A DNA stretch of 64,000 nucleotides. Origin: Hoeflea sp. IMCC20628 (GTDB lineage Bacteria; Pseudomonadota; Alphaproteobacteria; Rhizobiales; Rhizobiaceae). The notes below the pieces were generated by a model. That model saw only the letters and a program-made list of their open reading frames with translations. It had not been told where the DNA came from and did no database searches. Of the stretch, positions 1-64,000 are shown piece after piece; position 1 is the stretch's first letter; every line of letters begins with the position of its first letter. The translations under genes were made by a program, and so were the position numbers. The stretch covers positions 4,289,662-4,353,661 of the forward strand of contig NZ_CP011479.1 of assembly GCF_001011155.1 (NCBI RefSeq), read 5' to 3'.

Positions 1-2
1 TG

Positions 3-404
3 GTTGTTGATGAGGCTGGCGATCGCTGCCTGCTTGGCCGCAGCCCGCATTTTCCGCCCGGCATGTTTTCATGCCTGGCAGGCTTCATCGAACCGGGTGA
101 AACCATGGAAGACGCGGTGCGGCGAGAGACAATGGAGGAATCCGGCATCAAGGTTGGCCGGGTGCGCTATCATGCCAGCCAGCCATGGCCGATGCCGCAT
201 ACATTGATGATCGGCGTCTATGCCGAGGCACAAAGCCTCGAGATTTCCCGCGACACTGCAGAGCTTGAGGATTGCCGCTGGTTTGACCGCACCGAGACCG
301 AAGCCATGCTGGCGAATGTTCTCGGCGAGGCCAATGCCTCGGCGCCGCCGCCCGGCGCCATCGCCCATCGGCTGATGCGCGACTGGCTGGATTGGGGCAA
401 GTAA
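3..404 (+). CDS. nudC: NAD(+)/NADH pyrophosphatase NudC, C-terminal part (5' end outside window)
   Basis: The reading frame is open from the window edge, so only the C-terminal 133 residues are visible. The full Nudix box G-x5-E-x7-RE-x2-EE-x-G is present, starting at GFIEPGE and running through RRETMEESGI. It is followed by SQPWPMP, the motif that separates NADH pyrophosphatases from other Nudix enzymes. The family hydrolyses NAD(H) to NMN(H) and AMP and also removes NAD caps from RNA. Any internal ATG is within the Nudix fold and is not the true start. The gene converges with pheA, 10 bases away. Confidence 0.9.
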   Translation, partial: VVDEAGDRCLLGRSPHFPPGMFSCLAGFIEPGETMEDAVRRETMEESGIKVGRVRYHASQPWPMPHTLMIGVYAEAQSLEISRDTAELEDCRWFDRTETEAMLANVLGEANASAPPPGAIAHRLMRDWLDWGK

Positions 405-414
405 AGGGGGCTGT

Positions 415-1299
415 TCAGCCCTCGGCCTCTTGTGCGTGGGTTCCGTTTTGCACCAGGCGGAACGGATGGGCAGGGTAGACACCGAGAATCCGCAGTTCCT
501 TGGAAAAGTAGCCAAGCTCCTCCAGGGCGCGGGCGACCGGCGCTTCGTCCGGATGTCCCTGGATGTCGGCATAGAACTGGGTTGCGAAAAACTTGCCGCC
601 AATCTGGTAGCTTTCCAGCTTGGTCATGTTGACGCCATTGGTGGCGAAACCACCCATCGCCTTGTAGAGCGCTGCCGGAATGTTGCGGACCTTGAAGACG
701 AAGGTGGTGACGACCACCTCGCCCGCCACCGGCCGCGGCGGAATCTGGGCCTCACGTGACAGCACCACGAAACGGGTGACATTGGTTTCGGTGTCCTCGA
801 CATTCTGCTCGAGGATATCGAGGCCATAGAGTTCGGCTGCCAAATGCGGCGCAAGTGCCGCCATGGTCCGGTCGTTGCTCTCCGAGACCAGCCGGGCTGC
901 GCCGGCGGTGTCGCCAGCCACAACAGCCTTCCAGCCATTGGCGCGGACAATTTTGCGGCACTGACCGACGGCATGGACATGGCTGTGCACGGTGCGGATT
1001 TCCGACCGGTCAACGCCCGGCAGCGCCATCAGCTGAAAATGGATCGGCATGAAATATTCGCCGACGATATGCAGTTGCGATTCGGGCAACAAATGGTGGA
1101 TGTCGGCAACCCGGCCGGCGATGGTGTTTTCGATCGGGATCATCGCCAAATCCGCCTCACCCTGTGCAAGCGCGTTGAAGGCATCCTCAAACGTGGCGCA
1201 GGGCAACGGATCCATGCCGGCAAACATGTCGCGGCAGGCCATGTCGGAATTTGCGCCAAACTCGCCCTGAAAGGCGATGCGGTTGGTGGATGCGGTCAT
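415..1299 (-). CDS. pheA: Prephenate dehydratase
   Basis: The product is 294 residues and converts prephenate to phenylpyruvate in phenylalanine synthesis. The periplasmic-binding-like catalytic domain covers about residues 7-185 and includes the family's TRF motif at 175-177. A C-terminal ACT domain (about 197-280) carries an ESYQIGG stretch at 229-235, the region where phenylalanine normally binds for feedback inhibition. There is no fused chorismate mutase, so this is the monofunctional alphaproteobacterial form. It lies 29 bases downstream of kdsB on the same strand and may be cotranscribed with it, a common rhizobial pairing. Confidence 0.93.
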   Translation of the reverse strand: MTASTNRIAFQGEFGANSDMACRDMFAGMDPLPCATFEDAFNALAQGEADLAMIPIENTIAGRVADIHHLLPESQLHIVGEYFMPIHFQLMALPGVDRSEIRTVHSHVHAVGQCRKIVRANGWKAVVAGDTAGAARLVSESNDRTMAALAPHLAAELYGLDILEQNVEDTETNVTRFVVLSREAQIPPRPVAGEVVVTTFVFKVRNIPAALYKAMGGFATNGVNMTKLESYQIGGKFFATQFYADIQGHPDEAPVARALEELGYFSKELRILGVYPAHPFRLVQNGTHAQEAEG

Positions 1300-1328
1300 G
1301 ATAGGTGTCCGTTGTGAGAAATGCGTGT

Positions 1329-2075
1329 CTATTTCGGCGCCAGGATTTTGCGGGCGCGTTCAAGATCGGCGGGAGTATCGACACCGAGAGGAACGGAGTC
1401 AACGATGGCCACATCAATGCGCATGCCGTCCTCGAGCGCCCGCAACTGCTCAAGCGATTCGCGTCTTTCAAGCGTTGAGGGAGGCAGCGACACGAAGCGC
1501 TGCAACGCCGAGCGGCGCCAGGCGTAAAGTCCGATGTGGTGATAGAGCGGTCCGTCGCCATAGGGCGCGGTGGCACGGGTGAAATACAGTGCCCGCAAAA
1601 GCCCCTCGCCGATCGGCGTACCGATCACCTTGACGATGCTCGGGTTGATTTTCTCGGCTTCGTCGGAAATTTCGACGGCCAGCGTGGCGAGATCTGCCTT
1701 GGATGTCAAAAGCGGCAGGGCAGCCCTGCGGATGGCTTCAGGCTCGATGGCGGGAATGTCACCCTGAACATTGAGGATGACTCCGGCTCGCGCCTCGGGG
1801 TCCATTTTCATCGCCGCTTCGAACACGCGATCCGATCCGGACTGGTGATCATCGCGAGTCATCACCGCCTCGAAGCCTGCGGCTTCGACCACATCGGCGA
1901 TTTCGCGCGAATCAGTGGCAACGGCCACACGGCCAACAGCTGCAAGTGCCGCCTGCCGGGCCACCCAGACGACCATCGGTTCGCCACCAATGTCGGCAAG
2001 CGGTTTTCCGGGTAGCCGGGCGGAGGCCATTCTGGCCGGAATGATAACGAGCGTATGCTCTGGGCCTTCTGCCAT
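1329..2075 (-). CDS. kdsB: 3-deoxy-manno-octulosonate cytidylyltransferase
   Basis: This 248-residue protein activates Kdo as CMP-Kdo for lipopolysaccharide core synthesis in the cytoplasm. The N-terminal nucleotide-binding segment reads [19 protein letters not shown] near residues 11-29. The rest follows the KdsB family, with QGDIPAIEP in the middle and [13 protein letters not shown] near the C-terminus. Its length is normal for the family (about 245-255). It is transcribed divergently from the cytochrome gene, with 172 bases between them, and probably forms an operon with pheA. Confidence 0.94.
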
Positions 2076-2247
2076 ATGGGTCTGATCCTCGGGTTATTCG
2101 GCACAAGTGTCAAAAAGTCTCATGGCCGCCATTACAAACGGTGTTGCAACGAACTTGCAAAAGACATAGGTTCCGCGCGATTTCAAGACTGGTTCGGACA
2201 TTGCTGAAAACAGCGCGGGACGCCGGATCGAAACGGAGCGACGGAAC

Positions 2248-2913
2248 ATGAACTCCTCATATTTTAACTCGGCAGCAGGCGCTTTTCTCGGTGTTTTGTT
2301 TGTTCTGATGACCCTTTCCATCGTGTCGGAGGGGATTTACCACGCAGCGGAGCCGGAAACCGAAGGCTTTCTGATCGAGGTTGCTGAAGGCGGCGGCGAT
2401 GCGAGCGCGCCGGCAGAAGCGGCTGAACCTGAACTGATTGCGCCGCTGCTCGCCAGCGCCGATCCGGCCAAGGGCGAATCCGTGTTCAAGAAATGCGCCG
2501 CCTGCCACAGCAATGATGCTGCCAGCGCCAACAAGGTCGGCCCCGGCCTGTGGAACATCGTCAATCGGCCGGTCGCCACGCATGAGGGGTTCAAGTACTC
2601 CAGTGCCATGACCGAATTCTCCGAAGATGGAACCGTGGTTTGGGATTACGAGCATCTCAGCGAATTCCTGGCCGCACCGAAAAAATATATCAAGGGCACA
2701 GCAATGGGCTTTGCAGGCGTCAAGAAGATCGACGAGCGGGCAGACCTGATCGCCTATCTTCGCACGGTGGGCGATACGCCGGCGCCGTTGCCTGACGCAA
2801 CCGAGGCCGCCACCGATGCGAGTGCCGAAGCCCCTGCCGATGCGGGTGCCGAGGCTGAAGCCGCTGCCGAACCTGCAGCAGAACCGGCTGCGACGCCTGC
2901 GCCAAGCGAATAA
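2248..2913 (+). CDS. cycM: Membrane-anchored cytochrome c (CycM-like)
   Basis: This 221-residue protein has one N-terminal hydrophobic segment (about residues 9-27) that acts as an uncleaved anchor, then a class I cytochrome c domain. The haem site is CAACH. A GTAMGF stretch later in the domain is the likely methionine ligand. The C-terminal 45 residues are a low-complexity Ala/Pro/Glu tail, as seen in other members. In rhizobia CycM carries electrons from the bc1 complex to terminal oxidases at the periplasmic face of the inner membrane. An intrinsic terminator follows directly, so the gene is probably monocistronic. Confidence 0.87.
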
Positions 2914-2933
2914 TCTGCCATTCGATTGTTATG

Positions 2934-2962
2934 AAAGCCGGGCCTCGTGCCCGGCTTTTTTT
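2934..2962 (+). terminator. Intrinsic terminator after cycM
   Basis: A perfect 10-base-pair stem (AAAGCCGGGC with GCCCGGCTTT) encloses the loop CTCGT and runs into seven T residues. It lies 20 bases after the cytochrome stop codon and separates it from yejA. Confidence 0.93.
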
Positions 2963-3058
2963 ATGATTTCATGCGGTTTTTGGCATCAGCCCCTGCAAGT
3001 GCCGCAGAACTGGCCTATTGTTGTTGTTATGACACAGGTTACCGGAGGACCCGCACCC

Positions 3059-4927
3059 ATGACCATCCGCATTGCCGCATCCATGCTGGCCGCATCCGTT
3101 CTCGCCCCGATTCTGGCCCCCACTCTGGCATTGGCCGGAGTAATCTTCAGTGCAACGGTTGCATCGGCTGAGGAACCGGTCTGGCAGCATGCCACGGCAA
3201 TGATTGACGAGCCGAAATACGCGCAAGGCTTTGACCGCTTCGACTACGTCAATCCGGATGCGCCGAAGGGCGGCACGCTGAAACTGGCGGAGGAAGGCAC
3301 CTTCGACAGCTTCAACCCGACCCTGGCCAAGGGTGAATTGGTGACCGGGCTCAGCCTGGTCTTCGACACCTTGATGAAATCGTCGGAAGACGAGGTGTCT
3401 TCGTCCTACGGGCTGCTGGCCGAAAGCACCTCCTTTCCCGACGATATTTCAAAAGTCACGTTCCGGCTTCGGGCGGATGCCAAATGGGCAGACGGCAAAC
3501 CGGTGACCGCCGACGATGTGGTCTTCAGCTTCGACAAGGCCAAGGAACTCAATCCGCTGCAGGCCAATTACTACGCCCATGTCGTCTCGGCCGAGAAGAC
3601 TGCAGAGCGGGAAGTGACCTTTCTGTTTGACGAGAACAACAACCGCGAACTGCCGCAAATCCTTGGGCAGATCCTGGTTATCCCAAAACACTGGTGGGAG
3701 GGGACAGGCGCCGACGGCAGCGCGCGCGACATCAGCCGCACCACGCTGGAGCCGGTAATGGGGTCAGGCCCCTACCGGATCGCTGCCTTCAAACCCGGGT
3801 CAACCATCCGCTACGAGTTGCGCGACGACTACTGGGGCAAGGATCTCAACGTCAATGTCGGGCAGCACAATTTCGGTGCGATCGAATATATCTACTTCTC
3901 CGACGCCAATGTCGAATTCGAGGCTTTCCGCGCCGGTACGGTGGATTTCCGGCAGGAGAATTCAGCCAGCAAATGGGCTACTGCCTATGATTTTCCCGGT
4001 GTCCAGAATGGTGACATCAAGCGCGAGGAAATAGAGAACCCGCTGCGCGCCGTCGGCATCATGCAGGCGATGGTACCCAACATGCGTCGCGACAAGTTCA
4101 AGGACATACGGGTGCGCAGGGCGCTCAACTTCGCCTTCGATTTCGAAGACCTGAACCACAATCTGGCCTTTGACGCGCTGGCGCGGGTCGACAGTTACTT
4201 CTGGGGCACGGAGTTGGCTTCCACAGGCTTGCCGGAAGGCCGCGAGAAGGAGATTCTCGAAGGGCTGAAGGACAAGGTGCCAGCCGAAGTGTTCACCACG
4301 CCCTACACCAATCCGGTGGGCGGCGATCCGACAAAGGCGCGCGCAAATCTGCGCCAGGCGCTGACGCTTTTGCAGGAAGCCGGATATGAGCTGAAGAATG
4401 GCAGGCTTGTCGATGCAAGCACGGGCGAGCCCTTCGAGATTGAAATCCTGCTTTCCAGCCCTTCGCTTGAAAGGTCGGTGCTGCCCTATGTCGCCAGCCT
4501 GAAGAAAATTGGCTTTGATGCGCGGATCCGCACGGTCGACGCCTCACAATATACCAACCGGGTGAGAAGCTTCGACTACGACATGATCTGGAATGTCTGG
4601 GGGCAATCGCTCAATCCGGGCAACGAGCAGGCCGGGTATTGGGGGTCATCTTCGGTGGATCGCGAGGGATCGCGTAACTATGCCGGAATATCCGATCCGG
4701 CAGTCGACGAATTGATCCGGATGGTGATTTTCGCCCAAACCCGCGAGGAAAAGGCGGCGGCTGTAAAAGCACTCGACCGGGTACTGCTGGCACATCATTA
4801 TGTGGTGCCGCTGTTTTACAGCAACGCGGTCAAGGTGGCTTACAGCAAGAACCTCGCCCACCCCGACGAGCTTCCCTATTACGGGCTCGGTTTTCCGGAT
4901 GTGTGGTGGATGAACGAGCCAAATTGA
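3059..4927 (+). CDS. yejA: Oligopeptide ABC transporter substrate-binding protein (YejA type)
   Basis: The product is a family 5 extracellular solute-binding protein of about 622 residues. The ATG at 3059 is chosen because GGAGG sits 10 bases upstream (3044-3048) and because it starts a signal peptide directly. An in-frame ATG at 3029 and a longer upstream extension lack that support. The signal peptide ends near residue 35. The mature start, with GFDRFDYVNPDAPKGGTL, is typical of YejA. It is the first gene of a complete yejABEF set, which imports oligopeptides and, in enterobacteria, the antibiotic microcin C. A stem-loop lies between it and yejB and may let the binding protein be made in excess. 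Confidence 0.92.
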   Translation: MTIRIAASMLAASVLAPILAPTLALAGVIFSATVASAEEPVWQHATAMIDEPKYAQGFDRFDYVNPDAPKGGTLKLAEEGTFDSFNPTLAKGELVTGLSLVFDTLMKSSEDEVSSSYGLLAESTSFPDDISKVTFRLRADAKWADGKPVTADDVVFSFDKAKELNPLQANYYAHVVSAEKTAEREVTFLFDENNNRELPQILGQILVIPKHWWEGTGADGSARDISRTTLEPVMGSGPYRIAAFKPGSTIRYELRDDYWGKDLNVNVGQHNFGAIEYIYFSDANVEFEAFRAGTVDFRQENSASKWATAYDFPGVQNGDIKREEIENPLRAVGIMQAMVPNMRRDKFKDIRVRRALNFAFDFEDLNHNLAFDALARVDSYFWGTELASTGLPEGREKEILEGLKDKVPAEVFTTPYTNPVGGDPTKARANLRQALTLLQEAGYELKNGRLVDASTGEPFEIEILLSSPSLERSVLPYVASLKKIGFDARIRTVDASQYTNRVRSFDYDMIWNVWGQSLNPGNEQAGYWGSSSVDREGSRNYAGISDPAVDELIRMVIFAQTREEKAAAVKALDRVLLAHHYVVPLFYSNAVKVAYSKNLAHPDELPYYGLGFPDVWWMNEPN

Positions 4928-4986
4928 GGCGTTTTCGGCCTTGCACCGCATGCGACATTCGATTCTGTATGAGACAGAGACGAATC

Positions 4987-5010
4987 AGCCGGATTCCGGA
5001 CAATCCGGCT
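4987..5010 (+). other. Stem-loop between yejA and yejB
   Basis: A perfect 9-base-pair inverted repeat (AGCCGGATT with AATCCGGCT) has a 6-base loop and no T tract. It lies in the 159-base gap after yejA. Hairpins in this position after a binding-protein gene often protect the upstream message from 3' decay. Without a T tract it is unlikely to be a full terminator. Confidence 0.6.
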
Positions 5011-5086
5011 GGAAGGACGCGGAATTGAGCAACACACCACCCAACAGAGATGATGCGCGCGCTGCGACTGACAGGAATGTTGCCTG

Positions 5087-6190
5087 ATGGGCATCTATAT
5101 CCTTCGCCGGCTGCTTTTGATGATTCCGACCGTCGTCGGCATCATGGCGATTTCTTTTGCGGTGATCCAGTTCGCGCCCGGCGGGCCGGTCGAGCAGGTG
5201 ATTGCCGAGCTGACCGGGCAAGGTGATTCGGCAATCGACCGGATTTCCGGCGGTGGTGACACCATGGGCAGCGCCCAGCAGGATTTCGGCGATTCCACAT
5301 CCTCGCAATATCGCGGCGCGCAGGGACTTGACCCCGAATTTATCGCCAAGCTGGAAGCCCAGTTCGGCTTTGACAAACCGCCGCTCGAGCGGTTCGGCAA
5401 GATGATGTGGGACTATATCCGCTTCGACTTCGGCGAAAGCTATTTCCGCAGCATCGATGTGCTTGATCTGATCATCGAGAAAATGCCGGTTTCAATCTCG
5501 CTCGGCATCTGGATCCTGCTGTTGTCCTACGTCATCTCGATTCCGCTGGGGATCAAGAAGGCGGTATCCGATGGCTCCCGTTTCGATGTCTGGACCTCAG
5601 GCCTGATCATCATCGCCTATGCCGTGCCCGGCTTTCTGGTCGGCATCATGCTGATCGTGATGTTTGCCGGCGGATCGTTTTTTGACTGGTTCCCGTTGCG
5701 CGGCCTGACCTCGGACAATTTTGCCGAGTTGAGCCTGTTCGGCAAGATCGTCGACTATTTCTGGCACCTGGCGCTGCCCCTGATCGCGCTGTCGCTGGCG
5801 GCATTCGCCACCACGACGCTTCTGACCAAGAACTCGTTCATTGATGAAATCCGCAAGCAATATGTCACCACGGCGCGGGCCAAGGGACTGACCGAAAGCC
5901 AGGTGCTTTACCGGCATGTGTTCCGCAACGCGATGCTGATCATCATTGCCGGCTTTCCCGGCGCGTTCATCACGGCGTTCTTTTCAGGATCGCTGCTGAT
6001 CGAAACGATTTTCTCGCTCGACGGATTGGGGCGGCTCGGGTTCGAATCGGTGATCCGGCGCGATTATCCGGTGGTGTTTGCAACGCTGTTCATCTTTTCA
6101 CTGATGGGGCTGGTCGTCGGGCTGATTTCGGATCTGGTCTACACCTGGGTCGATCCGCGCATCGACTTTGAGAAAAGGGACGTCGGATGA
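5087..6190 (+). CDS. yejB: Oligopeptide ABC transporter permease YejB
   Basis: This 367-residue inner-membrane permease belongs to the binding-protein-dependent transport family. It starts with a transmembrane segment (YILRRLLLMIPTVVGIMAIS) and has a long periplasmic insert (about residues 35-125), typical of YejB. The transport domain carries the EAA-type loop near ITTARAKGL-like residues (VTTARAKGLTESQVLYRHV) that contacts the ATPase. An AGGA site lies about 10 bases upstream of the ATG. It overlaps yejE by 4 bases, so the two are translationally coupled. Confidence 0.93.
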   Translation: MGIYILRRLLLMIPTVVGIMAISFAVIQFAPGGPVEQVIAELTGQGDSAIDRISGGGDTMGSAQQDFGDSTSSQYRGAQGLDPEFIAKLEAQFGFDKPPLERFGKMMWDYIRFDFGESYFRSIDVLDLIIEKMPVSISLGIWILLLSYVISIPLGIKKAVSDGSRFDVWTSGLIIIAYAVPGFLVGIMLIVMFAGGSFFDWFPLRGLTSDNFAELSLFGKIVDYFWHLALPLIALSLAAFATTTLLTKNSFIDEIRKQYVTTARAKGLTESQVLYRHVFRNAMLIIIAGFPGAFITAFFSGSLLIETIFSLDGLGRLGFESVIRRDYPVVFATLFIFSLMGLVVGLISDLVYTWVDPRIDFEKRDVG

Positions 6191-7338
6191 GCGCGGCGGC
6201 TTCCAGCAACCCTGAGACCTATGATGTCAATGGCCGGCCAAAAGGCTGGCTGTCGCCGACCAACAAGCGGCGCTGGGCCAATTTCAAGGCCAACCGGCGC
6301 GGCTACTGGTCGCTGTGGCTGTTCCTGTTCCTGTTCATCGCCAGCCTGCTGGCCGAGTTCATCGCCAATGACCGGCCGATCCTGGCCTCCTACAAGGGCG
6401 AAATCCTGTATCCCGTGCTGGTCGACTATCCGGAGGAAAAGTTCGGCGGCTTTCTGGCGCGCACCGATTACCGCGATCCATTCATCCAGGACGAAATTCA
6501 GGCCAATGGATGGATGATCTGGCCGCCGATCCGCTATTCCTACACCACCGCCAATTCCTATATTCCGCATTCGGCACCGACCGCGCCGTTCTGGATGCTC
6601 GAAGACGGTGCAAGCTGCTCGGCTTACCCGCTCAAGGATGAGGACCCCGGCTGCACGCTGGGCAACATGAACTGGCTGGGCACCGACGATCAGGCCCGCG
6701 ATGTCACCGCGCGGATGATCTACGGGTTTCGTATTTCCGTTCTGTTCGGGCTGATTCTGACGATCTTTTCGGCTGTGATCGGCGTCACCGCCGGCGCGGT
6801 GCAGGGCTATTTTGGCGGCTGGACCGACCTGTTGATGCAGCGTTTCATCGAGATCTGGTCATCTATGCCGGTGCTCTACATCCTGCTGATCATCGCCGCG
6901 GTGCTGCCGCCGGGGTTCTGGATCCTGCTTGGCATCATGCTGTTGTTTTCCTGGGTTTCGTTCGTCGGCATCGTCCGGGCGGAGTTCCTGCGCGCCCGCA
7001 ATTTCGAATATGTCAACGCCGCCCGGGCGCTCGGCGTCGGCAACTCCACCATCATGTTCCGGCACCTGCTGCCCAACGCCATGGTGGCGACGCTGACATT
7101 CCTGCCCTTCATCCTGTCGGGTTCGATCACCACACTGACCTCGCTCGATTTCCTTGGCTTCGGACTGCCTCCGGGTTCGGCTTCGCTGGGTGAACTGATT
7201 GCCCAGGGCAAGCGCAATCTGCAGGCACCCTGGCTGGGGATGACCGCGTTCTTCACCATCTCGATCATGCTGTCGCTGCTGATCTTCATCGGTGAAGCCA
7301 CGCGTGACGCCTTCGATCCGCGAAAGACTTTTCGATGA
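6187..7338 (+). CDS. yejE: Oligopeptide ABC transporter permease YejE
   Basis: This is the second permease of the peptide importer, 383 residues. After a cytoplasmic N-terminus (NGRPKGWLSPTNKRRWANFK) comes one membrane segment and a large periplasmic region of about 120 residues. The transport domain begins near residue 175. The coupling loop reads EYVNAARALGVGNSTIMFRH. A YejE-typical GNMNWLGTDDQARDV stretch precedes the core. The start overlaps yejB and the stop overlaps yejF, each by 4 bases, so the three membrane and ATPase genes form one translational unit. Confidence 0.93.
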   Translation: MSAAASSNPETYDVNGRPKGWLSPTNKRRWANFKANRRGYWSLWLFLFLFIASLLAEFIANDRPILASYKGEILYPVLVDYPEEKFGGFLARTDYRDPFIQDEIQANGWMIWPPIRYSYTTANSYIPHSAPTAPFWMLEDGASCSAYPLKDEDPGCTLGNMNWLGTDDQARDVTARMIYGFRISVLFGLILTIFSAVIGVTAGAVQGYFGGWTDLLMQRFIEIWSSMPVLYILLIIAAVLPPGFWILLGIMLLFSWVSFVGIVRAEFLRARNFEYVNAARALGVGNSTIMFRHLLPNAMVATLTFLPFILSGSITTLTSLDFLGFGLPPGSASLGELIAQGKRNLQAPWLGMTAFFTISIMLSLLIFIGEATRDAFDPRKTFR

Positions 7339-8984
7339 GTAGTGGTTCAGGCAATACCAATGACGTGCTGCTGTCGGTGCGCGATCTTTCGGTGGAATTC
7401 CACCAGTCCGGCGAAAGTCAGACCGCGGTCGACCATATCTCGTTCGACATAAGACGCGGCGAGACCGTGGCGCTTGTGGGCGAATCCGGCTCCGGCAAAT
7501 CGGTCTCGGCGTTGTCCGTGCTGCGGCTCTTGCCCTACCCGGCGGCGAGCCACCCGTCGGGCGAAATCCTGTTCAAAGGCCAGGATCTGCTCTCGGCACC
7601 GGAACCGGTGATCCGGGATGTGCGCGGCAACGACATCACCATGATTTTCCAGGAGCCGATGACCTCGCTCAATCCGCTGCAATCGGTCGAAAAGCAGATC
7701 TCGGAAATCCTGCATCTGCACCAGCCTATCAAGCCCGACGAGGCACGCCGGCAGGTGCTGGAACTGCTCAATCAGGTCGGTATCCGCGATCCGGAAAAAC
7801 GCCTAGCCTCCTATCCGCATCAATTGTCCGGTGGTCAGCGCCAGCGGGTAATGATCGCCATGGCGCTGGCCAACCGCCCGGAATTGCTGATTGCCGACGA
7901 ACCGACCACGGCGCTCGACGTCACCGTGCAGGCACAGATTCTCGAATTGCTGAGCACTCTCAAAAGCCAGCACGGCATGGCCATGCTGTTCATCACCCAT
8001 GATCTCGGCATCGTCCGCAAATTTGCCGACCGGGTTTGCGTGATGACCGACGGAAAGATCGTCGAAGCCGGTCCGACGGTCGATATTTTCGCCAATCCGC
8101 AGCATGCCTACACCAAGCATCTGCTTGCCGCAGAACCGAAGGGCGAGCCGCCCGAGCGCGATGAAGCCGCCCCGGAAATCATGCGTGCCAAGGACATCAA
8201 GGTCTGGTTCCCGGTCAAGAAGGGTTTTCTGCGCCGCACGGTCGACCATATCAAGGCGGTGGACGGGCTGTCGCTCGATCTCAAGGCAGGCCAGACGCTC
8301 GGTGTTGTCGGCGAGTCCGGATCGGGCAAGACAACGCTGGGGCTTGCGCTGATGCGGCTGATCCGTAGCGAAGGCGAGATTTATTTCAACAAGCTGCCGC
8401 TGCACGAGCGGTCATTCAAGCAGATGAAGCCGCTCAGAAGCGCCATGCAGGTGGTGTTCCAGGATCCGTTCGGGTCGCTGAGCCCGCGGATGTCGATTGC
8501 CGACATCGTCGGCGAAGGTCTGGCCATTCATGCCCCTGACCTTTCGGCCCGCGATCGCGACCGCCGCGTCGCCGAAGCGCTGGAGGAAGTCGGGCTCGAC
8601 GCCACCACCCGCTGGCGCTACCCGCATGAATTTTCCGGCGGTCAGCGGCAACGGGTGGCGATTGCCCGGGCCATGGTGCTCAAGCCGCGCTTCGTCATGC
8701 TCGACGAGCCGACATCCGCGCTGGACATGAGCGTTCAGGCCCAGGTGGTCGATCTGCTGCGCGATCTGCAGAAGCGGCATCAACTGGCCTATCTGTTCAT
8801 CAGTCACGACCTGAAGGTGGTGCGGGCGCTGGCCAATGACGTGATTGTCATGCGCAACGGCAAAGTGGCCGAACAGGGCACGGCGGACAAGATTTTCGAC
8901 CACCCCGAAACCGAATACACCAAAGCGCTGATGGCGGCGGCCTTCAATCTGGAAGCCGCTGACAGCACCGTGGTCAGCGAATAG
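7335..8984 (+). CDS. yejF: Oligopeptide ABC transporter ATP-binding protein YejF (two ATPase domains)
   Basis: The 549-residue protein contains two complete ABC ATPase domains in tandem, as expected of YejF. Walker A motifs are GESGSGKS (about residues 50-57) and GESGSGKTT (about 325-333). Each half has an LSGGQRQRV- or FSGGQRQRV-type signature, a Walker B motif ([18 protein letters not shown]) and a switch histidine (FITHD, FISHD). It energises the YejB/YejE pore from the cytoplasmic side. It is the last gene of the importer. The next gene begins 9 bases later and may be cotranscribed. Confidence 0.94.
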
Positions 8985-8992
8985 GCAGCTTC

Positions 8993-9961
8993 ATGACAGA
9001 CAAGAGCATCGACAAGGGCCGCATTCTGCTGGCACCCACCGGCTGGTCGACAGAGCTGTGGATTGATGAACTGGCCAAGGCCGCACCAGACCGGGCCGTG
9101 ACGCTTGAGCCGGAGGGTGAAACCGATCCCAGTATCCATTACGCGGTGGTGTGGAAACAGCGGAAGGGCCTGTTGTCGAAGCTGCCCAATCTCAAGGTGA
9201 TCTTCTCGCTTGGCGCCGGTGTCGATCATGTGTTTTCCGACACCAGCCTGCCAGACGTGCCGATCGTACGCGTGGTGTCGCCTGACCTGACCACACGGAT
9301 GAGCGAATATGTGGTCTGGCAGGTTCTCGACCATCACCGCCTCGGACCGCACTACCGGGCTCAGCAGGCAGACCGGATCTGGCTTGAGGACAAAGACCAG
9401 GCCGCTGCCGCCGATATTACCGTTGGCATCATGGGGCTGGGCGAACTGGGCAGTGATGCAGCCGCCAAGCTGCAGGTGATGGGCTTCAAGGTCTCCGGCT
9501 GGTCGCGAACTCAAAAACAGGTCGAGGGCGTTGCCTGCCATGCCGGCCCCGAGGGGCTTGATGCATTTCTGGCCTCTGCCGACATTTTCGTGGTGCTGCT
9601 GCCGCTGACACCCGACACAAGCGAAATCCTCAATCGTGACGTGTTTTCGAAGATGACAAAGCGCGGGCCTTTGGGCGCGCCAGTGCTGATCAATGCCGGG
9701 CGCGGCGGGCTGCAGAACGAGACCGATATTCTCTCGGCCCTCGATGAAGGTCTGCTTTCGGCCGTCTCGCTCGACGTGTTTCAGCAGGAACCGCTGCCGC
9801 CGGAAAGTCTGTTCTGGGCGCATCCAAAAGTGACGCTGACCCCGCACGCAGCGGCATCGTCGGTGGCATCCTCTCTGATCGTGCCGATTGTGCGCCAGAT
9901 GGACGCTTATGAACGCGGCGAACCGCTGGTCAATCTGGTTGACCGCAAAACCGGGTATTAA
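8993..9961 (+). CDS. ghrA: Glyoxylate/hydroxypyruvate reductase A-like 2-hydroxyacid dehydrogenase
   Basis: The 322-residue protein fits the D-2-hydroxyacid dehydrogenase family, GhrA branch. FSLGAGVDHVF near residue 78 lies in the catalytic domain. The nucleotide-binding fold has GIMGLGELG at about 144-152. GRGGL near 239 and TPHAAA near 283 supply the family's catalytic arginine region and histidine. Enzymes of this branch reduce glyoxylate and hydroxypyruvate with NAD(P)H. The gene follows yejF by 9 bases, which suggests readthrough, and its end overlaps the convergent NlpC/P60 gene by 4 bases. Confidence 0.85.
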   Translation: MTDKSIDKGRILLAPTGWSTELWIDELAKAAPDRAVTLEPEGETDPSIHYAVVWKQRKGLLSKLPNLKVIFSLGAGVDHVFSDTSLPDVPIVRVVSPDLTTRMSEYVVWQVLDHHRLGPHYRAQQADRIWLEDKDQAAAADITVGIMGLGELGSDAAAKLQVMGFKVSGWSRTQKQVEGVACHAGPEGLDAFLASADIFVVLLPLTPDTSEILNRDVFSKMTKRGPLGAPVLINAGRGGLQNETDILSALDEGLLSAVSLDVFQQEPLPPESLFWAHPKVTLTPHAAASSVASSLIVPIVRQMDAYERGEPLVNLVDRKTGY

Positions 9962-10818
9962 GGCCTGCGATAGCCTGTCGGATGACTGTAGAGCTTGGCG
10001 ATGCGGTCAATTGCCTCGCGCAGGGGTTCGCGGGTGACAGACATGGTTGCACCGGAAGCGTGCAGCAGGGTGTGCTGATCTTCCAAAAACCCGACATGGC
10101 CTTTCCAGAACACCAGATCCCCGCGCTGCAAACCATCCCTGTCGGGATCAATCGGGGTTCCCAAATCTGCTGCCTGCTGATCTGAATCGCGCGGCGCCGG
10201 TTTGCCGGTCATGGCGAGTGCCATCTGCACCAGGCCCGAGCAATCGATACCAAGGCCGGAACGCCCGCCCCAGAGATAGGGCGTGTGCAAAAACCGGGCG
10301 GCGACGGACACGGCATCTTCAGCCGCTGTTTCATCGATCGGCCGCAGATGCGTGGCGATGATGGCGGAGCCATCGTCCAGAAGCGCATAGGGAGTGGCAC
10401 GCGTTTCTGCGGCGCCAACCACATTCACACGGCTGCCCATCGACAAGACCTTGAGATGCGGAAAGCGCAGATCCGGACCGGGATAGACAAAACTGCGCGG
10501 CACTGACACGACATGGGTGGCCGGGCTTGTGCCCTCCGCGATGGCCTCTTCGCGCAGATAACCGACATAGCCGTCGGCGGCCAGCTTAACCCAGGCCCAG
10601 CCACCAGAGCGGTCAAACACGGTCAGCGTCTCGCCGAGAAGCGCCTCTGTATCCATGCTGCAATCAGCGTCAGGTCTGGGGCGGACCGGGACCACTGGCA
10701 GGATCACCTCGCCAGGCGTGCCTTCGGCAAATCGCTCAGCCTCGACCCGGCCCTTGAGCCGGATATCGGCCAGATCCGCCCGATAGGCGTGCAAGCGATG
10801 GTCAAGTGTTTCACTCAT
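9958..10818 (-). CDS. NlpC/P60 family peptidoglycan hydrolase with SH3-like domains
   Basis: The protein is about 286 residues if it starts at the ATG at 10818, which overlaps the end of the marR gene by 8 bases and fits translational coupling; a longer in-frame extension would read through marR. Residues 60-150 look like bacterial SH3 repeats (LGETLTVFDRSGGWAWVKL). The C-terminal NlpC/P60 domain has the catalytic Cys in YLWGGRSGLGIDCSGL and histidines in KGHVGFLED and LLHASG. Such enzymes cleave the peptide stem of murein, typically gamma-D-glutamyl-diaminopimelate bonds. No signal peptide is evident from this start, so export is unresolved. Confidence 0.85.
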   Translation of the reverse strand: MSETLDHRLHAYRADLADIRLKGRVEAERFAEGTPGEVILPVVPVRPRPDADCSMDTEALLGETLTVFDRSGGWAWVKLAADGYVGYLREEAIAEGTSPATHVVSVPRSFVYPGPDLRFPHLKVLSMGSRVNVVGAAETRATPYALLDDGSAIIATHLRPIDETAAEDAVSVAARFLHTPYLWGGRSGLGIDCSGLVQMALAMTGKPAPRDSDQQAADLGTPIDPDRDGLQRGDLVFWKGHVGFLEDQHTLLHASGATMSVTREPLREAIDRIAKLYSHPTGYRRP

Positions 10819-11182
10819 GGATCTGATCTTTCGCCAAGGACAATTTGCGGCCTTCAGCAATGATGATGTCGCCAAGTCTCTCGACAAAGAGCGCGCCGTC
10901 CACCGTCCGCTTGATGATGACATTGCGCCGGTCGCGATCATCGCGTACCCGGCGCACCAGCCCCATATGGCCCATGGTGTCGAGCGCCCGGGTGATCACC
11001 GGCTTGGTTACCCCCAGCGTGGCGGCGAGCCCCCGAACCGTGTGCGGCGGCGGCGCCAGATAGATGTGCAGCAAGATGGCCAGTTGCCTGATGGTCAGAT
11101 CAGGCCCGATCACACGCACATGCTCAAGCGTGGCGGCGTGCCACAGCCCAAGGGCATCGGAGGGCCGGAGGTCAAGTGACAT
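10811..11182 (-). CDS. MarR family winged-helix regulator
   Basis: The 123-residue protein has a central winged helix: LTIRQLAILLHIYL, then the recognition region VRGLAATLGVTKPVITRALDTM, then a basic wing LVRRVRDDRDRRNVIIKRT. This is the usual MarR architecture. The gene overlaps the NlpC/P60 gene by 8 bases, so the regulator and the hydrolase form a two-gene operon. That suggests it may control the hydrolase or its own promoter. The ligand cannot be judged from sequence. Confidence 0.83.
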   Translation of the reverse strand: MSLDLRPSDALGLWHAATLEHVRVIGPDLTIRQLAILLHIYLAPPPHTVRGLAATLGVTKPVITRALDTMGHMGLVRRVRDDRDRRNVIIKRTVDGALFVERLGDIIIAEGRKLSLAKDQIHE

Positions 11183-11257
11183 TGCGGGTGCCTGTATCGT
11201 TTCGGTACCGAATTACTTTGACCGAAACACAGGCAGCGCGCAAGTCAGCGGTTGATC

Positions 11258-12652
11258 TCAGGCAGGATGCCGTTTGCTGATCACATCAAACAGGGCCCGG
11301 ATGCCCTGGGCTTCGCCGCCCATCGGGGCATGCGGCTTGTCCTTTGGCGACCAGGCGAAAATATCAAAATGCACCCAGTTTGTTCCGGGCGCCACAAAAC
11401 GCTTGAGAAACAGTGCGGCCGTGATCGAACCGGCAAATCCGCCCGCCGGCGCGTTGGTCAGATCGGCAATCCGGGCTTTGACATCAGCTTCATAGGGCTT
11501 GTAGAGCGGCATCCGCCAGAGCGGATCGACAACCGCTGTCGACGCCGTTGCGAGGTCTGCGGCCAGTTGATCGTCATCGGTATAAAATGGCGGAAGATCG
11601 GGACCGAGCGCGACACGCGCTGCACCTGTGAGCGTCGCCATGTCGATGAGCAGGCCGGGATTGTCCTCGCAGGCGAAGGTGAGCGCATCTGCCAGCACCA
11701 GGCGTCCCTCGGCGTCGGTGTTGTCGATCTGGACGCTGAGGCCCTTACGGCTCATAAGCACATCGCCGGGCCGGAAGGCCGACGCCGAGATCGAATTCTC
11801 GACCGCCGGGATGAGCACCCGCAGATCGACCTTCAGGCCGGCGTCCATGATCATCATGGCCAGCGCGATCACATTGGCGGCGCCGCCCATATCCTTCTTC
11901 ATGTTCAGCATCGAAGCGGCCGGTTTGATATCAAGACCACCGGTGTCGAAGCAGACCCCCTTGCCAACCAGGGTGAGTTTCGGTGCACCCTCCTGACCCC
12001 AGCGCAATTCAAGCAATCGTGGCGCCTCCTGAGCCGCTCGGCCGACCGCATGGATCATCGGAAAGCCCTGGGACACGAGCTCATCGCCGGCAATGACACT
12101 GACCTTGGCCTGGTAATGTGCACCAAGTCCGCGGAAGGCCGCTTCCAGCGCATCCGGCCCCATATCATTGGCGGGCGTGTTGACCAGGTCTCGAGCCAAC
12201 CCCACCGCCGTCACCGTGCGCCTGATGGCATCGGCATCTGCATCGTCGGGTATCACCAGCCGTGGACCTTCCGGTGCCGGCTTGCGGTAGCTCTCGAACC
12301 GGTAGGCGCCCATGCCGAAAGCCAGCGCCATCCTATCGCCCGGGATGGGCGAGGCGGCAATGTGCCAATCTCCCTTGGGCAAAACCCGTGCAAGCTTGCC
12401 GCCTACCAGCGGATGGCAGTCACCCTCCTCGCCCAGCCCGAACAGCGCGCCCGAAAGCTTGCCCTGGCTGTCGGGCACCAGCAGCACTGATCCCTCAGCG
12501 GCCTGAAAGCCGGCGGATGCCGCCCAGGCTGACGCCGCTTCTTCCAGCTTTCCGTGGTCCATATCGGCCCGCGACACCGCCCAGATGGGCAAGGTTTCAG
12601 CAGACTTCGGCGCGAAGGGCGACGGTCGATCAATGTGGGCATAGGGCGACAT
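11258..12652 (-). CDS. M17 leucyl aminopeptidase family protein
   Basis: The start at 12652 is chosen because AAAGGAGAAAC lies just before this ATG; the longer frame would include that ribosome site. The product is 464 residues. The M17 catalytic domain has GKGVCFDTGGLDIK (metal-binding Lys and Asp), MKKDMGGAA and NTDAEGRLVLADAL, the family's metal-ligand signature. The N-terminal 150 residues are diverged from PepA. These two-metal exopeptidases remove N-terminal residues from peptides in the cytoplasm. The gene lies near the yej importer but on the other strand, so a shared role in peptide use is only plausible. Confidence 0.88.
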   Translation of the reverse strand: MSPYAHIDRPSPFAPKSAETLPIWAVSRADMDHGKLEEAASAWAASAGFQAAEGSVLLVPDSQGKLSGALFGLGEEGDCHPLVGGKLARVLPKGDWHIAASPIPGDRMALAFGMGAYRFESYRKPAPEGPRLVIPDDADADAIRRTVTAVGLARDLVNTPANDMGPDALEAAFRGLGAHYQAKVSVIAGDELVSQGFPMIHAVGRAAQEAPRLLELRWGQEGAPKLTLVGKGVCFDTGGLDIKPAASMLNMKKDMGGAANVIALAMMIMDAGLKVDLRVLIPAVENSISASAFRPGDVLMSRKGLSVQIDNTDAEGRLVLADALTFACEDNPGLLIDMATLTGAARVALGPDLPPFYTDDDQLAADLATASTAVVDPLWRMPLYKPYEADVKARIADLTNAPAGGFAGSITAALFLKRFVAPGTNWVHFDIFAWSPKDKPHAPMGGEAQGIRALFDVISKRHPA

Positions 12653-12698
12653 TGTTTCTCCTTTGGCTCTCCGCAAAAGGGACGCGGAGAATCAGACG

Positions 12699-12713
12699 TT
12701 AACTCTTGATTAG
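12699..12713 (+). promoter_or_regulatory. Possible CtrA box upstream of tadD
   Basis: TTAA-CTCTTGA-TTAG matches the alphaproteobacterial CtrA consensus TTAA-N7-TTAA with one mismatch. A GTTAAC follows at 12715-12720. The site is 83 bases before the tadD start, between divergent genes. Tad pilus genes are CtrA targets in Caulobacter, but short AT-rich matches occur by chance. Confidence 0.3.
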
Positions 12714-12795
12714 GGTTAACAGATTATTGCTTGAACGAAGACTGCGGCGCCACCCCTACCGGGCCGCCACGCACCTCAATTTACGGGACCAGGCC

Positions 12796-13596
12796 ATGTC
12801 AGCGACCCCATCACGTGCACTCCTACCCCGGCGGCTGCTCAGCGCAGTCTGCATTGCCGCGCTCGCTGTCTCGCTTGCGGGATGCGCTTCCAAGGGCAGG
12901 CTGACCACCGGGTCGATCCCGTCGATGAACAAGCCGCTTGAGACCATGAACGCGACCGAGTTGCATTCCGCAGCCGCCAGCATCGGCAGGGTTTATGACA
13001 AAAACCCCAAAGACGCCGCTGTCGGGATGAAATACGCGTCCGTCCTGACCATGGGCGGCCGATCTGAACAGGCGCTTGCCGTGATGCAGCAAGTGGCGAT
13101 CCACAATCCGACCGATCGCGCGGTGCTTGCGGCCTACGGCAAGGCGCTTGCCGGCGCAGGCCAATTCGACAAGGCGCTTGATGCCATTCAACGGGCGCAG
13201 ACCCCGGACCGTCCGGACTGGCAGCTGTTGTCGGCGGAAGGGGCCATTCACGACCAGATGGGCGATCCCGACACCGCCCGCGCGCGCTATCGCAAGGCGC
13301 TGGATCTGCAACCCAATGAATCCTCGATCCTGTCCAATCTCGGCATGTCCTATGTCTTGCAGGGCGACCTTAAAACCGCGGAATCCTATCTTGCTTCCGC
13401 CATCCGCCAGCCCGGTGCGGACAGCCGGGTTCGCCAGAACTTGGCGCTGGTTGTTGGCCTGCAGGGCCGCTTTGCCGAAGCTGAAAAAATCGCCGGCGCA
13501 GAGCTTTCTGCGGAACAGGCAAGCGCGAACGTGACTTATCTGCGCGCCATGCTGAGCCAGCAAAACGCCTGGAACAAGCTCAAAGACACCAATTAA
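12796..13596 (+). CDS. tadD: Tad pilus assembly lipoprotein TadD (TPR protein)
   Basis: The start at 12796 gives a clean lipoprotein signal: RRLLSAVCIAALAVSLAGC, with the lipid-modified Cys near residue 35; the ORF's upstream extension spoils it. After it come several TPR units, for example DWQLLSAEGAIHDQMGDPDTARARYRKALDLQP and NESSILSNLGMSYVLQGDLKTAESYL in sequence. The 266-residue length and the LTTGSIP start after the Cys are typical of rhizobial TadD. TadD is an outer-membrane pilotin-like factor for the Tad secretin. It stands apart from and converges with the tadC operon, with a shared terminator between them. Confidence 0.88.
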   Translation: MSATPSRALLPRRLLSAVCIAALAVSLAGCASKGRLTTGSIPSMNKPLETMNATELHSAAASIGRVYDKNPKDAAVGMKYASVLTMGGRSEQALAVMQQVAIHNPTDRAVLAAYGKALAGAGQFDKALDAIQRAQTPDRPDWQLLSAEGAIHDQMGDPDTARARYRKALDLQPNESSILSNLGMSYVLQGDLKTAESYLASAIRQPGADSRVRQNLALVVGLQGRFAEAEKIAGAELSAEQASANVTYLRAMLSQQNAWNKLKDTN

Positions 13597-13640
13597 GGGG
13601 TAAGCCACTTCGCGCTCACGCCACACTGATCCATCCATGC

Positions 13641-13675
13641 AAAACGCCACGTTCAACTGAGCGTGGCGTTTTTTT
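13641..13675 (+). terminator. Intrinsic terminator after tadD, probably bidirectional
   Basis: The stem AAAACGCCACG pairs with CGTGGCGTTTT around a 10-base loop and continues into Ts up to 13675. On the opposite strand the same stem ends in four Ts, so it could also stop the minus-strand tad operon whose last stop codon is at 13848. Confidence 0.88.
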
Positions 13676-13847
13676 GTTCGGGCATCTGGTGTTTTATTTG
13701 CGGGTCAACTGATGAAAGTCTGGGGCGATCGGCTGCTTTTGCCGCCAAAACGCCGCGCTTCCGATTGGATCGCGTGGCGCTGTCGGTTTATCAGATATGT
13801 GCGCCATCCCCGGCTTGTCATCCCGGAGATGGATAACTTCAGGCGGC

Positions 13848-14861
13848 CTATTGCGGCATGCCGCCAGCGAAATTGTCCGCCACCTGGATCGCTGCTGGTC
13901 CGAGAATAACGCCGATGAGCACCGGCAGAAAGAACAGGATCATCGGGACAGTCAGCTTCGGCGGCAAGGCTGCGGCCTTCTTCTCTGCTTCATTCATGCG
14001 CTGATCGCGGCTTTCTGCTGCAAGAACGCGCAAGGCCTGTGCAATCGGCGTGCCGTAGCGCTCGGACTGGATCAACGCCTGGGTGACCGACTTGACCGTA
14101 TCGAGGCCCGTTCTGTTGCCCAGATTTTCAAATGCCACGCGCCGGTCCTGGAGATAGGACAATTCGGCAGTTGTCAGCACGAATTCCTCGGCCAGTGCAG
14201 TGGATTGCACCGCGATTTCCTCGGCCACGCGCTTCATCGCGGCCTCGATGGAAACCCCGGATTCAACACATATAAGCATCAGGTCAAGGGCGTCGGGCCA
14301 GGCAAGCTTGATCGACGCCTGGCGTTTTTTGGACTGATTGGAAACAAACATGTTGGGCGTGTAGAAGCCGACATAGGCACCAACGATGCAGGCCAGGACT
14401 CTCACGGTGAAAGGCTTGTCAGTCAGGTTTTCCAGAACGAAGACGTAGACAACCGTGCCGGTGAGAAAAATGAAGGGCAGCACGAACCGCGCCAGCAAGA
14501 ACATGTTGAGCGAATTCTGGGTGCGATAGCCGGCCGCGCGCAGCTTGGCGACCGTGGCTTCATCTGCCAGCGCATTCTTCAGGTTAAGCTGCTCGACAAT
14601 GCCGCGCACGGAGGCGTTGTTGTGAGACCGCAGCCCGGCACTCTTGGCGCCTTCGCGCGACTGCTCGGCGTTGAGCCTGGCGCGTTCCCTGGCGCGGATT
14701 TCATCGCGCTCAAGTGCTGCGGACTTCATCCGCGCATCAAGGTCGCCCCGTTCAAAATAGGGAGCCATGATGGTGAACAGTGTGGCGAAGACCGCCACGG
14801 ACACGAGAATGGGGACCAGATAGGCCGGATCAGTCAGGGAAGACGCAATATCAGATAGCAT
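13848..14861 (-). CDS. tadC: Tad pilus inner-membrane platform protein TadC
   Basis: This 337-residue type II secretion F-domain protein has three or four hydrophobic segments: near residues 12-30, a pair around 118-160, and one at the C-terminus (LTVPMILFFLPVLIGVILG). The F domain lies between them and includes LDLMLICVESGVSIEAAMKRVAEE. Together with TadB it forms the inner-membrane platform on which the CpaF ATPase acts. It follows tadB by 13 bases and is the last gene of the minus-strand operon. Confidence 0.92.
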   Translation of the reverse strand: MLSDIASSLTDPAYLVPILVSVAVFATLFTIMAPYFERGDLDARMKSAALERDEIRARERARLNAEQSREGAKSAGLRSHNNASVRGIVEQLNLKNALADEATVAKLRAAGYRTQNSLNMFLLARFVLPFIFLTGTVVYVFVLENLTDKPFTVRVLACIVGAYVGFYTPNMFVSNQSKKRQASIKLAWPDALDLMLICVESGVSIEAAMKRVAEEIAVQSTALAEEFVLTTAELSYLQDRRVAFENLGNRTGLDTVKSVTQALIQSERYGTPIAQALRVLAAESRDQRMNEAEKKAAALPPKLTVPMILFFLPVLIGVILGPAAIQVADNFAGGMPQ

Positions 14862-14874
14862 GGTTCATCCGTCC

Positions 14875-15885
14875 CTAAATATCGAAGTTGATCATGTTGC
14901 GCATCACCATGATGCCGATCGACATCCAGATTGCCGATGCGCCAAGAATGAGGTGGCCGCGCGTATCGGTGAAAAGGATCGTGATGTAGTCAGGCGATGT
15001 CAGATAGACCAGCGTGGCCACAATGAATGGCAAGGCGCCGATGATGGCCGCCGACGCTTTTGCCTCCATCGACATGGCGTTGATCTTGGCCTTCATCTTT
15101 TTCCGGTCACGCAGCACCCGCGACAGGTTGCCAAGGGCTTCGGACAAATTGCCGCCAGCCTGGGCCTGAATGGTGATCACGATGGCGAAGAAATTGGCTT
15201 CAGAGAGCGGGATGCGGCTGTAGAGCCGGGTACAGGCCTCCGGTACGGTCATTCCCATCTGCTGTGCTTCAACGATGCGCTTGAACTCGGCGCGGACTGG
15301 TTCCTGGCCTTCGGACGCAATCATCCGAATGGCGTCATTCAGTGGCAGACCGGACTTGATCGACCTGACCATGATGTCCAGCGCATTGGGAAATTCGGTC
15401 AGGAATGCCTTCAAACGCCGACCGCGCAGAAAACCTATGGTCCAGCGCGGAAACCCGGCGCCAAAAATGATCGCCACGCCGGCCGCAACAAGAGGACTGC
15501 CATAGCCGACGAATGCGACCAGACCTGTGACAGCGCCCAGAATGAGAGAGAATATGTAGAACTGCCGGATCGAAATACCGAGCCCCGCCTGAGCAATCAG
15601 ATCCTTCAGGGGTGGTGACTTGCGGCGGTCGTTTTCCTTGTTTTTCTCTTCCAGCGTCTTGAGCGAGTCCTGGACGGATTTGCGGCGTTTGTTGACTTCA
15701 TTGAGCCTGTCGCGCGCCGCGGTCGCCTTGGACCGGTCGGTTTCAGCCGATTTGACCCGTTTGACGCGGTTTTCAGCCTTCCGATCGTCCTCGATCCGGC
15801 TGTAGAGCACGCCATAGCCCAAGGCACCCGCCGCAAGCGCGACCAGCCCTATGATGGCAAGTACCACTGTATCCACACCAAACAC
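14875..15885 (-). CDS. tadB: Tad pilus inner-membrane platform protein TadB
   Basis: The 336-residue protein is the second type II secretion F-domain platform subunit. It has an N-terminal membrane segment, a charged cytoplasmic stretch rich in Lys/Arg/Glu (about 30-95, probably coiled coil), and the F domain with FPNALDIMVRSIKSGLPLNDAIRMIASEGQEPVRAEF read in order. The last 90 residues hold two membrane segments. It lies 12 bases after cpaF and 13 before tadC, so it is cotranscribed with both. Confidence 0.92.
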   Translation of the reverse strand: MFGVDTVVLAIIGLVALAAGALGYGVLYSRIEDDRKAENRVKRVKSAETDRSKATAARDRLNEVNKRRKSVQDSLKTLEEKNKENDRRKSPPLKDLIAQAGLGISIRQFYIFSLILGAVTGLVAFVGYGSPLVAAGVAIIFGAGFPRWTIGFLRGRRLKAFLTEFPNALDIMVRSIKSGLPLNDAIRMIASEGQEPVRAEFKRIVEAQQMGMTVPEACTRLYSRIPLSEANFFAIVITIQAQAGGNLSEALGNLSRVLRDRKKMKAKINAMSMEAKASAAIIGALPFIVATLVYLTSPDYITILFTDTRGHLILGASAIWMSIGIMVMRNMINFDI

Positions 15886-15897
15886 GCGACTTACTCC

Positions 15898-17406
15898 TTA
15901 CGAGGTCATTTTTTCCATGGCGTCGAGCGAGGCGGCAAGGCGCTTGTCCTCGCCATAATAACGGGCACGATCCCAGAAATGCGGCCGGCCGATGCCGGTT
16001 GAACGATGTTCGCCGATAATGTTGCCATCGGCGTCTTCACCCGACATGTCGTATTTCATCAGGTCCTGGGTGATGATCACATCACCTTCCATGCCGATGA
16101 CTTCGGTAATGTGGGTGATGCGGCGCGATCCATCGCGCAAGCGGGCGGCCTGAATGACCACATCCACCGATCCTGAGATGATTTCGCGCACGGTCTTGGC
16201 CGGCAGCGTAAATCCGCCCATGGCGATCATCGATTCCATACGGCTCAAACACTCGCGCGGGCTGTTGGAGTGGATCGTTCCCATCGAGCCGTCATGACCC
16301 GTGTTCATGGCCTGCAAGAGATCGAACACCTCCGGGCCACGTACCTCACCGACTATGATCCGCTCAGGCCGCATGCGGAGACAGTTCTTGACCAGATCGC
16401 GCATGGTGATCTCGCCTTCGCCTTCAATGTTGGGCGGGCGGGTTTCGAGCCGCACCACATGCGGCTGCTGCAGTTGAAGCTCGGCGGAGTCTTCGCAGGT
16501 GATGATCCGCTCGTCAGGATCGATATAAGCCGTCAAACAGTTGAGCAGCGTGGTTTTACCAGAGCCGGTACCGCCCGAGATCACCACGTTGCAGCGCACC
16601 CGGCCGATGATCTGCAATACGGCAGCTCCCTCGGGCGTGATCGCACCGAACTTGACCAGCTGATCAAGGGTCAGCTTGTCCTTCTTGAATTTACGAATGG
16701 TCAGCGCAGTGCCGTCAATCGCCAGCGGCGGTGCGATGACATTGACGCGGGAGCCGTCGGGAAGGCGGGCGTCACATATCGGGCTGGATTCATCCACCCG
16801 GCGGCCTACCTGGCTGACGATGCGCTGGCAGATCGACAGCAACTGGCTGTTGTCACGGAACCGGACATCGGTTTCGAGCACCTTGCCGGCCACTTCGATG
16901 TAGGTCATGCCTGCGCCATTGACCATGATGTCGGCGATGTCGTCGCGAGCCAGCAAAGGCTCCAGCGGGCCATAGCCCAGAACGTCGTTGCAGATATCAT
17001 CAAGCAGTTCTTCCTGCTCGGCGATGGACAGCGCAAAATTCTTGATCGTGATGATATCATTGACGATATCACGGATTTCTTCACGCGCGCTTTCGGCATC
17101 AAGCTTGGCCAGCTGCGACAGGTCAATCGTGTCGATCAGAGCCGAGAAGACCTGGCTCTTGGTGTCGTAATAGGCTTCGTTGCGGGATGACTTGCGCTTG
17201 GCCTGAGGCTCCTCGCGACGCGGCGCGGCCTGCTGCGTGGGCTGCGGAGCAGACGCGGAGGCCTTGGCGTGTGCCGGCGCTGGAGCCGGCGACGACGCCT
17301 TGACTGCCGGGGCGACCGCGACCGGAGCTTCGGCACTGACCGATGGCTTGGCTGCCGGGGCGAGCGGTGGCTTACCCGGTGCGTCATTGCTGCGTTTGCC
17401 GAACAT
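15898..17406 (-). CDS. cpaF: Tad pilus assembly/retraction ATPase CpaF (TadA)
   Basis: The start at the ATG 17406 has GGAG 11 bases upstream; a GTG at 17418 is an alternative adding four residues. The product has about 502 residues. The first 80 are Ala/Pro-rich and probably disordered. The secretion ATPase core has Walker [13 protein letters not shown], an Asp box ([15 protein letters not shown]), and [21 protein letters not shown], with [12 protein letters not shown] as the histidine box. It powers pilus extension and retraction as a hexamer under TadB/TadC. Confidence 0.94.
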
Positions 17407-17431
17407 GTTCAGTTCCACTCCAGACTTACGG

Positions 17432-18718
17432 TTACTTGCGACCCAACAGACCCATCAAAGACGACAGGCCGGCCTTCTTGCTTTTTTTCGCTTCCGCTCT
17501 TCCGGTCACGACATGCGCGATCTGAGCCAAGGATTCGGCGATTGGCGACTTGGCCGAGGATTCGGCTATCATCCGACCGGAATTCGCCGCTTCGCCGAAC
17601 AACGGCGCATCGAACGGAATAATGGCAAGCGGTTCGATTTCCAGCGGATCGCAAAACACATCAGGCGCGATTTCCGGCCGCTTGGCCATTCCGACCTGGT
17701 TGAGGATCAGCATTGGCGGATGATCGTTGGGTCGCAGCTTGCGCAAGGTGTCGAACAGATTCTTGGTGTTGCGCAAATTGGCGAGATCGGGTGTTGCGGT
17801 GATGACAATCTCATCGGCGGCACAGAGCAGCTTGCGGGTCCAGTCAGACCAGATGTGCGGAACATCGAGGATCGAGACCGGCGCGTTGCGCTGAATGATG
17901 TCGAGAATTGGCAAGAATGCCCCGCCGTCAAAATCGTAAGTCCGGTCCAGCATGGAAGGCGCGGCAAGCATCGACAGATGCTCCGAGCATTTGGTCAGCA
18001 GGCGGTCCAGAAACACCTCATCGAGCCGGTCTGGCGAAAACACCGCCTCGGCGATTCCCTGTGTCGGATCGTTGTCAAAGTTGAGGTTCGCGGTTCCGAA
18101 CGCCAGGTCCATGTCAGCAAGGATGACCTCGCTGGAAAAAAGATTGGAAATGCTCCAGGCACAATTGTGGGCCAATGTGGACGACCCAACGCCGCCCTTG
18201 GCACCGACAAAAGCGATCGACCGCCCAAGCGGCGCTGCGTCAGGGTCGACGAAAATCGTCGAGATCACGCCGATGACATCGGCCATCGAAACCGGAGCAA
18301 CGATATATTCAGAAACACCATTGCGTACCAGTTCACGGTACAAAGACACATCATTGACGTGCCCGACGACAACAACCCTGGTATCGGGATCGCAGACGCC
18401 GGCCAGTTCACCCAGTTCTTCCATCAGTGTCTGGGCGTCGGCGCGAGTCTCGAGAATCAACAGGTTGGGCGTCGGTGAGCCGGCAAACATGTTGGCCGCG
18501 GCCGAGACTCCGCCGGAATTGATACGCAGATTGACCTTGGCCATGCGCCGATCCTGGGAACAGCGTTCCATGGTCTTGGCCAGACCTTCGGATTCAATGA
18601 AGGCATGCACAGAGATCCGCGGCAAGGGCCGGACGCGCTCGAAGTCGCCGCGCTCCTGAGCGTTCTCGCCCTGCTCTGGCTGCTGTTCCTGCTCAAGCTG
18701 GTAATCAAGGTTGGTCAT
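17432..18718 (-). CDS. cpaE: Pilus localisation ATPase CpaE (TadZ)
   Basis: The ATG at 18718 is preceded by AGGA at 7 bases; a TTG six codons earlier is the alternative. The protein is about 428 residues. Residues 35-150 form a receiver-like domain without obvious phosphorylation residues. The ParA/MinD-like ATPase domain starts with FVGAKGGVGSSTLAHN, a deviant Walker A of the kind found in TadZ. CpaE places the Tad apparatus at the cell pole. It sits between cpaD and cpaF in the operon. Confidence 0.92.
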   Translation of the reverse strand: MTNLDYQLEQEQQPEQGENAQERGDFERVRPLPRISVHAFIESEGLAKTMERCSQDRRMAKVNLRINSGGVSAAANMFAGSPTPNLLILETRADAQTLMEELGELAGVCDPDTRVVVVGHVNDVSLYRELVRNGVSEYIVAPVSMADVIGVISTIFVDPDAAPLGRSIAFVGAKGGVGSSTLAHNCAWSISNLFSSEVILADMDLAFGTANLNFDNDPTQGIAEAVFSPDRLDEVFLDRLLTKCSEHLSMLAAPSMLDRTYDFDGGAFLPILDIIQRNAPVSILDVPHIWSDWTRKLLCAADEIVITATPDLANLRNTKNLFDTLRKLRPNDHPPMLILNQVGMAKRPEIAPDVFCDPLEIEPLAIIPFDAPLFGEAANSGRMIAESSAKSPIAESLAQIAHVVTGRAEAKKSKKAGLSSLMGLLGRK

Positions 18719-18763
18719 TGCATTGTCCTGCTTCAAAAAGCGCGTTGCGATTCAGCCTGTTCA

Positions 18764-19459
18764 TTAGTTTCCGAGACCCGCACCGCTTGTTCTGTAGGTT
18801 TCAATCACCGCTGAACGCCGTTCAGCATCAATCGGAGTCATGCCGCGGGGCGCGATCAGATCACCCGGATTGGCAATCTGGGCGGCCAGGTTGTTCTGGC
18901 TGGCACATCCGAAATTGGCCCAATGCTTGTTCTCGGAGGTGTTGCCGAGCATATCCTCGGGCCAGCGCCCGCACTCGCCGGTAGAAGCAGTGATGGCCAT
19001 GAAAGCGATGCGGATCGGTGCAGCATCATCCGGCGAGGACACCTGATATGGCGACGACAATATGCGATCTCCGGGGACGCCTTCCTTGCGCAAGACATCT
19101 GCCACCTGAGTGGACAGAACCGAAGCAGCGCCGGCATTGGCCGAACCGACCGGAACCATGATGCGGATGGCGCCGGATGCGCCCGACCGGTAGTTTTGTG
19201 CCGCACCGCGGATGGTCTCGCGCATCGATATGGTCAACTTGCGGTCACCCGTTGCAATGGGAAGGTCGACCGTGCGCTCCTTCTCCGCGATAATGATCGG
19301 GTGATTGGTCCGGTAATCGTCAGGAACAGCGCCGACGGTAACGCTGCGGCCTGGCCAGCCGGCGCAGCCGGATAGCAGCGAAACGGCGACCAACAACGGC
19401 AGGGCCGCCCGGAACGACCGGAGATCAGGATTAACGGAAACTGGGATCTTGCTAGACAT
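18764..19459 (-). CDS. cpaD: Tad pilus assembly lipoprotein CpaD
   Basis: AGGA eight bases before the ATG at 19459 supports this start; an alternative ATG at 19477 overlaps the cpaC stop and would be coupled. The 231-residue product has a lipoprotein signal ending in SLLSGC. The mature domain has the CpaD-type DYRTNHPIIIAEKERTVDLP stretch, then NFGCASQNNLAAQIANPGDL and a C-terminal RR-x-VIETYRTG-like end. CpaD is a periplasmic or outer-membrane component that helps the CpaC secretin. The order CpaB-CpaC-CpaD matches other rhizobial tad loci. Confidence 0.9.
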   Translation of the reverse strand: MSSKIPVSVNPDLRSFRAALPLLVAVSLLSGCAGWPGRSVTVGAVPDDYRTNHPIIIAEKERTVDLPIATGDRKLTISMRETIRGAAQNYRSGASGAIRIMVPVGSANAGAASVLSTQVADVLRKEGVPGDRILSSPYQVSSPDDAAPIRIAFMAITASTGECGRWPEDMLGNTSENKHWANFGCASQNNLAAQIANPGDLIAPRGMTPIDAERRSAVIETYRTSGAGLGN

Positions 19460-19473
19460 GGTGAGGGTCCTGA

Positions 19474-21012
19474 TCATTTGTAGATAAAACCGACGGCGCC
19501 GTGGTAGCGGCCTGGCGGCAATTTGGTTTCCATTCGGCCATAAACCCGGTTGACCCGGCCGAGGAAAAAGCCCGCGCCGTCGCCGGCTGCATTGAAATTG
19601 TCATCCGGACGGGCGATCTGGTTGCGAGCAACAGGTTTGACAATGTAGGGCGTGGCTATGATGACCAGCTCGGTCTCGTTGCGGACGAAATCACGGCTGC
19701 GGAAAAGCGTTCCCAAAACCGGAACCTTGGACAATCCCGGATAGCCCGACATCGCCTGGCGAATGTCATCCTTGACCAGACCGGCAAGCACAATTGATCC
19801 ACCGGACGGCAGTTCCACCGAGGTTTCGGCCTCGCGGCGCTTGATTGACAGGCGAGTCAAACCGGAGTTGTTCTGTGCACCCTGAAGCGAGGTCGATCCC
19901 TCGAATGTCGGCTCCGACACTTCGGTGTAGACCTTGAGGGAAATTCGCCCCGGCGACAGCACAACCGGCGTAAAGTTCAACCGGATGCCGTATTCCACTT
20001 CGCGATCGGTATATGTGGCTTTACCGTCGTCGTCGTAGTCAACCGCATCACGGACCTGGAACTCGCCGCCAACATAGAATTTGGCGCTTTCGCCCGAGAT
20101 CGCCGTCAAACTGGGTTCCGCCAGGGTGCGCATGACACCGGCCTGTTCCATTGCGTTGACATAGCTGGATATGGTGCGGCCGCCGACGGTCCCTGCCAGC
20201 GAGGCAAAGTTGAGACCGGTGGTCAGCGATCCCAGGTTGGCGGGGTTGTTATTGTAGAAGGCTCCGTTGCCGCCGGTGATCGACGAATTGAAGCCGAGCT
20301 GCTTGAGCACCTGCCGGCTGACCTCGGCGATGGTCACCTTGAGGGTCACCTGGTCTTCGCCATCGATCTTGAGCAGATTGACAATCTGGGATTTCTGACG
20401 GTCCTCGGCGCTGATGGCGGCGTCGCCGCCCTCGCTGGTCGCAGTTGTCAGACGCGTTGTGGCCTCGCCACCTGTCAGAAAGATTTCTGCCAGCCTTGCT
20501 GCCTGCGCGGCATCCTGCGGGGTGCGAACCGATCCGGTCAGGACAATGTTGTCGGAAATGATTTCGACCGTAATGTCGGAGTCCGGGAGAAAGCGGGCAA
20601 GGTGACCCTGCAGACCTGAGACATCGCGTTCGATTTCAAGATCGATGGCAACGATCTCTTCGCCGTTCGGGCCGAAAATGAAGATGTTGGTCTGGCCAAC
20701 CGTCTTGCCGAACAGATAGAGCCGGCGAGAGGTGCGTGTGACCGCATCAGCAAGGGTCGGATCAGCAACAAGGATATCATGAGCATCGGTCGGAAGATCG
20801 ATGACGATGGCCTTGTTCAGTCCCAGCTTGACCCGTTTGTTGACGCCGGGCCCGGTCTGTTTGATCGTGATGACGCTTTCAGCCGCCTGAGCAGAGGGCA
20901 GGAAACGGCCGCTTGACGGTTCCAGGCCTAAGCCCAGGACCACGGTTGTTCCCACCAGAGCAATGCTGGCGATGGATGACAGGAGCGATTTTGCAATGTG
21001 ACGCACGTTCAT
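19474..21012 (-). CDS. cpaC: Tad pilus secretin CpaC (RcpA)
   Basis: The 512-residue outer-membrane secretin has a signal peptide ending around AQAAES (residue 45). It is followed by a pilus-assembly N-domain (KLGLNKAIVIDLPTDAHDIL), a BON-like ring-forming domain near residues 140-190, and the secretin core from about 230. The core ends with ELPSGGSIVLAGLVKDDIRQ and LGTLFRSRDF, both conserved among secretins. It forms the pore through which the Flp pilus leaves. The stop codon overlaps a possible start of cpaD. Confidence 0.94.
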   Translation of the reverse strand: MNVRHIAKSLLSSIASIALVGTTVVLGLGLEPSSGRFLPSAQAAESVITIKQTGPGVNKRVKLGLNKAIVIDLPTDAHDILVADPTLADAVTRTSRRLYLFGKTVGQTNIFIFGPNGEEIVAIDLEIERDVSGLQGHLARFLPDSDITVEIISDNIVLTGSVRTPQDAAQAARLAEIFLTGGEATTRLTTATSEGGDAAISAEDRQKSQIVNLLKIDGEDQVTLKVTIAEVSRQVLKQLGFNSSITGGNGAFYNNNPANLGSLTTGLNFASLAGTVGGRTISSYVNAMEQAGVMRTLAEPSLTAISGESAKFYVGGEFQVRDAVDYDDDGKATYTDREVEYGIRLNFTPVVLSPGRISLKVYTEVSEPTFEGSTSLQGAQNNSGLTRLSIKRREAETSVELPSGGSIVLAGLVKDDIRQAMSGYPGLSKVPVLGTLFRSRDFVRNETELVIIATPYIVKPVARNQIARPDDNFNAAGDGAGFFLGRVNRVYGRMETKLPPGRYHGAVGFIYK

Positions 21013-21020
21013 TCTCCGCT

Positions 21021-21830
21021 TCAGTTGGTGGCGCCAACTTTGGTTATGGTGCCGGAGCGGATCAGCTGGATGGCAGTGGAGCCGTCTTCGCCGCTCAGTA
21101 GGTATTTTGCACCGTCGCTGTCAGGTTCCTGAACATCGGCGACGCTGCGCAAGGCGAGGGTCAACCGGTCGGCCATTTGCTGGGCAACGGTAATGATTTT
21201 TGCTTGTTCCGGCGTCAGCTCAAGGGTCGCCGTGGTTCCAACCGCTGTGCGGTTACCCTCGGCGTCTTGCTCGATCCGCTGGTCGATTGCCAGGATCCGG
21301 ATGTTGGAAAGAATGACTTCCGTGAGAAATCCTTCCTCCGCCGTCTTGCGGCGCACCATGATCACGTCCACCCGGTCATTGGGGAGAATGAAGCCGCCGG
21401 CGCTGGTGGCCACCGATATCTCTGTCGCAATGGCGCGTTTGCCGGCAGGCAGAAGCGAAGACATGATACGGGAGGAGGAATCGACGATTTTTTCAGGCCG
21501 CAACGGTTCGCCGGCAAATATCGGCAGACGAACCACCGCACCGGTGAGCTCGGCGATCGCCTCCGGACGATTGTCCCGACGGACCAGCCCTTCGATGACG
21601 CCGTCTTCCGGCCAGCCTTTCCACTCCAGTGTTTCCTCGTTGAGACGTGCGCCTACCGGCAGGCTGGCGGTTGTCACCAGCACATCGATGGTCGGCATCT
21701 TTTCGATTACCGGCGCAGAGGCAATTTCATTGACCTGTACCGTGGGGGAGGTCAGATTCATGGCCAGATATCCAGCAAGTCCTGCTGCCAGGACTGCCAC
21801 TGTCATTATGACGACGCGGGCGGGTTTCAT
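21021..21830 (-). CDS. cpaB: Flp pilus assembly protein CpaB (RcpC)
   Basis: The 269-residue protein has an N-terminal membrane anchor (VVIMTVAVLAAGLAGYLAM) and a SAF-type domain, LPVGARLNEETLEWKGWPED, at about residues 56-76. The RcpC/CpaB domain follows with FILPNDRVDVIMVRR. It is a periplasmic partner of the CpaC secretin. It is the first gene of the cpaB-cpaC-cpaD-cpaE-cpaF-tadB-tadC series and starts after a 300-base gap that should hold the operon promoter. Confidence 0.92.
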   Translation of the reverse strand: MKPARVVIMTVAVLAAGLAGYLAMNLTSPTVQVNEIASAPVIEKMPTIDVLVTTASLPVGARLNEETLEWKGWPEDGVIEGLVRRDNRPEAIAELTGAVVRLPIFAGEPLRPEKIVDSSSRIMSSLLPAGKRAIATEISVATSAGGFILPNDRVDVIMVRRKTAEEGFLTEVILSNIRILAIDQRIEQDAEGNRTAVGTTATLELTPEQAKIITVAQQMADRLTLALRSVADVQEPDSDGAKYLLSGEDGSTAIQLIRSGTITKVGATN

Positions 21831-22130
21831 GCTGTTTCCTCAAACGAGTATTGGATAGGCTCGCTGCAGAATGCATGTGTAATCGTGTAATTATGGTTAA
21901 TGACCCGGTAGCAAACAGGGTTAACGCAAGATTGATTGGAAAAAGTTCAGCCTGCCAGGTCCTGATTCACCTGCGCAATCGCCCGAACCATAGGGCGCAC
22001 ACGCCGGAACTTGTCGCTACAAGAACTTGGAAAAGAGACGACTGCGGCACATCTAGCTGGATGCGCGGCGCTTTAAAACACCGGCCAGCGGCCGCAATCT
22101 GGAGCACCGTCCAACAAATCGAACGATGCC
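21831..22130 (-). other. Intergenic region upstream of cpaB, probable operon promoter
   Basis: No gene is supported in these 300 bases. The cpaB-proximal third is AT-rich and, read on the minus strand, holds TTAACCAT (21893-21900 on plus), the stronger half of a CtrA-type site, followed by CATAAT-like sequence. A second GTTAAC lies about 22 bases further upstream. No clear -35/-10 pair with standard spacing could be fixed by eye. Confidence 0.4.
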
Positions 22131-22646
22131 CTAATGCAGGCGAGCCAGCGCCTGGGTAAAGATTTCGGTGTCAGGAAAAGTGGAGAAGGCTGCCGCGCCA
22201 ATGGCCACGCCATAGGGAATTCCGGCACGCGCCTTGAAAAAATGCATCGGAATCGGGACCGGCGAAATCAGGAGTACATTCTCATTGGCGCGGATCATCA
22301 GCACGATCAGGGCCAGAAAGCCGCCGTAAATGCCAGTGAAGCCAAGAAACGCAACCAGATCAATGTTGAAGCCGTACCAGAGCGCTGCGGCGCTGAGGAT
22401 CTTGGCGTCTCCGCCGCCCATTACATTGAAAGCAAACAAGGCGAAACAACCGGCAAATACCGTTAATGCGGCGGCTAGAGACCAGCCGAATGTGACCAGG
22501 TCCATGCCGCTAAACGGAGCCACCACGAAAAATGACGCCGCCAATACGATTGGGACACGATTGGGGATTTTCATCGTCAGTATGTCAGAGAATGCCGCCA
22601 TGGCCAGGCAAAGCGGAAAAATGACAAATATTGCGGCCTCGACCAT
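22131..22646 (-). CDS. cpaA: Prepilin peptidase CpaA (TadV)
   Basis: This 171-residue integral membrane protein is an A24 aspartic prepilin peptidase. The two catalytic aspartates are in AAFSDILTMKIPN (near residue 21) and MGGGDAKIL (near residue 80), each at the end of a membrane segment. The short length with no N-methylation domain is typical of TadV/CpaA. It should remove the leaders of the two Flp pilins and of the TadE-like pseudopilins. It lies 116 bases after the first pilin gene, beyond a strong terminator, so it needs readthrough or its own promoter. Confidence 0.92.
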   Translation of the reverse strand: MVEAAIFVIFPLCLAMAAFSDILTMKIPNRVPIVLAASFFVVAPFSGMDLVTFGWSLAAALTVFAGCFALFAFNVMGGGDAKILSAAALWYGFNIDLVAFLGFTGIYGGFLALIVLMIRANENVLLISPVPIPMHFFKARAGIPYGVAIGAAAFSTFPDTEIFTQALARLH

Positions 22647-22708
22647 CGGTTTGCTCCTGAGTTGCCTGGAACCCTAGCGGCAAGACATTAAAAAAAAGCA
22701 ACGCGCAT

Positions 22709-22733
22709 AAAAAAACCGCCCCGAAGGGCGGCT
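22709..22733 (-). terminator. Intrinsic terminator after flp pilin gene 1
   Basis: On the minus strand GCCGCCC-TTCG-GGGCGGT forms a very stable tetraloop hairpin followed by seven Ts. It lies 30 bases after the pilin stop codon and separates the abundant pilin message from cpaA. Confidence 0.92.
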
Positions 22734-22762
22734 CTTGAAACGGAAAATCCAGTAGCGCGGGC

Positions 22763-22951
22763 TTACAGGCCCTGTGCGCCCTTGGCCGTATTCATCTTGT
22801 CGGAAAGGCCCTGGAACTGAGCATTGAGTGTGTTGCCCAGTGTGGTGGCGCCGGTGATGAGCGCGACCGAGATAAGCGCAGCAATGAGGCCGTATTCAAT
22901 CGCTGTGGCGCCGGATTCGTCATTGGCGAAACGTTCAAAAAGGTTCTTCAT
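22763..22951 (-). CDS. flp: Flp family type IVb major pilin, copy 1
   Basis: The 62-residue prepilin has a short leader of 14 residues, then the cleavage and assembly segment G|ATAIEYGLIAALISVALI. Glu at mature position 5 and the following Tyr define Flp pilins. Cleavage by CpaA gives a 48-residue pilin. The Shine-Dalgarno site is AAGGAA. The mature region is residue-for-residue identical to copy 2; only leader residues 4, 5, 6, 9 and 10 differ. The hairpin terminator just downstream makes this a monocistronic message. Confidence 0.93.
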   Translation of the reverse strand: MKNLFERFANDESGATAIEYGLIAALISVALITGATTLGNTLNAQFQGLSDKMNTAKGAQGL

Positions 22952-22978
22952 GGGTTTGTTCCTTCATCCACTTGTATA

Positions 22979-22997
22979 TTCAGCACTCCGCCAACTG
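22979..22997 (-). promoter_or_regulatory. Conserved element upstream of flp copy 1
   Basis: The 19 bases TTCAGCACTCCGCCAACTG (plus-strand reading) match the element before pilin copy 2 with one substitution, at exactly the same distance (27 bases) from the start codon. On the coding strand it reads CAGTTGGCGGAGTGCTGAA. The role could be promoter, operator or mRNA leader. Confidence 0.6.
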
Positions 22998-23082
22998 CTT
23001 CGGCTGGTCGGATTTGACGATCATAGGAGCTGAGGTTTTCAAACTGCTTAAAGAACAAGGTGAACAAATACCTACTGGTCAG

Positions 23083-23105
23083 AAAAACCTGTTCTGATGA
23101 ACAGG
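23083..23105 (-). terminator. Second hairpin with T tract between the two pilin genes
   Basis: On the minus strand CCTGTTC-ATCA-GAACAGG, a perfect 7-base-pair stem, runs into TTTTT. It could be a backup terminator for pilin copy 2 or an attenuator in the leader of copy 1. It is also a perfect palindrome that a protein could bind. Confidence 0.55.
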
Positions 23106-23160
23106 ACGATAACAAGCAGCATGGAACCGGAGATACTTTCGACTGGCAGGATAGAAATGC

Positions 23161-23184
23161 AAAAAGCCGCCCCGAGGGGCGGCT
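23161..23184 (-). terminator. Intrinsic terminator after flp pilin gene 2
   Basis: On the minus strand AGCCGCCCC and GGGGCGGCT pair tightly and are followed by TTTTT. It sits 136 bases after the pilin copy 2 stop codon. The stem is closely related to the terminator of copy 1, as expected if the gene and its terminator were duplicated together. Confidence 0.88.
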
Positions 23185-23319
23185 GCTTAAATCGCAAAGG
23201 CTTCAGCGCCGCGCATCAAATCGGATGCTCAAAGGACGCCTTTAGCTCTTGAACCGATGCATGTACGATATCATCCAAATAAACTCATTCGACATCGACA
23301 TGCATCAGGTGAGCCAATT

Positions 23320-23508
23320 TTACAGGCCCTGTGCGCCCTTGGCGGTATTCATCTTGTCGGAAAGACCCTGGAACTGTGCATTGAGCGTGTTGCCGAGGGT
23401 GGTAGCGCCGGTGATGAGGGCGACCGAGATAAGTGCGGCGATCAAGCCATACTCAATTGCGGTGGCGCCGGATTCGTCCTGAACGAAACGATTGATCATG
23501 TTTTTCAT
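23320..23508 (-). CDS. flp: Flp family type IVb major pilin, copy 2
   Basis: The 62-residue prepilin has leader MKNMINRFVQDESG and the same mature 48 residues as copy 1, beginning ATAIEYG. Comparing the two genes by eye over the mature region gives about 17 base differences, all synonymous. The ribosome site AAGGAG is stronger than that of copy 1, so this may be the better translated copy. It is the most upstream minus-strand gene of the pilus cluster and is divergent from the CpaC-like N-domain gene. Confidence 0.93.
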   Translation of the reverse strand: MKNMINRFVQDESGATAIEYGLIAALISVALITGATTLGNTLNAQFQGLSDKMNTAKGAQGL

Positions 23509-23881
23509 GGGATGCTCCTTAGTTCACATAATGGTTTCAGCACTCCGTCAACTGTTACCGTTGATCAGATAGAGGCACCCTACAGACAGGCATTTTCGAT
23601 CTACTTAATAAAGAGAGTTAGCAAAACCTTCCGCGCCGGCAGCTGCAAACTGGCTTAATGGAGTCCGAACGAGCGCTCTCGAAAATCAGCTGTGCGCCGG
23701 CCCTATTATAGAGTGAACCTGAACGACGCCTTGTTTGAAGTATCGGGTCCATGTCAGCGCAAACCACGCTGCCGTTTGAACAGGGCGATGACTGATTTTT
23801 CAAAGATCCGGGCCGCTTTAAGGCTTCGTTCACCAATCCGAGTGATTTTAGGGGCTAGATCCGAAATCCCGAGGAAACGGC
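23509..23881. other. Divergent intergenic region between flp copy 2 and the N-domain gene
   Basis: These 373 bases hold no supported gene. They must contain the promoter of pilin copy 2 on the minus strand and that of the N-domain gene on the plus strand. The only feature I can support is the shared pilin element at 23536-23554. On the plus side CTTTAAGGCTTCGTTCACC resembles a CtrA site with a mismatch, but I do not rely on it. Confidence 0.5.
23536..23554 (-). promoter_or_regulatory. Conserved element upstream of flp copy 2
   Basis: TTCAGCACTCCGTCAACTG (plus-strand reading) differs from the copy 1 element at one base and keeps the same 27-base gap to the start codon. On the coding strand it contains TTGACG, which could serve as a -35 box, but no matching -10 is seen at 16-18 bases in both copies. 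Confidence 0.6.
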
Positions 23882-24295
23882 ATGACCCACTCCCACCCAG
23901 TCCGAAGCCGGTTGATGCATGCCCTATGCGGCATGGCCCTGGTCACGATGTCGACACTTCCGGCACAGGCAACCGATGATGTCATCCGGGTGTTCATGGA
24001 TCATGCGCGGATTCTCAAACTGGACCGCACCATCAGCAAGGTCATTATTGGCAATGCCGCAGTGGCCGATGTTGCCATCTCCGATCCGCAGACCATCGTG
24101 TTGACCGGCAAATCCTATGGCACGACAAATCTTGTCATTCTCGATCAGGCCGGCGATGCGATCGTCGATGAACGCATTCTGGTTTCTGTTGATGAGGCCA
24201 ATACGCTTCGTGTTTTCAAACAGACGTCACGATCGGTGTTTTCCTGCTCGCCATCCTGCGAAGAGCATGTGCCGACGGCGGCAACGAGTCCCTGA
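23882..24295 (+). CDS. Secretin N-domain mini-protein of the tad locus (pilus assembly N-terminal domain)
   Basis: The 137-residue protein has a signal peptide ending near PAQA|TD (residue 31). The mature part is one pilus-assembly N-domain, with LDRTISKVIIGNAAVADVAI and TIVLTGKSYGTTNLVILD. These align with the N-domain of CpaC (VADPTLADA, LFGKTVGQTNIFIF), but there is no BON or secretin domain. The last 25 residues are Cys/Pro/Ser-rich with a CSPSC motif. GAGGAAA precedes the ATG. Similar small proteins occur in rhizobial tad loci; the role, perhaps a periplasmic secretin partner, is inferred from the domain and position. Confidence 0.82.
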   Translation: MTHSHPVRSRLMHALCGMALVTMSTLPAQATDDVIRVFMDHARILKLDRTISKVIIGNAAVADVAISDPQTIVLTGKSYGTTNLVILDQAGDAIVDERILVSVDEANTLRVFKQTSRSVFSCSPSCEEHVPTAATSP

Positions 24296-24428
24296 TCCCT
24301 TGCCCAGCGCAAGTATTGGTTGATGGTTGATTAACCACGCCGGGAGACTTGCCTGCAACCGCGTTACGAATATTCAACTAGTTTGGTCTAGCGTCGTCCC
24401 TTGACACCTAATGTCCGGGAGCATGACG

Positions 24429-25058
24429 ATGAATGTCGATGATCAAGCCAATAAACGGCACACGTCACCACGGCGGATGCGGCGGATTCTTGCCCGGTTG
24501 AACCGATCCCGGGACGGGACGGCTGCAATCGAGTTCGGGCTGCTGGCGTTTCCCTTTTTCCTTTTGATCTTCGCCACCATCGAAGCCTTTATCGCTTTTG
24601 CTGGCGAACAATTGCTCGAAAACGCCGTTGATACGATGGGCCGGCAAATCCGCACGGGCCAGATCACGTTCGACATGGGCCGTGCCACTGATCTGACCGA
24701 AGTTCAGTTCCGCACAAAATTCTGCGGTGAGATCAGCCTGATGATCAAATGTGCTGACCAAGAAGACCCGGACGACAAGAAACTCTATCTCGATGTTCGG
24801 GAGTTTGCGGATTTCTCGGCCATCCCGACCTACATTCCAAAGATGGGCAACGAACGTTACTCGGATCTGGATGACACCGGCTTTGCCTATGATCCTGGTG
24901 GACCGCAAACGATCAATATTGTCCGGGCCTATTACCGTTGGGAAGTCATGACCGACCTTGTCAGGCCCTACATCACCAACATCCGCAAGGATGGTGAAAT
25001 GCCGCACGACTACCTGATGGTGGCAACTGCTGCATTTCGCAACGAGAACTATCCGTGA
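24429..25058 (+). CDS. tadE: TadE-like pseudopilin 1
   Basis: The ATG at 24429 has GGGAG 7 bases upstream; upstream in-frame ATGs at 24411 and 24423 are less well placed. The product is about 209 residues. After a basic N-terminus comes a pilin-like segment GTAAIEFGLLAFPFFLLIF with Glu at the expected position, then a periplasmic domain of about 150 residues. This fits TadE/TadF pseudopilins, which are cut by the CpaA/TadV peptidase and are needed for Flp pilus biogenesis. It is followed by a second TadE-like gene 50 bases later. Confidence 0.88.
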   Translation: MNVDDQANKRHTSPRRMRRILARLNRSRDGTAAIEFGLLAFPFFLLIFATIEAFIAFAGEQLLENAVDTMGRQIRTGQITFDMGRATDLTEVQFRTKFCGEISLMIKCADQEDPDDKKLYLDVREFADFSAIPTYIPKMGNERYSDLDDTGFAYDPGGPQTINIVRAYYRWEVMTDLVRPYITNIRKDGEMPHDYLMVATAAFRNENYP

Positions 25059-25108
25059 ATGGCGACACACGAAATGAAGCCAGGCGGAAATCACAAGGGA
25101 GCACGGCT

Positions 25109-25681
25109 ATGACCGGCATCTTGATTGGACTGCGCGAGACCGCACGGAAGCTGCGCGGCGACCGTGCAGGCGTCGGCGCAGTTGAGTTTGCACTGATCGC
25201 ACCGGTGCTGATTGTCCTCTATATGGGATCGCTGGAAGTGTCTGTCGCCATGTCGGTCAACAAGAAACTGGCGCGCGCTGCAAGCACCGTGGCCGATCTG
25301 GTGACCCAGGACGACAGCATCGACAAGGCTTTTCTCCAGTCCATGCTCAATGTGGCGCAAAGCGTGATGACGCCGTTTCGCGCTGACGGCGTGGCGGTGA
25401 AGATCACCGGAATCTCGATCAACGGGGCAGGTGTCGCGACCACCAAATGGTCATGGCAGGAAGACAACACGCGGCCCTATGTTGTTGGTTCCACCCAAAC
25501 CCTGCCGAATGATCTTGCGATACCGAACACGTTTCTGGTTCGGACTGAAGTCGAGTTTGATCACGATCTGCTGCTGATCATGCCGGGCATACAAGACGTC
25601 GATTTCCGGACGATCCACATGAAGAAAACCTACCATCTCCGCCAGCGTGTCGGCGACGAAGTTTCCTGCGACAACTGCTGA
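25109..25681 (+). CDS. TadE-like pseudopilin 2
   Basis: The ATG at 25109 has GGGAG 7 bases upstream, the same arrangement as the previous gene; a GTG at 25055 overlapping its stop is the alternative. The 190-residue product has a pilin-like segment GVGAVEFALIAPVLIVLYMG near the N-terminus and a periplasmic domain rich in beta-type sequence. It probably acts as TadF/TadG-like minor pseudopilin with its neighbour. No large von Willebrand-type TadG gene is present in the window. Confidence 0.85.
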   Translation: MTGILIGLRETARKLRGDRAGVGAVEFALIAPVLIVLYMGSLEVSVAMSVNKKLARAASTVADLVTQDDSIDKAFLQSMLNVAQSVMTPFRADGVAVKITGISINGAGVATTKWSWQEDNTRPYVVGSTQTLPNDLAIPNTFLVRTEVEFDHDLLLIMPGIQDVDFRTIHMKKTYHLRQRVGDEVSCDNC

Positions 25682-25703
25682 TGCGCCTTGCGAGACAATA
25701 TTA

Positions 25704-25726
25704 ACCGGCGCGGTCAACGCGCCGGT
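25704..25726. terminator. Hairpin between convergent genes
   Basis: A perfect 9-base-pair stem ACCGGCGCG with CGCGCCGGT encloses GTCAA. It overlaps the stop codon of the minus-strand PhnD-like gene and follows the TadE-like gene by 22 bases. There is no long T tract, so it would be a weak or factor-assisted bidirectional terminator. Confidence 0.5.
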
Positions 25727-26691
25727 GGCGTGACGGAACTGTTCAACAGACCTTCCACGAGTCCCCGCACATTGCGGTAATCCTCCGGATCCGGCGTGAC
25801 ATAGCCGCCGCCATAGACCGGCTCGAAAATATCGAGCAGTCCCGGGGCCTTGGACGGCATTTCGTCAAGAAATCTTCCCAGAGCCTCGACCAGATCGTCT
25901 GGCAGTGACCGGTGTGCGGCATGCGGACCATAGGGAATGCGCTGGGACGACCAAAGCACCCGGAGCGGGTCTGCGGCCCCGATGCCGGACCGGTTCCAGC
26001 CACCAAACAAATGCGTCAGATCCGAGCCTGCATCGCCTGGAATATCCGGCAGCCAGGCAAAATATCCGTCAACTTCTCCGGCAAGGTACAGCGCGATCAC
26101 CGCGTTTACGCTGCCGGCGCGGACCAGCTGTGGCGCATCCAGGCTGCCTGCCCGGATTGCCTGTTGCGGAATTTGCCATCCGGAAATCGACTCTTCACTG
26201 GAATAGGCGATCCTGAGCCCTTCCACCGGCCGATTGATGCTGTCACGTGCAACAAGCACCGAGCGAAAGCCGGTTGATCCATCGGCAGCCACCGGGCTTC
26301 GAAACGCCCGGACACAGCTGCAGACTGCATCGGTGGCGGCAAAGGATCTGGCAGAATGGATCGCGTAGCCGACGCGTCCACTGGCCTGCGCGTCAATCAG
26401 GGCCGCGTAACTGGCCATTTTGATGATCTCGACTGGAATGCCCAAAGTGGTCGCGAAAGAATGGCGGACCGCGTCAAGTTTCAGCGGATCTGCGGCTGCA
26501 ACATGGGATTCGACCAGACCAATCCGCAGCACCGGAACGGATTCCCGGTAATCAGCCCGCGCCGCGCCGACCACGCACACAGCCGCTGCCAAACCGGCCC
26601 AGCACAGCAGGCGGGCCGGACGGGCCAATTCGTGTGCTCGTCTGGTGGACAGATGATGGGCAAGTCTGGCGGCTAGCTTGATCGTGATCAT
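25714..26691 (-). CDS. Orphan PhnD-like phosphate/phosphonate-type binding protein
   Basis: The 325-residue protein has a basic N-terminus, a hydrophobic signal segment near residues 27-45 ending ARA|DY, and a type II periplasmic binding fold. VLRIGLVESHVAAADPLKL opens the domain and YSSEESISGWQIPQQAI matches the ligand-phosphate loop (S-x-S-x-SG) of PhnD-type proteins. No permease or ATPase gene is nearby. It borders the tad pilus genes and converges on the second TadE-like gene. It may feed a transporter encoded elsewhere or act as a sensor. The ligand is unknown. Confidence 0.78.
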   Translation of the reverse strand: MITIKLAARLAHHLSTRRAHELARPARLLCWAGLAAAVCVVGAARADYRESVPVLRIGLVESHVAAADPLKLDAVRHSFATTLGIPVEIIKMASYAALIDAQASGRVGYAIHSARSFAATDAVCSCVRAFRSPVAADGSTGFRSVLVARDSINRPVEGLRIAYSSEESISGWQIPQQAIRAGSLDAPQLVRAGSVNAVIALYLAGEVDGYFAWLPDIPGDAGSDLTHLFGGWNRSGIGAADPLRVLWSSQRIPYGPHAAHRSLPDDLVEALGRFLDEMPSKAPGLLDIFEPVYGGGYVTPDPEDYRNVRGLVEGLLNSSVTPPAR

Positions 26692-26824
26692 GGGAAAACC
26701 TGTATCATAAATGGCTGGATATGCGTGGATGTGGTGAAAACAGGGTTACCAGGCCAGAGACAGCTTCCGCCCTTCCGGTGACGGTCGAATCCGGCTAACC
26801 TGTGTCTCCCTTGGAGATTACTTT

Positions 26825-28045
26825 ATGGCGCGTGCATTCCTGTTTGTTCTTGATTCTTTTGGCATCGGCGGAGCGCCAGACGCTGAAGCCTATGGAGATC
26901 TCGGCGCCAACACGCTGGGGCATATCGCCGAACAATGCGCGGCTGGGCTCTGCGACCGTCCAGGATTGCGTTCAGGTCCCTTGTCGTTGCCGCATCTGCA
27001 ATCGCTGGGATTGGCTGAAGCGGCACTGGCTGCGTCTGGCGACATTCCGGCCGGATGGCAACTCGTGGCCCAACCCCGCGGAATTCACGGTGCCGCAAGC
27101 GAAACATCGCACGGCAAGGACACTCCGTCCGGGCATTGGGAGATCTGCGGCCAGCCGGTGATGTTTGACTGGGGCTATTTTCCCGACGACGGTCCGGCAT
27201 TCAGCGACGAACTGGTTGCCGAGATCATATCGGAAGGCGAGTTGCCGGGAATTTTGGGAAATTGTCACGCGTCAGGCACCGAGATCATCGCCCGGCTCGG
27301 CGCGGAGCATGTGCGTACCGGTAAACCAATCTGCTACACCTCGTCTGATTCGGTGTTCCAGATAGCTGCCCATGAGGAGAGTTTCGGCCTGCAACGGCTG
27401 ATCGACCTGTGCCAGATCGTGCGCAAGCTAGTCGATCCGCTCAATATCGGCCGGGTGATCGCGCGGCCTTTCGTGGGGACGGCCGAGACCGGCTTTGACC
27501 GCACCGGCAACCGTCGCGATTTTTCAGTGCCGCCACCCGGACCGACCTTGCTCGACCAGGTCAAGGAAAGCCAGCACCGGGTGTTCGCTGTTGGCAAGAT
27601 CAGCGATATTTTCGCGCATCAAGGGGTTACCGATTTGCGCAAGGCGAGCGGAAACGCGGCCCTTTTCGAGGCCACCCTGCAGGCCACCCGGGATGCCGGT
27701 GATGGCGACCTGGTGTTCACCAATTTCGTCGACTTCGACATGCTGTACGGCCATCGCCGCGATGTTGCGGGTTATGCCGCGGCGCTGGAAGCGCTGGATG
27801 CGATGCTGCCGCGTTTTGCCAAGATGTTGAAGCCTGGCGATCTGGTGCTGATGACTGCTGATCATGGCTGTGACCCGACCTGGCGCGGGACCGATCACAC
27901 CCGCGAACGGGTGCCTATATTGGGCTTTGGCCCCGGGGTGGCCGGACGCGACATCGGTGTGCGCACGACTTTTTCCGATATTGGCGCAACACTGGCAAAG
28001 CATCTGGGCTTGCCCGCAAGCGGCAATGGAAGGAGTTTTCTGTGA
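26825..28045 (+). CDS. deoB: Phosphopentomutase
   Basis: The 406-residue protein begins [20 protein letters not shown], the metal-binding start of prokaryotic phosphopentomutases. It contains the family's [12 protein letters not shown] and [17 protein letters not shown] motifs, the latter providing metal ligands. It interconverts (deoxy)ribose 1-phosphate and 5-phosphate, linking the nucleoside phosphorylases to DeoC. GGAG lies about 8 bases before the ATG. It overlaps the adenosine deaminase gene by 4 bases. Confidence 0.96.
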
Positions 28046-29013
28046 CCGGGAATGTGAAGAAGGCGGAACTGCACTGCCATATCGAAGGTGCAGCCTCGCC
28101 GGAACTGGTCCGGCAACAGGCGCGAAAATATGGCGCCGATGTCTCGGGTTTCATCTCCGGTGACAGCTATATCTGGTCTGATTTCACCGAGTTTCTGGTG
28201 GCCTATGATGGCGCTGCCGCGTTGTTCCGCAGCCAAGACGACTATGCCTTGCTGGCGCGTACCTATCTTGAGGGCATCGCTGCCGAAAATGCCATTTATT
28301 CCGAGATCTTCGTGTCACCAGACCACGCCGTGGCTGCAGGCCTGTCTCCGTCAGCCTATTTTGACGGTCTTGCCGAAGGTATCGCCCAGGCGAAGGCTTC
28401 CACCGGTATTGAATGCAGGATGATCATCGTCGGGATACGGCATCTGGGCGCGGAAAAGGTGGAAGCGGCAGCAAGGCTTGCCAGCACGCGACCGCATCCG
28501 TTGATCACCGGGTTCGGCATGGCCGGAGAGGAACGCTTCGGCAAGGTTGCCGATTTCGCCGGCGCTTTCGACATCGCGCGCGACGCCGGACTTGGCATCA
28601 CCATCCATGCCGGTGAACTCGCCGGACCCGACAGCGTACGCGACGCACTTGATCATGTCCGTCCCTCCCGGATCGGCCACGGAGTCCGTGCAACTGAAGA
28701 CGAGGCTCTGGTCCGGCGGATAGCCGATGAAGGCGTTGTCCTGGAAGTCTGCCCCGGCTCCAATCTGGCACTGAAACTGTATCCGGACATTTCCAGGCAC
28801 CCGTTTGATCGCTTGCGGCGCGCTGGCGTCAAGGTGACGCTGAGCTCCGATGATCCGCCGCATTTCGCATCTTCGATCGGCCGCGAGTATCAGATGGTGG
28901 CTGACGCCTGGGGCTATGATGCGGCTGAATTGACCGGTTTTACCCGCACGTCCCTTGAAGCGGCCTTCATTGACGAGCCCACCCGTGCAATTCTCTTGGG
29001 ACAGCTTGACTGA
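28042..29013 (+). CDS. add: Adenosine deaminase
   Basis: The 323-residue amidohydrolase carries [11 protein letters not shown] (metal-binding HxH), [16 protein letters not shown] and LSSDDPPHF, the four zinc and catalytic segments of adenosine deaminase. It converts (deoxy)adenosine to (deoxy)inosine, a substrate of the purine nucleoside phosphorylase encoded at 35.3-36.1 kb. Translation is coupled to deoB by the ATGA overlap. Adenine deaminases of the same superfamily are a lower-ranked alternative. Confidence 0.92.
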
Positions 29014-29192
29014 AATCGGTCCGGGCGGTTGCCGGAGCCAGACAATCGGTGTCTAAATCGAGACTGGTTCAAACCGTGCTCCGGGAAATTTTCGGCAAGG
29101 AGACGGTGAAGATGTTTCAGGCGACAGGCGCCCTCATGCATTGATTGTCGAGATCAATGCGGCGTCCGGTCAAAGCTTCAAGGCAGAAAAAC

Positions 29193-29822
29193 ATGAACGG
29201 CGTAACGGTCATTGATCATCCCCTGGTGCAGCACAAGCTCACCATCATGCGCAAGAAAGAGACTTCGACAGCGGGTTTCCGGCGGCTGCTGAGGGAAATT
29301 TCGACCCTGTTGTGCTACGAAGTCACCCGGGATCTCGAGCTGACCATGGAGCGGATCGAAACACCGCTGGTCGAAATCGAAGCGCCGGTGCTTGAAGGCA
29401 AGAAGCTGGTGTTCGCCTCGATCCTGCGGGCCGGCAACGGCTTGCTGGAAGGCATGCTGGATCTGGTCCCCTCGGCCAGGGTCGCCCATATCGGTGTCTA
29501 CCGTGACCACGAGACACTGGAAGCAATCGAGTATTTCTTCAAGGCACCCGAAGATATCAGCAACCGGCTGGTCATCGTTGTCGACCCTATGCTGGCCACC
29601 GGCAATTCGGCCATTGCATCGATTGACAAGCTCAAGGAGCGCGGCGCTGGCAACATCCGGTTCCTCTGCCTGTTGGCGGCACCGGAGGGTATTCGTAATT
29701 TTCAAAAGGCCCATCCGGATGTACCGGTTTTCACGGCCTCCATCGACAGCCATCTCAACGAGAAGGGCTATATCGTTCCCGGTCTGGGCGATGCCGGCGA
29801 CCGGATGTATGGCACCAAATAG
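29193..29822 (+). CDS. upp: Uracil phosphoribosyltransferase
   Basis: The start [10 protein letters not shown] at 29193 gives 209 residues, the standard length of this enzyme; an upstream in-frame start would add 16 residues. The PRPP-binding loop is [11 protein letters not shown] near residues 129-139. The uracil-binding end contains [17 protein letters not shown]. It converts uracil and PRPP to UMP. It salvages the uracil freed from pyrimidine nucleosides by the phosphorylase at 30.6 kb after deamination by Cdd. The gap from add is 179 bases, so it probably has its own promoter. Confidence 0.96.
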
Positions 29823-29992
29823 GCTGTGATGGTCAAAGCGCTTTTCGCGCAGAGTTAACGGTGTCGACGCAAGGCCCCGCATTGTTTGGAGCTTCTTAAC
29901 CAATCACGCCGGTTTTCGCACGATTGTCGCGATTTTCACGCAGCGTTAGTCTTAAACATGTCTTATGAGCCGGTAATCTCGGGAGTGCCGGC

Positions 29993-30547
29993 ATGTTCAA
30001 AAATCTGTTTCTTATGTCCTGCGCGGTGCTGGCCGTCTCCGGCCTGCCCTACTATGCTCAGGATCTTCGCGCGTTTCTGCCTCAGAACGCCGGCCTGGAA
30101 GCCGCCACCGCCACGCCGGTAGCGGCCCCCGCGCGCGAAGCCCCGGCAAAACCACTGGCGCATTATGCGACCGGGGTTCGGGCAGCCAGCATTCCGATGA
30201 ACAAGGACGGGCATTTTTCCGCGGATTTTCACATCAACGGACGCTATGTGCGCGGAATGATCGATACCGGCGCGACCTATGTTGCGCTCAACCGGACCAC
30301 AGCGCGCAATCTCGGCCTCGGACTTGCAAATTCCGATTTCAAACACCAGGTTCGCACGGCCAACGGACTGACCGAAGCTGCGCTGGTCACCATTGACCGC
30401 ATCGAAGTCGGATCCGTTTCAGTCGACAATGTCCAAGCCTTCGTGCTTGCGGACTCGGCACTTTCGTCCACCCTGATTGGCATGAGTTTCATGTCGAAGC
30501 TGCAAACCTACCGGGTCAGCAACAACAGGCTCGAACTGGTCAACTGA
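29993..30547 (+). CDS. Membrane-anchored retropepsin-like aspartic protease (TIGR02281 type)
   Basis: The 184-residue protein has an N-terminal hydrophobic segment (FLMSCAVLAVSGLPYYA), an Ala/Pro linker and a single retropepsin domain. The catalytic motif is MIDTGATYVALN near residue 92, with SSTLIGMSFMSKL as the second conserved turn before the C-terminus. Single-domain members must dimerise to build the active site. They are widespread in alphaproteobacteria, with poorly known substrates, and are probably periplasmic. There is no functional link to the flanking salvage genes. Confidence 0.85.
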   Translation: MFKNLFLMSCAVLAVSGLPYYAQDLRAFLPQNAGLEAATATPVAAPAREAPAKPLAHYATGVRAASIPMNKDGHFSADFHINGRYVRGMIDTGATYVALNRTTARNLGLGLANSDFKHQVRTANGLTEAALVTIDRIEVGSVSVDNVQAFVLADSALSSTLIGMSFMSKLQTYRVSNNRLELVN

Positions 30548-30568
30548 ACCGGCCAGTTCGTGGGCCTG

Positions 30569-31879
30569 TCAGCCCTGGCGGCCCATTATGACCGGTGATG
30601 CCGCCGGAGCCTCTTCGCCGATCCGCACAGCCTTGCGCAATTGCGCCCGCACCTCCGCCACCTGATCATCATCCCTGGCATGCACAAGTGCGATCGGCGT
30701 ATCCTTCTCGACCCGGCTGCCGATCGGCAGCAATCCCGTCAATCCGACCGCGTGATCCACCGGGTCGCTCGGACGGGTGCGGCCGCCGCCCAGCGTGACG
30801 ACGCAGAGCCCGATGCCACGCGTGTCATAGCCTGTGACATAGCCTTGCCGCTCCGCCGCGCATTCCGAAATGACCGGCGCTTTGCCGAGATGCTTGTCAA
30901 CATCTGCAAGGAAATCCGCCGGACCGCCGAGGTCGGCCACCATCCGGTTGAAGTGTTCGGCAGCGCTGCCATCTTCAAGCGCCCCGAGCGCACGGGCTGT
31001 GGCTTCTTCGGAATTGGGCGCCAAGCCACCCGACACCAGCATTTCGGCGGCCAGCGCCAGCGTCACCTGCTGCAGGCGACTGTCGCGGGCCTTTCCGGTC
31101 AGGAAATCGACGGCGTTCCTGACTTCAACCGCATTGCCGGCAGCGCTTGCCAGCGGCTGGTTCATGTCGGTGACCATCGCCGAGGTCGGCATGCCGGCGC
31201 CGGTAGCTACCTCGACCAGCGATCGCGCCAACTCTTGTGCCCGCTCGGGATTGTCCATGAAAGCACCGTTGCCGCATTTGACATCCAGCACCAGTGCACC
31301 GAGGCCGGCGGCAAGTTTCTTGGAGAGGATCGAGGCGGTGATCAGCGGAACCGATTCGACCGTCGCGGTCACGTCGCGGATGCCGTAAAACCGCTTGTCC
31401 GCCGGCGCCAGATTGCCGGTCTGGCCAATGATGGCGCAGCCAACCGAGCCGACGACCTTGCGAAACAGGGCATTGTCCGGCATCGCCGTGTAGCCGGGGA
31501 TCGATTCCATCTTGTCGAGCGTTCCGCCGGTGTGACCAAGGCCGCGGCCGGAGATCATCGGCACGGCCAGTCCGCAGGCTGCTGCAATCGGCGCCAGCAT
31601 CAGCGAGACATTGTCACCGACACCGCCGGTCGAATGCTTGTCGACCACCGGGCGGTCGAGTTCGGGCCAGGACAGCACTTCGCCCGAATCCCGCATCGCC
31701 AGGGTGAGTGCCACTGCTTCTTGGCGAGCCATGCCCTGAAAGAAGATGGCCATGGCAAGTGCTGCGACCTGTCCCTCGCTGACGCTTCCATCGGTGAGGC
31801 CACGGACAAAATCTGCAATATCGGCAGGATCGAGCTCGCCGCCATCGCGCTTGGTCCGAATGATTTCCTGAGGAAGCAT
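30569..31879 (-). CDS. deoA: Thymidine phosphorylase
   Basis: The start MLPQEIIRTKRDGGEL at 31879 gives 436 residues, the normal length for DeoA. The phosphate-binding signature DKHSTGGVGDNVS is near residue 83 and SGRGLGHTGGTLDKME near 115. It phosphorolyses thymidine and deoxyuridine to the base and deoxyribose 1-phosphate. It is the last gene of the nucleoside operon and starts 8 bases after the aldehyde dehydrogenase gene. Confidence 0.95.
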   Translation of the reverse strand: MLPQEIIRTKRDGGELDPADIADFVRGLTDGSVSEGQVAALAMAIFFQGMARQEAVALTLAMRDSGEVLSWPELDRPVVDKHSTGGVGDNVSLMLAPIAAACGLAVPMISGRGLGHTGGTLDKMESIPGYTAMPDNALFRKVVGSVGCAIIGQTGNLAPADKRFYGIRDVTATVESVPLITASILSKKLAAGLGALVLDVKCGNGAFMDNPERAQELARSLVEVATGAGMPTSAMVTDMNQPLASAAGNAVEVRNAVDFLTGKARDSRLQQVTLALAAEMLVSGGLAPNSEEATARALGALEDGSAAEHFNRMVADLGGPADFLADVDKHLGKAPVISECAAERQGYVTGYDTRGIGLCVVTLGGGRTRPSDPVDHAVGLTGLLPIGSRVEKDTPIALVHARDDDQVAEVRAQLRKAVRIGEEAPAASPVIMGRQG

Positions 31880-31887
31880 GATCCGCC

Positions 31888-34278
31888 CTATACGCCGAAT
31901 GGCGTCCAAATGGTTTTGATGCGAACGGCGCGAAACAAAAACTCCTCACCCTGGCCCTGAGTGGCATCGAACCAGTCGCGCGCCTTGCCGTTGTTGGCCC
32001 AGACTGCCTTGAGGTTTCCGGCCGACTCGCGCTCGACCAGTTCGGTTCCGCTGGCGCCGCCGAAATACCAAAGTGCCGCGATGTCATCATGCTTGGCCAT
32101 GGTGTCGGCGAGCGTATCGCGATCACCGGTGACAATGTTGACGACACCGCCGGGCACATCGGAGGTATCGAGCACCTGGTAGAAATCGCAGGCCGCCAGA
32201 GGCTGGCGTGGTGACGGTGTCACCACCACGCGGTTGCCCATGGCAATGGCAGGCATGACCAGGGATACAAAGCCGAGTAGCGGCGCTTCGTCGGGGCATG
32301 ACAGACCCATCACGTCCAATGGCTCGTTGAGCGCCAGCGTCAACATGCGCTTGTCGGGCGCGCGCACCGCGCCGTCATATTTGTCCGCCCATGCCGCGTA
32401 ATACATGATCCGCGCCACAGAAGCCTCGACCTCATGTTTGGCTGCGGATGACGAGGCGCCGGCATCCGCCAGACGCGCGGCGAATTCAGCGGCACGCAGT
32501 TCAAGATTCTCGGCCAGGAAATAGAGCACCTGCGCACGGGCATGGCCGGTCATACCGCTCCAGCCGGACGCCTTGTGTGCTGCCTCGACGGCATTGCGGA
32601 TGTCCTTGCGGTTACCAAGCCCGACTTCCGCCAGGTGCTTGCCGCTCTTGCCGGTCACCGGATAGGAATAGCCCGAATCCGGACGCGCCTGCTTGCCGCC
32701 AATATACATCTTGACGGTGCGGTCGAGCGCGGTGGCGTCGCCGCCAAGGCCGGGTACGGGAGCCGGAACCGGCTCGCTTTCGGGCAAGGCCTTGGTCTTT
32801 TTCTGCCAGGACGGCACTAGATATTCGAGCATGCCTTCGCGGCCGCCCTCGCGGCCGAAACCGCTCTCCTTGTAGCCGCCAAACCCGGCTGAGGCATCAA
32901 ACAGGTTGGTCGAGTTGATCCAGACTATGCCGGATTTGAGTGTGCGCGCGGCATCAAAGGCCTCGTCGAGATTTTGCGACCAGACCGATGCCGCCAGACC
33001 GTAGCGCGAATTGTTGGCGAGCTGGGCCGCTTCGCCCGGGGTACGGAAGGTCATCGAGGCCAGCACCGGTCCGAAGATCTCTTCCTGCGCCAGTGTCAAG
33101 GACGGCGCCACATCGGTAAACAGCGTCGGCGGGAAGAAGCAGCCATCGGCGTTCTCGATGGTCTTTGCCCAGCTCGGTTGCCACATCGTGGCGCCTTCGG
33201 CGATACCGGCCTCGACCTTGGCGGTGATCTCCCGCATCTGCACCGGGGCGACGACGGCGCCCATGTCCATAGACTTGTCGAGCGGATCGCCGACGCGCAG
33301 CTTTTCCATCCGGGCGCGCAGCTTGGCATGAAAGCGGTCGGCGATGCCTTCCTGAACGATAGCGCGGGAGCCTGCGCAGCAGACTTCGCCCTGATTGAAC
33401 CAGATGGCGTCGACCACGCCTTCGACCGCCGCATCGATATCGGCATTTTCGAAGACGATGAAGGGCGATTTGCCGCCGAGCTCCAGCGACAGTTTCTTGC
33501 CCGAACCCGCTGTCTGGCGGCGAAGCAGGCGGCCAACGGCGGTGGAGCCGGTGAAGGCCAGTTTGGCGATATCGTCGTGCGCGGCCAGCGCCGCACCGGT
33601 GTCGCCGGCGCCGTTGACGAGATTGAACACGCCGGCGGGAAGCCCGGCCTCGGCGCAGATTTCAGCGAATGCCAGCGCGGTCAGCGGTGTGTGTTCGGCG
33701 GATTTGAGCACCACGGTGCAACCGGCAGCCAGGGCCGGCGCGACTTTCCATGACAGCATCAGCAGCGGGAAATTCCACGGGATGATCTGGCCGCAGACAC
33801 CGACTGCCTCGTAGCCGGGAAATTCGCTGTCGCGCAATTCGGCCCAGCCGGCGTGATGATAGAAATGCCGTGCCACCAGCGGAATGTCGATGTCGCGGGT
33901 TTCGCGGATGGTCTTGCCATTATCCAGCGTTTCGAGGACCGCCAGAAAGCGCGCGTGCTTTTGCACGTGACGGGCCAGCGCATAGATGTGGCGGGCACGC
34001 TGGTTGCCCGACAGCGCCTGCCATTTCTTCAGCGCCTTGGAGGCTTCGCCCACGGCCTTGTCGACATCCTTGGCATCGGCAATGGCGACGTCGGCGAGCT
34101 TTTCGCTGTTGGCCGGATTGTGGACCTCGAAAGTCTCGCCCTTGGGCTTGGTGAAGGCGCCGCCGATGAAATGACCGAAGCCGGCTTCGTGGCTGGCGAG
34201 CCATGCGCGCACATCCTTGCTGTCTTCCGGCGCGGGTCCGTAGTCCATGGTGTTGAGAATATCCCTGATCTTGTTCAT
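31888..34278 (-). CDS. Aldehyde dehydrogenase family protein with a second, degenerate dehydrogenase domain
   Basis: The ATG at 34278 has GAGGAGC upstream. The 796-residue product has a full NAD-type aldehyde dehydrogenase domain (about 1-500). It contains IPWNFPLLML, FTGSTAVGR, catalytic Glu266 in LELGGK and catalytic Cys300 in GEVCCAGSR. A second domain starts near residue 535 (VKMYIGGKQARPDSGYSYP). It has the Rossmann part, but WANNGK replaces LELGGK, and the chain ends just where the catalytic Cys region should be. Placed between deoC and deoA, it probably oxidises the acetaldehyde made by DeoC. The second domain may be structural. Confidence 0.87.
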   Translation of the reverse strand: MNKIRDILNTMDYGPAPEDSKDVRAWLASHEAGFGHFIGGAFTKPKGETFEVHNPANSEKLADVAIADAKDVDKAVGEASKALKKWQALSGNQRARHIYALARHVQKHARFLAVLETLDNGKTIRETRDIDIPLVARHFYHHAGWAELRDSEFPGYEAVGVCGQIIPWNFPLLMLSWKVAPALAAGCTVVLKSAEHTPLTALAFAEICAEAGLPAGVFNLVNGAGDTGAALAAHDDIAKLAFTGSTAVGRLLRRQTAGSGKKLSLELGGKSPFIVFENADIDAAVEGVVDAIWFNQGEVCCAGSRAIVQEGIADRFHAKLRARMEKLRVGDPLDKSMDMGAVVAPVQMREITAKVEAGIAEGATMWQPSWAKTIENADGCFFPPTLFTDVAPSLTLAQEEIFGPVLASMTFRTPGEAAQLANNSRYGLAASVWSQNLDEAFDAARTLKSGIVWINSTNLFDASAGFGGYKESGFGREGGREGMLEYLVPSWQKKTKALPESEPVPAPVPGLGGDATALDRTVKMYIGGKQARPDSGYSYPVTGKSGKHLAEVGLGNRKDIRNAVEAAHKASGWSGMTGHARAQVLYFLAENLELRAAEFAARLADAGASSSAAKHEVEASVARIMYYAAWADKYDGAVRAPDKRMLTLALNEPLDVMGLSCPDEAPLLGFVSLVMPAIAMGNRVVVTPSPRQPLAACDFYQVLDTSDVPGGVVNIVTGDRDTLADTMAKHDDIAALWYFGGASGTELVERESAGNLKAVWANNGKARDWFDATQGQGEEFLFRAVRIKTIWTPFGV

Positions 34279-34288
34279 CGTGTGCTCC

Positions 34289-35310
<1,022 letters not shown>

Positions 35311-35314
<4 letters not shown>

Positions 35315-36108
35315 GCCAGATCTCCGATGGCGTGGGTCAGGATGGCAGCGAGCCGCTTGCCGCCAACCGGCGCCATGTCCTTGGTTTCCTGATGGCTCAA
35401 CTCGCCGCCGGTCATTCCGGCACCGTAATTGGTGATCACCGAAGCCGCCGCCACGTTCATTCCGAGGAAGCGGGCGAGGATAACCTCGGGAACCGTCGAC
35501 ATGCCGACCGCGTCTGCTCCCAAACCGCGCGCCATGCGGATTTCAGCCGGGGTTTCGAAACTCGGGCCCGAAAACCACATATAGACGCCTTCGTGCATTT
35601 CCGTGCCGGTCGCTTCGGCCGCAGCTTCAAGGCTCCCGGCGAGGCCGATATCATAGGCGCTGGTCATTCCGACGAAACGGCGATCACTGGGCTCCCCGAA
35701 CAGCGGATTTGTGCCGGAGAAATTGATGTGATCAGAAATCCGCATCACCGATCCAGGCGGCATATCCTCACGCAATGATCCGGCCGAATTGGTCAGGAAC
35801 AGATTGGTCACGCCGATGCCCTTCAAAGCCTCCAGTGGCACCCGCATCGCATCGGCCTGGCCGTGTTCATAATAGTGCACCCGGCCAGACAGCACGATGA
35901 CCGGCGTTTCGCCGATGTATCCGGCAACGATCTCGCCGGCATGGCCGGAAACACCGCTGGCAGGAAAACCGGGCAATTCGCCATAGGCGATGCGCACCGG
36001 GTCGGTGACAGTTTCGACGAGAGACCCCAGGCCCGAGCCCAGGACAATGGCATGGCGCGGCATGAAACCGCGCAGCCGATCGGTCAGAACGTCAATTGCC
36101 GCATTCAT
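35311..36108 (-). CDS. Purine-nucleoside phosphorylase (trimeric PNP type)
   Basis: The ATG at 36108 overlaps the cdd stop by one base and has GAGGTGA just upstream; a TTG one codon earlier is also open. The 265-residue protein has VLGSGLGSLVE for phosphate binding, the family's HYYEHGQ stretch, TNSAGSL, and SGPSFETPAEIRM followed by GMSTVPEVI. These mark the low-molecular-mass trimeric PNP class, which prefers inosine and guanosine. It cleaves the (deoxy)inosine made by Add. The symbol is left open because punA, deoD and xapA names are used inconsistently here. Confidence 0.92.
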
Positions 36109-36497
36109 CAAATCACCTCGGTTGCGAATGCATAGGGTAGCAATTCATCCATCCGCAGGGTTTTCTTGACACCTTCGGCATCGCACAGATGCACCAGCGT
36201 GTCGGCATCGGAAAATTCCGCCAGTCGTTGACGGCAGCCGCCGCAGGGCGTGCAGAGATCGAGTTTCTCGGCGATCACCGCAACCTCGCGAATCCGGGTC
36301 GAGCCGGCCATGATCATGTGGCCGATGGCCGTGGTTTCGGCGCACCAGCCTTCCGGAAAGGCAATCACTTCGATATTGGCGCCGGCGTGGATCGAGCCAT
36401 CCGCAGCACGGATCGCAGCACCGACCGGAAATTTCGAGTAGGGCGCGTGGCACTTGGCCATGGCATCGCGTGCGGCTTCAAAAAGATCCCTGGCCAT
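36108..36497 (-). CDS. cdd: Cytidine deaminase
   Basis: The start MARDLFEAAR at 36497 has GGAG 8 bases upstream and gives 129 residues, typical of the tetrameric enzyme. The zinc site is complete: CAETTAIGHMI (Cys and the catalytic Glu) and CTPCGGCRQ (two Cys). It converts cytidine and deoxycytidine to uridine and deoxyuridine. The start lies next to the stop of the upstream permease gene. Confidence 0.95.
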   Translation of the reverse strand: MARDLFEAARDAMAKCHAPYSKFPVGAAIRAADGSIHAGANIEVIAFPEGWCAETTAIGHMIMAGSTRIREVAVIAEKLDLCTPCGGCRQRLAEFSDADTLVHLCDAEGVKKTLRMDELLPYAFATEVI

Positions 36498-36498
36498 C

Positions 36499-37470
36499 TT
36501 ATCGCTCCTTGACATAGGGCACACCGCCAGCGCGCGGCGGTATGGCCTTGCCGATAAAACCAGCCAGCAATATGACGGTCAACATATAGGGCAGCGCCTG
36601 CATGAACTGCACCGGCACCGCGCCGATGAGCGGCAGCTCATTGCCCTGCATGCGGATCGACATCGCATCCAGAAAGCCAAACAGCAGGCAGGCGAACATG
36701 ACGTTGACCGGCTTCCACTTGGCGAAAATCAACGCCGCAAGCGCAATGAAGCCCTTGCCGGCGGTCATGCCCTTGACGAAACCGGCGGTCATGGCCATCG
36801 ACAGATAGGCGCCGGCAATGCCGCAAAGAATGCCGCAGCAGATCACCGCGCGGTAGCGCAGCCAGATCACCGAAATGCCGGCGGTATCGACCGCGCCGGG
36901 GTTTTCGCCCACCGCGCGCAGTCTGAGACCGAAGCGGGTCCGGTAAAGCACCCACCAGGTGAAAGGCACCAGCGCGAAGGCCAGATAGGTCAGCAGGAAA
37001 TGCCCCGACAGCAGGTTGGAATAGATCGAGCCAAGGATCGGTATATCGGCCAGTTCCGCAGCGAAGGGCAATTCGACAGTGGTGAATCGCTCGCCTTCGC
37101 CCAGTTGTGGCGTGCGGCCACCCTGCCGGAACCAGGCCTGGCCGAGGATAACGGTGGCGCCAAGGGCGATGAAGTTGATCGCCACACCGGAGACGATCTG
37201 GTTGCCGCGCTGGGTGATGGAGGCAAAGCCATGAACCAGCGCCAGGCAGACCGAGACCAGGATCGCAGCCAGTAGCCCGATAAAAGCGGATCCGAAGACC
37301 GAGGCTGCAGCACCGCCGGCAAAGGCTGCGGCGAGCATCTTGCCTTCGAGACCGATGTCGAAAATGCCGGCGCGCTCGGAATACAGCCCGGCAAGCGCTG
37401 CCAGGATCAACGGCACCGAAACCCGCACGGTCGATTGCAGAATGACGATCAGCGTATCGAAATATTCCAA
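36499..37470 (-). CDS. Nucleoside-type ABC transporter permease 2 (TTG start)
   Basis: The likely start is a TTG at 37470, since GGAG lies 7 bases before it and upstream sequence in frame is the shadow of the preceding gene. This gives a 323-residue BPD_transp_2-type permease beginning LEYFDTLIVILQST. About nine hydrophobic segments are visible. GIFDIGLEGKMLAAAF, near residue 35, matches the conserved region of permeases from BMP/nucleoside ABC systems. It pairs with the permease gene just upstream, which ends 4 bases before this start. Confidence 0.9.
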   Translation of the reverse strand: MEYFDTLIVILQSTVRVSVPLILAALAGLYSERAGIFDIGLEGKMLAAAFAGGAAASVFGSAFIGLLAAILVSVCLALVHGFASITQRGNQIVSGVAINFIALGATVILGQAWFRQGGRTPQLGEGERFTTVELPFAAELADIPILGSIYSNLLSGHFLLTYLAFALVPFTWWVLYRTRFGLRLRAVGENPGAVDTAGISVIWLRYRAVICCGILCGIAGAYLSMAMTAGFVKGMTAGKGFIALAALIFAKWKPVNVMFACLLFGFLDAMSIRMQGNELPLIGAVPVQFMQALPYMLTVILLAGFIGKAIPPRAGGVPYVKER

Positions 37471-37474
37471 GGGT

Positions 37475-38608
37475 CTACTCCGCCGCTGGCTGGGGCTTGT
37501 CCGCACGGGCGGCCCCCAGAGTTGCAAAAAACGTGGTGATGGCCGGCCGGAACATGTTTTCCATGGCGCCGGCAAACAGGATCACAAGGCCCTGAATGAT
37601 GGTGATCATGTCGCGGGAAATCTCCGGCATCTCGAACGAAATTTCGGCGCCGCCCTGATAGAGCATGCCGAACAGGATGGCTGCCGGAATGATTCCCGCC
37701 GGATGCGATCGGCCCATCAGCGCCACGGCAATGCCGACAAAGCCGGCTCCGCCTACGAAATCGAGCTGCATGGAATGCTGGTCGCCCATGATCGGATTGA
37801 GCGCCATCATGCCGGCCAGCGCGCCCGACATCATCATGGTGATGATGATGATGCGGTTCTCGCGGATACCGGCATAGACTGCCGCCGAAGGGCTGTGGCC
37901 CATGGTGCGAATTTCATAGCCAAGCTTGGTGCGCCAGATCACCAGCCAGACGACGAAGGCGGCGACCAGCGCCAGCAGAAATGACAGGTTGAACGGCGCG
38001 CCGCCGATATCGAGACCAAAGGGCGACAACAGCCAATCCAGCCGCGGCAATTGGCCGTTTTCGGCAAATTTGCGGGTTTGCGGCGCCATCGAGCCGGCCG
38101 GCTTGAGCACATCGACCAGCACATAGACCATCAAGCTCGAGGCGATGAAATTGAACATGATGGTGGTGATCACCACATGGCTGCCGCGCTTGGCCTGCAG
38201 CCAGCCCGGAATCAGCGCCCAGGCCCCGCCAGCCAGAGCTGAGCCCAAGATGGCGACAGGGAAAATCACATACCAGGGGGCGAACTGATCCAGCCACAGG
38301 CAGGGCAATACCACGCCGAGGCCTGCGACATAGGCTTGGCCCTCGCCGCCGATATTGAACAGGCCGCAATGAAAGGCCACGGCGACAGCCAGGCCGGTGA
38401 AGATGAAATTGGTGGCGTAATAGAGCGTGAAGCCGATGCCTTCGCCATAGCCGAAAGCGCCTTCAATCAGCAGGCTTGCGGCACGCAGCGGGCTCTGGCC
38501 GACGGCCAGCACCACGAGACCCGCGACCATGAAGGCAACAATCAAATTTATCAGCGGAATCAGTCCGTAATCCACCCAGGCGGGCAGCTTTGCATAGGGT
38601 GCACTCAT
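37475..38608 (-). CDS. Nucleoside-type ABC transporter permease 1
   Basis: The 377-residue membrane protein belongs to the same permease family, with about nine hydrophobic segments. FNIGGEGQAYVAGLGV near residue 85 is the counterpart of the conserved loop in the second permease. GYEIRTMGHSPSAAVYAGI is the cytoplasmic coupling region. It overlaps the ATPase gene by 4 bases at its start. The linked deo and cdd genes indicate nucleoside import. Confidence 0.91.
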   Translation of the reverse strand: MSAPYAKLPAWVDYGLIPLINLIVAFMVAGLVVLAVGQSPLRAASLLIEGAFGYGEGIGFTLYYATNFIFTGLAVAVAFHCGLFNIGGEGQAYVAGLGVVLPCLWLDQFAPWYVIFPVAILGSALAGGAWALIPGWLQAKRGSHVVITTIMFNFIASSLMVYVLVDVLKPAGSMAPQTRKFAENGQLPRLDWLLSPFGLDIGGAPFNLSFLLALVAAFVVWLVIWRTKLGYEIRTMGHSPSAAVYAGIRENRIIIITMMMSGALAGMMALNPIMGDQHSMQLDFVGGAGFVGIAVALMGRSHPAGIIPAAILFGMLYQGGAEISFEMPEISRDMITIIQGLVILFAGAMENMFRPAITTFFATLGAARADKPQPAAE

Positions 38609-40140
38609 TCTGCTGCCTCTCTGGCATCTTCCACACCGGCCATCAGCAGGCCCAATTCACCCTCGCCTGTCTCGGGCGAGCGTTCGCCGACAATACGGCC
38701 GTCAAACATGACCAGAACCCGGTCCGACAATGAGCGGATCTCGTCAAGCTCGACCGAGACCAGCAGAACCGCCTTGCCGGCGTCGCGCATCTCGATGATG
38801 CGTTTGTGAATGAATTCAATGGCGCCGACATCGACACCACGTGTCGGCTGGCCAATGATCAGAACCGCGGGATCGCGTTCCATTTCGCGCGCCAGCACGA
38901 TTTTCTGCTGGTTGCCGCCGGAAAAATTCGCGGTCTTCAGCCGTGGATTGGGCGGGCGAATGTCGTATTTCTCGATCTTCTCGACCGCGTCCTTGCGGAT
39001 CGCATCCATGTTGAGGAACACGCCGTTGAGGTATTTCGGATCGCCGTGATAGCCGAGGATCGAGTTTTCGCTTTCATCGAACTTCAGCACCAGGCCCATA
39101 TGCTGGCGGTCTTCCGGTACATGGGCCAAACCCCGCTGCCGCAACTCTGCTGCATCGGCTTTTCCTGTGACATTGATCGGCTCGCCCTTCAGCAACACCT
39201 TGCCCTTGACCGCACGGCGGATACCGCAAATGGCCTGCAGCAGTTCGGACTGCCCATTGCCCGCAACGCCTGCGATGCCGACGATCTCGCCGGCGCGCAC
39301 CTGGAAGGAGACATCCTTGACCATGTCGACGCCGCGGCTGTCGCGCACGGTCAGGTTTTCAACCGAGAACAGCACCTCGCCAGGCGAAGCGGGACCCTTG
39401 TCGACCTGCAGCAGCACACGGCGGCCGACCATGAGTTCGGCCAGTTCCTCCACAGAAGTTTCCGACGTTGTCCGGGTCGCCACCATTTCGCCGCGCCGCA
39501 TCACCGACACCTCGTCGGTGACAGCCATGATCTCGCGCAATTTGTGGGTGATCAGCAGGATGGTTTTGCCCTGTGCCTTGAGCTGCTCCAGGATACGAAA
39601 CAGGTGATCGGCCTCTGCCGGGGTCAGCACGCCGGTCGGCTCGTCGAGAATCAGGATTTCGGCGCCGCGATAGAGCGCCTTGAGGATTTCCACGCGTTGC
39701 TGGATGCCGACCGGGAGCTCCTCGATGATCGCATCGGGATCGACTTCAAGCTCATATTCATGCTCGAGCCGCTTGAGCTCCGCCCGCGCCTTGGTGATGC
39801 CTGCGGTGAGGATCTGGCTGTCCTCGGCGCCAAGCATGACATTCTCAAGCACGGTGAAATTTTCGACCAGCATGAAATGCTGGTGAACCATGCCGATGCC
39901 AGCGGCGATGGCCGCGTTCGGATCCTTGATGACAGTTTTCTTGCCTTCGACAAAAATGTCGCCGCTGCCGGCCTGATAAAAGCCGTAGAGGATCGACATC
40001 AAGGTGGATTTGCCTGCGCCGTTCTCGCCAATGATCCCGTGAATGGTGCCCTTGCGAACACTCAGATTGATGTTCTTGTTGGCGTGAACGAGGCCGAACT
40101 TCTTGTCGATCCCCTTGAGTTCAATGGCAATGTCGATCAT
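38605..40140 (-). CDS. Nucleoside-type ABC transporter ATP-binding protein (two ATPase domains)
   Basis: The 511-residue protein has two ABC domains. The first has a canonical Walker A, GENGAGKSTLMS, and ILDEPTGVLTP. The second has GVAGNGQSELLQAI, the degenerate Walker A usual in this RbsA/NupA-like group, and FSGGNQQKIVLAREM. It is the first gene of an eight-gene minus-strand operon running to deoA. The BMP-family lipoprotein that normally delivers nucleosides is not found upstream or elsewhere in the window. Confidence 0.92.
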   Translation of the reverse strand: MIDIAIELKGIDKKFGLVHANKNINLSVRKGTIHGIIGENGAGKSTLMSILYGFYQAGSGDIFVEGKKTVIKDPNAAIAAGIGMVHQHFMLVENFTVLENVMLGAEDSQILTAGITKARAELKRLEHEYELEVDPDAIIEELPVGIQQRVEILKALYRGAEILILDEPTGVLTPAEADHLFRILEQLKAQGKTILLITHKLREIMAVTDEVSVMRRGEMVATRTTSETSVEELAELMVGRRVLLQVDKGPASPGEVLFSVENLTVRDSRGVDMVKDVSFQVRAGEIVGIAGVAGNGQSELLQAICGIRRAVKGKVLLKGEPINVTGKADAAELRQRGLAHVPEDRQHMGLVLKFDESENSILGYHGDPKYLNGVFLNMDAIRKDAVEKIEKYDIRPPNPRLKTANFSGGNQQKIVLAREMERDPAVLIIGQPTRGVDVGAIEFIHKRIIEMRDAGKAVLLVSVELDEIRSLSDRVLVMFDGRIVGERSPETGEGELGLLMAGVEDAREAAE

Positions 40141-40341
40141 GGCCCCTCGTCATTTTTCAGGTTCGTCATCACCGCCCCTGTCACGGCCGCGACCTTTGGC
40201 TTAGTCTCGACAGTTCTGATTACAAAGTCCAGAATCAATTGAGGAATGTCCTGTGCAGTCATTGGTTTTCAACACCACCACCCGGCCGAAACGCGGCAGA
40301 GACGCTTGCGGTCTGTTGAACGGTATGGTGAAAGCGCGCCG

Positions 40342-40776
40342 ATGACACGCACGCCTCCTCCCACACGCACCGAATTCCTGGTGTTTTCCGGCCTTCAGAC
40401 CCGTTGGGCCGATAATGACATGTATGGCCACATGAACAATGTGGTGCACTACCAGCTGTTCGATACCGCCATCAATCAGTGGCTCATAGAAAAAGGCCTG
40501 CTCGATCCGCTGAACGGAACCATCGTCGGGCTGGTGGTCGAAACCGGTTGCCGCTACCACGCCGAGGCGATGTTTCCTGACCGGATTACGGCGGGAATTG
40601 CAGTTTCACGGCTTGGCGGATCGTCGGTCACCTATTCAATCGCGCTGTTTCGCAATGACGAAGAAACTGCCTTTGCCGACGGCAGATTTGTCCATGTCTA
40701 TGTGAACCGCGCCACACGACGGCCTGTCCAGCTGCCAGACCCCTGGCGCCGGATTCTAGAGGAGATTGCCCAATGA
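40342..40776 (+). CDS. Acyl-CoA thioesterase family protein (hotdog fold)
   Basis: The ATG at 40342 gives 144 residues; an upstream in-frame start adds 32 unconserved residues. RWADNDMYGHMNNVVHYQLFDTAIN is, in pieces, the 4HBT active-site region with the catalytic Asp and the GHMNN helix start. Members hydrolyse acyl-CoA thioesters; the substrate cannot be told from sequence. It is divergent from the nucleoside operon and overlaps slyX by 4 bases. Confidence 0.86.
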   Translation: MTRTPPPTRTEFLVFSGLQTRWADNDMYGHMNNVVHYQLFDTAINQWLIEKGLLDPLNGTIVGLVVETGCRYHAEAMFPDRITAGIAVSRLGGSSVTYSIALFRNDEETAFADGRFVHVYVNRATRRPVQLPDPWRRILEEIAQ

Positions 40777-40985
40777 CCGATGCAGTTGAACTGCGGCTGG
40801 TAAAGCTTGAAGAACTGGTGGCGCATCAATCCACGGCGATCGAGGACCTGTCGCGGCAACTGGCTGACCAGTGGAAGCTGACCGAGCGGCTGCGTGGCGA
40901 GTATGATCAGTTGACCAACCGTTTCCAGGAGGTCGAGGAAGCAGCCCTCGGCTCGCAGCAGCAGCAAAAACCACCCCACTGGTGA
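40773..40985 (+). CDS. slyX: SlyX family protein
   Basis: The 70-residue protein is mostly a predicted coiled coil (LRLVKLEELVAHQSTAIEDL, then LSRQLADQWKLTERLRGEYDQL) and ends with a Gln-rich tail and PPHW, the typical SlyX C-terminus. The molecular function of SlyX is not established. Translation is coupled to the thioesterase by an ATGA overlap. It ends 8 bases from the convergent TolB-like gene. Confidence 0.88.
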   Translation: MTDAVELRLVKLEELVAHQSTAIEDLSRQLADQWKLTERLRGEYDQLTNRFQEVEEAALGSQQQQKPPHW

Positions 40986-40992
40986 GCCGGCT

Positions 40993-41826
40993 TTACGCGG
41001 CAGCCGGCTGGTAGCGGACGAAGGCGAAGCGTGCGCCATCGGGCGACCAGCACGGCACATTGATGCTGCCCTGACCGCCAAACAGCGCCAGCAATACACG
41101 CACCGACCCGTCGGCCATATCCAGCAGCCGCAATTCGACATCGCGGTCGCGCGGATGGCCCTCGGTTCCGGGCTGATAGCTGAGATAAAGCACCGCCCGG
41201 CCATCGGGAGCAGGATGCGGGAACCAGTTGAGCCTCTCGTCATCGGTCATTTGCTGCGGGGCGCCGCCGGTCGCTGCTTTCCGCCACAGGTCCATGCTGC
41301 CGCCACGGTCGGAATTGAACCAGATCCAGACCCCGTCGGGCGAATAATCCGGGCCGTCATAGTGGCCGCCGCCGGCTATCAGCAGGGTCTCGTCACCGCC
41401 CCCCACGTCTATGGTGTAGATGCCGAAATCGCCGTCGCGTCGGCCGACTAAGGCGAGCGTGGTGCCATCGGGCGACCAGCCATGCCACCAGGAGGGAACT
41501 TCTCTCGTGACCCGGCGCGGGACGCCGCCACTGACCGGCAGCACCCAGATGCAGGACTGGCCGGTGTCGGTGGAATCGCTGATCACCAGCTGTGTTCCGT
41601 CCGGCGAGATGCCGTGATCATTGTTGCAGGCTACCGCATGGCCGGTGTCGATCGGCGCGAGTTCCGGCGCATCAAGCGGAACCCGAAACATGCGGCCATC
41701 GCCATTGACGACCAGCGACGCGCCATCCGGCGTCCAGTTCGGCGCCTCGATCAGAAGGTCGGTCGCAAGCACCTCTTCGATCGCGCCGCTGGCGAGCTCA
41801 TAGATGCACAAGTGGCTGCGCATCAC
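40993..41826 (-). CDS. TolB-like beta-propeller protein (PD40 repeats)
   Basis: The 277-residue protein has repeated PD40-type units: NWTPDGASLVV, ISPDGTQLVIS, WSPDGTTLALV, YSPDGVWIWFNSD and CWSPDGARFAFV. These would make a propeller of about six blades. There is no signal peptide, so unlike TolB it is probably cytoplasmic. It overlaps the GH43 gene by 4 bases and ends the sugar operon. It may be an unrecognised carbohydrate-active enzyme of the oligogalacturonate-lyase-like propeller type, but no catalytic residues can be assigned. Confidence 0.75.
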   Translation of the reverse strand: MMRSHLCIYELASGAIEEVLATDLLIEAPNWTPDGASLVVNGDGRMFRVPLDAPELAPIDTGHAVACNNDHGISPDGTQLVISDSTDTGQSCIWVLPVSGGVPRRVTREVPSWWHGWSPDGTTLALVGRRDGDFGIYTIDVGGGDETLLIAGGGHYDGPDYSPDGVWIWFNSDRGGSMDLWRKAATGGAPQQMTDDERLNWFPHPAPDGRAVLYLSYQPGTEGHPRDRDVELRLLDMADGSVRVLLALFGGQGSINVPCWSPDGARFAFVRYQPAAA

Positions 41827-43433
41827 GCGTCCTTGGGGATGTAGGTGAACTGGCTGTAATCGGCGGGAATCCCGTCACCGGAGGTGTCGAACGCCGCCAT
41901 TCCGGCGAAGGCGCCGGTGAACGAGGCATGTTCGCCGCGTCCGCCCTCATCGGATATCACGCTTGCATCGAGCACCGGACCAACCGGCATCCAGTCCGAG
42001 CCGTGAACCCTGTAGAAAAACTGCAACTCCGCGCCATCAATCTCCATGGCGAGTTCGACCGCGCCATCGACCGGCAGCAGCACCGGCGGGTCGAGCGGGA
42101 ACTGCAGGCGCGCATCCGGCCAGTCGCCGGGGCAGCTCAGGATGGTGAGAACCCGACCCAGATCCTCATGCCATGTGACGGCCAGAAAATGGAACTTGTG
42201 CCGGTTGTAATAATGCACCAATCCGGCGGCCTGCTGGAAATTTTGCGGTTCGAAGGAGAGCATGGTCTCGGCACGGAAATGCAGATGCTCCTGCCTGCGG
42301 GCGACCAGCGATTGCTCGAACCAGCTGCCGATGGATTCGCGCGCGATCAATCTCAGCGCCGAGCCGGTCAGCGAAAAGATCCGCTCCGGAACCGGTGTGC
42401 GCAGCCACTGGAATTCCTGCGGCAATTCCGTGCCGTCAAACGTCCGCCGCACCGGCTCTGCCGGCAATTTGCGGCTTGCCGGGTCGGGCGCATCCACCTC
42501 CAAAGCCGGCACAAGACCGCCCTGGGCCAGACGAAGCCAGCCATCCGCGCCCCAGACGCATTTCTGCAGGCCGGTTTCCCGCCCGAGCGGCGAGCGCCGG
42601 GTTTCGGGCAGCGGCCGTGAACACAGATGGGTGTGATAGACCGCGCCGCCGGGTGTCTCGACCATCTGGCCATGGCCGGCGCGCTGCAACGGCGCGTCGG
42701 GCGTGTCCTTCGAGGTCATCAGGAAGGTCTCGGGATGCAATTCGTAAGGTCCGGCCAGTGTGCGCGAGCGCGCCATGGTGACGGCGTGATCATAGCCGGT
42801 GCCGCCTTCGGCGACGGTCAGATAGTACCAGCCTTCCCGCTTGAACAGATGCGCGCCCTCGACCAGCCCGTGCGGACTGCCTCCGAAAATATTCTCCGGC
42901 TCACCAATCAGCTTGCCCGCCTGCGGATCATATTCCTGCATCAGGATGCCGGCAAAGGCCGGGTGCTTGGGACTGCCGCCGATCGAGTTGGAGCGGTGGT
43001 TCCAGACCATGTTGACGAACCATTTGCGGCCGTCATCATCATGAAACAGCGACGGATCGAAGCCCGACGAATTGACCCGCACCGGGTCCGACCACGGGCC
43101 TGCAGTATCCGGCGCGGTGACGATGTAGTTGTGGCTGTCCTTGAAATTGCCGTCGAGTCGTTTGACGTCGGTGTAGACCAGCCAGAACAGCCCGTCAGCA
43201 TAGGACAGGCAGGGCGCCCAGATGCCGCAGGAATCGGGATTGCCGCGCATGTCGAGCTGGCTGGCGCGATCAAGCGGGCGGCCGACAAGCCGCCAGTTGA
43301 CCAGATCCGTCGAGTGATGGATCTGCACGCCGGGATACCATTCGAAGGTCGACGTGGCGATGTAGTAATCCGACCCTGCCCGACAGATCGAGGGATCCGG
43401 GTTGAAGCCGGGCAGGATCGGATTGATGATCAT
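41823..43433 (-). CDS. Glycoside hydrolase family 43 (beta-xylosidase/arabinofuranosidase type)
   Basis: The 536-residue protein has the GH43 five-bladed propeller with its three acids in place: Asp13 in GFNPDPS (base), Asp126 in SGFDPSLFHDDDG, and Glu192 in GLVEGAHLF (acid). A C-terminal beta-sandwich of about 200 residues follows, as in GH43 subfamily 11-type beta-xylosidases. There is no signal peptide, so it acts on oligosaccharides after import by the linked ABC transporter. It overlaps both neighbours by 4 bases. Confidence 0.9.
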   Translation of the reverse strand: MIINPILPGFNPDPSICRAGSDYYIATSTFEWYPGVQIHHSTDLVNWRLVGRPLDRASQLDMRGNPDSCGIWAPCLSYADGLFWLVYTDVKRLDGNFKDSHNYIVTAPDTAGPWSDPVRVNSSGFDPSLFHDDDGRKWFVNMVWNHRSNSIGGSPKHPAFAGILMQEYDPQAGKLIGEPENIFGGSPHGLVEGAHLFKREGWYYLTVAEGGTGYDHAVTMARSRTLAGPYELHPETFLMTSKDTPDAPLQRAGHGQMVETPGGAVYHTHLCSRPLPETRRSPLGRETGLQKCVWGADGWLRLAQGGLVPALEVDAPDPASRKLPAEPVRRTFDGTELPQEFQWLRTPVPERIFSLTGSALRLIARESIGSWFEQSLVARRQEHLHFRAETMLSFEPQNFQQAAGLVHYYNRHKFHFLAVTWHEDLGRVLTILSCPGDWPDARLQFPLDPPVLLPVDGAVELAMEIDGAELQFFYRVHGSDWMPVGPVLDASVISDEGGRGEHASFTGAFAGMAAFDTSGDGIPADYSQFTYIPKDA

Positions 43434-44473
43434 TTTCTCGAGGGTCCCTTACGCTCGGACGAGGCCGCCCACAGGTTGATGTCGGCGTCGCGGGCATAGG
43501 TATCGATTTCAGCCAGTTCAGCCTCGGTGAAATCCTGGTTCTCGAGCGCGCCGACGCAATCGATGATCTGCTGCGGCTTGCTGGCGCCGATCAGCGCCGT
43601 GGTGACGCGGCCACCGCGCAGCACCCAGGCCAATGCCATCTGGGCAAGGGTCTGGCCACGGCGCTCGGCAATGACGTTGAGTGCGCGGATGTTGTCGAGA
43701 TTGCGCTCGTTGAGGAAGCCTGCATTGAGCGATTTTTCCTGCGCAGCGCGGCTGTCCTCGGGAATGCCGTTGAGATATTTGCCGGTCAGCATGCCCTGGG
43801 CCAGCGGCGAGAAGACGATCGATCCGATGCCTTCTTCGTCGAGCGTGTCGAGCAAGCCGTCATCTTCGACCCAGCGGTTGATCATCGAATAGCTTGGCTG
43901 GTGGATGAGGCAGGGCGTGCCCAGCTGCTTGAGGATCGCGGCAGCTTCCTTGGTGCGCTTGGAATTGTAGCTCGAGATACCGGCATAGAGCGCGCGGCCG
44001 GAGCGGACGATGTGGTCGAGCGCCATCATGGTTTCTTCAAGCGGCGTTTCGGGATCGAAACGGTGCGAATAGAAGATATCGACATAGTCGAGACCCATGC
44101 GCTTGAGGCTCTGGTCGCAGCTTGAGACGAGATATTTGCGGCTGCCCCATTCGCCGTAAGGTCCGGGCCACATGCCGTAGCCGGCCTTGGATGAAATCAC
44201 CATCTCATCGCGCAGGCCATGGAAATCGGTCTTGAGGATGTCGCCAAAAGCGGATTCTGCCGAGCCGGGAGGCGGGCCGTAATTGTTGGCCAGATCGAAA
44301 TGGGTGATGCCGAGATCGAATGCGGTGCGGCAGAGTTCGCGCTTGAGCTCGTGCGGCGTGTCGCCGCCGAAATTGTGCCACAGGCCGAGCGAGATTGCCG
44401 GCAGTTTCAGGCCGGACCGGCCAACACGCCGGTAGCTCATGGTGTCATAGCGGTTGGATGCAGGTGTCCACAT
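43430..44473 (-). CDS. Aldo/keto reductase, L-glyceraldehyde 3-phosphate reductase-like
   Basis: The 347-residue protein is in the YghZ/Mgr branch of aldo/keto reductases. The tetrad is visible: Asp and Tyr in FDLANNYGPPPGSAE, Lys in VISSKAGYGMWPGPYG, His in DIFYSHRFDPETP. LLHQPSYSMINRW-like and IVFSPLAQGMLTGKYL stretches follow. These enzymes reduce aldehydes with NADPH. In this operon it may act on an aldose released from the oligosaccharide. It is 5 bases after the dehydrogenase gene. Confidence 0.88.
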   Translation of the reverse strand: MWTPASNRYDTMSYRRVGRSGLKLPAISLGLWHNFGGDTPHELKRELCRTAFDLGITHFDLANNYGPPPGSAESAFGDILKTDFHGLRDEMVISSKAGYGMWPGPYGEWGSRKYLVSSCDQSLKRMGLDYVDIFYSHRFDPETPLEETMMALDHIVRSGRALYAGISSYNSKRTKEAAAILKQLGTPCLIHQPSYSMINRWVEDDGLLDTLDEEGIGSIVFSPLAQGMLTGKYLNGIPEDSRAAQEKSLNAGFLNERNLDNIRALNVIAERRGQTLAQMALAWVLRGGRVTTALIGASKPQQIIDCVGALENQDFTEAELAEIDTYARDADINLWAASSERKGPSRK

Positions 44474-44478
44474 GGGTG

Positions 44479-45621
44479 CTAGTCTTTCGTGTTCAGGAGT
44501 AACGCTGCTTCCTTGAGTCCCAGCGGAGCAGGTTGGTCACAACTGGTGGTCAGCTGGATGAATTTGCCGGTTTCCCCAGAATGAAGGATTGCGGTCATTA
44601 CGTCCACCACATGCAGCGCAAATTCCAGTGAACAGCGGTGCGGCCGGTCTTCGAGAATGGCAAGAGCCATGTCGGCGAGACCAGCGGTGCGATAATTGGC
44701 CATCATGCCCTGTTTGTGCTCCTGATTGGGCACGCTGAAGGGATGATCCCATGCGGGCAGGTCGCCCTGCTTGCCGCCGGACTCGATCAGCTCCACCTTT
44801 CCGCCAAAGAAATTCGGATCCGGAACGATCAGGCTGGCTTCCGTGCCATAAAGCTCCATCGGACGGTGGCCGTGTGTCTTGACGTCCCAGCTGGCGCCAA
44901 GCGTGACCAACGCCCCATTGGCGAATTCGAGAACGGCGTGCACCGTGGTTGGCGTCTCGACCTTGATCATCTCGCCGAAGCGCGGCTCGGAGGTGATCTT
45001 GCGCTCCGGGCTGGGAACCGAGGTCATGGCGGCCACGCGCACGACCGGACCGATCAGCTGCACCAGATTGGAAATGTAATAGGGGCCGAGATCAAGGATC
45101 GGGCCGCCGCCGGGCTTGAAGAAGAAATCCGGGTTGGGATGCCAGTGCTCCATGCCCGGACTGAGCACATGGCATGTGCCGCCGGTGATCCGTCCGGCCG
45201 CACCAGTGTCGACCAGATGCCGCGCCAGCTGATGGGCGCCACCCAGGAACGTATCGGGCGCAGAACCGACCCTGACGCCGTGTCTGGCAGCGCGTTCGGC
45301 AAGATCGCGCCCTTCCTCAACCGAGAGCACGAAAGGCTTTTCCGAATAGACGTGTTTGCCGGCGTCGAGCACCTGTGCCGACACCGCGTAGTGCACGGCT
45401 GGAACAGTCAGGTTGACGACCATGTCGATGTCGGAGGCAGCGAGCAGTTCCTCGACGGTTTCCGCGCGGATACCATATTCCTCGGCCCGCATCCTTGCCG
45501 CGTCTGGATTGATATCGGCGCAGGCACGTACCTTGATGCCTTTGAACAACGGCGCGAGCTTGAGATAGGAGGTTGAAATATTTCCGCAGCCGATGATGCC
45601 GACGCCCAGAACATTTGCCAT
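44479..45621 (-). CDS. Gfo/Idh/MocA family oxidoreductase
   Basis: The 380-residue protein begins with a Rossmann fold, GVGIIGCGNISTSYLKL. YSEKPFVLSVEEG near residue 98 is the EKP nucleotide and substrate motif of the family. The C-terminal domain is alpha/beta with LDLGPYYISNLVQLIG, the conserved G-x-Y helix. These NAD(P)-dependent enzymes oxidise or epimerise sugars and inositols. It is next to an isomerase/epimerase, a pairing typical of sugar oxidation routes through 3-keto or lactone intermediates. Confidence 0.89.
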   Translation of the reverse strand: MANVLGVGIIGCGNISTSYLKLAPLFKGIKVRACADINPDAARMRAEEYGIRAETVEELLAASDIDMVVNLTVPAVHYAVSAQVLDAGKHVYSEKPFVLSVEEGRDLAERAARHGVRVGSAPDTFLGGAHQLARHLVDTGAAGRITGGTCHVLSPGMEHWHPNPDFFFKPGGGPILDLGPYYISNLVQLIGPVVRVAAMTSVPSPERKITSEPRFGEMIKVETPTTVHAVLEFANGALVTLGASWDVKTHGHRPMELYGTEASLIVPDPNFFGGKVELIESGGKQGDLPAWDHPFSVPNQEHKQGMMANYRTAGLADMALAILEDRPHRCSLEFALHVVDVMTAILHSGETGKFIQLTTSCDQPAPLGLKEAALLLNTKD

Positions 45622-45626
45622 GACGG

Positions 45627-46379
45627 TTATTCTCCCTTGCCCTGAAGCCAGGCGATCGAGCGCTTGGCAAAACGGGTCGTATCCGACGGCTTGTCGTGTT
45701 CCATGACATAGAGGCGTTTCACCTGCGAAGCGCGCAACTGCCTGAGCAGTGCAGTCCAGTCGACGGTGCCGTGGCCGACATCGGCCCAGCCGTCTTCATC
45801 CTCGCACTCGCCCTGCGGCGCGATGTCCTTGACATGAACCGCGGTGATGCGGCTGTCATATCGCTTGATCCAGTCGGCTGGGTCGCCGCCGCCGCGGATG
45901 ATCCAGGCGATGTCGGCTTCCCATTCGACGCCGGGTGCCCGGTCGAGAATAACCTGCATGGGCACCGTGCCGTCGGCGAGGGCGACAAATTCAAAGGCGT
46001 GGTTGTGCCAGCCGAAGTTCAAACCATGGGCGCGAACCTTGACGCCGACTGCCTCGAGCCGGGCAGCGAAATCCTCCCAGCCAGCGCGGTCGGCAGGGCG
46101 CAACTCCTCGACCAGATGCGGGCAATAGATGGTCTGGATGCCCAAAACCTTCGCCTTGGCGAAGACGCCGTCGAGATCGGTCTCCAGTGCGTCGATGGAG
46201 AAATGGCCAGAAGGCATGGACAAGCCATTGGCATCCATGAGCGCGCGGAAGCCCGCCGGGTCCTCATAGATGCCGCCAAAACCTTCAACCATTGTGTAGC
46301 CGGCTTCGGCAAGCATCGTCAGGACGTCCTGCCAGGGCTGGAAATCGCGGGCACTGTAAAGTTGGAACGAATAGGTCAT
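45627..46379 (-). CDS. Sugar phosphate isomerase/epimerase family protein (TIM barrel)
   Basis: The 250-residue protein fits the xylose-isomerase-like TIM-barrel family. FGWHNHAFEF near residue 123 and EWEADIAWIIRGGGDP hold likely metal ligands, and ITAVHVKDIAP and YVMEHDKPSD near the end provide further His and Glu/Asp ligands. The reaction may be isomerisation or epimerisation of a (keto) sugar made by the adjacent dehydrogenase. It lies 5 bases upstream of that gene's start. Confidence 0.86.
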   Translation of the reverse strand: MTYSFQLYSARDFQPWQDVLTMLAEAGYTMVEGFGGIYEDPAGFRALMDANGLSMPSGHFSIDALETDLDGVFAKAKVLGIQTIYCPHLVEELRPADRAGWEDFAARLEAVGVKVRAHGLNFGWHNHAFEFVALADGTVPMQVILDRAPGVEWEADIAWIIRGGGDPADWIKRYDSRITAVHVKDIAPQGECEDEDGWADVGHGTVDWTALLRQLRASQVKRLYVMEHDKPSDTTRFAKRSIAWLQGKGE

Positions 46380-46402
46380 GGCCTTGTCTTTCTGTACGGG
46401 AA

Positions 46403-47485
46403 TTAGAGACGAAGTTCGGAAGCTGCATCAAACACGGAGGCGCGGGCCGGATCGAAGCCGATGCGGACGTGATCGCCGACGCGCATGCTGGTCTGGCCGT
46501 CGACGCGAAAGCGGAATTCACACCCGTCAAGCATCGACCAGACCAGCGTATCCGCCCCCATCGGTTCCACGACATCGACCTCGACCTCCGCCGAATAGCG
46601 CTCGGATGACGCTGCTTCGCCAGCAACGATATGCTCGGGGCGGATGCCGAATATGCCGGGGCCGGATTTGGCCGGACCGGAAAACGGATAGCTCGTCAGA
46701 TCGATGGTCTGGCCAGCGAAGCGAAAACTGGGGCTGGCGCCAGCATCGAGTTCGCCGGGAATGAAATTCATTCCGGGAGATCCCATGAAGCCGGCAACAT
46801 AGAGATTGACCGGACGGTTGTAGATCTCGTGCGGGTTGTCGAGTTGCTGGATGGTGCCCGCCCGCATCACCGCGATGCGGTCCGCGAGCGTCAGCGCCTC
46901 GATCTGGTCATGGGTGACGTAGATCATCGTGTTCTTGAGTTTCTGGTGCAGCCGTTTGATCTCGACACGCAGTTCGGCGCGCAATTTGGCGTCGAGATTG
47001 GACAGTGGTTCATCAAACAGGAACACCTCGACGTCGCGCACCAGTGCGCGGCCAATGGCAACGCGCTGGCGCTGGCCGCCTGAGAGCTGCGCCGGCTTGC
47101 GCTTGAGCAGCGGTTCGATCTGCAACACGCTGGCGGCGCGGGCGATGCGGCTGGCGATCTCGTCCTTGGGCAGGCGGGCATTCTTCAGTCCGAAGCCGAG
47201 ATTGCCCTCCACCGTCATCTGCGGATAGAGCGCGTAGGACTGGAACACCATGCCGATGCCACGGTTGCTGGGTTCTTCCCAGGTGACATTGCGGCCGGAG
47301 ATGATGATCTGGCCATCGGACACATCGAGCAGGCCGGCGATGCAGTTGAGCAGCGTGGACTTGCCACAGCCCGAGGGCCCGAGCAGCACCAGGAACTCGC
47401 CCTCGTCGATATCGATGCTCAAGGACTTGAGCACTTCCAGAGCGCCGAATTTCAGGGTCAGGTCGCGGACCGATACACTAGTCAT
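46403..47485 (-). CDS. Sugar ABC transporter ATP-binding protein (UgpC/MalK type)
   Basis: The 360-residue ATPase has Walker A GPSGCGKSTLLN, signature [15 protein letters not shown], Walker B VFLFDEPLSNLDAKLRAEL and switch His in MIYVTHDQIEAL. A C-terminal TOBE-type regulatory domain starts near residue 240. This is the MalK/UgpC class that serves carbohydrate importers with two separate permeases, which are encoded directly upstream (gap 4 bases). Confidence 0.93.
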   Translation of the reverse strand: MTSVSVRDLTLKFGALEVLKSLSIDIDEGEFLVLLGPSGCGKSTLLNCIAGLLDVSDGQIIISGRNVTWEEPSNRGIGMVFQSYALYPQMTVEGNLGFGLKNARLPKDEIASRIARAASVLQIEPLLKRKPAQLSGGQRQRVAIGRALVRDVEVFLFDEPLSNLDAKLRAELRVEIKRLHQKLKNTMIYVTHDQIEALTLADRIAVMRAGTIQQLDNPHEIYNRPVNLYVAGFMGSPGMNFIPGELDAGASPSFRFAGQTIDLTSYPFSGPAKSGPGIFGIRPEHIVAGEAASSERYSAEVEVDVVEPMGADTLVWSMLDGCEFRFRVDGQTSMRVGDHVRIGFDPARASVFDAASELRL

Positions 47486-47489
47486 GTTG

Positions 47490-48431
47490 TTATCCCTTCA
47501 CCGCACCGGCCGCGATGCCGCGCACAAACAGTTTTCCGGAAACGAAATAGACGAAAAGCGGCACAATGCCGGTGAGGATCGTCGCCGCCATGTTGACGTT
47601 GTATTCCTTCACGCCCTGGGTCGAATTGACGATATTGTTGAGCTGCACCGTCATCGGATAGAGGTCGGGCTTGGTGTAGATGACGCCAAACAGGAAGTCG
47701 TTCCAGATGCCGGTGACCTGCAGGATCATGGCGACAACGAAGATCGGCAGGCTCATCGGCAGCATGATGCGGAAATAGATCGACCAGAAGCCGGCGCCGT
47801 CAATGCGCGCGGCGCGGAACAACTCCTCCGGGATCGACGAAAAGTAATTGCGGAACAGCAGTGTGAGGATCGGCATGCCGAAGACTGTGTGGACCAGCAC
47901 CAGGCCGGTGAGGCCGCCATAAAGGCCCATCTCGCGCAGGATGATGACGATCGGGTAGATCATCACCTGATAGGGAATGAAGGCCCCGACAATCAGGATG
48001 GCAAAGAAGGTTTCGGCGCCCTTGAAGCGCCAGTTGGCCATGGCATAGCCGTTCACCGAGGCAATGATGATCGACAGGATTACCGAGGGCACGAGAATCC
48101 GCACCGAGTTCCAGAAGCCGCGCGAAAGGCCTTCGCAATTGAGCCCGGTGCAGGCCTCCGACCAGGCCTTGACCCATGGCTGGAAGGTGACCTCCACCGG
48201 CGGCGAAAAGATGTTGCCAATGCGGATTTCCGGCATGCCCTTGAGGGAAGTGACGACCATCACGTAAAGCGGCAGCAGGTAATACAACGCCACCACGATC
48301 AGGGTGCTGTAGAGCATGATGTTGCGGCGGGTGAAGCGCTTGCGCGGCTTGCGGCCGCGCGGCCCCTCAAGCGGGATCACCGACTGGCTGACGGGTTTGC
48401 CGGATGGCGTGGTAAATGTTGAATCAGACAC
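47490..48431 (-). CDS. Sugar ABC transporter permease 2 (MalG type, GTG start)
   Basis: The start is taken as the GTG at 48431, which overlaps the stop of the upstream permease by 8 bases and has AGGGA upstream; the 15 residues before it are a shadow of that gene. The product is 313 residues with six membrane segments. The EAA motif region ELFRAARIDGAGFWSIYFRI lies in the cytoplasmic loop near the middle. A periplasmic loop with a Cys pair (EACTGLNCEG) follows the first membrane segment. Confidence 0.91.
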   Translation of the reverse strand: MSDSTFTTPSGKPVSQSVIPLEGPRGRKPRKRFTRRNIMLYSTLIVVALYYLLPLYVMVVTSLKGMPEIRIGNIFSPPVEVTFQPWVKAWSEACTGLNCEGLSRGFWNSVRILVPSVILSIIIASVNGYAMANWRFKGAETFFAILIVGAFIPYQVMIYPIVIILREMGLYGGLTGLVLVHTVFGMPILTLLFRNYFSSIPEELFRAARIDGAGFWSIYFRIMLPMSLPIFVVAMILQVTGIWNDFLFGVIYTKPDLYPMTVQLNNIVNSTQGVKEYNVNMAATILTGIVPLFVYFVSGKLFVRGIAAGAVKG

Positions 48432-49320
48432 GACGTCCCTTGCCTCCGAATTCGAGATAGGCCCAGGGCACGACAACGATGACCACGGTGAGCAACATCA
48501 TGGTGGAAGCGGCAAAGCCCTGGCCGAGATTCTGCGACAGGAACATGGTGTCGTAGACATATTTGGCCGGCACTTCCGAGGCGATGCCGGGGCCTCCGCC
48601 GGTCTGGGCGACGATCAGGTCATAGACCTTGATGATGCCCGAGGTGACCAGCACAAGCGCGGTGATGAAGATGCCGCGCATCATCGGAATGACCACGAAA
48701 ATATAGGTCTTCCAGGTCGGGATGCCGTCGATGCGGCAGGCCTTCCAGATGTCTTCGTCAATGCCGCGCAGGCCGGCGAGCATCAGGCACATGATCAGCC
48801 CGGTTTCATGCCAGAGCCCGGCAATCAGCACGCCGTAGATGACGATATCGGAATTGTAGAGCGGGTCGAAAGCGAAACTGGTCCAGCCCAGCGAGCGGAC
48901 CACATTCTGGACGCCGAAATCCGGGTTGAGGATCCATTGCCAGGCAAGGCCGGTGACGATGAAGCTCAAGGCGAAGGGATAGAGGAAGATAGTGCGAAAG
49001 GTGTTTTCAAAGCGGATCTTCTGATCCAGAAGCGCCGCCAGCAGGAAACCGCCGATCATCACGAAGATCAGGGACAGCACACCGTAAATCGCCAGATTCT
49101 CGATCGAGATCAGCCATTTGCTGCTCGACCACAGCCGCTCATACTGATCGAAGCCGACGAATTTCTCGCGCGGCAGCAATTTCGAATTGGTGAAGGAATA
49201 AAGGACGGTCCAAAGCGTGCCGCCGACAAAAACCACCAGGACGGTCAAGATCATCGGGATTGCGGCGATCTTGGCGTTGGCGTTGCGGAACCAGTTCGAG
49301 GGGCGTTGATTTCGCGCCAT
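48424..49320 (-). CDS. Sugar ABC transporter permease 1 (MalF type)
   Basis: The ATG at 49320 has AGGAGAG about 9 bases upstream. The 298-residue protein has six membrane segments and the coupling loop DIWKACRIDGIPTWKTYIFV. LAWQWILNPDFGVQN is the conserved periplasmic/membrane junction of the MalF/UgpA group. It follows the binding-protein gene by 94 bases, where no terminator is evident. Confidence 0.92.
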   Translation of the reverse strand: MARNQRPSNWFRNANAKIAAIPMILTVLVVFVGGTLWTVLYSFTNSKLLPREKFVGFDQYERLWSSSKWLISIENLAIYGVLSLIFVMIGGFLLAALLDQKIRFENTFRTIFLYPFALSFIVTGLAWQWILNPDFGVQNVVRSLGWTSFAFDPLYNSDIVIYGVLIAGLWHETGLIMCLMLAGLRGIDEDIWKACRIDGIPTWKTYIFVVIPMMRGIFITALVLVTSGIIKVYDLIVAQTGGGPGIASEVPAKYVYDTMFLSQNLGQGFAASTMMLLTVVIVVVPWAYLEFGGKGRRV

Positions 49321-49414
49321 CGCGTCCACTCTCCTGCTTATCAATTGCAATGATATCGAGATGCGCTGGTCCGGTCGAGACAGGACCAGCGCTCGAGAAT
49401 GATCCGGCTAAGGA

Positions 49415-50647
49415 TCAGTCAGCAGAAGCTACGAGTTCGGCAAAGGTCTTTTGCGCGCCCTCGGCCGTGATTGAGGTGTCGTTGAAGAACTGCACGAACA
49501 GATCGTTGATCTGCTGCAGCGAATCCGGCGACATCAGCTGGTCGGGCGCCTGGATGATGTTGCCCTTGGCGAGGATATCGAGACCCTTCTTCATGCAGTC
49601 ATTGGCAGCGGCCAGATCGACATCGCCGCGAACCGGCAAGGAGCCCTTCTTCAGGTTGAAGGCAACCTGGGTTTCGGGAGACAGCATCACCGAGGCGAGC
49701 ACGCCCTGGGCTTCTGTCTGGGCTGCATCGTCGAGTTTGGGGAAGTAGAACGCATCCCCACCGGTCTGGATCACTTCGTTGACGCCAAGACCGGGCAGGC
49801 AGGTGTAGTCGGTGCCTGCGACCTGGCCCGCAACCTGGAATTCACCCTGAGCCCAATCGCCCATGATCTGGCCGGCAGCCTTGCCGGTGATCACCAGATT
49901 TGTGGCCTGATTCCAATCCTGCACATTCGAACCGGCCGACATGGCGCGGGCCTTGTCGGCAGCCTGGAATACCTTTGCCATTTCGGGACCGGCAGCCAAC
50001 TCTGCGTCCTTTTCGCCGAAGATCTTTGTGTAGGCTTGGGGACCGGCGAGGGCTACCAGCAGAACCTGGAAGGCCAAAGTGGTCTGCCAGGGCTGCTGAC
50101 CGACTGCGAGCGGAATGATGCCGGCAGCTTCCAGCTGCGGCGCGGCAGCGGCATACTCGTCCCAATTGGTCGGAACCGGCACACCGGCCTTCTCAAAGGC
50201 GGCATTGGATAGCCACAGCCACTGCTGCGAGTGGATGTTGACCGGCACACAATAGATGCGGCCATCAAGGGTGCAGCTGTCGAGCAGGCTTGAGGGACGG
50301 ATCACGTCCTTCCAGCCTTCCTTTTCAGCGATATCGGTGAGGTCGAGCATCAGGCCTGCCTCGACCAGTTCTTCGGCCTGGCGGCCGTGGTTGAACTGGG
50401 TGGCGCCCATCGGATCGCCACCGGTGATGCGGCTGATCATGATCGGGCGGGCTGTCCCGCCGGAACCGGCAATGGCGCCGTCGACCCATTTGTTGCCGGT
50501 GGCGTCAAACGCCTTGGCAAATTCGGCAACTGCTGCAGCTTCGCCACCGGACGTCCACCAGTGGGTGACTTCCAGATCAGTGGCGTTTGCAGCCGTGGAA
50601 AGCGCCAACGCAGACGCGCCAGCCAGAAAAAGCTTGAGTGTATTCAT
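49415..50647 (-). CDS. Sugar ABC transporter substrate-binding protein
   Basis: The ATG at 50647 follows GGGAGGG and starts a clean signal peptide (LKLFLAGASALALSTAANA|TD); upstream in-frame residues are not conserved-looking. The 410-residue protein is a family 1 extracellular binding protein. EVTHWWTSGGEAAAV opens the mature domain and IMGDWAQGEFQ is a typical ligand-face stretch. It is the first gene of the nine-gene sugar operon. Two matching palindromes lie 84-132 bases upstream, towards the divergent LacI gene. Confidence 0.92.
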   Translation of the reverse strand: MNTLKLFLAGASALALSTAANATDLEVTHWWTSGGEAAAVAEFAKAFDATGNKWVDGAIAGSGGTARPIMISRITGGDPMGATQFNHGRQAEELVEAGLMLDLTDIAEKEGWKDVIRPSSLLDSCTLDGRIYCVPVNIHSQQWLWLSNAAFEKAGVPVPTNWDEYAAAAPQLEAAGIIPLAVGQQPWQTTLAFQVLLVALAGPQAYTKIFGEKDAELAAGPEMAKVFQAADKARAMSAGSNVQDWNQATNLVITGKAAGQIMGDWAQGEFQVAGQVAGTDYTCLPGLGVNEVIQTGGDAFYFPKLDDAAQTEAQGVLASVMLSPETQVAFNLKKGSLPVRGDVDLAAANDCMKKGLDILAKGNIIQAPDQLMSPDSLQQINDLFVQFFNDTSITAEGAQKTFAELVASAD

Positions 50648-50730
50648 CGAATTCCCTCCCAGGATTAAGCCTCCTCCCGACCTTGTCGCACTCCCACAAC
50701 AGCCCGGGCCAACCGGTGTCCTCACACCGT

Positions 50731-50744
50731 TTCAATCGATTACA
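50731..50744. promoter_or_regulatory. LacI-type operator 1
   Basis: TTCAATCGATTACA is a near-perfect palindrome with a central CG, the form bound by LacI/GalR regulators. It lies in the divergent control region between the sugar operon and the lacI-type gene. Confidence 0.72.
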
Positions 50745-50765
50745 TTCGCCAAGACAATGCTGCAC

Positions 50766-50779
50766 TGCAATCGATTACA
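50766..50779. promoter_or_regulatory. LacI-type operator 2
   Basis: TGCAATCGATTACA repeats operator 1 with two changes (CAATCGATTACA shared). The two centres are 35 bases apart, a little over three helical turns, which would place two repressor dimers on similar faces of the DNA. Confidence 0.74.
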
Positions 50780-50857
50780 TAAAGGTTGACCGCGATGCGA
50801 ATTGGAGTCAAGTGATATTTGCCGACGGCGATCCCACGCCGCAAAGAGCACCCGGGA

Positions 50858-51895
50858 ATGCCGCCTATCATGGAAAAAAAGACGCCCAAGATCACCGATG
50901 TCGCCCGGCTTGCAGGGGTTTCCACCGCGACCGTCAGCCGTGCCCTCAGCAAGCCTGAAACCGTCGCGGAATCAACACGTAACATCGTTCTCGCGGCTGC
51001 TGAGAAAGCCGGCTACCGGGTCAATCTCTCGGCCCGTAACCTCAGGCGCCAGCGCACCGGCACGATCGTGGTTCTGGTTCCGAATCTTGGAAATCCGTTT
51101 TTCTCCGAAATTCTTGCCGGCATCGAGACGGCGCTGTCGAAAGCCGACTTCAACATGTTTGTTGTCGACACCAAGCTGGTGCACATAAAGCCGCATCTGG
51201 TCTCGGAATATCTGCACGCGACCCGCGCCGACGGCATCATTGCGCTCGACGGTTCGTTGCCTGATGAGGTTCTGTCGGCGGCAACATCCGGCCGTGGCGC
51301 GCCGCCGATGATCTTTGCCTGCGAATGGTCGCCAAATGGCGAGTTTTCTTCCGTGCGCGCCAACAATGCGCGTGGCAGCGAGCTGGCGATTTCGCACCTG
51401 GCCGAGCTTGGACATCGCAATATCGGCATTATTTCCGGGCCCAAAGACAATGTCCTGACCCAAAGCAGGAGTGCTGGCGTGCTGGCCAGACTGGAGGCGC
51501 TTGGCCTGCCCTTTGATCCCCGGCATCTGTTTCAGGGTGATTTCAGCCTCGATGCAGGGGCTCGCGCGGCCCTTTCGTGGCTTGACCTGACGGAACGTCC
51601 CAGCGCGCTGTTTTGCGATTCCGACCAGATGGCGTTCGGATTCATTTCCGAACTTGCGCGGCATGGGGTTCCGGTTCCCGATGATGTCTCGGTGGTCGGA
51701 TTTGATGATATCGACATTGCAAGCCGCTACATTCCGGCACTGACCACATTGCACCAACCGCGCTACCGGCTCGGCTTTTCAGCAGCGGAAATGCTGCTTG
51801 GTCACATCCGCTCGACCTCCAGCCTGGCGATCGAGACAAAAATCCTGGAAGTCGAGCTGATCATCCGCGACAGCACCAGCGCACCGAAAGCTTGA
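50858..51895 (+). CDS. LacI family transcriptional regulator of the sugar operon
   Basis: From the ATG at 50858 (alternatives: ATG at 50870, TTG at 50819) the protein has 345 residues. The N-terminal helix-turn-helix is ITDVARLAGVSTATVSRALS, with the hinge VNLSARNLRR. The sugar-binding domain follows with VLVPNLGNPFFSEILAGIE and ends with VVGFDDIDIASRYIPALTT. It is divergent from the sugar ABC operon, with two palindromes between them, so it most likely represses that operon and itself until an imported sugar binds. Confidence 0.92.
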   Translation: MPPIMEKKTPKITDVARLAGVSTATVSRALSKPETVAESTRNIVLAAAEKAGYRVNLSARNLRRQRTGTIVVLVPNLGNPFFSEILAGIETALSKADFNMFVVDTKLVHIKPHLVSEYLHATRADGIIALDGSLPDEVLSAATSGRGAPPMIFACEWSPNGEFSSVRANNARGSELAISHLAELGHRNIGIISGPKDNVLTQSRSAGVLARLEALGLPFDPRHLFQGDFSLDAGARAALSWLDLTERPSALFCDSDQMAFGFISELARHGVPVPDDVSVVGFDDIDIASRYIPALTTLHQPRYRLGFSAAEMLLGHIRSTSSLAIETKILEVELIIRDSTSAPKA

Positions 51896-51909
51896 AACCC
51901 CGGCTCAGA

Positions 51910-51924
51910 CCCTTTATATAAGGG
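51910..51924 (+). promoter_or_regulatory. Inverted repeat in the arsR-type promoter region
   Basis: CCCTT-TATAT-AAGGG is a perfect 5-base inverted repeat with an AT core that resembles a -10 hexamer. It lies 31 bases before the ArsR-type gene, so a regulator bound here would block its promoter. It differs from the palindrome before soeA. Confidence 0.45.
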
Positions 51925-51955
51925 CTGACGAATGTTCGCGATGGGATAGCCGGAT

Positions 51956-52282
51956 ATGCTGGATGCACAAGACATGCTTGAAATGGAGCCGCGCATGAAT
52001 GATGCGGCAAAACTGATGGAGATGCTGTCCCAACCGGTGCGTCTTCGCATTCTCTGCATATTGCTTGATGGCGAGCAAAGCGTTCTCAAGCTTGCGGATA
52101 TGGGAGGCCTGTCGCAACCGGCGATGTCGCATCATTTGCGCAAATTGCGGGATGCCGATCTTGTCAACACGCGGCGCGATGCCCAGACAATCTACTACTC
52201 GCTCAAAGGCCGGGAAGTCGGTGCCGTGCTCGAAGTGCTGCATGGCCTGTATTGCGCCTCGCCGGGTAAAGCGACCAGCTGA
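51956..52282 (+). CDS. ArsR family regulator with two conserved cysteines (SqrR/BigR/YgaV-like)
   Basis: The 108-residue protein has a winged helix with SVLKLADMGGLSQPAMSHHLRKL, then a basic wing, VNTRRDAQTIYYSL. Cys34 in RILCILL and Cys100 in GLYCASP sit in the first and last helices, the same places as the cysteines that sense persulfide in SqrR, BigR and YgaV. No metal-site CVC motif is present. RDAQ and IYYSLKG also fit this subgroup. A start at the later ATG (residue 14) is possible. It is 198 bases upstream of soeABC in the same direction. Confidence 0.85.
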   Translation: MLDAQDMLEMEPRMNDAAKLMEMLSQPVRLRILCILLDGEQSVLKLADMGGLSQPAMSHHLRKLRDADLVNTRRDAQTIYYSLKGREVGAVLEVLHGLYCASPGKATS

Positions 52283-52417
52283 GAAACTCTCCGTTTTTTC
52301 AATGCCCGTCTGGTCTTAGAAGAAGCGTCTCTGGCTCTATCCTCTGGCCTTGACTTTTGATCGGCTGCGGGGTCCGTTTGCCCTGCGGCCGCGGAGGCGC
52401 TCGCTGTCGGGTTGCCC

Positions 52418-52436
52418 TATAGTTCAGAACCTGAAC
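52418..52436 (+). promoter_or_regulatory. Probable -10 box with overlapping palindrome upstream of soeA
   Basis: TATAGT (52418-52423) is a good -10 hexamer. It overlaps the palindrome GTTCAG-AAC-CTGAAC (52422-52436). A protein bound there would cover the transcription start. The soeA start codon is 44 bases further on. No strong -35 was seen at 17 bases, which would fit an activated or weak basal promoter. Confidence 0.5.
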
Positions 52437-52479
52437 GTGCTGCAATCCAAACATCGGGCAGGACGCATGCGAGGGCGGA

Positions 52480-55332
52480 ATGAACCAGACAAACGGGGAG
52501 CCGGGCGAGAGAGAGGGCGCGGATCACGGCACGACCGGGATTCGCAAGACCACCTGCTACATGTGCGCCTGCCGCTGCGGCATTGATGTGCATCTCAAAG
52601 ACGGCAAGGTCACTTACATCGAGGGCAACCGCGATCACCCGATCAACAAGGGCGTGCTCTGCGCCAAGGGATCGGCGGGGATCATGCAGCATTATTCGCC
52701 AGCGCGGCTGAAGAAGCCGCTGCTGAGAACCGGCGAACGCGGCTCGGGTCAATTCAAGGAAATAGAATGGGACGAGGCTTTGGCGCTGGCCACCGACTGG
52801 CTTGGCGAAGTGCGGCGTACCGATCCGCGCAAGCTGGCGTTTTTCACCGGCCGCGACCAGAGCCAGTCGATGACCGGTTGGTGGGCTCAGCAATATGGCA
52901 CCCCGAATTATGCCGCCCATGGCGGGTTCTGCTCGGTCAATATGGCCGCTGCCGGTATCTACACGATGGGCGGCGCGTTCTGGGAATTTGGCGCGCCGGA
53001 CTGGGAGAAGACCGAGCTGTTCATGATTTTCGGCGTTGCCGAGGATCATGATTCCAACCCGATCAAGATGGGGCTCGGCAAGCTCAAGGAGCGCGGCGTC
53101 AAGGTGATCGGAGTTAATCCGGTGCGCACCGGCTACAATGCCATCGCCGACGAATGGCTCGGCATCACGCCGGGCACCGACGGGTTGCTGATCCTGGCGC
53201 TGGTGCATGAATTGATGCGCACGGGCAAGATCGATGTCGATTACCTGATCCGCTACACCAATGCACCCTGGCTGGTGATCGATGATCCCGATGGTGCAGG
53301 TCACGGGTTGTTTGCGCGCGACGATGAGGGAACGCCGCTGGTGGCCGAAAGGGCTAGCTGCAAGGCCGTGTCCTCCGCTACTTCGGGTATCAAACCGGCT
53401 CTGAAGGGCCGGTTCGAGTTGCCCGATGGCCGCTTCGCCATTCCGGTGTTCGAACTGCTGGCGCAAAAATATCTTGATGAGCAATATGCCCCGGCAGCCG
53501 TGGCAGCCCGAACCGGGATCGCGACCGACACCATCATCCGCATTGCCGGCGAGATTGCCGAGGCGGCATTCGAGCGCGAAGTCATCATTGAGCAGCCCTG
53601 GACCGACATGAAGGGCGAGCGGCATGAGCGGATGATTGGGCGCCCGGTGGCGTTTCACGCCATGCGCGGCATCTCTGCCCATTCCAACGGCTTTCAGACC
53701 TGCCGCGCCCTGCATCTGCTGCAGATCCTGGTCGGCTCTATCGATTGTCCCGGCGGGTTCCGCTTCAAGCCGCCCTATCCGCGCCCGGTTGCCGGACAGC
53801 CGCGGCCGCATGGCGGGGCTTGTGCCGACACGGCATTGGCAGGGCCGCACCTGGGCTATCCGCGCGGACCGGAAGATTTATTGCTCGAAGCCGATGGCGA
53901 AACCGCGCAGCGCATCGACAAGGCGTTTTCGTGGGATGCGCCGCTGTCGGCGCACGGCATGATGCACATGGTGATTTCCAATGCCCATGCGCGCGATCCC
54001 TACGGCATCGACGTGCTGTTCATGTACATGGCCAACATGGCGTGGAATTCGTCGATGAACACGACATCGGTGATGGATATGCTGACCGACAAGGACGACA
54101 ATGGCGACTATGTGATCCCCAAGATCATCTATTCGGACGCCTATTCCTCCGAAATGGTGGCATTCGCCGATCTGATCCTGCCCGACACCACCTATCTTGA
54201 GCGGCACGACTGCATTTCGCTGCTGGACCGGCCGATCAGCGAGCCGGAGGCGCTGTGCGATTCGATCCGCTGGCCGGTGGTCGAGCCGGACCGCGATGTG
54301 CGCGGCTTTCAGAGCGTGCTGCTCGATCTCGGCGCCCGGCTGGAGCTTCCGGGCATGGTCGATGACAATGGCGCGCCGGTCTACAAGGATTACGCCGACT
54401 ACATCGTCAATCACCAGCGCAAGCCGGGGATCGGGCCGCTGTCAGGCTGGCGCGGTGAAGACGGCGATCAGACCGGGCGGGGCAAGCCCAACCCGGACCA
54501 GCTCAAGCGCTACATCGAAAATGGCGGCTTCTCGCAGGTGCATGTGCCGGCGGAGGCGCATTATTTCAAACACGCCAACCGGGCGTGGAGCGACTGGGCA
54601 ATTGAAAAAGGTCTGCAGGACGGGCCGGTGGAGAATATCTTCCAGCTCTATCTCGAACCCTTGCGCAAGTTTCAGCTTGCCGCCGAAGGCAAGATCAGGC
54701 CGATTCCGCCGGAACATCACTGGGAGCGGATCAAATCTTGTTTCGATCCACTGCCTACATGGTACCCGCCTTTTGCGGATGACGGGCTGAATGAGGACGC
54801 CTATCCGCTGCACGCCATCACCCAGCGGCCGGCAGCGATGTACCATTCCTGGGGCTCGCAGAATGCCTGGCTGCGGCAGATCCATGGCGAGAACGCGCTC
54901 TATGTGCCGGGCGATATCTGCGACCAACAGGGATTGGTCAATTGTGACTGGGCACTGGTGTCCTCGCAATCGGGCGAGATCCGGGTCAAGATTGCCCGTA
55001 TGGACGCGGTCAACGGCTCGACGCTGTGGACCTGGAACGCCATCGGCAAGCGCTCCGGCGCCTGGGCGCTCGACAAGGACGCACCGGAAGCCACACGCGG
55101 CTTCCTGCTCAACCATCTGATTGACGAGTTGCTGCCACCCAAGGGCGATGGCCGCCGCTGGGCCAATTCCGATCCAATCACCGGCCAGGCGGCCTGGTTC
55201 GATCTGCGCGTGGCGATCCGCAAAGACCCCGATCAGACCACGGAACAAAGCCTGCCGCAGGCCGGTGCGCAAAAAAGCCCGGTCGGGCCGGCGCCTCACA
55301 GCGTTCGTTTCAGAGCGGAGGCTGCGGAATGA
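52480..55332 (+). CDS. soeA: Molybdopterin oxidoreductase catalytic subunit, SoeA-type sulfite dehydrogenase
   Basis: The 950-residue protein is in the complex iron-sulfur molybdoenzyme family. CYMCACRC, with a fourth Cys in GVLCAKG, binds a 4Fe-4S cluster near residues 27-65. GGFCSVNMAAAG near 150 may hold the Mo ligand. WAIGKRS-like and NSDPITGQAAWFD stretches belong to the C-terminal cofactor domain. There is no Tat signal, so it faces the cytoplasm, as SoeA does, unlike DMSO or thiosulfate reductases. GAGGGCGG precedes the ATG. Tetrathionate- or polysulfide-type enzymes remain a less likely alternative. Confidence 0.82.
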   Translation: MNQTNGEPGEREGADHGTTGIRKTTCYMCACRCGIDVHLKDGKVTYIEGNRDHPINKGVLCAKGSAGIMQHYSPARLKKPLLRTGERGSGQFKEIEWDEALALATDWLGEVRRTDPRKLAFFTGRDQSQSMTGWWAQQYGTPNYAAHGGFCSVNMAAAGIYTMGGAFWEFGAPDWEKTELFMIFGVAEDHDSNPIKMGLGKLKERGVKVIGVNPVRTGYNAIADEWLGITPGTDGLLILALVHELMRTGKIDVDYLIRYTNAPWLVIDDPDGAGHGLFARDDEGTPLVAERASCKAVSSATSGIKPALKGRFELPDGRFAIPVFELLAQKYLDEQYAPAAVAARTGIATDTIIRIAGEIAEAAFEREVIIEQPWTDMKGERHERMIGRPVAFHAMRGISAHSNGFQTCRALHLLQILVGSIDCPGGFRFKPPYPRPVAGQPRPHGGACADTALAGPHLGYPRGPEDLLLEADGETAQRIDKAFSWDAPLSAHGMMHMVISNAHARDPYGIDVLFMYMANMAWNSSMNTTSVMDMLTDKDDNGDYVIPKIIYSDAYSSEMVAFADLILPDTTYLERHDCISLLDRPISEPEALCDSIRWPVVEPDRDVRGFQSVLLDLGARLELPGMVDDNGAPVYKDYADYIVNHQRKPGIGPLSGWRGEDGDQTGRGKPNPDQLKRYIENGGFSQVHVPAEAHYFKHANRAWSDWAIEKGLQDGPVENIFQLYLEPLRKFQLAAEGKIRPIPPEHHWERIKSCFDPLPTWYPPFADDGLNEDAYPLHAITQRPAAMYHSWGSQNAWLRQIHGENALYVPGDICDQQGLVNCDWALVSSQSGEIRVKIARMDAVNGSTLWTWNAIGKRSGAWALDKDAPEATRGFLLNHLIDELLPPKGDGRRWANSDPITGQAAWFDLRVAIRKDPDQTTEQSLPQAGAQKSPVGPAPHSVRFRAEAAE

Positions 55333-56090
55333 CCAGTCTTCCCGCATCGACCGACAAACGGCTCGGCCTGGTCATCGATCTCGACACCTGCGTCGGCTGT
55401 CATGCCTGCGCGGTCAGTTGCAAGGAATGGAACACCAGCGCCGGGGCCTCGCCGCTGTCCGATGTCGATGCCTATGGCGCTGATGTTTCGGGCGCCTGGC
55501 TGAACCGGATCCACACCTTCGAGGTCACGCCGGAGAACGCGCCGGCGCAGATCGTGCATTTCCCCAAATCCTGCCTGCATTGCGACGATGCGCCGTGTGT
55601 GACCGTTTGCCCGACCGGCGCCAGCTACAAGCGGTCCGCGGACGGCATCGTGCTGGTCGACGAAGACATGTGCATCGGCTGCGGCTTGTGCGCTTGGGCC
55701 TGCCCCTATGGGGCGCGTGAAATGGACCCGGTCGAAAACGTGATGAAGAAATGCACGCTCTGCGTCGACCGGATCTACAGCGAAACCCTGGCTGAAGAAG
55801 ACCGGATTCCGGCCTGCGTGCGCACCTGCCCGTCCAGCGCAAGGCATTTTGGCGATTTCAACGATCCGGAGTCGAATGTCTCGCAACTGGTTGCGGAGCG
55901 TGGCGGTATCGACCTGATGCCGGAGATGGGCACAAGCCCGGTCAACAAGTATCTACCGCCGCGGCCGAAGATCCATTCGCAGCCTGCCGCCCCGTTAGCG
56001 AACGTTGCATCAGCCAGAGTTCCAGCGCCCGTGCCCAAGGCCGACGGCTTTCTGGGCTGGCTCGACGCCGCACTCGACAAACTCGGATAG
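55329..56090 (+). CDS. soeB: Iron-sulfur electron-transfer subunit, SoeB type
   Basis: The 253-residue protein has the four cysteine clusters of DmsB-like ferredoxins: CVGCHACAVSC, CLHCDDAPCVTVCP, CIGCGLCAWACP, and CTLC with CVRTCP. These bind four 4Fe-4S clusters that pass electrons between the molybdenum subunit and the membrane subunit. The last 50 residues are a Pro/Ala-rich tail. No signal peptide is present, in agreement with a cytoplasmic location. Translation is coupled to soeA by a 4-base overlap. Confidence 0.87.
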   Translation: MTSLPASTDKRLGLVIDLDTCVGCHACAVSCKEWNTSAGASPLSDVDAYGADVSGAWLNRIHTFEVTPENAPAQIVHFPKSCLHCDDAPCVTVCPTGASYKRSADGIVLVDEDMCIGCGLCAWACPYGAREMDPVENVMKKCTLCVDRIYSETLAEEDRIPACVRTCPSSARHFGDFNDPESNVSQLVAERGGIDLMPEMGTSPVNKYLPPRPKIHSQPAAPLANVASARVPAPVPKADGFLGWLDAALDKLG

Positions 56091-56094
56091 TTCC

Positions 56095-57006
56095 ATGCAT
56101 CCTGCTGTCTCCGTCATTTTCTTCACCGTCACATCGGGTGCCGGGCTTGGCATGATCTTCCTGCTTGGTCTCGGGTTTCCGGTCGATGCCTCTGCAGCGC
56201 GGGTGTTTTTTGTCGGCGTTGTCGGAGGCGGACTGGCGGTCGCAGGTCTGCTGGCGTCGACCTTCCATCTCGGCCATCCCGAACGGGCCTGGCGGGCGCT
56301 GAGTCAATGGCGCTCGAGCTGGCTGTCACGCGAGGGCATCGCCGCGATCGCAACGCTGATCCTGTTCGGGATCTATGTGCTGATCTGGCTGGTGACCGGA
56401 ACCCGTTACTCGGTTTTGGGGCTGGTGGCAGCCCTCGGCGCCGCCGTCACGGTGTTCACCACCGCGATGATCTACGCCCAGCTCAAGACCGTGCCGCAGT
56501 GGAACAGCTGGTTGACGCCGCTGGTCTATGGCGGTTTCGCGCTTGGCTCCGGCTGGCTGCTGGCGTCGGGACTGGGCACGCATCAGGCGCCGGAGATCTG
56601 GGGCATCGCGCTGATCGCGCTTGCCTGGGCCGCCAAGTGGTTCTGGTGGGTGCGAGCCAGCCGCAGCCGGCTTTCCGATACCGGCTCAACACCCGAAACC
56701 GCCACGGGGCTGGGCTTCATCGGCAATGTCCGATTGCTCGAACGGCCGCACACCGGCGAAAATTACCTGACCAAGGAAATGGTTCACCGCATCGGGCGCA
56801 AGCATGCAAGCCGCTTGCGGATGCTGGCGCTGGTGTTTGGCGGCATCGTGCCTATTGCCGTTCTGGCGATTGTCGGCCTGAGCGGTGCGCCAGGATTGTT
56901 CAATCTCGTCGCAGCGGTTTCGATGATACTTGGGCTGCTGGCAGAGCGCTGGCTGTTTTTTGCCGAAGCCGAGCACGCGGTCTCGCTCTATTACGGCCAC
57001 CGGTGA
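56095..57006 (+). CDS. soeC: Membrane anchor and quinone-reactive subunit, SoeC (DmsC family)
   Basis: The ATG at 56095, 5 bases after the soeB stop, gives a 303-residue protein with about eight membrane segments, beginning MHPAVSVIFFTVTSGAGLGM. STFHLGHPERAWRALSQWRSSW, in two pieces, is the conserved DmsC-family loop after the second or third segment. The C-terminus AERWLFFAEAEHAVSLYYG is also family-typical. It anchors the complex and passes electrons to quinone. It converges with the TAXI binding-protein gene. Confidence 0.85.
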   Translation: MHPAVSVIFFTVTSGAGLGMIFLLGLGFPVDASAARVFFVGVVGGGLAVAGLLASTFHLGHPERAWRALSQWRSSWLSREGIAAIATLILFGIYVLIWLVTGTRYSVLGLVAALGAAVTVFTTAMIYAQLKTVPQWNSWLTPLVYGGFALGSGWLLASGLGTHQAPEIWGIALIALAWAAKWFWWVRASRSRLSDTGSTPETATGLGFIGNVRLLERPHTGENYLTKEMVHRIGRKHASRLRMLALVFGGIVPIAVLAIVGLSGAPGLFNLVAAVSMILGLLAERWLFFAEAEHAVSLYYGHR

Positions 57007-57021
57007 GCCGGATTATCCGGC
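57007..57021. terminator. Small hairpin between convergent soeC and TAXI genes
   Basis: GCCGGA-TTA-TCCGGC begins at the soeC stop codon. It is a perfect 6-base inverted repeat without a T tract, so it is a weak candidate for ending either transcript. Confidence 0.35.
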
Positions 57022-57044
57022 CGCCATAGGCCGAGCAGACTGCA

Positions 57045-58067
57045 TTACTTGATCATGCCGGCTTCACGATAAAACCGCTCAGCGCCGGGATGCAGAGGGA
57101 TGGCAATGCCATCGAGCGCGGTCTGCCGTGTCACCGATGTGCCTTTGGCATGTCCGACATCAAGCAGTTGACGGGCGGTGTCATTCCACAGCGCCTCGGT
57201 GATCCCGTAAATCAGATCCTCATTCTGCTCGAGGCTGGTGAGCCATTGCGCACCCACGGCAACCGTCTCTACCCCCTTCACATTCCGGTAGGCAGCGTCC
57301 GGTATCTTATCCTTGGTGAAGAACGAATGCTCCAGCAGCATCTTGTCGACCTCCGGACCAACGATCGGAATGAGAACAATTTCCGCGCTTGCGGCAAGTT
57401 CTCCAACCGCGCGGGCCGGGTAGCCGCTGACAAAGAACAGCGCATCGAGCCGTCCATCGCGGAGCGCTTCGGAAGCGGCCTCAGGCTGGAGATTTTCGAC
57501 GGTGATATCAGCCTCGGTGAGGCCGAAGGCCTCGAGAATCAGCACAGCATCGGGGTAGGTGCCTGAATCGGTCTTGTCGAGAGAGACCCGTTTGCCCTTC
57601 AGATCAGCGACCGACGCGATGCCGGAGGCCTTGGAGGCGACCAGATGGACATGTTCGGGATAGAGTGCGGCGATGACACGCAGATCGCGCATCGGCTCCT
57701 GGCCCTCGAACCGACCGGTGCCGGAATAGGCCCAATAGGCGACATCAGCCTGGGAAAATCCCGAATTCAACGCACCGGAAACTATGGCAACGACATTGGC
57801 GCCCGAGCCGTGCGAGGACTGGGCGACAGCCACCAGACCGGGGACACCGCAGGAACCGCCCTCATCGCAGGGGCGCGAGCCGGGCGGATTGGAGATCGCG
57901 TTGGCAATTGCCCCGGCAAGCGGGAAATAGGTTCCGCCGACCCCGCCGGTTCCAATGCTGAAATAGTTGATTTCCTGTGCCCGAACGCTCGCCGTCGCTG
58001 TGGCCAAACCGACAGTTATCGCCAAAGCGCCGACAGCGCGCAGCAGCGCCGATATCCCGATTGCCAT
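57045..58067 (-). CDS. Orphan TAXI family TRAP transporter solute-binding protein
   Basis: The ATG at 58067 follows GGGGAAAAAG; a TTG four codons earlier is possible. The product is 340 residues with a signal peptide ending VRAQE. YFSIGTGGVGGTYFPLAGAIANAI is, in pieces, the opening of TAXI proteins, and SLDKTDSGTYPDAVLILEAFG and FFVSGYPARAV belong to the same fold. A Cys pair (PCDEGGSCGVPG) may form a disulfide. No TRAP membrane component is encoded nearby, so either the partner is elsewhere or the protein works alone. The ligand is unknown. Confidence 0.84.
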   Translation of the reverse strand: MAIGISALLRAVGALAITVGLATATASVRAQEINYFSIGTGGVGGTYFPLAGAIANAISNPPGSRPCDEGGSCGVPGLVAVAQSSHGSGANVVAIVSGALNSGFSQADVAYWAYSGTGRFEGQEPMRDLRVIAALYPEHVHLVASKASGIASVADLKGKRVSLDKTDSGTYPDAVLILEAFGLTEADITVENLQPEAASEALRDGRLDALFFVSGYPARAVGELAASAEIVLIPIVGPEVDKMLLEHSFFTKDKIPDAAYRNVKGVETVAVGAQWLTSLEQNEDLIYGITEALWNDTARQLLDVGHAKGTSVTRQTALDGIAIPLHPGAERFYREAGMIK

Positions 58068-58208
58068 CTTTTTCCCCAACCTGACTGACCGCCCTGCCCG
58101 CAGGACGGCTGATATTTAGTAACCGGTCTGTGCGCCGATGTTCAAATCTGCGCACAAAGTTGCGGTTTCGCGCGCCAAAGTCAAAGGCCCGCATCAAAGA
58201 GACCAAGC

Positions 58209-59264
58209 TCAATCTTCCAGCGCACCCTTGCGCGACGCCACCGGCGCATCGCCGATGATCTTGAGCAGATTGTCGCCCATTCTGATAAACCGGCGGATGC
58301 GCCGGGTCAGCACGTAACCGGCCTGCGGCGCCGAAACTGCGACAGTTCCATCCTTGCTGCCGGGATTGACGATGATCTCGGCGAGCATCTGACCGGCTTC
58401 GACGCGATCGCCGGGCGCAACATGGAACAAAATGGTGCCGCCCACAGGCGCCCGCACCATGTCGATATGGCGAATAGGCTTGCCGACGAAATCCGCTCTG
58501 AGCGCCGGCGCTGATTTTCCATCAGCAGCCACAACGCCACGACCCTGCAGGAAGCGGTAGATGCCCTCGGCGTCCTTTTTGCCGAGCGCCGCAGTAACAT
58601 CGTTCTGCCCGCGCAATTCGACCGTGGTGACGCAATGACCCGACAGATCGCCATCTGGCGCCTGGGCTGTCATCTGCTCGAAGACTGCCTCTTCAAAAGC
58701 CCGGTCGGAGCCCGAATCCCACAGCAGCGCTGCTTCGGCATCGAGACAGGCGGCAAGGTCGGACATCTCCGGCCACAGCTGCTCGGGCGCATAGATATAT
58801 TGCACGCTTTCGTCGTCGCAATGCAGATCGAGCACGATCGGGCATCCGTCGGCGAGTTCCAGCAGGCGGCTTTTCAGCCGGCGCTCGGCAAAAACCGGGG
58901 CGGAGGCGCGGTCGAGCACCCGAACGCCGTTTTCATCAGGCACCGGGAAATCACGGTTGAAATTGGTGCGGGTTCCGGTCGCAAACCGGCCCATATGCTC
59001 GCCATAAAGATGCTGCGCCGCGCCGATCGGGTTGGCATGCGGCACCAGTGTCAGCGAGCCAAGCAGACGCCCCTCGGCTTCCGCCTGCTCCAGCATCGGG
59101 ATCAGATAATGCAACGCCGCAACACCCGGCCGCTCGTCGGCATGCAGACCGGCCTGGATATAGACGCGCGGCGCGCTGTCATCCGAGCCGCTAAACCGGT
59201 GAACAATCAACTGATAGGCAATGCCCGGAGTTTCGCCGGCAATGGATTCGATTTCAGTCTTCAT
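58209..59264 (-). CDS. Succinylglutamate desuccinylase/aspartoacylase family zinc hydrolase
   Basis: The 351-residue protein has the M14-like zinc site: GLHADERPG (His and Glu ligands, near residue 40) and LDLHCDDE (His, near residue 147). NFNRDFP near residue 119 matches the substrate-binding arginine region. The C-terminal third, with GTILFHVAPGDRVEAGQML, resembles a biotinyl-lipoyl-like beta fold found in this branch. These enzymes remove acyl groups from amino acids or related amides. It lies between the TAXI gene and an FAD enzyme on the same strand. Confidence 0.83.
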   Translation of the reverse strand: MKTEIESIAGETPGIAYQLIVHRFSGSDDSAPRVYIQAGLHADERPGVAALHYLIPMLEQAEAEGRLLGSLTLVPHANPIGAAQHLYGEHMGRFATGTRTNFNRDFPVPDENGVRVLDRASAPVFAERRLKSRLLELADGCPIVLDLHCDDESVQYIYAPEQLWPEMSDLAACLDAEAALLWDSGSDRAFEEAVFEQMTAQAPDGDLSGHCVTTVELRGQNDVTAALGKKDAEGIYRFLQGRGVVAADGKSAPALRADFVGKPIRHIDMVRAPVGGTILFHVAPGDRVEAGQMLAEIIVNPGSKDGTVAVSAPQAGYVLTRRIRRFIRMGDNLLKIIGDAPVASRKGALED

Positions 59265-59302
59265 GCTGTATTACCCTGAACTTGAATGCTGTGTGGTGAC
59301 GA

Positions 59303-60910
59303 CTACACCCGCCGGGCACGGATGTCGTTGAGAATCTCGCGTGCCGCATTGTGGCCGGGCACACCGGTGACGCCACCACCGGGATGGGTCGAGGAACCGC
59401 ACATGTAAAGCCCGGCCAAAGGCGCCCGATAAGCACCATAGCCCAGCACCGGGCGCGCCGAAAACAGCTGGTTGAGGCTGAGCTTGCCGTGAAAGATGTC
59501 GCCGCCGACCAGCGACAATATGCGCTCGAGATCAAGCGGCGAAAGCACCTGACGCCCGACGACGATGTCGGCAAAACCGGGGGCGTGATGGTCCACCGTG
59601 GCAATCATCAGGTCAGCGACGGTATCGCGGTGATCATCCCAGGACGAACCGCCGGGAAAACCGTCCGGCAGGGTGGGCGCGACATGCTGGCAAAACAGGC
59701 TGGCCACATGCTTGCCTTCGGGCGCCAGTGTCGGATCCAGCGTCGACGGAATCAGCATCTCGACAATCGGCTGGCGCGACCAGCCATGGGTGCGGGAATC
59801 GACATAGGCGCGGTCCATGTAATCCAGCGACGGCGCAATGATGATACCGGCGGTCAGATGATCGCCCGGTTCGGGCCGTGCTGTGAAAACCGGTAGACGG
59901 TCGAGCGCCACATTCATGCGGAAGGTGCCCGACCCACTTTGCCAGTAACCGATGCGACGGCGGAAATCCTCCGGCAGCGGCGCCTCGGACAGCAGCTTGC
60001 CGACAAGCAATTGCGGATGGATGTTGGAGGCGACGAGGTCGGCGTCATAACGTGCGCTGTCTTCGGTAACAACAGCGCTGACCCGGCCATCGGCTGTTTC
60101 GATTGTGGCGACAGGCGCGCCGGTCTTGATGATGACGCCCTTTTCCTCGCAGGCGCGGCGCATTGCGGCCGTAATCGCCCCCATGCCGCCAATGGCATGA
60201 CCCCAGACACCGCGCTTGCCGTGAACCTCGCCAAAGCAGTGATGCAAGAGCACATAGCCCGTCCCCGGCGTGTGCGGACTGGTCCAGGCGCCGACAATGC
60301 CGTCAAAGCCGAACAGCGCCTTGACCGGATCACTTTCAAACCAGCGATCAAGGATCTCTGCTGCCGAGCAGGTGAAGAGATCGAGAACATCGCGCCGCCC
60401 ATCGAGAGAAAACTGCGAGAAGCGACGGCCCAGCGATGCCGCCTTCAACAGCTCAGGCACCGCGGACATCCAGTTTCCGTCGGTGACATTGGGCGGGGTG
60501 CGCAACAGCAGGTCGCGTAGAACGGAAGCGGCGTTTTCGAGCATCCGGTCATAACCCTCGAGTGCCTCGGCGTCATGCTCAGAGAATTGCGCCACTGACG
60601 CCCGGGTGATCCCCGGACCGGCCTCCAGTGCACGGCCATCGGGCAGAGGCAGAAAATTGTTCATGCGCCGCTCGACAATCTCGAGCCCGTGGCGAAACAG
60701 CTCAAGATCGGCGATCACTTTCGGATTGAGCAACGATACGGTGTAAGAGGCGACGGAATTGCGGAAACCGGGATGAAATTCTTCGGTAACGGCAGCACCA
60801 CCGATGACGCCACGTTTTTCAAGAATGGTGACCTTGTGCCCGGCGGCTGCCAGATACCAGGCGCAAACCAGTCCATTGTGGCCGCCGCCGATTACCACCG
60901 CATGCTTCAT
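59303..60910 (-). CDS. Phytoene desaturase-like FAD-dependent oxidoreductase (PYROXD2 type)
   Basis: The ATG at 60910 follows GGGGAAC and starts directly with the FAD fold, HAVVIGGGHNGLVCAWYLAA; the longer frame adds 23 unlikely residues. The product is 535 residues. LEKRGVIGGAAVTEEFHPG is the second dinucleotide segment. GLYMCGSSTHPGGGVTGVPG at the C-terminus is the flavin-contacting end motif of carotenoid-desaturase relatives. No other carotenoid genes are near, so pigment synthesis is unlikely; a pyridine-nucleotide oxidoreductase of the PYROXD2 group is the better call. Confidence 0.84.
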   Translation of the reverse strand: MKHAVVIGGGHNGLVCAWYLAAAGHKVTILEKRGVIGGAAVTEEFHPGFRNSVASYTVSLLNPKVIADLELFRHGLEIVERRMNNFLPLPDGRALEAGPGITRASVAQFSEHDAEALEGYDRMLENAASVLRDLLLRTPPNVTDGNWMSAVPELLKAASLGRRFSQFSLDGRRDVLDLFTCSAAEILDRWFESDPVKALFGFDGIVGAWTSPHTPGTGYVLLHHCFGEVHGKRGVWGHAIGGMGAITAAMRRACEEKGVIIKTGAPVATIETADGRVSAVVTEDSARYDADLVASNIHPQLLVGKLLSEAPLPEDFRRRIGYWQSGSGTFRMNVALDRLPVFTARPEPGDHLTAGIIIAPSLDYMDRAYVDSRTHGWSRQPIVEMLIPSTLDPTLAPEGKHVASLFCQHVAPTLPDGFPGGSSWDDHRDTVADLMIATVDHHAPGFADIVVGRQVLSPLDLERILSLVGGDIFHGKLSLNQLFSARPVLGYGAYRAPLAGLYMCGSSTHPGGGVTGVPGHNAAREILNDIRARRV

Positions 60911-60996
60911 TTTGCTGTTCCCCGCGTATTGCGGCCGCCATCTTGCACCGGGAGCCGGAACCGGCGCAATGGCACGCAACGAGCAGATGCTGGCGA

Positions 60997-61365
60997 TCAG
61001 GACTGGTTGGCAAGGGCTTTCGGGCGCAACTTCGGCAGCGCGAGCTTTTCGACGGTTTCAGTTGGCAGATCCACCAGAAACTTCAAATGCAGGCCGATAT
61101 TGGACCGGGCTACCACGGCACAGGGAAATTTGGCCTTCAGGCCGTCCAGTACAAGATAGATGAATTCGGGCACCTGACTGGGCAGAAGTCCACATAACTG
61201 ACAACCGCTCTCCGAAATATTTGTCATCCTGCAACGCTGGGAGGCATAACCGCGAACACCCTTGGATAGAAAATACACCGTGCCCTGCAAATTGGCCTGC
61301 CGGCGTTCGTACCGACGCTGCTCTACATTTGCCAGTCGGCTCAGATAGTTTCCTGCTGCACTCAT
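60997..61365 (-). CDS. PilZ domain protein
   Basis: The ATG at 61365 has GAGGG upstream and gives 122 residues. The cyclic-di-GMP-binding signature is present in the form RRYERRQ (the R-x3-R part, near residue 18) and MTNISESGCQL (the D/N-x-S-x-x-G part, near 48). It is a single-domain protein that may respond to c-di-GMP. The tad pilus cluster in the same window would be an obvious process for such a switch, but no direct link is seen. An inverted repeat lies upstream. Confidence 0.82.
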   Translation of the reverse strand: MSAAGNYLSRLANVEQRRYERRQANLQGTVYFLSKGVRGYASQRCRMTNISESGCQLCGLLPSQVPEFIYLVLDGLKAKFPCAVVARSNIGLHLKFLVDLPTETVEKLALPKLRPKALANQS

Positions 61366-61405
61366 GACCACCCTCAAGCATCAAGTCCTCAACACCATTA
61401 GTATT

Positions 61406-61446
61406 GAGGGGTTAAAAACGAGTGTACATACAAGATATAACCCCTC
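61406..61446 (-). promoter_or_regulatory. Long-spaced inverted repeat upstream of the PilZ gene
   Basis: GAGGGGTTA (61406-61414) and TAACCCCTC (61438-61446) are perfect 9-base arms with a 23-base AT-rich spacer. Arm centres are 32 bases apart, about three helical turns. It lies 41-81 bases before the PilZ start in the gap shared with xseA, so it may be a two-site operator or a long hairpin. Confidence 0.5.
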
Positions 61447-61571
61447 CAAAATTAGGGTGATCGCGTAATTCAGCACCTGGCTCTGGAGATTACAGGACAG
61501 ATTTTGCCGCTTTGAATTCAGCCGGACATCTCCAGACTTGACGCGGCCCAACTCATGGTGCGGAATCGGCC

Positions 61572-63152
61572 ATGCCTTCAGCACTTGATGATTCGCCTAC
61601 CAACGCCACGGAGTTTACCGTCAGCGAGCTGTCCGGCTCGATCAAGCGGACAGTCGAAGATACCTTCGGCTATGTCCGTGTGCGCGGCGAAATTTCCGGC
61701 TATCGTGGACCGCATTCCTCGGGGCATGCCTATTTTTCGCTGAAAGACGACCGGGCCCGGATCGAAGCAGTGGTCTGGAAGGGTGTGTTTTCACGGCTCA
61801 AGCATCGGCCGGAAGAAGGCATGGAGGTGATCGCCACAGGCAAGATCACCACCTATCCCGGATCATCGAAATACCAGATCGTCATCGACTCGATCGAACC
61901 GGCCGGCGCAGGTGCGCTGATGGCGCTGATCGAGGAACGGCGGCGCAAGCTTGCCGCCGAAGGCTTGTTCGATGAAGCACGCAAGCAATTGCTGCCGTTC
62001 ATGCCGAAGGTGATCGGCGTGGTGACCTCGCCAACAGGCGCCGTAATCCGCGACATTCTGCACCGGATCGAAGACCGCTTCCCGGTCCACGTGATCGTCT
62101 GGCCCGTCAGGGTGCAGGGTGACACCTCGGGCCAGGAAGTGGCGCAGGCGATCAACGGCTTCAATGCACTGGGTGCAAACGGTCCGATTGCCCGACCGGA
62201 CCTGATCATCGTGGCCCGTGGCGGCGGCAGCCTGGAAGACCTCTGGGGCTTCAATGACGAAGCCGTGGTGCGCGCTGCGGCAGACTCCGATATTCCGCTG
62301 ATTTCGGCGGTCGGGCACGAGACCGACTGGACCCTTATTGATCACGCCAGCGACCGGCGCGCGCCGACACCCACCGGTGCCGCCGAGATGGCGGTCCCGG
62401 TCAAGGCTGATCTGGCGGCACAGTTGGCGGCATTTACAGCACGGCTCAAATCCGCCCAATCGCGCACACTCGACCGGCGGCGCGAAGCCATCCGGGCTCT
62501 GGCGCGAGCCCTGCCAACGCTCGACAGCGTGCTGGCGATGCCACGGCAGCGGCTTGACCGCTCGGGACAGGGGTTAGGGCAGGCGCTACAGCTCAACACC
62601 GCCAACCGGCGGCGCAGTTTCGAACGACAGGCCGGGCGTGTGACGCCGGTGGCACTGGTTTCGGCAATCCGCGACAAGCGCCAACTGGTTCGAGACAAGA
62701 CCTCACGCGCCGACCGGGCGCAGGAGCGCCGTCTTGAGGCCTGGAGATCCCGGCTGGATCGGCACGCTCTGGTGCTCGCCGCAGTGCCGCGCCGGATCGC
62801 CGAGACCCAGACCCGCAGCCGTGAGAGGCTGGCTGGTTTCCACCACCGCGCCGACATTGCGCTCACCCAGTTGCTGGGCCAAAGACGCCGGGGGCTTGAT
62901 GGACAGGCGCGCATGCTGCAATCGCTGTCCTATCACAGCGTGCTGGGCCGTGGCTTCGCGGTGATTCGCGACCAGGACCGTGCTGTTTTATCGCGCGCTG
63001 ACCAGGTCGAGACCGGCACGATGATCGCAATCGAATTCTCCGATGGCGAGGTTGCAGCGCTTGCCAGCAGCGATCAGCCGATCTCGGGGCCGAAGCCCCC
63101 CCGCGCCAAGGCGACGAAGCCGAAAGAGCCGGGACAGGGCAGCCTGTTCTAG
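61572..63152 (+). CDS. xseA: Exodeoxyribonuclease VII large subunit
   Basis: The 526-residue protein has the N-terminal OB-fold ([27 protein letters not shown] in sequence, about residues 35-65). The catalytic domain follows with [31 protein letters not shown] and [18 protein letters not shown] long helical, coiled-coil region rich in Arg and Gln spans about 270-460, before the C-terminal [14 protein letters not shown]. With XseB it degrades single-stranded DNA in repair. It is transcribed in the same direction as the downstream radical SAM repair gene. Confidence 0.95.
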
Positions 63153-63233
63153 GATCCACACGCTCGAACTGACAGCAGACAGGCAGAACTTTCCGGCCCG
63201 ATTTAACATGGGTTATTGCGGTCAGCGCTACCG

Positions 63234-63248
63234 GAACATATAAAGAAC
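63234..63248 (+). promoter_or_regulatory. LexA (SOS) box upstream of the radical SAM gene
   Basis: GAACATATAAAGAAC is an exact match to GAAC-N7-GAAC, the direct-repeat LexA site of Rhizobiales and other alphaproteobacteria. It ends 2 bases before the ATG at 63251, so bound LexA would cover the start region. The spacer is fully AT, as in strong SOS boxes. Confidence 0.78.
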
Positions 63249-63250
63249 AT

Positions 63251-64000
63251 ATGACCGGAAAAACACTCGAATCAAAGCTGGCGATCCTCAGCGATGCCGC
63301 CAAATATGACGCCTCCTGCGCCTCGTCGGGATCGACCAAGCGCGACAGCAGGGACGGCAAGGGGCTGGGGTCGAACGAGGGCACCGGGATCTGCCATGCC
63401 TATGCCCCCGACGGGCGCTGCATCAGCCTGCTCAAGATCCTGATGACCAATTTCTGCATCTATGACTGCGCCTATTGCATCAACCGGGTGTCGTCGAACG
63501 TGCCGCGCGCGCGGTTTTCGGTCGACGAAGTCGTGCGACTGACCATCGATTTCTATCGGCGCAATTACATCGAGGGGCTGTTTTTGTCCTCCGGCGTCAT
63601 CCGCTCGCCGGATGCGACGATGTCGGACATGGTGCAGATCGTGCGCAAATTGCGCGAGGAGGAGAATTTTCGCGGCTATATCCATCTCAAGACCATTCCG
63701 GACGCGTCGCCCGAACTGATCGCAGAAGCGGGACGGCTGGCCGACCGGCTGTCGATCAATGTGGAATTGCCAACCGACGCCGGCATGCAGGCCTTTGCGT
63801 CTGAGAAGAATCCGGCGCAGATCCGCCGGGCCATGGCCGATGTGCGGCTGCGCAAGGAGGCCGCCAGCGATGTCACCCATACCGGACGCAAGGCGGCGCG
63901 ATTTGCCCCGGCCGGGCAATCGACCCAGATGATTGTTGGTGCGGACGGATCCAATGACGCCGCCATTCTGGGTGAATCAACCCGGCTCTATTCCAGCTAC
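63251..64000 (+). CDS. Putative DNA modification/repair radical SAM protein, N-terminal part (3' end outside window)
   Basis: The frame is open from the ATG at 63251 to the window edge, 250 residues, of a protein usually near 400. The radical SAM cluster motif is CIYDCAYC near residue 73, a C-x3-C-x2-C. The opening KLAILSDAAKYDASCASSG and RDSRDGKGLGSNEGTGICHAY fit the TIGR03916 family. That family is normally followed by a UdgX-type uracil-DNA glycosylase-like gene. The reaction is unknown. The SOS box and the neighbouring xseA support a role in DNA damage. Confidence 0.88.
   Translation, partial: MTGKTLESKLAILSDAAKYDASCASSGSTKRDSRDGKGLGSNEGTGICHAYAPDGRCISLLKILMTNFCIYDCAYCINRVSSNVPRARFSVDEVVRLTIDFYRRNYIEGLFLSSGVIRSPDATMSDMVQIVRKLREEENFRGYIHLKTIPDASPELIAEAGRLADRLSINVELPTDAGMQAFASEKNPAQIRRAMADVRLRKEAASDVTHTGRKAARFAPAGQSTQMIVGADGSNDAAILGESTRLYSSY

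Follow-up and report, generated by a model that had tools for sequence, protein, structure and literature searches.

Mature parts of two tandem Flp pilin genes in Hoeflea sp. IMCC20628 appear to evolve in concert while their upstream regions and leaders keep separate histories

Two tandem flp genes, here called flp A and flp B, are located in a 64,000-nucleotide stretch of the genome of the marine bacterium Hoeflea sp. IMCC20628 (the window, whose coordinates are used throughout) and encode the same mature pilin, a subunit of adhesive pili, behind different leaders. Comparison with related sequences suggests an ancient tandem duplication of a major Tad/Flp pilin gene, after which each copy kept its own upstream region, leader and terminator-like hairpin while the mature part evolved in concert. 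We give this reading a probability of somewhat more than 0.8. It is based on two conflicting histories within one short gene: by upstream region and leader, a copy groups with its counterparts at the same gene position in other species (A with A, B with B), and by mature part it groups with the other copy of its own genome. The positions of all relevant features are listed in Table 1.

Table 1. Features of the flp gene pair and its surroundings (positions in the window)
Feature	Position	Strand	Remarks
flp A	23320-23508	-	62 aa; open reading frame of the initial annotation
flp A upstream region, A-type, TCTGATCAACGG...GTTGACGGAGTGCTGAAACC...AAGGAGCATCCC	23509-23638	-	kept in copy A of L036, L040, L043, L044; in L042; in G007
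flp A leader, 14 codons, MKNMINRFVQDESG	23467-23508	-	sorts by gene position
flp A mature pilin, 48 codons	23323-23466	-	sorts by genome
flp A C-terminal 23 codons, candidate conversion tract	23323-23391	-	4/22 synonymous codons unlike B
Terminator-like hairpin 3' of flp A	23165-23184	-	
flp B	22763-22951	-	62 aa; open reading frame of the initial annotation
flp B upstream region, B-type, ATCCGACCAGCCGAAGC...GGCGGAGTGCTGAA...AAGGAACAAACCC	22952-23081	-	kept in copy B of double-copy species and in 8 single-copy Hoeflea
flp B leader, 14 codons, MKNLFERFANDESG	22910-22951	-	sequence, AU test
flp B mature pilin, 48 codons	22766-22909	-	sequence, Pfam, AU test
flp B C-terminal 23 codons, candidate partner of conversion tract	22766-22834	-	
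Terminator-like hairpin 3' of flp B	22711-22736	-	-18 kcal/mol, z -3.6
cpaA, prepilin peptidase, first gene downstream of flp B	22131-22646	-	Peptidase_A24, PF01478, E 3.8e-15

Both proteins were assigned to the family Flp_Fap (Pfam PF04964; E 4e-21 and 3e-21; 75 and 75.6 bits, gathering threshold 32.2). Each carries a short leader and the GXXXXEY cleavage motif (as defined in PMC10934763), with the cut between DESG and ATAIEYG. Over 44 residues the mature part can be aligned with PDB 8U2B and 8U1K, Tad pilins of the Caulobacter type (E 3e-8 and 1e-7). On the minus strand the gene order is flp A, flp B, cpaA, cpaB, cpaC; the pair thus adjoins the Peptidase_A24 gene encoding CpaA, and cpaB and cpaC have orthologues across Hoeflea. 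Cleavage between G and ATAIEYG and the position beside cpa genes correspond to Tad/Flp major pilins. Caulobacter PilA (8U1K, 8U2B), a pilin of this type (IVb/IVc), has a 14-aa leader and Ala15 as the first mature residue (PMC11067988), and Hoeflea is alike in the 14-residue leader and the short mature pilin. Caulobacter has one pilA, whereas IMCC20628 carries a tandem pair whose mature parts evolve in concert.

Further pilus genes are found nearby and elsewhere. A third Flp_Fap pilin, 48% identical, is encoded at a separate site of the same genome (L115 4001-4177; G000:C1:4823824-4823997). On the opposite strand, a segment that begins upstream of flp A (23882-25681) holds a gene with a pilus-formation N-terminal domain (PF13629) and two genes for TadE-like pseudopilins, and a phosphonate-type periplasmic binding protein (PF12974) is encoded where they border on other genes (25714-26691).

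The two flp genes differ at 28 of 189 nucleotides. Eleven of these differences lie in the leader, where they cause five amino-acid changes (positions 4, 5, 6, 9 and 10, the only ones between the two proteins) and alter one codon silently. The mature part shows 17 nucleotide differences in 16 codons, all of them silent, so that the protein is identical at 48/48 residues; NG86 dS is about 0.6. The initial annotation had reported exactly this, an identical mature pilin with about 17 silent differences and distinct leaders, and it was confirmed. Identity with solely silent change is far beyond chance, yet it is not peculiar to strain IMCC20628, and the equivalent pairs of four other Hoeflea species differ by 1-3 residues. 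The silent differences are distributed unevenly: mature codons 1-25 hold 13 of them and the remaining 23 codons hold 4, a contrast that is borderline when this pair is taken alone (Fisher p=0.04 to 0.06; p=0.039 for nucleotides, p=0.063 for synonymous codons).

For comparison 16 Hoeflea genomes, one per species, were used, the relatives being retrieved with CpaB, which also places the window in Hoeflea. Two similar tandem copies are present in five species (IMCC20628, L036, L040, L043, L044), ten others have one flp copy, and G007 has one copy plus a strongly diverged second gene. This flp-like gene (L113, from G007, 3473-3658) follows copy A, shows an unusual leader and mature start (VLKFFECFAKDKTG/TTAIEYG) and is a diverged or decaying duplicate. 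Hoeflea sp. BRH_c9 (L032), the closest of the named records by CpaB, has no flp on its short contig and was not used. Eight single-copy species have a B-type upstream region; an A-type region is found in L042 and at the first G007 gene, and an intermediate type in H. marina (L045), outermost of the Hoeflea in the tree. Species with two copies occur at scattered places in the cpaABC tree, and those with one keep either A or B. The duplication therefore appears to predate most of the genus, one copy or the other having been lost later. The number of losses is uncertain, as deep nodes of this tree are weak (13-50% support) and cpaC is seemingly recombined.

An old duplication had been proposed before, and the A- and B-type upstream regions common to Hoeflea species bear this out. 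An independent recent duplication in each species would account for mature parts that cluster by genome. It would, however, have duplicated the upstream region as well, and in IMCC20628 the 16 codons that differ silently are more than a recent event would leave. Moreover, upstream types and leaders correspond by position from one species to the next, and species with a single copy have kept either type. On these data the A and B upstream regions are homologous by position between species; recent duplication was therefore rejected and is hardly credible.

CpaC (cpaC, 19474-21012) is itself bimodal in Hoeflea. In five species (L039, L042, L043, L044, L113) it is 71-73% identical to that of IMCC20628, in others 78-89%; CpaB of the same five species stays at 87-96%. 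This suggests that cpaC was replaced or recombined in part of the genus.

The two histories were compared by AU tests on 21 sequences, contrasting an A/B split with pairing of the copies within genomes. With the upstream region, the A/B split did as well as the best tree and pairing within genomes was rejected (p=3e-6), as it was with the leader (p=0.0068). The mature part gave the opposite picture: pairing did no worse than the best tree, and it was the A/B split that was rejected (p=3.8e-6), also when the N-terminal (p=0.0012) or C-terminal portion (p=1e-43) of the mature part was taken alone. Distances among the five double-copy Hoeflea follow the same lines. Upstream, copies within a genome differ by 0.40 compared to 0.22 for A-A and 0.26 for B-B, and in the mature C-terminal part they differ by 0.089 compared to 0.29-0.30 between species. 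The flanks of the homogenised tract, namely the upstream and most 3' flanks, are diverged. Site-by-site likelihoods place the switch of history at leader codon 6 or at coding nucleotides 57-71, with the cleavage site at nucleotides 42/43. The breakpoint is loosely placed because leader codons 11-14 are too conserved for a finer placement, so coincidence of the switch with the cleavage site is suggestive only.

The mature pilin itself consists of two parts with different constancy. Residues 1-25 are identical in all 21 Hoeflea copies except for position 22 (T/S). From residue 26 onward many positions vary within Hoeflea, and length ranges from 43 to 52; the last ~23 residues differ by about 37-38% between species, compared to 0-3 residues between copies within a genome. 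This bears on the view taken in the initial annotation, by which the duplication is old, the subunit cannot change and only silent sites drift, so that purifying selection alone keeps the copies identical. The claim of a constant mature subunit stands for the N-terminal 25 residues, which are near-invariant under strong purifying selection, and in IMCC20628 silent divergence of this part is indeed at the between-species level (12/25 codons, median 0.48). It fails for the C-terminal half, since a segment with 37-38% difference between species cannot be fixed by selection; frequent replacement of mature residues in related genomes had been named as evidence against constancy, and it was found there. 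Silent sites that pair by genome and the rejected A/B split of the mature part also speak against purifying selection alone. As an explanation of the whole pattern it was therefore rejected and is improbable, although it holds for the N-terminal half in IMCC20628.

Gene conversion is indicated because not only residues but also silent sites pair by genome. For this test only codons with the same encoded residue were counted, and all 120 possible A/B pairings were ranked. Within-genome pairing gave the smallest synonymous difference (rank 1/120) for both the N- and C-terminal parts, whereas upstream region (rank 73) and leader (rank 114) showed no within-genome pairing among the 120. In L043 the two copies also agree in the 11 noncoding bases that follow the stop codon. 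Long matching runs, assessed by permutation, agree with conversion too, but this test mixes noncoding and coding sites and carries little weight. The mature part offers only 144 nt for comparison, in five species with two copies.

Within IMCC20628, 12/25 synonymous codons differ in the N-terminal part, which equals the between-species median of 0.48, and 4/22 differ in the C-terminal part, where comparisons with other species are all higher (0.30-0.62; binomial p=0.004). Judged by these values, purifying selection accounts for the identity of the N-terminal half and concerted evolution for that of the C-terminal half, probably through a conversion mainly over the 3' half of the gene. Recent conversion with few silent differences had been named beforehand as a finding that would count against the reading of the initial annotation, and the C-terminal part with its 4 silent differences comes close to it. 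A further explanation is convergent or compensatory selection, in which the same amino-acid changes were selected twice for a matching surface without copying of DNA. A matched surface could matter, since in Caulobacter the C-terminus of the Tad pilin points outward (structure in PMC11067988), but neither the pairing of silent sites by genome nor the post-stop bases shared in L043 would be explained, and we consider it very unlikely as the sole cause. It may act together with conversion; selection for matched subunits after conversion is inseparable from conversion alone.

Concerted evolution of this old gene pair probably proceeds as follows. The tandem copies keep their differing upstream regions, leaders and separate terminator-like hairpins. 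Recurrent conversion over short tracts would transfer changes in the exposed C-terminal half between the copies, and the N-terminal assembly helix would be kept invariant by selection. The latest conversion in IMCC20628 appears to span mainly the C-terminal half. As a result, two genes, each under its own control, probably furnish a single type of filament subunit. It is conceivable, though we put it forward only tentatively, that homogenisation is bounded by the cleavage site through selection for filament uniformity, leaving leader and control regions free to differ. Changes of the exposed C-terminal end, e.g. against pilus-binding phages, might then work only if present in both copies, so that conversions of the mature part would be retained; the leader is discarded.

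Differing leaders had been proposed to tune processing or export, which is compatible with a concerted mature part. The leaders do sort by gene position (AU p=0.0068 against pairing), but leader positions 3-6, 9 and 10 also vary among single-copy orthologues, and leaders of different species differ to the same order (amino-acid difference 0.21-0.26). The differences can thus be explained without a special function, by drift at positions that are under weak constraint and discarded, and the proposal found no support; we think tuning for cleavage or export rates rather unlikely.

The consistent contrast between A and B, as far as sequence comparison goes, is the upstream control region. From the conserved upstream regions and the terminator-like hairpins we infer separate promoters for the two genes. 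A sigma-70 scan returned no promoter for flp A or flp B, and inspection of the flp upstream regions by eye for sigma-54 and CtrA sites led to no claim. A conserved box, GGAGTGCTGA, begins about 38 nt (35-40) 5' of the start codon of both copies and of nearly all Hoeflea flp genes (minus strand, about 23537-23546 and 22980-22989 in the window), and a second conserved block, GCTAACC-N7-TTAAGC, is located farther upstream. In L036 (3955-3957) and L043 (3903-3905) the start codon of copy B is GTG instead of ATG, a possible difference between A and B at the level of translation.

Other tandem flp pairs were compared as well. The Rhizobium group (L055, L081, L104, L117) shows a similar pattern with a weaker synonymous test (ranks 2-3 of 24), and in its Rhizobiaceae pair G119/L117 the two prepilins are identical, all differences between the genes being silent, in 20 codons. 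The pairs of Ensifer (L072, L073, L083, L088) are likewise tandem and occupy the same place in the cpa cluster, but unlike in Hoeflea their mature parts differ by 7-12 residues without homogenisation within genomes, and the second gene follows about 30 nt after the first without an upstream region of its own. Since the Rhizobium group shows the pattern and Ensifer does not, concerted evolution of tandem flp genes is, by these sequences, recurrent but not universal.

Concerted evolution by gene conversion is known for bacterial duplicates such as tufA/tufB and flagellin pairs. As in those cases, the flp paralogues of Hoeflea are closer within a genome than to their orthologues and the flanks keep their own history; the difference is that homogenisation is restricted almost entirely to the portion of the protein retained in the filament. 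For Flp pilins, the literature searched yielded no description of concerted evolution. Two Flp pilins in one genome also occur in Agrobacterium fabrum, whose ctpA and pilA are functionally interchangeable according to work cited in PMC10934763; the flp genes of Bdellovibrio are not interchangeable (PMC5430801).

The flp pair is a compact natural example of two histories united in a single short pair of genes, with a switch near the cut point of the protein. An exact match between copies can arise without a frozen subunit, and dN/dS of paralogues should not be read as purifying selection unless relatives are included. The two genes most likely contribute to the same filament, each under its own control, as has been suggested for genomes with interchangeable Flp pilins such as that of A. 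fabrum; we infer that both are expressed and co-assemble. The prediction for Hoeflea is that both flp genes would feed the same filament under different control.
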